Positions 1 to 32,795 of a DNA stretch of 32,795 nucleotides are shown one piece after another. Position numbers and translations under genes: made by a program. The DNA is from a virus. Below the pieces are notes generated by a model. It was given only the letters and a program-made list of their open reading frames with translations, was not told the origin of the DNA and did not search any database. Location of the stretch: positions 1-32,795 of IMG/VR virus record IMGVR_UViG_3300027714_000064; one strand, written 5' to 3'. Each line of letters begins with the position of its first letter. Position 1 is the first letter of the stretch.

Positions 1-3000
1 AGCATCAATGGTTCCTTCTTCAGCTATTACAACAGAAGTTACACCGTCAATAGTACCTCCATTTATATCAAAGGCGTTTCCTTCTATTTCAACTCCATTA
101 CCAGCTGTTAGTTTACCTGTTAAATTAAAAGCGGCAATGTTAGTTGCTGTTAGTGTGGCTCCAGCAAAAGTAAGATCAGCATCATCTACTAGTAAGCCGG
201 CAGTTCCTGCAAAAGCCACTCTACCAGCTGTTAGGTCGTTTGCTCTTATCGATTGACCTTGTATTAGTGCACTTGAACTTATATTACCTGAGGCTGTTAC
301 GTGAGTTGAAATTGTTGCTCCTAAAGCAATAGTATTTGTTGCAGCTTCTGTTAATGTTATAAGATCAGCACCTCCTGCAGATAAAGTTATGGTATCTGTA
401 CCGAATGCTATTTTAGTATCTGTATCACCGTCATGAACTATATTATCGCAAAAAATTGATTCTATATTTGTAATATCAGTTGCATCATCACCAATTATAT
501 TACCATTTGCAGTTATATTACCTGCTACAGTAATATTTCCGTTTGCAAAAGCTACATTACCTGATGCATCTATTTCAATATCACTCGTAGTACCGAACGA
601 AGCTGCTGAATTTATGCAGAATCTATCTTGAGAATCATCAATACCCATTATAAATGGTGCAGTTGAGTGTCGGAATGATATTGGCCTGTCATAACCATCC
701 TCTGCTGTTTCACCTATAAATAATGTATTGTTACGGTATGTATTTATTGATCCGGAGTGTATCATTTGACCATTAGGTTTTAGCTCTATACGAGTTACTG
801 CTCCAGTTGATTTACCAGTTGAAGTTCGAATCTGTAGCTGGCCGATTGCTCCTGTATCATCTGCATCAGTAATTTGAGTTCTTATAGCTGCTAGCTCTCC
901 GGAACGCCTTCTATCTAATGCATCATCACTTGAACCTGCAGCTGAACCGGAGGATATTAACCATCTAACTGACCCAACTATATCCCCAATTTGACCTGCA
1001 CCTACTCCAAACTCTCCTGTCTTTTCTAGAAAGTGTAGAAGTTCAGCTTTCGCTTCTATTCTTAAATTATCAAAAAAATCATCTCTTGCTGCTTGATTAG
1101 CATCTGCAGCTATTGCACCGTCTCCAAATACTGCACGAATAGCTGCTGCAGTTACTGTCGATTTACCTCCAGCTGTATACGAAAGTATTACCTCACTACC
1201 AGTAGCTGAAAATGCAGAATCTTTATTGAATGATTCTACATTACCTTCAGAATTAATTTTTAATCCAATTAAGTTTTCCCTTCTTCGAAAAATATGCTCA
1301 TCAGCTGCTACTTCAAACTGTGCTTGTGGATCAGTTGTACCGATACCAACTTTACCGGAAGTCGATCCAGAAAAGTATATCGAAGCTCCTTTAGAACCTG
1401 ACATAACAAAGGATGTACCATCATCACCTTTTAAATTGAACATTCTAACTGTAGCTGATGCAGTATTAAATGAACCTACTGATGCTGTTACTGAAGATGT
1501 ATAGAATGATATGCTACCAGATGATATCATTATCCCAGGTGAGCCTACAAATGTTGCTTTATTCAGCTCTACTGCACCACGTTTCTTTCCACCACCGTCA
1601 GTAACAGGTAAGTCGTCAATCATAATCGTGTACGTATTATTTTCAACATTTATTACCTGTCGTATAGTTCCTTGAACCACTCGACCCTCTACGTCATTAT
1701 TATCTCCTTCTGAACCTGCACCCTTTTCCCAAAATAATACTTCAGATGAAGCTTTAGCTGATGGTGGTCTATTCATTGCTATAGGGCTTTGACCAGCTGC
1801 ATTTGATATAGTAACTGCTGGTTTAAATGTTACCCCTTCTGTTCCTCCTACTACTGTAATCTGTTTAGCTATTATTGTACCGCTTGAGCTTATATTACCT
1901 GAGGCTGTAATATGATGAGATGCTATAATATTACTTGCACTTATATAATTACCACTAAGAGGGTGTGCGTTATTTATTGAATTACTAACCCAGATATTTT
2001 TAGAGGCAGTTACACTACCTGAACCGTGTATGTAAACACTCTGACCAACTTTCATTATATCAGTAGCTGGATTGTATGTAAAGTTCGGAGAAGTTTTTAA
2101 CTGTTGAGCTCCTGTTTCACCATCTAGAAACGCTACAAAATGTTGTGCATTACCTTTATCTGATTCTACATTAATTACTAAATCATCACCAACATCTGCT
2201 AAACCTGTACCAGCAAAGTCTGCCGGCTCTATATTGAATGTAATAGTACTATTAGCTGATTGATTAGTTGTAAATGAACCTCCAGTCTTTAACCCATCAC
2301 CTGCAGTTAATGTAATTGTTTTATTATTAGCTGAGGTTCCACCCCCACCTCCACCTCCACCGTAACTCCCGGTGTAGTAGAATTGTCCTGAACCTGTATC
2401 GACTAGAACTGTTAGGTATGGTTGCCCAGCTGCGTTGGATGTACTTGCAAATAAATTACCACTTGCACTTATATTACCACCTGCACTTATATTAGTTGAT
2501 GCTGTAACATTACCAGTAAAACTAAGTCCCCTTCTATCACCTGCATTTATTTTGAATGCTGTAACTGTACCACTAGCACTAATTGCTGAAGCAGTTACTG
2601 CACTAGTAGCATCACCTAACAACACACCTTTATCAGCGTGAATATGCATGTAACCTACGCCAGATGATCGTATATATGAATCTGTATCTCTAAAATTTAT
2701 CTGATGTGTAGCATTAACTGTCCAGCTAGAGTTAAGATTAGCACCATCAAGAGTTATACCTAATGTTGCATTGATATCAACTGCAGGCGCAGTTAAATCA
2801 ATTGTACCATCTGCATCAAGGTCAAGTTGCCCATCTGCAGATGACCCTATCTTTATGTCAGTATCTCTAAAATTAAGACGTTTGTCAGTACCAATTAACC
2901 AGTCAGATTTAAGGTCAGCACCATCTAGATATAATCCATCTGATGCATCAATATCAACTTTAGGTGAAGTTATTTCAAGTTCAGCATCCGCATCTATATC

Positions 3001-5655
3001 TAATTGACCATCAGTTGATGATAATATACTGAGACCCTGATCTCTAAAGTTAATAGGTTTATTTCCATTAAAATGAACTCCATTGGTAGCAGACATTGAT
3101 ATAGCTGCTCCTACTATACTAAGGGCATTTCCATCACCTTTTATATGTTCATCACCTTTATCAAAGAAATATAAATTTCTATCACCATCGTCTAATAGAA
3201 TTACTGGATCACCTACACCGTTAGCTAGAGTTGCTACTCCAGCTGCGTCACTTTTTATTATTATAGCTGGTGTTGTTGTTCCAGGTTGATCGACTCGTAT
3301 ATCACCACTCTGAGTAACATGGCCTTCTAGGATAGTAAATACCTTATCACCCTCAGGTCGTTTTATAGTATAATTGTTTGTTATATTTTGTATAAGAGAT
3401 GAGGTGATAAAAACACTACCAGTAGTAAAGTGTTTATCTGTTACATCATTACCAAATATTGTATCACCCTCTTGGAATATAATAGAGCTTGATACAATAT
3501 TTGTATGAAATGCATTTGCAAATATACTCTGCGATACATGTAAGTTACCAGAAATGTGAAAGTGTTTAGATGAAGTAATTGCTGTATTACCGTGATATAT
3601 AGGATTTAAGACTGTGGTAAGAGGTTGACCAGCTAAGAATGCACTTGGATCATTACCAGCAAATTGTGCATTAGTAAAAGTTGATACTTTATTTGCACTC
3701 CCGTTTTTATTTTTATACCTTAACTCAAATGAATACTGATCGTTATGTTTAGTAATAGCAGGCATTGGTATTAATGCGCGCATAGTATGAGGTGTTAATC
3801 CGGTAGTTGCTGGTGCTCCTGGTGCGGAATTAAGCTTATAATTAGCGATAGTCCATGTACCTGTCCGTACAACAAACAGCACTTTAACTATACCAGTCAA
3901 TTTATTTCTAAACTCAAAACTATTTCCAAAAAACTTCTCACCTGCTGGATTTGTACTAGTATTCTCTATACACCCAACATACATACCTAAATTCTTCTCA
4001 TCAGCTGATTGTAGATTAGATGGTTCAACTAGAGAACCAGAAACATAAATATCTATTTTAGCTCTAGGATTACCTGGTGCGAGTACGTCAGAGTACGCAT
4101 CAAACTCAACAAAGTAGTTAGAACCGGCTCCGAGAAAAGTAGCTTGACTATCTTTTTGAGTGAAAACTACATACGAATCACGATTAATTTGTGTATTACT
4201 GTCACCACCTGGTATCTTTGCTGCATTTAATATATGAATATTTTTATGCTCAATTGGGCCTAGTGCAGTTGACTGGTTGCTAGAAGCTTGCCAATAATTT
4301 GTAATAGTTCCAATATTAGAAAATATACCAATATCAGTAAATTCTTTATTGTTACCTTTTTCAGTAGTTTTCGAATCATCTAAAGCTAAATTTGAAGGTT
4401 CTATTGGAAACTCAGTCAACTTAGTTATAGGTCCTTCTAATCTATTACTTTTTACAAACACCTCTACATCAGTAGCTACACCACATATCGGTTTTAGTCC
4501 TGATATTTGTATGTCTGCGTATGATGTATGTTGCTCTACCGTCTTTGCTACCTGTGTCATAGTGGTAGTGTCAGCTCCTGGCTCTGTATATGATATAGAT
4601 GCGGATGTCTCATTCCAATTTACTTGAGCTCCTAACTTTGCATCGAAGAATCTTGCTGCATAATCTACTCGATCTCCACCTCCTGGATTCACTTTAATTA
4701 TATATGCTGGAGTAACTTCAGCTTCTGTTGGAGATATAACTGCACTTATAGTTGCATAAAACGCTGGAGCTCTATAATGATTAGGATTTGGTGAAGGTAA
4801 AGGGCTACTTATATGATTTAACCCTCCTGACACATAAACATACCCACCTACCATACTTGAAGAAAATCTCAAATCCCCTGTATATACACTTAACTTACCT
4901 GACCCACCTGTTAGTGTAGGTGGCCAACCACTTTGAGTATCCGGTGTTGGTTCTTGTAATTTATCGTAATAGAATTTACCTGATTTACTTCCAGTGTCTT
5001 GAGAATTGTATGTTGGTGAATACGAACCTGATACTGTGTATGGTGTACCTGGAGCTCCAGGATTTATACTATATACATCTTCATATGTTTGATATTGCCA
5101 GGGTATCTTAGTTTCTGATACACTAATTTGAGGAGCTGTATCATAAATAATAGTTCCTGAAACATCATCTGTTATTATAGGTGTAACACAACTCCAGCGT
5201 ACATTCGATCTATCTTGACAATCCTCTGGAAGGGGACATCCACACTCATCTATTATGGCTTCTCCTACTAGTGTAATAGCTCCGTTTCCGGGGACATTAC
5301 TATCACTTATAAAAATGCACATCCTGATCGACTGTGTGCCTTCCCGTTTAGGTAAAATCTCATAAGATAATGGGTTACCATTACCATCTATAGCTTCAAA
5401 CGAAATAGGTGAATCTATCTTAAATCGATTCCTTGGTGGAGCAAATTCAAAAATATTACCCCCCAATTTTAATTGAGCTGGTCTGGCTATAATATTAAAG
5501 TAGTATAGACTGTAATCGGATCTATCCTCTATACATACATCTACTTTTAACAGATTTTTTCTCGAGGGAGAAGTATCTAGTCTAGTTACTACACCTGGGT
5601 AGCTGGTATTACCTGAACTGCCGTTAGTGCGCTTTATTTGGTCTGAATATGTCAT
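1..5655 (-). CDS. Giant tail fibre / adhesin, 3' end outside window
   Basis: The frame is open from an ATG at 5655 to the window edge, giving at least 1885 residues. Residues 1-150 look like a globular, cysteine-containing head that probably attaches to the baseplate or tail. The middle carries beta-rich modules. From about residue 760 on there are fibre-type repeats (GNISASGN, SGNISSSGTI, VTASGNISS), three copies of a 59-residue repeat (about residues 865-1000), a run of eight glycines near residue 1100 and a VGIGTTDP motif near residue 1433. GIGTT-type motifs and short SASGNI repeats are familiar from receptor-binding fibres of marine phages, which form trimeric beta structures. No chaperone or peptidase domain is visible, but the C-terminus is missing. 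It follows the DNA cassette, separated by 46 bases with an octamer promoter candidate. Fibre identity is well supported; receptor and position in the tail are unknown. Confidence 0.85.
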   Translation of the reverse strand, partial: MTYSDQIKRTNGSSGNTSYPGVVTRLDTSPSRKNLLKVDVCIEDRSDYSLYYFNIIARPAQLKLGGNIFEFAPPRNRFKIDSPISFEAIDGNGNPLSYEILPKREGTQSIRMCIFISDSNVPGNGAITLVGEAIIDECGCPLPEDCQDRSNVRWSCVTPIITDDVSGTIIYDTAPQISVSETKIPWQYQTYEDVYSINPGAPGTPYTVSGSYSPTYNSQDTGSKSGKFYYDKLQEPTPDTQSGWPPTLTGGSGKLSVYTGDLRFSSSMVGGYVYVSGGLNHISSPLPSPNPNHYRAPAFYATISAVISPTEAEVTPAYIIKVNPGGGDRVDYAARFFDAKLGAQVNWNETSASISYTEPGADTTTMTQVAKTVEQHTSYADIQISGLKPICGVATDVEVFVKSNRLEGPITKLTEFPIEPSNLALDDSKTTEKGNNKEFTDIGIFSNIGTITNYWQASSNQSTALGPIEHKNIHILNAAKIPGGDSNTQINRDSYVVFTQKDSQATFLGAGSNYFVEFDAYSDVLAPGNPRAKIDIYVSGSLVEPSNLQSADEKNLGMYVGCIENTSTNPAGEKFFGNSFEFRNKLTGIVKVLFVVRTGTWTIANYKLNSAPGAPATTGLTPHTMRALIPMPAITKHNDQYSFELRYKNKNGSANKVSTFTNAQFAGNDPSAFLAGQPLTTVLNPIYHGNTAITSSKHFHISGNLHVSQSIFANAFHTNIVSSSIIFQEGDTIFGNDVTDKHFTTGSVFITSSLIQNITNNYTIKRPEGDKVFTILEGHVTQSGDIRVDQPGTTTPAIIIKSDAAGVATLANGVGDPVILLDDGDRNLYFFDKGDEHIKGDGNALSIVGAAISMSATNGVHFNGNKPINFRDQGLSILSSTDGQLDIDADAELEITSPKVDIDASDGLYLDGADLKSDWLIGTDKRLNFRDTDIKIGSSADGQLDLDADGTIDLTAPAVDINATLGITLDGANLNSSWTVNATHQINFRDTDSYIRSSGVGYMHIHADKGVLLGDATSAVTASAISASGTVTAFKINAGDRRGLSFTGNVTASTNISAGGNISASGNLFASTSNAAGQPYLTVLVDTGSGQFYYTGSYGGGGGGGGTSANNKTITLTAGDGLKTGGSFTTNQSANSTITFNIEPADFAGTGLADVGDDLVINVESDKGNAQHFVAFLDGETGAQQLKTSPNFTYNPATDIMKVGQSVYIHGSGSVTASKNIWVSNSINNAHPLSGNYISASNIIASHHITASGNISSSGTIIAKQITVVGGTEGVTFKPAVTISNAAGQSPIAMNRPPSAKASSEVLFWEKGAGSEGDNNDVEGRVVQGTIRQVINVENNTYTIMIDDLPVTDGGGKKRGAVELNKATFVGSPGIMISSGSISFYTSSVTASVGSFNTASATVRMFNLKGDDGTSFVMSGSKGASIYFSGSTSGKVGIGTTDPQAQFEVAADEHIFRRRENLIGLKINSEGNVESFNKDSAFSATGSEVILSYTAGGKSTVTAAAIRAVFGDGAIAADANQAARDDFFDNLRIEAKAELLHFLEKTGEFGVGAGQIGDIVGSVRWLISSGSAAGSSDDALDRRRSGELAAIRTQITDADDTGAIGQLQIRTSTGKSTGAVTRIELKPNGQMIHSGSINTYRNNTLFIGETAEDGYDRPISFRHSTAPFIMGIDDSQDRFCINSAASFGTTSDIEIDASGNVAFANGNITVAGNITANGNIIGDDATDITNIESIFCDNIVHDGDTDTKIAFGTDTITLSAGGADLITLTEAATNTIALGATISTHVTASGNISSSALIQGQSIRANDLTAGRVAFAGTAGLLVDDADLTFAGATLTATNIAAFNLTGKLTAGNGVEIEGNAFDINGGTIDGVTSVVIAEEGTIDA
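2640..3060 (-). repeat. Tandem 59-residue repeat inside the tail fibre
   Basis: Three units are spaced exactly 177 bases apart, with the plus-strand anchor atctctaaa at 2686, 2863 and 3040. Each unit reads roughly INFRDxxxxIxSSxDGQLDxDAD, then xxxVDIxAxxGxxLDGAxLxSxW. The first two in protein order are well conserved; the third decays after the HADKG segment. The repeat is probably a shaft module of a beta-helical or triple-beta fibre. Confidence 0.85.
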
Positions 5656-5679
5656 GATTTATGTCTATAATTTTCCTTA

Positions 5680-5687
5680 TATAAATA
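5680..5687 (-). promoter_or_regulatory. Octamer promoter candidate before the tail fibre
   Basis: The sense strand reads TATTTATA, ending 24 bases before the fibre ATG, in the only non-coding space between the fibre and the gene before it. It lies within a small inverted repeat, CTTAT-4-ATAAG. A sequence AAGGAAAA follows and may serve as a ribosome site. The same octamer recurs in five other gaps. Activity is inferred only. Confidence 0.4.
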
Positions 5688-5701
5688 AGTATGACAAAAG
5701 A

Positions 5702-8700
5702 TTATTCGTGGGTAATTTTCGAGAAACCTGCCACCTTTTTTATATCAATTAGATTATCTACTACATCTCTTACTGAATCTAAGTGACTTATAATTAAAAG
5801 TAGATCAAATTGAGATTTTAAAAAGGTAAATAACATAAATAATGAGTTAAGGTTTTCGGAGTCTAAGTTACCTAGCCCTTCATCTATAGCTAAGAAATTC
5901 GGTCTCGGAAGGTTTGATACATTAACTAGAGCTGTTCTAATTGCTAGTGAAGATATAAACTTCTCCATACCTGATGTTAACTCTAGAGGCCAGGTCTTCT
6001 CTTCACTATATACAATATATGTGTTAATATTTTTTCCATCTAACTGAAACATAATCTTAAAGTCAACTATTTGAGCTAGTATATCGTTAACTTCCTCTTC
6101 TATAATCGGTATTACCTTTGTTATTAATTCATAGGGGACACCGTCTCTCTGAATGGCATCTATGTAGTATTCGTATGCTTTAAACTTTTGCTCAAGTTCT
6201 TCTGCTTTTTTAATAGAATAAGTAATACTATTTTTAGTAGATAGAGCAACTTCTATTGCTCCATGAAGTGTCATAAACTCGTCGTCTATACTAACTTTGA
6301 AATCAACTAGTTCATCACTCCTGCCACTCAATTCACTGATCTGCTCGTTAGTTTTACTATTGTGAATAATAGCTTTCTTATTTCCGTGATATTGCTCCAT
6401 CTCAAGCTCTACCTGAGACTGCAGCTGTTTTATTTTATCACGTTTTTCTTTAGCTCTATAGTAAGCTATCCTACCAACGTTTCGTTCACGCTCTATAGTT
6501 GTAAGTAAATTATTTATTTTAATAATTTTAGTGTAATCTTCTTCAATACCAATATTATTAGATATATACCATTCACACTCATTTATCTTCTGAATTACTG
6601 TATCTGCTTTTATTTTATCTTGCTCTAGACTAATTCTAGTATCTTCTTGTATCTTTATAGATGCACTTTCACGTTCCTTACAAAAATTACAGCTAGGGTC
6701 AAATTTGTTGTCATTAGCTTCAAGCTTCTCTAATTTATACTTTACGTCGACTTTGATACGGTCTCGCTCTGCCTTTAACTCTTTAACTACTTCACGATTA
6801 CTAGTTAGTATCTTGAAAATACCTTCAACTTCAGAGATATTATACTGCTCAAGTATAGTATTTGCTTTCCGTATCTTCTCTTTATTCTCTATCGCAATAG
6901 CTTCATCAGAATGTAACCTGTTAGTTATTTCTTCTACTTGTGTATTATAACGTGCATGCTCAATTTTCATAGAGTCAAGATCCTCGTTAACCGACTCTAT
7001 CTTTATCACTTTAGATTGCAGAGTTGCAATACGTTTATCTAAAGTAGTTATCTTACCTGCTAATGAACTAGAGGATTTTTTTACCTCTTGTTTACGCTCA
7101 CGTTTTATTTCTAGCTCTGTTTCAGCATCTGCTAGCTGCTGTGTGAAATCTGTTTTCTTAAAATCTTTTAATAGCGCGCTTACATCCTTTATTTCATCTA
7201 AAGCTGCTCTATATAATTCATCAAATACTTTAATATCTAAAAATTGAGCAAGTAAATCTTTCCTCTCAAACTGAGACATATCTATAAAACCTGTGTTATT
7301 ATTCTGTACGGATAGTGCAGTTAAAATAAAGTCTTCAAAATGACCAACGTACGAACTAATATTCTTATTAGTATCATATCTTGCTTCACCGTTTAGTGAT
7401 ACCTCGTTACCCTGTTCGTCTAGAGTCCAAAAATTAACTTTAACTGAATATTTACCTTCTTTCCAACCCTTAAGTCCTTTACTACCATTACGCTCAATAA
7501 AATAGTCTTGACCATCAATTTTAAAATGTAGTTTACAGTGAAACGTATTTTTTTCACTATTCATAACATCCCTAGCTTGTGATGATCTACTACACTTATC
7601 AAATAGGCAATAAGTAATTGCATCTAGCAATGCACTTTTTCCAGCTGCGTTAGGGGCAAATAACCCGTAAGCTCCTTTCATATTAGAGAAGTTTATTGAA
7701 TTATCTGCACCATAACTAAACATATTACTAAACTCGAAGTTCATAGGCTTCCATGTAAGGTTTCTAAAACCATCTATTTGAGCTATATTACTGTTTAGAT
7801 CTTTATTAATTTTCTTTATAGTTTTAACTACGTCATCCTCTAGAACAAAGTTGCGTTCAAGGTAATCTACTATAAGTCTATTTTGATAATTTGGATCTCT
7901 TACGTCACCTATACCTGCATCCTTAGCATTTCTATCACCACTACGTTGATCTGATAATCTATCAGTTCTAATAATAGCTACGTCTTTTAATTTAGAGGTT
8001 TTTCGTATCTCTGTAAGAATAGTTTTTAGTTGTGACTCTTCTGTCTTACAAACTTTAATCCGTAACCTAGGATATTTAGGCATCAGTATTTCATTTTTAA
8101 TCTTACCGTTTTCTATCTCTAAAGTTACGTATGCATAATCGTTTTCAATAATCCTGTACTCAGGTTTACGTTTAGGAGCATCCCATTTAATGTATCCATG
8201 ATTAGTAGCGTGTTCACCCCAGTTCTGACATACCAGAGAACCTGCGTACGCAATTGTTTTAGCTTTGTTAAGGTATTGTTGCTTATGTATATCACCCAAC
8301 AGCACCATGTCGTATCCAGTAAATATATCTGTGGTTACTTCACCAGGTAGTTTAAATCCAACATCAGTTGTTGCACTCTCTACTGAGCCATGGTATAGAG
8401 CTATTTTTGTTTTATCAGTTTTAATGTTTTTAGATAATATATAATCTTCAGGATCATTAAATACCGACATTACATTAAATACACAATCTGCTATTTCATA
8501 TAAGCCATTATCCTTTAGGTAATAGAAATTATCTAGCTGTAAGGAGTCAACTATAGGTGATAGTGCATCCAATCTACTTTTATTGTTTAAATTACAATCA
8601 TGATTACCGGCAATAAGAATAGTAGGAGCTATATTACTTAATTTAGTAAATAGGTCAGAAGTCATCTCGATAAGTTCAGGGCTCATTTCAGTTTTAGCGT

Positions 8701-8878
8701 GTGCAATGTCACCTGCTAAATATATTAAAGAGTTTGCTGGTAGGTTATCTTTTAAGTCTTTATATAACTTTCTGAATACTTGCTTGTACTCTTTGTGCCG
8801 TCTTAAATTTCTTATATGTACATCTGCGATATGAGCTATGCACTCAATCTTTTCAAAACCAATATCTATTTTGTTCAA
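5702..8878 (-). CDS. Fused SbcD-SbcC (Mre11-Rad50-like) recombination nuclease
   Basis: One 1058-residue chain carries both halves of the Mre11-Rad50 complex, which T4 encodes separately as gp47 and gp46. The N-terminal third is a metallophosphoesterase nuclease: D19-x-H21, GD at 56-57, GNHD at 91-94, H163 and GDIH at 195-198. Residues about 385-560 form the first ATPase lobe with a Walker A-like APNAAGKS (K414). A long coiled coil follows, with a zinc hook CNFC (C730, C733) at its tip. The second lobe has the signature LTSGMEKF near 966 and Walker B LAIDEGLG near 995. The likely role is ATP-driven end resection for recombination-dependent replication. The start is TTG: it overlaps the primase stop (TTGA), has AAGGAG eight bases upstream, and the first in-frame methionine (M65) would remove the D19-H21 metal site. 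Confidence 0.93.
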   Translation of the reverse strand: MNKIDIGFEKIECIAHIADVHIRNLRRHKEYKQVFRKLYKDLKDNLPANSLIYLAGDIAHAKTEMSPELIEMTSDLFTKLSNIAPTILIAGNHDCNLNNKSRLDALSPIVDSLQLDNFYYLKDNGLYEIADCVFNVMSVFNDPEDYILSKNIKTDKTKIALYHGSVESATTDVGFKLPGEVTTDIFTGYDMVLLGDIHKQQYLNKAKTIAYAGSLVCQNWGEHATNHGYIKWDAPKRKPEYRIIENDYAYVTLEIENGKIKNEILMPKYPRLRIKVCKTEESQLKTILTEIRKTSKLKDVAIIRTDRLSDQRSGDRNAKDAGIGDVRDPNYQNRLIVDYLERNFVLEDDVVKTIKKINKDLNSNIAQIDGFRNLTWKPMNFEFSNMFSYGADNSINFSNMKGAYGLFAPNAAGKSALLDAITYCLFDKCSRSSQARDVMNSEKNTFHCKLHFKIDGQDYFIERNGSKGLKGWKEGKYSVKVNFWTLDEQGNEVSLNGEARYDTNKNISSYVGHFEDFILTALSVQNNNTGFIDMSQFERKDLLAQFLDIKVFDELYRAALDEIKDVSALLKDFKKTDFTQQLADAETELEIKRERKQEVKKSSSSLAGKITTLDKRIATLQSKVIKIESVNEDLDSMKIEHARYNTQVEEITNRLHSDEAIAIENKEKIRKANTILEQYNISEVEGIFKILTSNREVVKELKAERDRIKVDVKYKLEKLEANDNKFDPSCNFCKERESASIKIQEDTRISLEQDKIKADTVIQKINECEWYISNNIGIEEDYTKIIKINNLLTTIERERNVGRIAYYRAKEKRDKIKQLQSQVELEMEQYHGNKKAIIHNSKTNEQISELSGRSDELVDFKVSIDDEFMTLHGAIEVALSTKNSITYSIKKAEELEQKFKAYEYYIDAIQRDGVPYELITKVIPIIEEEVNDILAQIVDFKIMFQLDGKNINTYIVYSEEKTWPLELTSGMEKFISSLAIRTALVNVSNLPRPNFLAIDEGLGNLDSENLNSLFMLFTFLKSQFDLLLIISHLDSVRDVVDNLIDIKKVAGFSKITHE

Positions 8879-9795
8879 ATCATTTTCTCCTTAATCTTCA
8901 TTTCCATTAGTTGATAAGATGTTAAATCTTTACTATCTTGTATGATTGTATTAATCTGAGAGAATCCTAGATCACTAGGATCTTTCTCATCTAAATCAAT
9001 TAATGTAACTGACACGCCATTATTTATAAAATATTCACAGCTTTGCAGTGCTTTTGAACGAGCATCTTTATCTAATGCTATATTAATATTCTTGACGTTA
9101 TGTTCAACTACTGCTTTTTTTAATTTTTCTAAAACTATCTTACCGAATAAAGGAATAGCGTTACGCTTTACTGCTAGTGCATCAAACACTCCTTCAACTA
9201 CCGTTATTGGTTGACTCCAATTAATGTATAATTCGAACCCGATAATATCTTTTGAAACTTTAGGATTTTTATGCTTAAATGTAGCATCATGGTAATATGA
9301 TCTACCTGTAAAAAAGTTTAATGTACCATCCTTATCGTAACTCGGTATTATCACCATTTTACTGTATGGACCTGTTTCACAATACCCTATATTATACCTT
9401 AATATATCATCACGAGATATACCGCGATTACGTAGATAACTTAATGCATTCCAGAATTCTGGATTACTGCTCTCAACATTAAGAAAGGATTTAAACTCGA
9501 GTGGTAATGATACATCATCATATGTCTTTTTGGTATTTCTTGAAGGTACGGAATTTGAAAACTCTTGAAGCTTTTCAAAATGCGTCTGTGATGCTTTTAG
9601 CTTTTTAAATAAATGATATAAACTTCTACCCTTCATCCCACAAACCCAGCACTGCCACATCTGCGTGCGAAGATTCACTTGTAATTTTTTCTTTGAATGG
9701 TGACAAAACGAACAATGAAATGCTACCTCATCATTTTGCAATGCTCTACCTCTATTCAATAAAGACTCAAGAAGGATTTGTAGTTTTTTAAGCAT
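8875..9795 (-). CDS. DNA primase, CHC2 zinc finger plus TOPRIM
   Basis: A 306-residue DnaG-type primase that would make RNA primers for lagging-strand synthesis, like T4 gp61. A zinc finger lies near the N-terminus (C28-x2-C31, C49-x2-C52). The TOPRIM core follows, with the metal-binding glutamate in VVEGVFDAL (E201) and the DKD pair at 242-244. No helicase domain is fused, so a separate helicase must lie elsewhere. I start it at the ATG at 9795. The frame extends 11 codons further to a TTG, but that stretch (LLVLFFVYYY) is translated promoter/terminator DNA, and the ATG sits at the same place after CGTATATT as two other genes. It follows endonuclease I and overlaps the SbcD-SbcC gene, forming a replication/recombination cassette. 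Confidence 0.9.
   Translation of the reverse strand: MLKKLQILLESLLNRGRALQNDEVAFHCSFCHHSKKKLQVNLRTQMWQCWVCGMKGRSLYHLFKKLKASQTHFEKLQEFSNSVPSRNTKKTYDDVSLPLEFKSFLNVESSNPEFWNALSYLRNRGISRDDILRYNIGYCETGPYSKMVIIPSYDKDGTLNFFTGRSYYHDATFKHKNPKVSKDIIGFELYINWSQPITVVEGVFDALAVKRNAIPLFGKIVLEKLKKAVVEHNVKNINIALDKDARSKALQSCEYFINNGVSVTLIDLDEKDPSDLGFSQINTIIQDSKDLTSYQLMEMKIKEKMI
8887..8892 (-). promoter_or_regulatory. Ribosome binding site that supports a TTG start
   Basis: AAGGAG lies inside the end of the primase gene, eight bases before the TTG of the SbcD-SbcC fusion. It supports translational coupling and use of a TTG start. A nearer ATG lies in the primase frame and not in the fusion frame. Confidence 0.7.
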
Positions 9796-9800
9796 ATAAT

Positions 9801-9828
9801 AATATACGAAAAATAATACCAATAACAA
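9801..9828 (-). promoter_or_regulatory. CGTATATT promoter candidate before the primase
   Basis: Sense strand: TTGTTA (9828-9823), 16 bases, then TATATT (9806-9801) preceded by CG, with the ATG only five bases after TATATT. The spacing fits a bacterial -35/-10 pair, but transcription would begin at or just past the ATG, giving a leaderless message or a start from a later ATG. The same arrangement occurs at 30642 and 31186. Confidence 0.5.
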
Positions 9829-9836
9829 ACGTTATT
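9809..9836 (-). terminator. Hairpin plus T-run after endonuclease I
   Basis: Arms AATAAC and GTTATT around a GTTT loop (9836-9821) are followed by GGTATTA and five Ts. The TAA stop of endonuclease I lies in the first arm. The stem is short and AT-rich, so it is weak as an intrinsic terminator; its matching position in two other gaps is the main support. Confidence 0.45.
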
Positions 9837-10248
9837 TTAAGTTTTTTTCGTTATACCACTCTACTGGTATAGCTTTATCTGCCCATGCTATATCATTTTT
9901 AATACAGAAGTCTGCGTAGGTGGTTTTTGACCCTTTACGGATCTTACCTTTCGAGTTTTGAAATACTAATCTAATATCCAATTCGGGATGCTGTTTTTTA
10001 ATAAGTAAATGCTTTTTTCTATCTTCCAACACCCAGCGACCTTTTGTTTCTACCAGAATACCATTTGGTAATGTAAAATCTATAGTATATGTGTGAGATG
10101 TTTGCGGTTTTATATACGGAATTACAGTAGTTTCATATTGAAATTTAACCTTAGCTTCAGTAAGTTGCTCAGAAACAGTGTGTTCGAATCCACTCCTATA
10201 ACCATGCTTGATTGCATTTGCTCTTGCTTTTGATATTTTTCTTGCCAT
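9832..10248 (-). CDS. T7-type endonuclease I (Holliday junction resolvase)
   Basis: This 138-residue protein matches T7 gp3 closely along its length. Catalytic residues align as E22, D57, E67 and K69 (T7 E20, D55, E65, K67), in the contexts SGFEHTVSEQL, YTIDFTLPNG and VETKG. The segments DRKKHLLIKKQHPELDIR and FCIKNDIAWADK also resemble T7. The enzyme cuts branched DNA, resolving recombination intermediates before packaging and possibly degrading host DNA. T4-type phages usually use endonuclease VII (gp49) instead, so this gene sits oddly beside T4-type tail genes. It heads the cassette with the primase and SbcD-SbcC. No Shine-Dalgarno sequence is clear before its ATG. Confidence 0.95.
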   Translation of the reverse strand: MARKISKARANAIKHGYRSGFEHTVSEQLTEAKVKFQYETTVIPYIKPQTSHTYTIDFTLPNGILVETKGRWVLEDRKKHLLIKKQHPELDIRLVFQNSKGKIRKGSKTTYADFCIKNDIAWADKAIPVEWYNEKNLK

Positions 10249-10259
10249 AACGTATTAAT

Positions 10260-10267
10260 AATAAATA
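10260..10267 (-). promoter_or_regulatory. Octamer promoter candidate before endonuclease I
   Basis: The sense strand reads TATTTATT, ending 11 bases before the ATG of endonuclease I in a 24-base gap. It differs by one base from the TATTTATA seen in four other gaps. Confidence 0.3.
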
Positions 10268-10272
10268 GCGGA

Positions 10273-13200
10273 TTACTTATCAAACCTAACTACAAACGTC
10301 ATATCAACGTTTTTTAATTTAGGAATAGGTTTAGCTAGTTTAGCTATTGCTAATAGCCTACCAAATTCGTCATATAGACCTACCGTGGTAATATACGGAT
10401 TAAATTCAGGTTCTTTTGCAAAATCAGCTAGTTCTTGAACAGATAGTATTTCCTCGCAACTCCCTACCGTCTTTTTACGCAAGGTAGGGTTAGTAGATAA
10501 GTTGAAATCACTTGCTTTAGCATGACATTTTATAGACTGTTCATATATTGTTCTTGTATTCTTTAACTTTAAACTAAAATCTTTAGAAAATATTGCTTTA
10601 CCGTTTGAGTCCCACATACTACCGCTGTTACCTATATAAGCTTGCCCGTCATGTAGTGAACCAGAGAAGAACTTTGGTATATGAGTATTAGTTATAGTTA
10701 CCATACCGTGTTCATAGAATACATTTCCAACATTATTTGTTTGATAAGCTGTTGGAGTATTTAGATTATTATCATATAACCCTAGTATATTTTCCTCAGT
10801 GATAGCAGTATTGTAGAATCGTACTTCATCTATAGAACCACTAAACGGATTATGAGGTGGTATAAAACTGTCTTCTATAGATTTAACTGTAGCGGATCCG
10901 GTGATCCATGATCTACCACTATCACCTATAAACAGGTCGCTTATATTATCTGTACAATCAACTCCATCAACTCCATACTTATCCAGCTTACCGTTAATCC
11001 ATATCTGTAGGACGTTTGAATGTTTTCTAATCACTACATGATTTTCTATCAGTGGAGTTAATGCATTGTTTGATTCTAAAACTATCTTACTAGTTTTTCC
11101 CTTCCTCCGTACAACTATCGTATTTAACGGTGCACCTAATTGACAACCTAACCCTGGAGTAAATGGTTGATTGTGTCTTTCATATGAAGTATTTTTTAAC
11201 TCAATATGATATGGGTACGTGTTTTCTGCAGCTAACCCTTGGATAGGTCTTATTATCTTTTCACCTGTAGCTGCGTTCTTAACAACTTCTCGGCTTAATC
11301 CAGATTTAGTAATTAGAGTAACATAATCTCTACCAGCTGAAGATCCTGATAGTATATTAACACATGGTGCAGAGGTTCCACCTGCATTACCTGGGAGTGT
11401 TTGATTACCGGTTGTTGTGTATGGCATAGATCCGATTATTGTGTTAACACCTGGTACCTGATTTTCTGGTATTTTAATCCAGAATGAGATAGAGAACCCA
11501 TCATCGTTATCTAAATTTAGATCGTGTATATGAGGTATCTTTATACTACCACTATTATTAAAGTTAGCTCTTATACCTGAAGCTACGTTGGTTTGATAAT
11601 AATTAATAGAATCTGCACTCCTTACTGAACCGCTTTGATTTTGTACAACTATACCAGGTATATATTTAACTTTATCTGATACACCATGATTTTTATTTTT
11701 ACTAAAGTCTAGTATAGTAGTCTTACCTAAACCATCGTGCATGTGTACATCATGCGATGCACTAGTTTGATTTTTTACTGTAAATAGCTCATTGAACCCA
11801 TAATACCCAACTAAATTATCTGAACTAATAATGCTCTTTGTAGGTATGGCTGTATCAATTAGGTTGCCGAAGCCATCATCCTTGAGGTTAAATGATGCAG
11901 TTATAGGGGGTGTACGTCTTAAATCCATTTTAGGATTAAAAGCAAGGTTTTCTAAATGTGTATCTGTTAGGATTGATTCATAAAATCTTATATCATCGAT
12001 AGATCCAGTAAATGCTCCTCGTAAAGTTGTACTAGTTGAATTATTATCAGCTGCTCCCTGTGGTCGTGAGCCTGAAGCTCCTATATATAAGTTTCTAGAA
12101 TATTGAATAGAGCTAGTTACTGATCGATATAATTGATTATCCCACCTAGGCTGTGCTAAACTAGCAGTTGCATACCCCACTTTTTTAATATACGTAAATC
12201 CATTATTACTCACTGGATCTGGTCTATAAATTCTGAGGGTAGTTTTAGCTGGAGAGTGTCCCCATGGCGGTAATTCATCAGTAAATGATCCTGAAGTTCC
12301 TTTGAATGCGTGATCCCCGGGCCAAAACTCTTGCTGTATGTTTACTAGGTTCCAAGAACCGGTTGCTAAACCAAACCCGCTATTTAATACATCTCTACTT
12401 TCTGAAGTTGTACAATTATCTTTTGTAGCTCCAAAAAACATCTGCAAGGGTAATAAACCTTTCGGGTTATATGTATTACTTTTAAGAGAGCTGGTTAGTA
12501 TGTTTAACTCAAAATATGCATTTTTATCTCGAGTCAGTAAATGTGATTGACCTGGCGCTCCAGTAACCCCGTTTGGCATTAAACTAGGATCGGGTGGTTT
12601 TACCCACATAGTTACATTATACACAGGCATACCATGCTTTTCCTTACTTGCTGCAATGTTTGTCCACCAATTTTGTTTTGTAATTCCTTTAAATTGAGAA
12701 GCTGCTTTTAATAACAAACCATTACCAACATTATGATGGACTACCTCTCCACTCCCTAGTGTGATACTATCTACTGATGATACTTTAAATAGCATGCTAC
12801 CGGTACCTACATAACCAGCACCAGAGCCAGTTACCACCATTACTTGAGGCGCATCTACAGCTCTTGCATCTTCTAACGAGGTATCAGGTACTCCTGAGAA
12901 ATTTGCAACTTCACTGTCAGCGTACATACTTTGACTTGATTCAAATGCAAATCTATTAGCTAACAGTACCGGGTATTTATAAATAGTATTATTTGACTCA
13001 CTATCTATACCCCTTTCATAAGATATCTCCAGTGAGTCTATATACTTATCAGTAAAGTTAATTGAGCCAGATTTAATTTTAAGATCAAATACAGTAGATG
13101 GCACAGAAATCACGTGCGCTTTTTCGCTTAAAAACCTCGTTTCTAACTCTGGGTTATTACCTCCAAAATTTTCACTAGGTTTATCAACTCTCTGATAATA

Positions 13201-13446
13201 TAAATGATTTATACTATCATATATTATTGACTTATACGTATTATTCGGATTTCTAGGTTCACTGTTTATATCCCTACCTCTAATAGGATCACCAAAACTT
13301 GCTGAGCGAAAATTAGCGGATAGAATTTGTACGCCTAACCCACAATTACTACCGGAATAGTTGTGCATTGTAACATTATACTCTTTATGCACATTAAATG
13401 GTGTAATAGAGATATCGTTAGCGTCTATTTTTTTAAATACTGACAT
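10273..13446 (-). CDS. Large structural protein with two LamG-like domains
   Basis: A 1057-residue virion protein. Two concanavalin/LamG-like modules can be seen. The first runs roughly from residue 270 (YNVTMWVKPP) to 505 (GSIDDIRFYESILTD), the second from about 645 (GFSISFWIKIP) to 890 (GSIDEVRFYNTAITEE). Each ends with the DxxRFYxxxxT signature typical of such folds. Such domains bind sugars in many adhesins. The last 45 residues (YITTVGLYDEFGRLLAIAKL onward) match the end of the 427-residue protein encoded just before it, which suggests a shared docking domain for the baseplate or fibre. A strong hairpin separates the two genes. There is no Shine-Dalgarno sequence, and the ATG is preceded by TAATAATAT. 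The exact tail position is unknown. Confidence 0.75.
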   Translation of the reverse strand: MSVFKKIDANDISITPFNVHKEYNVTMHNYSGSNCGLGVQILSANFRSASFGDPIRGRDINSEPRNPNNTYKSIIYDSINHLYYQRVDKPSENFGGNNPELETRFLSEKAHVISVPSTVFDLKIKSGSINFTDKYIDSLEISYERGIDSESNNTIYKYPVLLANRFAFESSQSMYADSEVANFSGVPDTSLEDARAVDAPQVMVVTGSGAGYVGTGSMLFKVSSVDSITLGSGEVVHHNVGNGLLLKAASQFKGITKQNWWTNIAASKEKHGMPVYNVTMWVKPPDPSLMPNGVTGAPGQSHLLTRDKNAYFELNILTSSLKSNTYNPKGLLPLQMFFGATKDNCTTSESRDVLNSGFGLATGSWNLVNIQQEFWPGDHAFKGTSGSFTDELPPWGHSPAKTTLRIYRPDPVSNNGFTYIKKVGYATASLAQPRWDNQLYRSVTSSIQYSRNLYIGASGSRPQGAADNNSTSTTLRGAFTGSIDDIRFYESILTDTHLENLAFNPKMDLRRTPPITASFNLKDDGFGNLIDTAIPTKSIISSDNLVGYYGFNELFTVKNQTSASHDVHMHDGLGKTTILDFSKNKNHGVSDKVKYIPGIVVQNQSGSVRSADSINYYQTNVASGIRANFNNSGSIKIPHIHDLNLDNDDGFSISFWIKIPENQVPGVNTIIGSMPYTTTGNQTLPGNAGGTSAPCVNILSGSSAGRDYVTLITKSGLSREVVKNAATGEKIIRPIQGLAAENTYPYHIELKNTSYERHNQPFTPGLGCQLGAPLNTIVVRRKGKTSKIVLESNNALTPLIENHVVIRKHSNVLQIWINGKLDKYGVDGVDCTDNISDLFIGDSGRSWITGSATVKSIEDSFIPPHNPFSGSIDEVRFYNTAITEENILGLYDNNLNTPTAYQTNNVGNVFYEHGMVTITNTHIPKFFSGSLHDGQAYIGNSGSMWDSNGKAIFSKDFSLKLKNTRTIYEQSIKCHAKASDFNLSTNPTLRKKTVGSCEEILSVQELADFAKEPEFNPYITTVGLYDEFGRLLAIAKLAKPIPKLKNVDMTFVVRFDK

Positions 13447-13462
13447 ATATTATTAGCTTTTA

Positions 13463-13502
13463 TATATAAAACCCTCTATAATAAATATAAAGGGTTTATA
13501 TA
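13463..13502 (-). terminator. Long symmetric hairpin between two structural genes
   Basis: The arms are about 17 bases each (13502-13486 and 13480-13463), with AAACCC pairing to GGGTTT in the middle, one bulged base and one G-U type mismatch, and a five-base loop. The sense strand continues TTTTATATAT. It is the strongest hairpin seen in the gaps and probably ends transcription of the preceding gene; its symmetry would allow action in both directions. Confidence 0.6.
13480..13487 (-). promoter_or_regulatory. Octamer promoter candidate in a hairpin loop
   Basis: The sense strand reads TATTTATT across the loop of the 13463-13502 hairpin, 33 bases before the ATG at 13446. Its position in the loop recalls the 15514-15550 repeat. 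Confidence 0.35.
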
Positions 13503-13527
13503 ATCGGTATATTTTCAACTAGTTGTC

Positions 13528-14811
13528 TTAAAAATCAAGTTTTACTTTAATTAAGGCTTCTCGGTCAAAAGATTTTAATAATGGTTTACTTAATTTAGCA
13601 GTTGCTAAAAGCTCTTGTTTATCGTTATACATACCAACTGTAGTGATATATACTTTAGGATCTTTTATCATTGAAGCGTGCTGTAATGCTCCTAAAGATC
13701 CAGTTGTAAAGGTTGGATTATTACTAAAATTATAGTCAGCGTTTTTAACACGTATATAATAAAAAGTTGAAGTAACTTCTTCTTCACTTCTTGCTTGGAA
13801 TCCATATGAAGAATTATATACTGCAGCTCCTGATATTGCAGTAAATATGGCTGAGTTAAAATTATTATTTGTATTAGATGCAGTCATTGTTCCTGCAGGT
13901 CTAACCCCTCTCTGCTTTAACCTACCAGCGTTAAGAACAACTATCCCTAAATCAGGATAAACCAATCCATACCCACCTTTACCGTATCCGTTCTGTACAG
14001 TAGCAGACGTATCAGTAGTTAATTCACCTTGAGCTATTGTTCCACTAACTACACTATAAACCCTTAAACCATCTCGTATAGTCGCGTTTGCTCCACCACT
14101 ATTATCAATAAGTTTAGTAATTGTATTTGTCTGAAAGTTAGCTAGCCCGTCCTCTCCAGTAGCATGACTTCCACTTAAACATAGTTCCCAGTTACCTGGA
14201 TCTAATTTTTCTTTAAGTCTAGCTCTCTGAATGTTTAGTGCATATATATGATTCTCATTAACTGAGCCGTCAAAGGTAAATGTAGTATCACCAGGAGGTA
14301 AAACCAAATTAGCGTATTGAGTATATATTGCTTTAGTAGGAAAATCTTCATTAGATAATAAACTACCACTACCTTGCTTGTGGCCATACGCAACTGCGAA
14401 CTGAACTGCTGAGCCTACTGCAGTTGATGAACTATTATAAACATTCCAATAATATTTACCACTATTAGAACCTGTTTGAGTTGCATCTTTATGAAATGTA
14501 GCTAGCTCACCTGTTCCGTTACTCCATAGTCCTGCAGTAACCTTTTCTTTTCTATTTGCTATAACATCATTTCCTGGGTCTAACCTTGAGTAAATTTTAC
14601 CAGTTGTAGTTTTTTGAGATAATGCGTCTCTCTCTCTAACTATTTGATTAGCTATTTTTTGAGCTTCACGTACTATTGCTCCTCTTGCTGAATCTGCAGT
14701 TGATGGTAATCCATCGGCCTGCCTCTTCTCTTCATTGAGCTGATTTTTAATCGCTTCAATTTCTGAAAGTTCTTTTTCTATCTGTGCTTTTGATTTTCTG
14801 CCGTTAGCCAT
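13528..14811 (-). CDS. Structural protein sharing its C-terminus with the LamG protein
   Basis: A 427-residue virion protein of unknown family. Residues 1-75 are highly charged and helical (KAQIEKELSEIEAIKNQL), probably a coiled coil. The body is beta-rich, with many Ser, Thr, Gly and Asn. The last 45 residues (VYITTVGMYNDKQELLATAK onward) match the end of the 1057-residue protein. This suggests both dock on the same partner through an identical domain, for instance on a baseplate wedge or fibre hub. It starts with a clear ribosome site (TAGGGAAACA), which is also present before the 1497-residue gene. It follows the 222-residue gene by 14 bases and is probably co-transcribed. The role is inferred from position and composition. 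Confidence 0.65.
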   Translation of the reverse strand: MANGRKSKAQIEKELSEIEAIKNQLNEEKRQADGLPSTADSARGAIVREAQKIANQIVRERDALSQKTTTGKIYSRLDPGNDVIANRKEKVTAGLWSNGTGELATFHKDATQTGSNSGKYYWNVYNSSSTAVGSAVQFAVAYGHKQGSGSLLSNEDFPTKAIYTQYANLVLPPGDTTFTFDGSVNENHIYALNIQRARLKEKLDPGNWELCLSGSHATGEDGLANFQTNTITKLIDNSGGANATIRDGLRVYSVVSGTIAQGELTTDTSATVQNGYGKGGYGLVYPDLGIVVLNAGRLKQRGVRPAGTMTASNTNNNFNSAIFTAISGAAVYNSSYGFQARSEEEVTSTFYYIRVKNADYNFSNNPTFTTGSLGALQHASMIKDPKVYITTVGMYNDKQELLATAKLSKPLLKSFDREALIKVKLDF

Positions 14812-14825
14812 ATTGTTTCCCTATT

Positions 14826-15494
14826 TTATAAATTACCACCTGATGTAGCTACCTGTTGTTTGTTAACTGAAACAGTAACAGTTGCACGTCCACCTGTCTC
14901 ATTACCTATAATAGTTAATGTAGCGGTTTTATTTTCTATTGGTTGATTTTTAGCAACTACTCGGAAACTAAATCCAACTGCAGTTACTGATTGAGCAGAT
15001 TCATCATCTCCAACAAAAGTAGGTATAGTAGCACCTTGCATTAATAAACTCTTAACTGGAGAACTAACTTCTAGAAAAGCTACATCTGAATTACTTAAGA
15101 TTGCTGTATACCCTAGTGTCGAGTTACCACCTTCAAAGTTAGATGTATTTGGTTTAATTTCTACTGCATCACCTCCCGCTACTAATGTAACTGATGATTG
15201 TGGTACTGTTATAACTGGTATACGTGTAGTACTTTTTCTTAATGATACTAATTTATACTTCATCGTCTGTGTTTCGTCAGGAATTGCTTCTATTAGAGGC
15301 ATATTATCAATAGCTATTCCATAAAAATTAGTTCCTAGAGAATGAGCTGGATTCCATAATCCATAGTCTACTTCATCATCAGCTAATGCGAATTGTGTTA
15401 TTTTGAAATCCTCAGCTCCTTTAGCTAAAATTTCTCTACCTTTCTTAGTTAAGATAGCGTCGATTGTTATAGATGTGTTATCTAAATATCCCAT
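14826..15494 (-). CDS. Tail-region structural protein with an Ig-like C-terminus
   Basis: A 222-residue protein. Residues 1-90 form a compact domain (GYLDNTSITIDAILTKKGRE, then FKITQFALADDEVDYGLWNP) of a type that recurs in marine phage tail clusters; I cannot name its family. From about residue 95 it is a beta-rich, Ig-like domain ending in TATLTIIGNETGGRATVTVS, a layout typical of bacterial and phage Ig-like surface modules. AGAGGGA provides a ribosome site. Set between two large structural proteins, it is probably a minor virion component. No enzymatic motif was seen. Confidence 0.6.
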   Translation of the reverse strand: MGYLDNTSITIDAILTKKGREILAKGAEDFKITQFALADDEVDYGLWNPAHSLGTNFYGIAIDNMPLIEAIPDETQTMKYKLVSLRKSTTRIPVITVPQSSVTLVAGGDAVEIKPNTSNFEGGNSTLGYTAILSNSDVAFLEVSSPVKSLLMQGATIPTFVGDDESAQSVTAVGFSFRVVAKNQPIENKTATLTIIGNETGGRATVTVSVNKQQVATSGGNL

Positions 15495-15513
15495 GTTTTT
15501 ATCCCTCTATATA

Positions 15514-15550
15514 ATTTATCTACATATAAATATGGTGAATGTAAATAAAT
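15514..15550 (-). promoter_or_regulatory. Inverted repeat enclosing the TATTTATA octamer
   Basis: Twelve-base arms (15514-15525 and 15539-15550) match at eleven positions, and the one mismatch would still pair as G-U in RNA. The 13-base interval holds the sense octamer TATTTATA at 15532-15525, about 30 bases before the ATG at 15494. It could be a promoter with an operator or a terminator-promoter overlap. There is no T-run, so I favour a regulatory role. Confidence 0.4.
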
Positions 15551-15556
15551 CAGTTA

Positions 15557-18500
15557 TTATTCTATTTTTATATTACCACCAAAAGATGGATCACTACTTA
15601 TAATCTGATTTGGATCACCTATTGTGAAAGATACTACTGGTTCACCTGATCCGTCAGCCGCTGCTATATTAAAATCAATAGCACTAATTTGAGTACCTTT
15701 ATAATTTCTGTTATCTATATTAAAATCACTTACCTGAGCTTCCTTTAACGATTTACTGTATGCAAATCTATTAACTGAGCCACCATCTTCGTACGGTTTA
15801 CCAAACGAAGCACTTCTTGCTGCATGTGCACGTTTAGCTGAACCATGGTTTACATCTCCTGCTTTATATTCTACACTAGCAGAGTAGTAGTGATATGTAT
15901 TTACCATTCTGAGTTCAGATTTAGTATAATCACATACATGCTTTATACTAGCTGAAACTTTATAATCAGGTGTAGCTACTACAATGTACTTGGTAGCTGC
16001 TCCACTTCCGGATTTGAATAAGCTTTTAAATGAATACGGTGTACCTAATACTTGATTACCAACTGTAATAGTTCCACCTATATCAGCTAGCGGGGAATTA
16101 ACTTGATGAGATACAACACTACTAGCGTTACTTTGATTAATTTGATTTCCTACCCCTTGTGACTGTGCAGTCTGGGAGCTTAGTAAAATAAATGGTCTAT
16201 TACTATCGTTAACTAAAACTGTTTGATATGCAGTAGTGTTAGGGGTATGCGTTGGAGATGTTTGAACAAACTGTTGAGGTGCACTCGATAATTTTAATAC
16301 TGAATTACCTCCGGCGGTTTTAGGAGCTACTGCTCCTGTTGTAGTCTGTGGTTCAAGTGCAAAACCTGCTTGAGCAACTTCAGGTTTACCACAGCTTATA
16401 TCTGTAGGAGCTTGTGCTCGTGTAAACGATTTAGCATCTAAAGCTATATTTTGTGCCTTAGTATCTCCTGATATTGATAGCTTTCCTCTACTACGTATTT
16501 TAGATCGTTCTATAAAGTGTGGTTCAATTATAACTCCTAAGTCAGCATTAGCTCTTGCTGGTAGATAACGCTTTATAAGAGTAAACATTGACATATCATA
16601 CTGCTTTAATTCATTTAAGTAAACTGATTTACTAGTATCTCTAGTATACTTGTTCCAGTACTTATTATTTATTATTGCTAACTCTTCATACCTATCTGTA
16701 TACGCTTCTCTTGGATTACCAATAAAATTATCTAATTGTTGACCACCAATATGATTAAATAAATCACTGTTTACTTGATCAGTAGGTGAGAAATAAATTC
16801 CTAGCTTATTACTATCTAACGCATACTTATCTGAGCTAGGTGCTTCTGCTCGAGCTTCACTGCTTAGATGACGTATAAGCTTATTTTCTTCAACTCGTAC
16901 TTTATTACTAGTATAATTGTTTGGTCCGAGCTCAGGAGTATCAATATAGCTATAACCTTCTGTAAATCCATATGTAGGTTTATTAGGAAAATTAAAAGCA
17001 GTCCCAGAAACATTAAATGTTTTTAATGTGTCCCAATGAGTTCGAGTAATCTGATTTGGATGTTGACTCTCTATAATATTAGATGCTGAAGTTGAGTTTA
17101 ACCCAGCACTACCTGACCAGTGATTAATTTTAGTATCTAGCTTTAATTGTAACAGCAATTCAGTAAATGTCTCTGTACCTGTATTGGTTGAGTACATCTC
17201 AGGAGCTAGTGTGTGATTTTTAAGAGTTTTTTGATTAATAGGGTTAGCATAATAACGCAATTCCTGTAAAGATCCGTTAAACGGGTCTCCAAATGCAGTA
17301 TTCATTGATTCTCTATAACTATCAGGATTACTTGATGTAACAAATCCTCCTAAATATGCTCTAGTAGAGTTATTTAAACTACCTGACCATGCATTATTTA
17401 TAGAACTTGAGTAGAATCCTGCATCTGAATCTTTTGAGCTAGCGGTTACAAATAAACTAGCTGAAACAGTTTGATCTATATCACCATAACCAGCTCTCAT
17501 AGCAGTTAATTCATATTCAAATAAACTACTACTATGATAATTTGTACTTGCTTTTCTATTAAGAAGAATCGTCCACCAACCTGTATTATCTTCTTTTTTA
17601 TTAGTTGATTCAAATATTTTTGCTTTTCCGGTTTGAACCTTAACGTATCCGTCACCGACTGTAGCTGCGGTGCTAGAGGCTCTTGATTGAGACATTACTA
17701 ATTCGAAATGACCAAAATCAGTAAGACCTTGTATTCTACCTGACCCATCTCTTCGTCTTGTAGATGAGTGACTTCTATGCAGCACTATACCCATATCATT
17801 ATTAACTTGCCAAAGTGATTGACTAAATGATGCATCTCTATTATTTATAGATTGTGGTAGGGTGTTAGGCCAAGCTCTAAACTCTACTGCGTCTGGGGTT
17901 ACAGCTTCTACTATATCTGAACCACCAACATTAAATCTTACTGATTTAGCTGCATCAACCATTTGTGCATGTGGTCCCCAGTTAGTAGCAATAGATTGAC
18001 TATTAAAGTTAAGGCAATACCTAAATTGATGCTCCTTATACCTAGTAACTTGTTCGGATTTTTTACTTGACCCATACTCATTTATAGGTAATATATGCTC
18101 AGGTATACCGTAGCAATTAAGTATTCCACGTATTCCAGCTTCAGTACCTTTTGCTTTTAATAAAAATGGTAGATTGTTGACTAACCTCTTCCACACCTCT
18201 GCAGTCCTCTGCTTAGAAGTTAACGTCTTAATAGATGAAGTTGGATTATTTTGAATCACATGTCCATTATCGCCTTGACCTAACCTGTAATACCAAAGAT
18301 CTTGGTTAGGATCACCATCCAATAGGTTTATACCATACGATTTTCCTATATGATAAACTATATCATCAGAAAGTCCTACTCTATTTTCGAAATTACTATT
18401 CTGTAGTCTACTATTAAGTTGAGTAAAATATTTTGTATATGTCCAGGATACATCATGTGATTGACCTACTAAGTCAAGAAACCTTAGGTAAGTTTCATTG

Positions 18501-20050
18501 GAGGATTTACCTGTATCGCTTAAATATTGAGGTACAGTTTTCTGTAATAAATTAGGGTTCCATTTATCAAACTGACTAGCAGATGATAGTGTCTCTGTTT
18601 GCCAGTTTGATACCTTAGAGCTTGTTAGATTTAATAGTTCATAATTAGGTCCTGGAATAAATACACTATGCACTGCCCAGTCAAATATCTGATCTAAGTT
18701 CCATTCTAAATAATCTTCTGTCCATAAATCGTTCTTATATGAACCTGATAGTTTAGGGAACGGTTGTAATGCAGACCTCGACCAGTCTAATGTTCCACCA
18801 CCTCTTGAGCCACTCGATATAATATACTTCGACTTAGAACCACTCTCGAAATACAGCCATTTTTCAAAATCATCAAACTCGTTTATTAATTTTACTTTTT
18901 TATCTACCCACTTCTTTTGATATTTTTTTACATATTTTGATCCATGTGACCCGGTATACTCATATATGTAGATATCACTTGCAGGGTATTCACTGTAATC
19001 ATACTTTCTAGCTTGAGTATCAAATCCTCGAATCTTTCTTAATTTATATATAAAATTATTAACCCTAGCTTCGGCTGACGAGAAGTGTACAAAATTTTCA
19101 ATAACACTATAATCAATATTTAACCTAACTCCATCTAAACTTCCGCTATAGTTATTTATAAGATCAGATTTAACGTCTGAATCACTTCCTAATAATTCGT
19201 TATAATTCTTATAACCTGTCTGCAGTCTAGCAGTTTCATCTAGACATAAATCAAAATTAGGACCTGCTATATTGGTACCTAAAATTTCTATACCGCTATC
19301 TAACTGAATTCGGTTTATCGATGGTCTAGCAGCTTCTGCAGATAGCCAACCTATTTGATCTGTAGTAATATTAAGCGGTAGTGGGTTTAGGAGTTTTAGT
19401 AATATAGTTTCTGGTTGATCACCTTGTAGAGGAAATATATCATCTATTACCCAAGATACTACTTGATAGTTTCTGTTAAACCCAAAATTAGCTGTAATGT
19501 TAGTCCATAAGGGGTTATTAGGTATTGCAGCAACATTGTAAGGTGCTTGTACGTTACTAGTTACTTTAAGTTTTTGAAATCGGCTGTAGAATGTTTCGAG
19601 TAATTCGTCGTTTACATCTTCATCAAATAAATCAGTTGCAACTAATCTTACCTCCTTTCTTGATTTACTTATTTTACTAATTTTAAACTTAGGACCCATT
19701 GGGGCTCCAGCTGCATCTCTATGAAAGTTATATACTGCAGAAAATACACCACGCTCTAATCCTAAATCTCTAAGATCTTTATTTATATTTAAGTCTATTT
19801 GAGGTGCACCGTCTGTATCAGTTGAAAGAGACCACCCTTCTACCTTATGGTTAGATTTTAATAACTGTGAGTTTAGATCATATATATGCATCTCAATTCT
19901 ATCAAAATCACTCGTCCCAAATGGCGGGTCTTGCATATAACCATTGATAGGATTTAATAAAGATAGATCATTATCCTCATAGTATTGAGCTCTTAACTCA
20001 CCTGCAGATATTAATATGTCACTGTTATTTATGTAGTTATCTAATGGCAT
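15557..20050 (-). CDS. Very large tail structural protein (1497 residues)
   Basis: A virion protein with no family I can name. The N-terminal 100 residues (ILISAGELRAQYYEDNDLSL) precede mixed alpha/beta modules. A segment near residues 630-660 reads LLKAKGTEAGIRGILNCYGI. From about residue 700 to 1000 there is a LamG-like jelly roll (FGHFELVMSQS, then NGSLQELRYYANPINQKTL). The C-terminal 250 residues are Ser/Gln/Thr-rich with low-complexity stretches. Ser-Gly-Ser motifs are frequent, as in the fibre and the 1057-residue protein. Its start overlaps the stop of the preceding gene (TAATG) with TAGGGAAACA just upstream, so it is translationally coupled. The location suggests a baseplate-peripheral or fibre-linking protein. 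Confidence 0.65.
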   Translation of the reverse strand: MPLDNYINNSDILISAGELRAQYYEDNDLSLLNPINGYMQDPPFGTSDFDRIEMHIYDLNSQLLKSNHKVEGWSLSTDTDGAPQIDLNINKDLRDLGLERGVFSAVYNFHRDAAGAPMGPKFKISKISKSRKEVRLVATDLFDEDVNDELLETFYSRFQKLKVTSNVQAPYNVAAIPNNPLWTNITANFGFNRNYQVVSWVIDDIFPLQGDQPETILLKLLNPLPLNITTDQIGWLSAEAARPSINRIQLDSGIEILGTNIAGPNFDLCLDETARLQTGYKNYNELLGSDSDVKSDLINNYSGSLDGVRLNIDYSVIENFVHFSSAEARVNNFIYKLRKIRGFDTQARKYDYSEYPASDIYIYEYTGSHGSKYVKKYQKKWVDKKVKLINEFDDFEKWLYFESGSKSKYIISSGSRGGGTLDWSRSALQPFPKLSGSYKNDLWTEDYLEWNLDQIFDWAVHSVFIPGPNYELLNLTSSKVSNWQTETLSSASQFDKWNPNLLQKTVPQYLSDTGKSSNETYLRFLDLVGQSHDVSWTYTKYFTQLNSRLQNSNFENRVGLSDDIVYHIGKSYGINLLDGDPNQDLWYYRLGQGDNGHVIQNNPTSSIKTLTSKQRTAEVWKRLVNNLPFLLKAKGTEAGIRGILNCYGIPEHILPINEYGSSKKSEQVTRYKEHQFRYCLNFNSQSIATNWGPHAQMVDAAKSVRFNVGGSDIVEAVTPDAVEFRAWPNTLPQSINNRDASFSQSLWQVNNDMGIVLHRSHSSTRRRDGSGRIQGLTDFGHFELVMSQSRASSTAATVGDGYVKVQTGKAKIFESTNKKEDNTGWWTILLNRKASTNYHSSSLFEYELTAMRAGYGDIDQTVSASLFVTASSKDSDAGFYSSSINNAWSGSLNNSTRAYLGGFVTSSNPDSYRESMNTAFGDPFNGSLQELRYYANPINQKTLKNHTLAPEMYSTNTGTETFTELLLQLKLDTKINHWSGSAGLNSTSASNIIESQHPNQITRTHWDTLKTFNVSGTAFNFPNKPTYGFTEGYSYIDTPELGPNNYTSNKVRVEENKLIRHLSSEARAEAPSSDKYALDSNKLGIYFSPTDQVNSDLFNHIGGQQLDNFIGNPREAYTDRYEELAIINNKYWNKYTRDTSKSVYLNELKQYDMSMFTLIKRYLPARANADLGVIIEPHFIERSKIRSRGKLSISGDTKAQNIALDAKSFTRAQAPTDISCGKPEVAQAGFALEPQTTTGAVAPKTAGGNSVLKLSSAPQQFVQTSPTHTPNTTAYQTVLVNDSNRPFILLSSQTAQSQGVGNQINQSNASSVVSHQVNSPLADIGGTITVGNQVLGTPYSFKSLFKSGSGAATKYIVVATPDYKVSASIKHVCDYTKSELRMVNTYHYYSASVEYKAGDVNHGSAKRAHAARSASFGKPYEDGGSVNRFAYSKSLKEAQVSDFNIDNRNYKGTQISAIDFNIAAADGSGEPVVSFTIGDPNQIISSDPSFGGNIKIE

Positions 20051-21375
20051 TACTGTTTCCCTACTAGCTCGCTAAATGAAGTATCTATAGTACGCTTATA
20101 TTGATTAAAATTAAAAGCTCTACTTCTTAAACTAACCTTTAATTTAGATGTATTTGATTCATCTAAAAATATTATACCTTCAGCATTTCTAGTGATAGGT
20201 ATATTTATTTTTTCTCTGTCGCCAATTATTACAATTTCTTGATCGCTTGCAAGTTTAGAATCACTAGCTAGCTCTCCTAATGAATCTCTTATATTCTTTC
20301 TATCAGCTATATCACTATCTTCAAGGCTTAATATAATATCACTATTCTCTAATGCTGGACGTGTTACATCATCAACTAATTTTATATCAGCTACTAGAGC
20401 TGTTCCACCGTATGTAGCTTTACCACCATCACCTTGTAATACGAAGCCATCAATACCTGAATTTTCAGTTTTAGTAACCTCTTCCTTTAATACAGTAAAC
20501 AGTGGAGTTCCGTGTGAATCAACAAATGTAACTGTATCAGGTATATCTATAGGTTCTGGTTCTGGTTCGGTTAATGTAACGGGTTCACCTTCATCTACTG
20601 GTTCAAATTTACAGGTTCCATCATCTAATAAAGCAAGCGGATCGTAATTAAGTGCATCTGGATCTGTACAACCTCTTTTAAATTCAGGTATTGTAATTAC
20701 AGGAGCTGATATACTCGAGGTTGCAGTAGATTGTAAATCTATATTTATATTGTTCTCGTTTACTATATTAATAGTTGGTGTTGTTATATTCTTTTCACAA
20801 TTCGATTGCAGCTCTAAAACTAACTCGGTTGGTGTAATAGGTGCTGGTGGAGTTGCTATATCCTGTTCATTTAAAACTGGTGGTCTTTGCGGATCTTGCT
20901 TAACCTCTACTTCTTTTATAACCTCATTTGATTCTTCGATAATTTTATCTACCTCTGTCTTAACTGGAGAGTCTGGTAGCGGTCTTTCAGGATCCGGTAT
21001 TGGAGGTGGTGGTGGAATTTCTTTAAGATATTCAGGATTAGGTCTAGGTATTGCAGTTAGAACAGGTGTTTTAGTAATAGGATTTTCTACTAACACATTT
21101 GTAAATATAACTGGAGGTGTTGTATCTCCACCGTTACGTATAGCTGCATTTGCCATTCCTGCTGGACCTTGATTATTAGGTAGTATCCCACGAGTAGGTG
21201 AATCACTATTAGTCAAAGCTACACCTGCAAGGTATGCATCAGTAGCAGGTTGAGGTGGTGGATTAGATACAGTCATTCCAGCATTAACTGCTGCTTGCTG
21301 TAAAGGTGTTTGCCCTTGGTTAGCAATCTGCCTAGCTCTTTGTATACCGCTTATATTTGATCTGTTAGCTGCCAT
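20050..21375 (-). CDS. Proline-rich structural protein with a Bacteroidota-like Cys motif
   Basis: A 441-residue protein of unknown function. Residues 1-230 are low-complexity and proline-rich (PPPPPIPDPERPLP, NPPPQPATD), apparently unfolded or extended. At C236-C255 lies a motif GCTDPDALNYDP followed by DDGTC, which closely matches a short cysteine-bounded repeat common in secreted proteins of marine Bacteroidota. A Glu/Pro stretch follows (EPEPEPIDIPD). Residues about 280-441 form a folded domain ending RAFNFNQYKRTIDTSFSELV. It sits in a chain of overlapping genes, both junctions being TAATG, so it is made together with the 370- and 1497-residue structural proteins. It may be a flexible linker on the baseplate. 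Confidence 0.6.
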   Translation of the reverse strand: MAANRSNISGIQRARQIANQGQTPLQQAAVNAGMTVSNPPPQPATDAYLAGVALTNSDSPTRGILPNNQGPAGMANAAIRNGGDTTPPVIFTNVLVENPITKTPVLTAIPRPNPEYLKEIPPPPPIPDPERPLPDSPVKTEVDKIIEESNEVIKEVEVKQDPQRPPVLNEQDIATPPAPITPTELVLELQSNCEKNITTPTINIVNENNINIDLQSTATSSISAPVITIPEFKRGCTDPDALNYDPLALLDDGTCKFEPVDEGEPVTLTEPEPEPIDIPDTVTFVDSHGTPLFTVLKEEVTKTENSGIDGFVLQGDGGKATYGGTALVADIKLVDDVTRPALENSDIILSLEDSDIADRKNIRDSLGELASDSKLASDQEIVIIGDREKINIPITRNAEGIIFLDESNTSKLKVSLRSRAFNFNQYKRTIDTSFSELVGKQ

Positions 21376-22487
21376 TATTTAACCTTGAAGTAAAAGTTCT
21401 CGTCATATACTACAACTGATGCATCTGATTGTGTAACTTGAAAGCACAATTTATAATACCGTTCACGCATGAATGAGCTCATATCAAGGTTAAAATAATT
21501 TCCATTTGAATCACAACTTAGTTTAGTACCTTTACTGTTATAAGGTACTACAAATTCATCTGTCAGCGCATCTTTAATTCCGTAATATGAACTTGTTGGT
21601 AGAAAGTTTATAGATTTATAATTAGATTGAGTAGAGAAGGTTTTTACCGGGTATCTATCTCTACCTAGCACGCGTATTTTTGGCAACTCTTTAGTAGAAT
21701 ATTCATGTTTTAAATTTTTAACATAAACTACACCCTCATCACTTTGTAGTTCAGTTAACCCAGTTGAATCAAAAGAGGAATCATCATACACTACCTCCAG
21801 CTTTGGTTGATATACTGTATTAGTTTCTCTTGAAAAGAATTTAATTGAACCATACTGGTTAGTATCAGTCTCTTGAGACCCTGATCGCATAATTATGATA
21901 CCATCATTTGGTACACTTGCTGACATTATATAGTTTATTATCGGGGTTACATTCATACGTATATCTGACGATTCACCATTGAATGATTGAGTTCCGTAAT
22001 AATTAGAGTACCATGTACCACCACCTGTAACATTAGAGTAAAGCATATTAGAATTAGATGCTAATGATCTAGATGTCCATTGAATATCCTTTGAGGCTAG
22101 GTATTCTATAGTAGGATGTTTTTTATTTCTATACTTCCAACTTACACCTAATTTATCATACCCGTTTAGCCTAGTTGGCTCTAATGCCCTACCAGTACCG
22201 TTTTCCCATGACTGAGAGACTGGGTAAGCAGCTAGAGTGTATTCTCTAGCTAATTCAGATGCATCAGTTTGAAATAAGTTAAGAAAAAAGGTTGGATCAG
22301 ATATCTTACCAGATGCTATAGATGCACTAATATTATCTAGAGGAAATTTAATTAACATTCGACTCGTAAATATTCCAGCAGATGAAGAAACTTTACTAAG
22401 CTCTACTATACTATCTATACCGGTATTCATGCTCCCAGTTTTTTCGTACATTGTAGCATCTATGTCTGCGTATATTGTCTTTATCAT
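21375..22487 (-). CDS. DNRLRE-like beta-sandwich structural protein
   Basis: The 370-residue protein resembles the DNRLRE type of beta-sandwich found in large cell-surface proteins. The pattern is RMLIKFPLDNIS near residues 43-54, then YPVSQSWENGTGR, GVSWKYRN, GGGTWYSN, MNVTPIINYIM, and IIIMRSGSQETDTNQYGSIK followed by FFSRETNTVYQPKLEVVYDD. These are the usual conserved blocks (width and weight of the fold, with the aromatic W and RSGSQE elements). A C-terminal 120-residue domain follows and is unlike anything I recognise. The gene lies directly after the gp6-like gene, with AAGGG before its ATG, and before the 441-residue gene. It is probably a virion protein joined to the baseplate. Confidence 0.65.
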   Translation of the reverse strand: MIKTIYADIDATMYEKTGSMNTGIDSIVELSKVSSSAGIFTSRMLIKFPLDNISASIASGKISDPTFFLNLFQTDASELAREYTLAAYPVSQSWENGTGRALEPTRLNGYDKLGVSWKYRNKKHPTIEYLASKDIQWTSRSLASNSNMLYSNVTGGGTWYSNYYGTQSFNGESSDIRMNVTPIINYIMSASVPNDGIIIMRSGSQETDTNQYGSIKFFSRETNTVYQPKLEVVYDDSSFDSTGLTELQSDEGVVYVKNLKHEYSTKELPKIRVLGRDRYPVKTFSTQSNYKSINFLPTSSYYGIKDALTDEFVVPYNSKGTKLSCDSNGNYFNLDMSSFMRERYYKLCFQVTQSDASVVVYDENFYFKVK

Positions 22488-22497
22488 TTTAGTGCCC

Positions 22498-24384
22498 TTA
22501 TATGTTTGTTACACGACCTTTTATATTACTATTAGGATATTTTATTTCAAATATACTAGGATCGAGGGATGGATATACGACTTGATTTCTTGTAGCCTGA
22601 TGTATATCGTATATATTACCAGAGTATCCTGCTTGAGCATTATGTAAATTAAATACCTCAATATTGGTAATACTCTGTACACCCATTATTGATGCAAGGT
22701 CTGTATATAAATCAGCTAAAATAATAGGTTGATTAATCTGCCACATATCAATATGAAATACTGCTTTCATTTTCTCAATACATTTTATTAGAATATCATT
22801 ACTATTAAATCCAGGTAACGTTATAATCTCAAAATCGAGACCTATATTTATAATATGTGCATTCTTTATCGTAATTGAGTCAGTTAAAAGTCTATAGGGA
22901 CTCAAATAATTTTTTATATTTTCTTTAGTAGCAGGGTTACTTTTTGTAAGTTTCTTATTATGATCATAAGATAATACATACAGACAGACTGCAAATGGAT
23001 TTTTTAATCGTGATGATTCTGGAGTATTGTTTAATTTTTCATCCTGTGTAGTATATACTTTAGCTACTGACCCATATATTGCTGGCATAGTTAAAGTACG
23101 TATCATATAATCATCTTTACTTACTACCCGTCCTTGAGCATTGAAATGCGCTAATGCATTATTACGTATTTCATCTACTGTTTCAGAACCTCTACCACCT
23201 TGAGCCGGACTGGGATTAGTAGCTGCTACTGAATTAACTGTATTAGTATACAGTACACCATCTAATCCTGCTCCATCACTTAAGTATGATATAAAATCTA
23301 TGTCATTTATCTCACCTGATACTACATTATCTTGCATTCCATTACCAATACTATACTCTATAGTTAGAGTTGTATTACCAGGTGCTTGACCATATGCCTT
23401 TGTAAACATAAAGTTACTGGGGTCAATAAACTCTCTAGACATCTTATTAGAAGTAGGTAATAGTGATCCTGCGTTTAGTGGATTAGGTACAATTTCCTCA
23501 TCCGGTTTAGTAGATGTTCCTGAACCGAATTCTAAGATCATCTTCCCATCTTCGCGAATCTTAGTAGTAAATCGCTTAGAGGTTTTATTAATCTTAAGGA
23601 GGTAAGGTGTCTCATAATTATACTCTGTCAACTCCGGGTCATTATATTGGTTATTTGTTATTCGCTTATGTACTGTATCTTGAGCGAGAAAGGGTACCTC
23701 TGACCAGGTATTACCATCACTATCTGTAACTTTATCTATAGATATAATATTTGTTCTACTTAGAGGTATTTGCAGATATGCTTGAGCGGGTCCAACACTT
23801 ATTGTTTGAGTCACCCTATTACCTGATTGAAACGATGCTCGCTTTTTCAATAAGTAAAAGGTAGGTTCACCTGTTGTTTCGTCTACCGTAAATATAGATA
23901 TATCAGTTTCGTTATTCGATCCAGAAATACTAAAATCGACTGGAGCGTCTCTTCTAAATGAAGTACCGGAAGTTGACTTTACTCGCATACCACCCTCTAC
24001 TGCTAAACAGTACCTAAAATCTGGTCGATTATTATTCCCTGAACCGATGGATGGAACTGTTTGGTATATATCTACATCAACTATTGCAGCTACTGATTGT
24101 TTAGGTTTATAGCCTAGAGCTTGAGCTAGCAATATAATATTTTTTTTCTCTGATGCGTATGGTAGTAGTGATTCCTTAAATTGCTTATCAAGGTAGAAAC
24201 TTAATACATCACCAACGTAAGCTGTTGTCTCAAGAAACATCATACCAGGGGATGATTCATTAAAATCGTTAAAGGTAGTTGGGTAGTAGGTTCTAGCAAA
24301 ATCTACAAGATTTTTTCTTAATGATGGAAAATCTTTACCAATATATTTTATATCTTTTGATATTTTTTCGTTTACGTTTGACAT
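22498..24384 (-). CDS. gp6: Baseplate wedge protein, T4 gp6-like
   Basis: A 628-residue baseplate wedge subunit of the gp6/baseplate J type, which dimerises to form the inner ring around the hub. The N-terminal segment (DFPSLRKNLVDFARTYYP, then ESSPGMMFLETTAYVGDVL, FYLDKQFKESLL) is the most conserved part of the family. It is followed by the ALGYKPKQSVAA block. A central domain (residues about 330-480) contains ETVDEIRNNALAHFNAQGRV, typical of the baseplate J fold, and the C-terminus has two alpha/beta domains. T4 gp6 has about 660 residues, so this is near full length. It lies seven bases after the gp25-like gene, its usual partner. The ATG has AGGAT upstream. Confidence 0.88.
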   Translation of the reverse strand: MSNVNEKISKDIKYIGKDFPSLRKNLVDFARTYYPTTFNDFNESSPGMMFLETTAYVGDVLSFYLDKQFKESLLPYASEKKNIILLAQALGYKPKQSVAAIVDVDIYQTVPSIGSGNNNRPDFRYCLAVEGGMRVKSTSGTSFRRDAPVDFSISGSNNETDISIFTVDETTGEPTFYLLKKRASFQSGNRVTQTISVGPAQAYLQIPLSRTNIISIDKVTDSDGNTWSEVPFLAQDTVHKRITNNQYNDPELTEYNYETPYLLKINKTSKRFTTKIREDGKMILEFGSGTSTKPDEEIVPNPLNAGSLLPTSNKMSREFIDPSNFMFTKAYGQAPGNTTLTIEYSIGNGMQDNVVSGEINDIDFISYLSDGAGLDGVLYTNTVNSVAATNPSPAQGGRGSETVDEIRNNALAHFNAQGRVVSKDDYMIRTLTMPAIYGSVAKVYTTQDEKLNNTPESSRLKNPFAVCLYVLSYDHNKKLTKSNPATKENIKNYLSPYRLLTDSITIKNAHIINIGLDFEIITLPGFNSNDILIKCIEKMKAVFHIDMWQINQPIILADLYTDLASIMGVQSITNIEVFNLHNAQAGYSGNIYDIHQATRNQVVYPSLDPSIFEIKYPNSNIKGRVTNI

Positions 24385-24391
24385 AATTATC

Positions 24392-24823
24392 CTATAAATT
24401 CTCTACTATTACTGCGCCTGATGGATCAAATATAAATGTAACATTAGTAAACTCCGCTACATCATCTGCCACTGACATTTCTAATGCTATCTTTATTCTA
24501 TATTGATTAATTTCCTGTATATCTCGTATTATATCTATTCTGTTTAAATTTATAAACGGAAGCCAAAATTTAATTGTATCTAATATTTCGCTTCTAATTT
24601 CTCCTTCAATTCTTGATGTATTAGGTTGAAATAAAAATCGACGTAAATTAGTGCCAAAATTTGGTTGCATATACCTCTCACCCTTATGAGTTAAGAGTAA
24701 ATTTACTAAATCAGTTTTTGCTTGATCTAATGTAGTATAATTGAGAGCAAAATTAGATTGACCACCCCCAAACGGGAGCTTAATACCTAATGCTATATCA
24801 TCTCTACCAAATAATTGTGCCAT
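24392..24823 (-). CDS. gp25: Baseplate wedge protein, T4 gp25-like
   Basis: A 143-residue gp25/GPW-family protein. The hallmark is KTDLVNLLLTHKGERYMQPN followed by FGTNLRRFLF (about residues 34-66), which includes the Glu-Arg and Gly-Thr-Asn-Leu-Arg elements of the family. Gp25 joins the wedge core and sheath in contractile tails and type VI secretion systems. Length matches T4 gp25 (132 residues) well. It sits immediately before the gp6-like gene and four bases after the 176-residue gene, with AAGGTAAGGT ahead of the ATG. This is firm evidence for a contractile-tailed phage. Confidence 0.93.
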   Translation of the reverse strand: MAQLFGRDDIALGIKLPFGGGQSNFALNYTTLDQAKTDLVNLLLTHKGERYMQPNFGTNLRRFLFQPNTSRIEGEIRSEILDTIKFWLPFINLNRIDIIRDIQEINQYRIKIALEMSVADDVAEFTNVTFIFDPSGAVIVENL

Positions 24824-24826
24824 ACC

Positions 24827-25357
24827 TTACCTTTTAAACTTTTTTACTAATTCACTATAATCCCTTGTTAATGCTTTAGCTACCCCTGCGTCTACTTGAG
24901 TGTTACGAGTAGATGCACCTCGCACATCAGTTTTAGGTACCATTTCATCTAACGTTGGAGTACTAGTTTGAGTGTTACCACCATACCCCATTTTAGAAGC
25001 TAGAGAGTTTTTATTAAATGTATGAGCATTATTAGAAGTAAATGCTCCGTTACCCATTGTTTGATAGTCATCAGCTTGCTGTGATAATCTAGATGCATTA
25101 CCATTCGCTATATCTCCTGCTGTCTCGTTCAGTATTGCATTTAAAGTAGCATTTTTAGTATACTGCTTTGCTTGTTTGCGCTTAACTGTGCTACGATTGC
25201 CCGATCGCTCAAGACCCAATACCTCTTTTAATCCAGTGGTAGGTGCTTTTCTTATAACTTTTTTAGTTTGCTGTTCATTTAAAAGACTTCGTACCTCTTT
25301 ACGAACTTCTTCTCGAACAATTTTTCTTATAACTTGTGCTAATTTGTTTGTTGACAT
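24827..25357 (-). CDS. Unknown basic protein before the gp25-like gene
   Basis: A 176-residue protein without a family I recognise. Residues 1-35 form a charged amphipathic helix (LAQVIRKIVREEVRKEVRSL), likely a coiled-coil or docking segment. The rest is rich in Ser, Thr, Asn, Gln and Lys and looks poorly ordered, ending in ALTRDYSELVKKFKR. Position in the baseplate run, AGAGGAG just before its ATG and an upstream octamer suggest a late virion or assembly protein. It opens the transcript carrying the gp25-, gp6- and DNRLRE-like genes. Confidence 0.55.
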   Translation of the reverse strand: MSTNKLAQVIRKIVREEVRKEVRSLLNEQQTKKVIRKAPTTGLKEVLGLERSGNRSTVKRKQAKQYTKNATLNAILNETAGDIANGNASRLSQQADDYQTMGNGAFTSNNAHTFNKNSLASKMGYGGNTQTSTPTLDEMVPKTDVRGASTRNTQVDAGVAKALTRDYSELVKKFKR

Positions 25358-25385
25358 AATTCTCCTCTAAATATACTTTATCATA

Positions 25386-25393
25386 TATAAATA
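25386..25393 (-). promoter_or_regulatory. Octamer promoter candidate before the gp25/gp6 run
   Basis: The sense strand reads TATTTATA, 28 bases before the ATG at 25357, directly after a hairpin. A terminator followed at once by a promoter would separate the spike transcript from the wedge transcript. Confidence 0.45.
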
Positions 25394-25394
25394 T

Positions 25395-25416
25395 AACCTA
25401 TTCTAATTTATAGGTT
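25395..25416 (-). terminator. Hairpin after the 199-residue gene
   Basis: Seven-base arms AACCTAT and ATAGGTT surround an eight-base loop, seven bases past the TAG stop. The run after it is ATATTTATAT, not a clean T-run, so it may be a weak terminator or a transcript-end stabiliser. Confidence 0.45.
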
Positions 25417-25423
25417 AAAAAGC

Positions 25424-26023
25424 CTAAGCAACTCCCAGGAAAGGTATAGGTGTTGGAATAGGACTTGGTACTGCTGGCACTAACCCGTTATATATTCCAC
25501 CAACTAGAGTTAAATGCTGTATAAACCCTCCTACAAGTATGCCAGCTATTGCTCCGCATTGATTGCTATGGAATGCATCATTAATGGTTGATGCAAGTGC
25601 CATTAAACCTGCAGTACCTGGATTATTAACTGTAGGATTCAGCCCAGGTACTGGTGCTGCTGCAGGAATATGTGGTGGCATCGGGTTAAATTGTGCTCCC
25701 ATCCAGGCGTTTACTGTACCTGTAGCTGCTGGTATCCAATTAGGCACCTGAGGATCTATACCCTCGGGTGGTATACCTGCTGAGTCAAATGCTAGTTTAA
25801 ATGAGGCTTTCCAACCATCCTCCATAATCGATTTTTGCCAACCACTCAATAAAGTACCTTGTGATACAGTAATAGCTGCTAGTCCAGTAATAGCTAACTC
25901 ATACTCATCAGTAATCTTCTTAGCTGTAGGAGCTCCTGCTTCTTCCCACTCCTCACCACCTTCTGCGTCTCCACAAAACCATGGGTTCATTGCTGCTGTA
26001 AATCCTGGCCATAATGCTGGCAT
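25424..26023 (-). CDS. Unknown Trp/Pro-rich structural protein
   Basis: A 199-residue protein with no known family. It opens MPALWPGFTAAMNPWFCGDA and has further tryptophans in W-x-x-S and W-x-A contexts (SGWQKSIMEDGWKASFKLAF). A hydrophobic C-terminal stretch (IAGILVGGFIQHLTLVGGIY) is followed by a proline-rich tail (PAVPSPIPTPIPFLG). The hydrophobic stretch could be a membrane-active segment, or a buried helix. It sits directly after the spike gene, with AGAGGAT before the ATG. A hub or spike-associated tail protein is plausible; nothing in the sequence proves it. Confidence 0.5.
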   Translation of the reverse strand: MPALWPGFTAAMNPWFCGDAEGGEEWEEAGAPTAKKITDEYELAITGLAAITVSQGTLLSGWQKSIMEDGWKASFKLAFDSAGIPPEGIDPQVPNWIPAATGTVNAWMGAQFNPMPPHIPAAAPVPGLNPTVNNPGTAGLMALASTINDAFHSNQCGAIAGILVGGFIQHLTLVGGIYNGLVPAVPSPIPTPIPFLGVA

Positions 26024-26035
26024 AATTATCCTCTG

Positions 26036-27493
26036 TTATCCGTTTCTTTGCACCCATACAGTATCACTATAGCTAGTTGCTAGTGATGCTTTTAAAGTTG
26101 CTATATCTGCTTGTTGTGATGCATATTGTGGAGCTTGTATAGGTGGTCCCGATGGACCTACCGGTGTTGGATGTATCTCTCCTTGAAGTGTTGTTAACAT
26201 TGCGTCAATAATATCACATAAAGTACTTTTCCATAAATCATCCTCATCACCTAAGACTAGAGGGTGACCTTTAGTAGCTTGAGTAGCTCCGACACCACCA
26301 TCGTCCTCTGATTGTTGAGATTTACCAAGATAAATAAGTGGTGCTTCTATCTCAAGCTTTTCTGTTGCGTTTAAGTATATTGATGGTGTATCAACTAAGA
26401 GTTCACTACCTGCATCCAGCGTCATATCTGTTTCAGTTGTTAGCCCGATACCACCTCCTCCAAAAATATATGTACCAGCCTCACGGCTATTAAATACTAA
26501 ACGATTAGATGTTAATAATATCTGACCTTGTCGCTCTCCCTCTCCATCTATTAGATCATCTGTAGTTGGTGCAGTAAGATCTTCACCTACTGTATTCTCC
26601 CCTGCTTCGAATGATAATGCATCATACTTAGTAGAACCAAATGTTAATGGTAATGTTTGACCTCGAGTCAACCAAATAGAAGATGCTTCAAGATCAGGTG
26701 CTTCAACAACATGCTCTCCACCATCCTCGAGATCCTGATCTTGACCGTTACGTATGATTAATATTGGTTCAGCTGGATCATCAGTTGATGGGTCAGACCA
26801 TATATTTTCAGGACCGCTTGTTGCTTTAACTGCGGAACCAAATCGTATTGATTGACCAAACCTTCCCTCAAGCGTCAGATCACCTTCATAAGGTTGTATA
26901 GGTCGTATTTTTGGCTGCTCTTTAAATGTTTCACCTAATTCAATATCACCACCCTCATCTCCAGCTATATTAGGATTACCGAAACCAGCTTCTTTATACT
27001 CTTCAATTTTAGATGCCATTTCATCATCAGCTGATGGATCAGGTATACTAAGGAAGGGTATTGAATTATGGTGAACGGATCCCCATAGATTTAGTATGTC
27101 ATGATAATACAATTGTTCAATATCAACATTGTTTACACTTAGCTTTGATACATGAGATGTAATAAGTACAATTTCATGTATAACTGGGTATTGCTTTACA
27201 TTTCTAGTAAGAGGTACTGCCCACGGTAGGTTTTCAATATCAATTAAATTTTGATCAGTATGGATACGTCTAATCTGTATCATACCAAATTGTTCCTCTG
27301 GATCAGGTATTGAGCTATCGTAATGAGGGTGATCAACATTAAGTATAATATCGACTACCTCTGCAGGCTCAGTATTGATTTCAGTAATGCGAAGATTAGC
27401 TGAATGCTCTAGATCTTGAGGTGTTACCGGTGTCTGAGGACCAACCGGATTATAAAACTTAGCTTTATTATTCCTTATTTTTTTGTAGCCCAT
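26036..27493 (-). CDS. gp5: Baseplate central spike, gp5-like without lysozyme domain
   Basis: A 485-residue protein with the plan of a gp5/VgrG-type spike. Residues about 40-155 are an OB-like domain (PAEVVDIILNVDHPHYDSSI, then FGMIQIRRIHT). From about 195 it turns into a repetitive beta structure (GDLTLEGRFGQSIRFGS; GIGLTTETDMTLDAGSELLV; TPSIYLNATEKLEIEAPLIY), as expected for the trimeric beta-helix that pierces the outer membrane. In T4 a lysozyme domain lies between these parts; here there is no room for one and no glutamate-based lysozyme motif. The C-terminal 70 residues are Pro- and Gln-rich. Its start overlaps the end of the 130-residue gene by 26 bases and has AAGGG upstream. Confidence is good for spike, moderate for orthology with gp5. 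Confidence 0.75.
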   Translation of the reverse strand: MGYKKIRNNKAKFYNPVGPQTPVTPQDLEHSANLRITEINTEPAEVVDIILNVDHPHYDSSIPDPEEQFGMIQIRRIHTDQNLIDIENLPWAVPLTRNVKQYPVIHEIVLITSHVSKLSVNNVDIEQLYYHDILNLWGSVHHNSIPFLSIPDPSADDEMASKIEEYKEAGFGNPNIAGDEGGDIELGETFKEQPKIRPIQPYEGDLTLEGRFGQSIRFGSAVKATSGPENIWSDPSTDDPAEPILIIRNGQDQDLEDGGEHVVEAPDLEASSIWLTRGQTLPLTFGSTKYDALSFEAGENTVGEDLTAPTTDDLIDGEGERQGQILLTSNRLVFNSREAGTYIFGGGGIGLTTETDMTLDAGSELLVDTPSIYLNATEKLEIEAPLIYLGKSQQSEDDGGVGATQATKGHPLVLGDEDDLWKSTLCDIIDAMLTTLQGEIHPTPVGPSGPPIQAPQYASQQADIATLKASLATSYSDTVWVQRNG

Positions 27494-27860
27494 TGCTTAT
27501 ACCCTTAACTGTGTCGTCGATCTTTTTATTAGTATGGTTGATAGCTTCCAGTTCATCAAGAAGCTGCTGCTTCTCTTCTTCAGAGATACCAAAATCGCCT
27601 TCACCTTGCACGTTATTACCAATTAATCGCTGAACTACTGCTAGTAATTTAGCCAATTGATCATCATTTTTTACGCTTACCTCAAGGTAGTCTTTTATTA
27701 AAGGTACTATTAATGTTGCATCACCGATGTTAGTCACAAACGGCTTTAATTCTGATATAAGTAGGTTTATTTGTGACTCTTTTTTCTTAGATGCACCGTA
27801 TAAATCCTTAGCTATATCGGAAAAACTCTTTCCTTTAAATATTTCACTATCTTTATCCAT
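27468..27860 (-). CDS. Unknown helical protein between sigma factor and spike
   Basis: A 130-residue, mostly helical and charged protein (ESQINLLISELKPFVTNIGD; EEEKQQLLDELEAINHTNKK). I do not recognise the family. It lies nine bases after the late sigma factor gene and overlaps the start of the spike gene, so it belongs to the same transcript. It starts at an ATG preceded by TAATTATTATAT, with no Shine-Dalgarno sequence. It could be a baseplate chaperone or a small tail protein. Confidence 0.6.
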   Translation of the reverse strand: MDKDSEIFKGKSFSDIAKDLYGASKKKESQINLLISELKPFVTNIGDATLIVPLIKDYLEVSVKNDDQLAKLLAVVQRLIGNNVQGEGDFGISEEEKQQLLDELEAINHTNKKIDDTVKGISNGLQKNKE

Positions 27861-27869
27861 ATATAATAA

Positions 27870-28673
27870 TTAGAAATATTTAGAGTTTTGATCATATGCA
27901 GGAAGCTTTCCTTTAATATTATATTCCTCCCACATATAATTATATATTTTTCTCATCTGATTCACCACTTTAGTAATGTATTGCGTCTTTACGTCTGCCA
28001 TCTCACGTATCAATATATATAGAGCTTTCTTATTATAAATCTCTAAATTGTCTCGTCGACGAAAAAGTTCCGCTATTGCTGCAGCTACCCTAATATCCTT
28101 CTTGCGCGTAAATATAACATTAAGATTATCATCCCAGAATTCTACCATGAGATCGGTAAAATCTTTTTTAGATTCTACATACTCAGCTCGTACTATTTCA
28201 TTAGTAATATTACGTGATAAATCTACTACAGTTAGATCAGTCTTCTGTTTCATCTTTTTATAATTTTCATTATTATTATAAATTAAATAGTTTTTAGCTA
28301 CTATACTGAAGTATGAGTATGCTTTAGATCCTTTTGTTGGATCAAATTTATCAATCTTTTCTATAAGATAAGCTACCACTTCTGCTTGTACATCAGCATA
28401 GCAATCATCGAAACAATAGAATTTAAAGGTATGAATTATATTTTCAGCTAACTTCATAAAGGGTTTATGAATATGCTGGGAGTAAACTTTATTACGTAGA
28501 TGATAATCTGGTTCATTATTATACGCTATAATAGCTTTTTCGTTTTCTTCAAAAAAGTACCCGCGGCGCTTTTTTTGTTTTGTAGCTTTACGTTCAGCTT
28601 CAAAAATTGCATACCATTCATAAAATTCTTGTACAGGTGAAAGGCTAGAGCTCGTTTGAGTTAGATTCATCAT
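27870..28673 (-). CDS. gp55: Late-transcription sigma factor, T4 gp55-like
   Basis: A 267-residue protein with a sigma region 2-like core: DKFDPTKGSKAYSYF at residues 108-122, then SIVAKNYLI. This corresponds to the -10-binding helix of sigma70-type factors and matches the gp55 family of T4-like phages. The preceding block (RNKVYSQHIHKPFMKLAENI) is the usual helical N-part. Region 4 appears to be absent, as in gp55, where a co-activator and the sliding clamp supply the missing contacts. It would direct host RNA polymerase to late promoters for structural genes; candidate octamers are listed elsewhere. Its ATG lies within the 97-residue gene and follows TAGGAGATA. A second ATG is adjacent (28670). 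T4 gp55 is 185 residues, so this one is larger. Confidence 0.85.
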   Translation of the reverse strand: MMNLTQTSSSLSPVQEFYEWYAIFEAERKATKQKKRRGYFFEENEKAIIAYNNEPDYHLRNKVYSQHIHKPFMKLAENIIHTFKFYCFDDCYADVQAEVVAYLIEKIDKFDPTKGSKAYSYFSIVAKNYLIYNNNENYKKMKQKTDLTVVDLSRNITNEIVRAEYVESKKDFTDLMVEFWDDNLNVIFTRKKDIRVAAAIAELFRRRDNLEIYNKKALYILIREMADVKTQYITKVVNQMRKIYNYMWEEYNIKGKLPAYDQNSKYF

Positions 28674-28938
28674 TATCTCCTAAGTTGTTTATTTTACCAA
28701 TAATAGATTTGAGTTCTTTAAAGAAATATCCAACTTCATCATCAGATGAAAATGCTCCTCTCTTATCTATCTTCTCCATTTCCTTGTTCATGTTAGTGAT
28801 AGTTTTAGAGAATTGAACAAACCATGTTTCTAAATTCGTTATATATTCCTCACCTCGCTCATACTTCTTAAGTATATTGTAATTGGCATACAGTGAGCAT
28901 ATTAATGCTATGCTTAAAATTATTATTGCTATTATCAT
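28645..28938 (-). CDS. Small membrane-anchored protein
   Basis: A 97-residue protein with one N-terminal membrane helix (MIIAIIILSIALICSLYANY), then a charged helical region (ERGEEYITNLETWFVQFSKT; FKELKSIIGKINNLGDND). It is too short for a fold assignment. It overlaps the HD gene upstream (ATGA) and the sigma gene downstream (29 bases), so all three are co-translated. Similar small proteins near gp55 occur in other marine phages, but none has a firm function. The co-activator gp33 might be expected here, yet a membrane helix argues against that role. Confidence 0.7.
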   Translation of the reverse strand: MIIAIIILSIALICSLYANYNILKKYERGEEYITNLETWFVQFSKTITNMNKEMEKIDKRGAFSSDDEVGYFFKELKSIIGKINNLGDNDESNSNEL

Positions 28939-29756
28939 TTGAATAACTCATCAAATAGTTTACTAGTATCTGCTCCAGTATTAAGTTGTGAAGCAGGATT
29001 TGGTTTCTTTTTAGGGACAGATTTCGGTGCAGCTGCTGGTTTCTTAACTACATGATCCATCATCTTGTCTTTAGATACATCTGTTAATGTTCGATTACCT
29101 TGTAGCCCGTTTTCACCATACTTCCATCGCTCCCACTCTACTCTAGAAGCCATCATATCAGCTTGATGGAGTATAAGAGGTAAATTTGAACGTAATCTAG
29201 AGTCAGGATTAAAACTAACTAGATATGGCTTATTAGCTTCTTCATACATACCATCATGCGTCCGTATACCTAAGAACTCATTCCAAGAGTATTTAATACC
29301 AAAATGCTGTAATAAAAATAAACTTCTATCTGGAACAAGACTAAATTCAGTTTTAGGATTTACTGTATACAGAGCTCCCTGGTTCTTTCTATGCCATTCA
29401 GACGTGTTGGGTATGTAGGTATCATTCTCTAGATCACCTATCTTACCTAAATCATGATTTAATGCAGCAAACATTAACTCTTCAACCGAGTAGTTGTCAG
29501 TGTAAGCACCTTGCATCATCCAGGAATTGTATAGATCAAATGAACAATCCATAACACGTAAAACATGATCCACGTAACCACCTGGAAAACAATTATGGTA
29601 ATGCTCCCTAGAGCTTGCAGGGGCGAACATCATTCTATCTGCAAAGTAGTTATACATTTCTAATAACTTGTCTTGTCGTTCACCACTAAATTGGTGTGTA
29701 ATACGACCAATTAAATCTGCCCAGTTTCCTGTAATTTGTTTTTCGTTTAATTTCAT
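28935..29756 (-). CDS. HD-domain phosphohydrolase
   Basis: A 273-residue HD-family metal-dependent phosphohydrolase. Metal ligands appear as H64 (GGYVDHVLRVM), H101-D102 (NHDLGKIGD, with K105) and a later H-D pair (LHQADMMASR). Such enzymes cleave phosphate from nucleotides or signalling molecules; substrate is unknown here, but a nucleotide role is plausible. After residue 235 there is a Lys/Pro/Ala-rich linker (KKPAAAPKSVPKKKPNPAS) leading to a C-terminal LFDELFK, which resembles sliding-clamp-binding peptides. Its ATG follows ATTAATTAATAT with no Shine-Dalgarno sequence, three bases after the protease stop. Confidence 0.85.
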   Translation of the reverse strand: MKLNEKQITGNWADLIGRITHQFSGERQDKLLEMYNYFADRMMFAPASSREHYHNCFPGGYVDHVLRVMDCSFDLYNSWMMQGAYTDNYSVEELMFAALNHDLGKIGDLENDTYIPNTSEWHRKNQGALYTVNPKTEFSLVPDRSLFLLQHFGIKYSWNEFLGIRTHDGMYEEANKPYLVSFNPDSRLRSNLPLILHQADMMASRVEWERWKYGENGLQGNRTLTDVSKDKMMDHVVKKPAAAPKSVPKKKPNPASQLNTGADTSKLFDELFK

Positions 29757-29759
29757 ATA

Positions 29760-30422
29760 TTAATTAATTATACCGTCTATAACGCCCAACTTTTGAGCAT
29801 CTTTTGCGGATAAATAAAGGTCAGTTTTTGTTTGTTCAGACCAGAATTTTTTATCTTTTGATGTCTTCTCACCTAATAATGCATTAGCCATTTCTTCTAG
29901 ATGTGAATTATATTTATGTGCAGCTTTTAAATCTGATGACTTACCTGCTTGCATCGATGAACCTTCATGTATCATTATTGTTGACCTCTTGCTAGCATAT
30001 CTCTTACCTGTACCACTGGCTAGTATCATTGCACCTGCACTCATTGCTTTACCTCTACATATTGTATTAACTTTAATGTTACTGTTTTTCTCCAGACTTT
30101 CAATATAATCGATTATACCGAACATCTCATACACATCACCACCTACAGAGTCAATAACTACATTAATTGGTGAATCATCACCCTCTTGACGATTACGCAA
30201 TATAGCTCTACACCTAACCATAAAATCATATAAACCGAAATCTTCAATTTCACCTATAATATAGATAATACTATCTTCTACATCTACTGCAAATTCTATC
30301 TCTTTATAGAGATGCTTTTTCTCAAGCTCATCTTCATAATAAACTTCCTCGTCAGATGCGTTTGAGTTTTTATTCAAATCTTCTTCTTGCTCCTCGTAAT
30401 TACCGTATATATTCTTTGACAT
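29760..30422 (-). CDS. clpP: ClpP-family serine protease
   Basis: A 220-residue ClpP-type serine protease with an intact catalytic triad: S128 (KAMSAGAM), H152 (MIHEGS) and D201 (TDLYLSA). Core motifs include INVVIDSVGGDVY (oxyanion strand) and KLGVIDGI near the end. The first 45 residues are an acidic extension (EEQEEDLN, EEVYYEDELEKK) not seen in host ClpP. Phage ClpP-like proteins often act as prohead or scaffold proteases or adapt host proteolysis. Gene order here does not show head genes, so its target is unknown. AAAAGG lies upstream of the ATG. The 69-residue gene ends two bases before it. Confidence 0.93.
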   Translation of the reverse strand: MSKNIYGNYEEQEEDLNKNSNASDEEVYYEDELEKKHLYKEIEFAVDVEDSIIYIIGEIEDFGLYDFMVRCRAILRNRQEGDDSPINVVIDSVGGDVYEMFGIIDYIESLEKNSNIKVNTICRGKAMSAGAMILASGTGKRYASKRSTIMIHEGSSMQAGKSSDLKAAHKYNSHLEEMANALLGEKTSKDKKFWSEQTKTDLYLSAKDAQKLGVIDGIIN

Positions 30423-30424
30423 AT

Positions 30425-30634
30425 TTAACCTTTTAAAATTTGCTTTAATTTATCTACTTGTGATGTTTTACCTTCAAAAGCCTGTTGAACACTCAATGCG
30501 TCATAACCTAATGCACATGCTAGCTGCTTACATACTCTTTTAAAATCATGTATGTCTATATTTTCATTAACATCTAGTTCAACCTTCTGTATTTCATTAG
30601 AATGAGTACCACGAGTGTATATTAGTTTATCCAT
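30425..30634 (-). CDS. Conserved small protein of unknown function
   Basis: A 69-residue protein (MDKLIYTRGTHSNEIQKV at the N-terminus, DFKRVCKQLACALGYDALSV in the middle). The central helix with a Cys-x-x-x-Cys-like spacing (C34, C39 region) is too small to call a metal site. It is preceded by a CGTATATT promoter unit and probably starts the transcript for ClpP, the HD protein and the sigma factor. Possible roles are an adaptor or an early regulator; none is proven. Confidence 0.65.
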   Translation of the reverse strand: MDKLIYTRGTHSNEIQKVELDVNENIDIHDFKRVCKQLACALGYDALSVQQAFEGKTSQVDKLKQILKG

Positions 30635-30641
30635 ATAGTAT

Positions 30642-30669
30642 AATATACGAAAAAAAATTAAATAAACAA
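30642..30669 (-). promoter_or_regulatory. CGTATATT promoter candidate before the 69-residue gene
   Basis: Sense strand: TTGTTT (30669-30664), 16 bases, then CG and TATATT (30647-30642), then seven bases to the ATG at 30634. It overlaps a hairpin and eight-T tract on its upstream side. This is the cleanest of the three copies. Confidence 0.55.
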
Positions 30670-30679
30670 ACTTATTTAA
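30650..30679 (-). terminator. Hairpin plus eight-T run after the Cys4 gene
   Basis: Arms TTAAATAA and TTATTTAA (30679-30672 and 30665-30658), loop of six, then eight Ts. The TAA stop of the Cys4 protein is inside the first arm. The stem has no G-C pairs, so intrinsic strength may be low. Confidence 0.5.
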
Positions 30680-31178
30680 CTTTTATTTTTCTAGTAAGTT
30701 TCCGGATTTGCACCTCCAAGGGCTTTCTATCTTTCTTAAATTTAGCTTTAGCTAATTTCTTCTTAAGAGTATATATCTTTGATGCATCATTTCTTCGTTG
30801 AGTTTCTCGTTCACGCTTAGTTAATCGTTTTTTATTACTAACCTTCTCAACTATAGTTACTGGTAATGTGCCTTCAAGAGCAGGTTGCTCTTTACCTTTA
30901 TGATAAACCTTACCGTCCTTATCTACAAACTCTGTCATCCATTGCCAGCCTTTTGGTCGACCTGTAGGGGCATACCTGGGAGTAAATTTAGGAGGCTCAG
31001 TAACTTTATTTACACATCTATGACAAAGGGTAGCAGTTGTATCTACATTAACCTTTACCCACTCTCCGCATAAGTTACCTTTCCACCATCTACCACCCTC
31101 AATGCTATTACGACATATCATGTATCGTTCACCACCGTCAGTGTAACTATTGTAAACAGTTTTTATTTTCTTTGCCAT
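30672..31178 (-). CDS. Small Cys4 protein with a basic tail
   Basis: A 168-residue protein, probably zinc-binding: C22, C37, C52 and C55 (CHRC) are spaced like a zinc ribbon. An RPKGW block follows (R74-W78), and the C-terminal half is strongly basic (KKRLTKRERETQRR; KKKLAKAKFKKDRK), suggesting nucleic acid binding. The family is unknown to me, but RPKGW proteins with this layout recur in marine phages. I start at the ATG at 31178, which follows CGTATATT like two other genes. The frame stays open back to a GTG at 31280, but that would lie within the membrane-protein gene and translate its terminator. Confidence 0.72.
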   Translation of the reverse strand: MAKKIKTVYNSYTDGGERYMICRNSIEGGRWWKGNLCGEWVKVNVDTTATLCHRCVNKVTEPPKFTPRYAPTGRPKGWQWMTEFVDKDGKVYHKGKEQPALEGTLPVTIVEKVSNKKRLTKRERETQRRNDASKIYTLKKKLAKAKFKKDRKPLEVQIRKLTRKIKVK

Positions 31179-31185
31179 ATAATTA

Positions 31186-31214
31186 AATATACGAAAAAAA
31201 AATAAGTTAACCAA
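31186..31214 (-). promoter_or_regulatory. CGTATATT promoter candidate before the Cys4 gene
   Basis: Sense strand: TTGGTT (31214-31209), 17 bases, then CG and TATATT (31191-31186), and seven bases to the ATG at 31178. The -35-like box sits in the loop of the adjacent hairpin. Confidence 0.5.
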
Positions 31215-31219
31215 CTTAT
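31194..31219 (-). terminator. Hairpin plus T-run after the membrane-protein gene
   Basis: Seven-base arms ATAAGTT and AACTTAT (31219-31213 and 31208-31202), a GGTT loop, then eight Ts. The TAA stop of the membrane protein lies in the first arm. Of the three matching units it has the tightest loop. Confidence 0.55.
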
Positions 31220-32547
31220 CCTTTATAAGGGTTCGGGTTATGTGGTTTGTTTGGATTGTGTTTAGGTCGTTTGATAACACGCTTTCTACGTTTATCGTTA
31301 GTACTTAATGATTTTTGCTTTGAATCACCATGGTATAGTGTGTGCTCGCTTGATTGCTCAGCAGCTGGAATATTTTTTTCAACTGGTAAGGGTATATCAG
31401 TCTCAGTAACAGAATTTTCTGGTAGTTGCAATTCTTCATCCTCCAGTATATCGATCAACGCATCTAATCCAATTTCAACCTTTTCCGGTTTAGATATATT
31501 CGTCTCAAGATCATCCATTACTAGATCCTTTCTCTCAACCTTAATACTACTAGATAAACTGTTCGGATTTAAACTTGAACTATGCACTTTAATATCCCAG
31601 TTATCTTGACTATACTCTTGATCTTTTAATCTTGCTTGATTATTAGCAACACGAGTTTTTAATTCACTTGATGGGTTCTCAATGTTCAAAGGTACTGGGT
31701 AGGGTGTGTTAAACTTTTTACCGACTGGTACAGACATAGTAACTTTAGGAGTTATTTGTGCAAATGCCATATTAGCTGCTACTACTAACGCTATAGCTAA
31801 AGGATCAAATACAAATATAATTAATAATAAGAACCAATTAACAACAACTCCCATATCCTTACCAGTTATTTCAGCTAAATATTTTAAAGGACCTAGCTCA
31901 CTCTCAGCTTCATTAGATATCTCTTTATCTAGCAATGCCATATCTGTTTTATTAATAGAATCCATTACAGCTTCCATCTTTAAATTTATAACATCTCTGT
32001 TATTAGTAGCTGTAGATAGTTCACCTTGAAGAGCTCTTCTTGCTGAAGATGATGATGTTGTAATTAACGTACCTGATTCCTTATCTATGTACTGCACTTG
32101 CGCTGGATTAGATAGAGCGACTCTTAGATCTGATATTGATTTAGATAATCCCTGCTTTTCTATCTTAAGATCCTCTTTCTGCTCCTCAAATCTAATCTGT
32201 TTTTGATTTAGAATCATAAGGGATTTGTCAAGTAGCTCTGATTGAGTAGCAGTGGATTGATATGCGCCTGATAAGAATCCATATATACCACCTGATGTTA
32301 TTAGTATTAACACAAGACATGCTATAGATAGATATGCTCGTAAACCTTTATTTATTGTGTCCCAATACTGGTATAGTAAAGATGCAACAACCAATTTTGC
32401 AAACTCTAATGAACCAGCCATAATCATAACTTGTAAGCTTGCTCCCGCAAACAACTTACTTAATCCATAAACAGAATAGAATGCAGCACTACCTGAAACG
32501 GCAAGTGCACTTAGCGTAATTATAATTGGAAATAAGTGTTTCTGCAT
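31216..32547 (-). CDS. Four-helix membrane protein with a cytoplasmic coiled coil
   Basis: A 443-residue inner-membrane protein. Three membrane helices lie at about residues 5-25, 33-58 and 70-95 (YLSIACLVLILITSGGIYGF). A long coiled coil follows (about 100-215; QIRFEEQKEDLKIEKQGLSK). A fourth helix lies near 236-262 (NWFLLLIIFVFDPLAIALVV). The remaining 180 residues are polar and probably disordered, ending basic (KRRKRVIKRPKHNPNKPHNP). The polar FEFAKLVVAS face of helix 2 and the ITSGG in helix 3 look functional. Proteins of this shape are common in marine phage genomes, but none has an assigned role; a link to host membrane remodelling, superinfection exclusion or lysis timing is possible. 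The ATG follows GAGGGG. Confidence 0.75.
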   Translation of the reverse strand: MQKHLFPIIITLSALAVSGSAAFYSVYGLSKLFAGASLQVMIMAGSLEFAKLVVASLLYQYWDTINKGLRAYLSIACLVLILITSGGIYGFLSGAYQSTATQSELLDKSLMILNQKQIRFEEQKEDLKIEKQGLSKSISDLRVALSNPAQVQYIDKESGTLITTSSSSARRALQGELSTATNNRDVINLKMEAVMDSINKTDMALLDKEISNEAESELGPLKYLAEITGKDMGVVVNWFLLLIIFVFDPLAIALVVAANMAFAQITPKVTMSVPVGKKFNTPYPVPLNIENPSSELKTRVANNQARLKDQEYSQDNWDIKVHSSSLNPNSLSSSIKVERKDLVMDDLETNISKPEKVEIGLDALIDILEDEELQLPENSVTETDIPLPVEKNIPAAEQSSEHTLYHGDSKQKSLSTNDKRRKRVIKRPKHNPNKPHNPNPYKG

Positions 32548-32548
32548 T

Positions 32549-32722
32549 TTACCCCTCGAGGTCAGCGAAGTTATCTATCTCAGTAATTAGACGTCTTAAT
32601 TTAGCAACCAACTTAACTGCTTCTGATTTACTTATAGCGTTAGCTTGAAGTCCACGCTCTAACGTTTCTAATAAATTAACGATTGCTTCCGCTCTTGACT
32701 GTACTTGTTCTTTATATTTCAT
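32549..32722 (-). CDS. Small helical protein (57 residues)
   Basis: A short reading frame of 57 codons plus stop: MKYKEQVQSRAEAIVNLLET at the start, then helical, ending DNFADLEG. AGAGGA lies seven bases before the ATG, and the gene ends two bases before the ATG of the membrane protein, with its GAGGGG forming that gene's ribosome site. Its composition (about 20% Leu/Ile, many charged residues) suggests a two-helix protein or coiled coil. The layout argues that it is a real, translationally coupled gene. It may partner the coiled coil of the next protein. Confidence 0.65.
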   Translation of the reverse strand: MKYKEQVQSRAEAIVNLLETLERGLQANAISKSEAVKLVAKLRRLITEIDNFADLEG

Positions 32723-32734
32723 ATTATTCCTCTT

Positions 32735-32795
32735 ATTATAAATATCTATTATATATTATTATATATAAATTATTATTATTATTATTATATATAAA
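32735..32795. repeat. AT-only tract with ATT triplet repeat
   Basis: Sixty bases made almost only of A and T, including about six ATT units and two copies of ATATATAAA (32761 and 32787). It reaches the window end. It could be an easily melted origin or promoter region, or simply a neutral gap; no gene is visible in it. Confidence 0.6.
32737..32744 (-). promoter_or_regulatory. Octamer promoter candidate before the 57-residue gene
   Basis: The sense strand reads TATTTATA, 14 bases before the ATG at 32722, overlapping the region just before the ribosome site. The surrounding sequence is almost pure A and T, so chance occurrence is more likely here than elsewhere. Confidence 0.3.

Follow-up and report, generated by a model that had tools for sequence, protein, structure and literature searches.

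Terminators and promoters are usually regarded as distinct elements that lie side by side, and phage promoters in Bacteroidota are, to our knowledge, little described. The published Bacteroidota promoter combines TTTG at -33 with TAnnTTTG at -7, followed by 4-5 nt to the start site (PMC6847099; PMC9723704). Recycling, in which a bacterial RNA polymerase terminates and then reinitiates, has also been described (PMC11347151). In the open-licence literature, we found no description of a terminator fused to a promoter in Bacteroidota phages.

The window, the whole 32,795-nt stretch analysed here (IMG/VR record IMGVR_UViG_3300027714_000064), is a fragment of a tailed phage in which every large gene lies on the minus strand. 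No near-identical record was found among the phage records searched, and scans of the window returned zero Rfam matches and zero tRNAs. Its 11.4-32.8 kb portion matches, at 99.99% identity, an 80-kb IMG/VR contig that belongs to the same phage (G001, hereafter the contig); these 80 kb are the known extent of the genome. Three units on the minus strand, leading into ATGs at 9795, 30634 and 31178, each come straight after the stop codon of the preceding gene and share the layout TTG-N19/20-T5-CG-TATATT-N5/7-ATG, with 5, 7 and 7 nt between TATATT and ATG in copies 1, 2 and 3. The components recorded by an earlier sequence-only reading—a TAA within a hairpin's 5' arm, a T-run, CG, TATATT and an ATG—are present in all three gaps that it had singled out. 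The TAA falls within the 5' arm of a short inverted repeat in copy 1 (9834-9832 within 9836-9831), copy 2 (30674-30672 within 30682-30672) and copy 3 (31218-31216 within 31219-31213), and TTTTTCGTATATT occupies 9813-9801, 30654-30642 and 31198-31186 (minus strand). The features are as follows, with promoter elements and starts as predicted.

9832-10248, minus strand: T7-type endonuclease I gene, upstream of copy 1
9796..9836, minus strand: copy 1 promoter unit, between the endonuclease I and primase genes
9821..9836, minus strand: copy 1 inverted repeat AATAAC-GTTT-GTTATT, not abutting the T-run (GGTATTA intervenes)
9826..9828, minus strand: copy 1 -33 box TTG (within GTTTG), TATATT 19 nt downstream
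9801..9813, minus strand: copy 1 TTTTTCG and -7 element TATATT (9806-9801)
9793..9795, minus strand: primase ATG, coinciding with the predicted start of transcription (leader ~0 nt; spacing rule of PMC6847099)
8875-9795, minus strand: DNA primase gene, downstream of copy 1
30635..30682, minus strand: copy 2 promoter unit, before the 69-aa ORF and the head protease/baseplate/tail run
30658..30679, minus strand: copy 2 inverted repeat TTAAATAA-GTTTGT-TTATTTAA, then T8; -6.6 kcal/mol, core pairs all A-U
30667..30669, minus strand: copy 2 -33 box TTG, TATATT 19 nt downstream
30642..30657, minus strand: copy 2 T8-CG and -7 element TATATT (30647-30642)
30425-30634, minus strand: 69-aa ORF, directly downstream of copy 2
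31216-32547, minus strand: ORF upstream of copy 3
31179..31219, minus strand: copy 3 promoter unit, between ORF 31216-32547 and ORF 30672-31178
31202..31219, minus strand: copy 3 inverted repeat ATAAGTT-GGTT-AACTTAT, then T-run; -6.9 kcal/mol, nearly all A-U
31212..31214, minus strand: copy 3 -33 box TTG (TTGG), TATATT 20 nt downstream
31186..31202, minus strand: copy 3 T-run, CG and -7 element TATATT(TA) (31191-31186)
30672-31178, minus strand: ORF downstream of copy 3, encoding a 168-aa protein of unassigned function

The minus strand contains three instances of the 13-mer TTTTTCGTATATT, against none on the plus strand or in a backwards-read control, and the pattern TTG-N19/20-TATATT-N3/7-ATG is found three times in sense and never in antisense, with a shuffle mean of 0.0. 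Further copies exist beyond these three, in relatives as well as on the contig, where an iterated profile recovered 17 sites, all on the coding strand, against 0 in shuffled sequence at the same threshold. Their consensus is AGTTGG-N14-TTTTTC-K-TAT-M-TTTATAT. The pattern TTG-N19/20-TAHHTTTA likewise occurs 19 times in sense and once in antisense on the contig, compared with 1.7 in shuffles, an 11-fold excess over the latter. The contig sites include two sub-types: those with TATCTT, for which leaders are mostly predicted, and those with TATATT, for which a leader is often predicted to be absent. Between 34 and 49 kb of the contig, a promoter sub-type with the nearly fixed spacer AGTTGGTAGTCTGAGATA and TATCTT precedes many small ORFs; in the TATCTT sub-type, the spacer AGATA and the -7 TATCT are inverted repeats of one another.

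Relatives of the window phage, gathered via primase and head protease, provided orthologue sets of 11-13 distinct sequences per copy. All three window sites were found in them, with TTG and TTTTCGTATATT constant and the spacer and hairpin arms variable; GTTTG at copy 1 is present in 13/13 distinct orthologues. The distance from TTG to the -7 element (N19, N19 and N20 in copies 1, 2 and 3) is maintained in the orthologues, and conservation is lower for the hairpins than for the two promoter boxes. Supported by the boxes, the wider family and its conservation, the earlier proposal of a promoter placed immediately behind one gene's stop to start the next gene holds up: judged by sequence, the three units are genuine promoters from a conserved compact family. 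Hairpin promoters of the N4 kind were considered and dropped, since variation falls in the hairpin whereas the -33 and -7 boxes stay constant.

The nearest named phages by primase are the Flavobacterium phage vB_FspM_immuto (NC_055915; 42%) and Microcystis phage Mel-JY01 (40%). Type IX secretion is a Bacteroidota system, and the contig encodes a type IX secretion signal (CHU_C) protein and a PKD_6 domain, which points to a Bacteroidota host. Bacteroidota members usually lack Shine-Dalgarno (SD) motifs; SD-like motifs in 40-50% of the window phage's genes, versus 2% in immuto, suggest that this host is not a typical flavobacterium; on the contig, such a motif precedes 40% of genes. We infer that the host probably belongs to the Bacteroidota. 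In a section of the Mel-JY01 genome (PP395634.1, 142000-190001), TTG-N19/20-TAHHTTTG, a Bacteroidota-type promoter, occurs nine times in sense and zero times in antisense, with 1.3 in shuffles; the cyanobacterial host assignment of this phage may deserve a second look.

Set against the promoters of the Bacteroidota primary sigma factor, sigma-ABfr, the units share TTG, a 19-20 nt spacer, TA-NN-TT, an AT-rich stretch 5' of the -7 element and a start predicted a few nucleotides downstream. In all three copies, a -33 TTG lies within the sigma-ABfr range of 19-21 nt upstream of the -7 element, and TATATT supplies TA at -12/-11 and TT at -8/-7. They differ in a fixed T5-C-G before the -7 element and in having A or T, not G, at -5, with T at -6 missing from copies 1 and 2; the T/G pair that F. 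johnsoniae promoters almost always carry at -6/-5 is thus absent, replaced by TATATTAT in copies 1 and 2 and TATATTTA in copy 3. Immuto, with its known Flavobacterium host, likewise favours TTTA (38 in sense versus 1 TTTG). The units would therefore work like the Bacteroidota primary-sigma family, although we do not claim strict membership. Our overall reading, which we consider likely, is that they are Bacteroidota-type primary-sigma promoters set between stop and ATG, producing leaderless mRNAs and carrying weak, facultative hairpins. The primary-sigma RNA polymerase of a Bacteroidota-type host would read each unit through the -33 TTG, the T-run-bearing spacer of 19-20 nt and the -7 TATATT, the whole promoter being squeezed into the few bases that separate one stop codon from the next ATG, with the T-run serving primarily as a component of the promoter spacer. 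The promoter family, its conservation and spacing, and the fused hairpins of relatives can be read directly from the sequences; host sigma factor recognition, leaderless initiation and termination are all three inferred from these patterns.

An ordinary sigma-70 promoter of a non-Bacteroidota host, with a -35 TTGNNN and a -10 TATATT 16-17 nt apart, would also fit this geometry; TATATT matches five of the six positions of TATAAT, the frequency of SD-like motifs is in keeping with such a host, and the endonuclease I is close to proteins of proteobacterial phages. However, TTG-N19/20-TATAAT is found 0 times in sense on the 80-kb contig, against 2.6 in shuffles, where TAHHTTTA shows its marked excess, and variation in the second hexamer runs towards TATCTT, which is further from the sigma-70 consensus. 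A simple scan recovers sigma-70 promoters at or below the shuffle level, with only copy 1 reaching 9/12, and both the encoded type IX secretion signal and the Flavobacterium phage among the closest relatives argue against this explanation, which we regard as very improbable.

A promoter class peculiar to the phage, recognised by a phage factor or by a polymerase that the phage has modified, with T5C and TATMTTTA as extra determinants and with CGTATATT and CTTATCTT marking two temporal classes, would account for the departures from the host consensus at -6/-5 and for the mostly leadered and often leaderless sub-types on the contig. It is also consistent with the extended T-run-C motif being frequent in viral contigs (at least 119 stretches) and rare across 20 cellular genomes, a rarity that also weighs against the primary-sigma reading. 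Against it, the core geometry equals the published host geometry, and the families listed for 66 contig proteins (25 of 31 Pfam, 25 of 55 PHROG), from the 80 kb known, include neither a sigma factor nor an RNA polymerase; we think such a class quite unlikely.

Under the primary-sigma reading, the published spacing of 4-5 nt between the -7 element and the start (PMC6847099) places the predicted start on the ATG, so that mRNAs from the three units should be leaderless, with a predicted leader of 0-1 nt. This rule puts the starts of copies 2 and 3, and of two more contig sites, either at the ATG or 1 nt ahead of it; for copy 1, the predicted start lands inside the start codon. Five contig promoters have predicted leaders of 0-4 nt; those of the remaining contig promoters are mostly 20-50 nt or more. 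An ATG at the predicted start sets the units apart from sigma-ABfr hosts, given that only 5.5% of F. psychrophilum mRNAs are leaderless. The predicted leaderless transcripts would encode the primase (copy 1), the 69-aa protein together with structural genes (copy 2) and the 168-aa protein (copy 3).

Behind copy 1, the primase gene is followed by an SbcC-like gene. Behind copy 2, the 69-aa ORF is followed by a head maturation protease gene and then by a long co-directional baseplate/tail run of ~20 kb, whose genes match the structural region of immuto and Mel-JY01, including baseplate assembly and wedge proteins; no further match to the promoter profile occurs between copy 2 and copy 1. The suggestion that all three downstream genes are non-structural and form an early or middle class is consequently not supported, given copy 2, which heads ~20 kb of protease, baseplate and tail genes. 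As a separate observation, the T7-type endonuclease I (9832-10248) shares up to 58% identity with gp3-like proteins of T7-like phages; it sits in a larger, myovirus-like gene order and was probably acquired from a podovirus.

The hairpin component fared less well than the boxes: the inverted repeats that had been noted are present, but that of copy 1, a 6-bp repeat, stands apart from the T-run, and the stems are A-U-dominated and weak. We scored hairpins of -6 kcal/mol or below ending at the T-run, and found them in 0/13 sequences for copy 1 and in 2/12 each for copies 2 and 3, window phage counted. The possibility that all three window units work as terminator and promoter in one, with a transcript ending in the T-run and the next starting at the ATG, draws on several of these features: the hairpins of copies 2 and 3 lead into 8-9 consecutive T and share their phase with the strong hairpins found in immuto and other viruses, and only 1-2% of block shuffles reach -6 kcal/mol in the test for these two copies. 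Moreover, the immuto primase promoter, AAGAAAGGCTTG-TTTATT-CAAGCCTTTTTT followed by CGTATCTT, bears a hairpin of -14.2 kcal/mol in the same place as copy 1, and in Mel-JY01 a terminator-like hairpin and then TTG-N20-TATATTTG precede the primase gene. Opposing this, abutting hairpins are missing from copy 1 and from most orthologues of copies 2 and 3, the stems contain nearly no G-C pairs, a terminator scan needing three such pairs found none at the three minus-strand sites, and the window phage's 15 other promoters show no hairpin excess. We judge a working terminator in all three units to be unlikely. Covariation across the window hairpins was similarly unremarkable: pairs are kept in 57/72, 59/121 and 67/77 cells with a few double changes, but a block-shuffle mean p of 0.26-0.39 indicates no clear constraint on pairing. 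Rare in orthologues and in no excess at other promoters, the hairpin appears to be facultative in the window phage and not the conserved part of the unit. Within the favoured primary-sigma reading, these weak hairpins overlap the -33 box and, at copies 2 and 3, may partially terminate the incoming transcript.

Relatives present a stronger form of the same arrangement. Immuto carries 38 promoter sites of the same architecture. In 11 of them (~29%), the primase promoter included, a hairpin with a folding energy of -9.6 to -14.5 kcal/mol ends at the T-run region, compared with a background of 3.7% of bins at the -6 cut-off (p = 9e-8). Hairpin frequency in this phage peaks sharply at the T-run start, and the -33 TTG lies inside the hairpin 5' arm in 9 of the 11 hairpin promoters. 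Among 38 non-redundant viral sites found by motif alone, 26% have a folding p of ~0.01 or lower; a family of eight sites retains its hairpin in 92.6% of cells and has two pairs in which both sides have changed, a covariation only mildly above shuffles. As far as folding predictions can tell, relatives often carry a terminator-like hairpin nested in the promoter, where a polymerase arriving from the preceding gene would halt over the promoter of the next one. The earlier idea of a single element closing one transcript and opening the next thus finds backing at the level of the class (11/38 in immuto, about a quarter of the 38 viral sites), whereas in the window the hairpins are weak and mostly missing from orthologues. 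Tentatively, one might envisage in this aquatic phage group a ~45-bp module made of a stop codon, an intrinsic terminator, a promoter and, in leaderless cases, a start codon, with the -33 box in the terminator's 5' arm and the terminator T-tract as promoter spacer. A polymerase released on the next promoter could then restart, and the window copies would be minimal or decaying versions; we hold this as a possibility short of probable. At ~67.9-73.9 kb of immuto (NC_055915), a run of small genes has a promoter for each, followed by the nearly fixed leader TTTAGGTATCAATAATTAAAACA.

The significance of this sequence-defined family (17 sites in 80 kb; 38 in a cultured phage) is that 29% of the promoters in the cultured phage have a terminator-like hairpin nested in them, mostly with the -33 box inside its arm. 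With this family, transcription units of uncultured aquatic phages could readily be mapped, and terminator-to-promoter polymerase recycling and leaderless translation could be studied in a natural setting.

In relation to known systems, copies 2 and 3 resemble intrinsic (rho-independent) terminators in having a post-stop hairpin followed by a T-run. They and copy 1 differ from such terminators in their poorly conserved, A-U-dominated stems of 6-11 bp, apart from the T-run in copy 1, and neither a stable G-C-containing stem nor conservation of the hairpin in orthologues was found. The likeness to recycling is that a terminator beside a promoter lets the same polymerase restart (PMC11347151); the two lie up to ~1 kb apart in that system, whereas in immuto, compared by sequence alone, they share the same bases. 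Also close are the immuto promoters themselves, which differ in mostly having a leader of 20-40 nt without SD and in their strong nested hairpins, against weak ones in the window, and which share with the window family the motif AGTTG...TTTTC-K-TATMTTTA, many copies between small genes and one copy before the primase.
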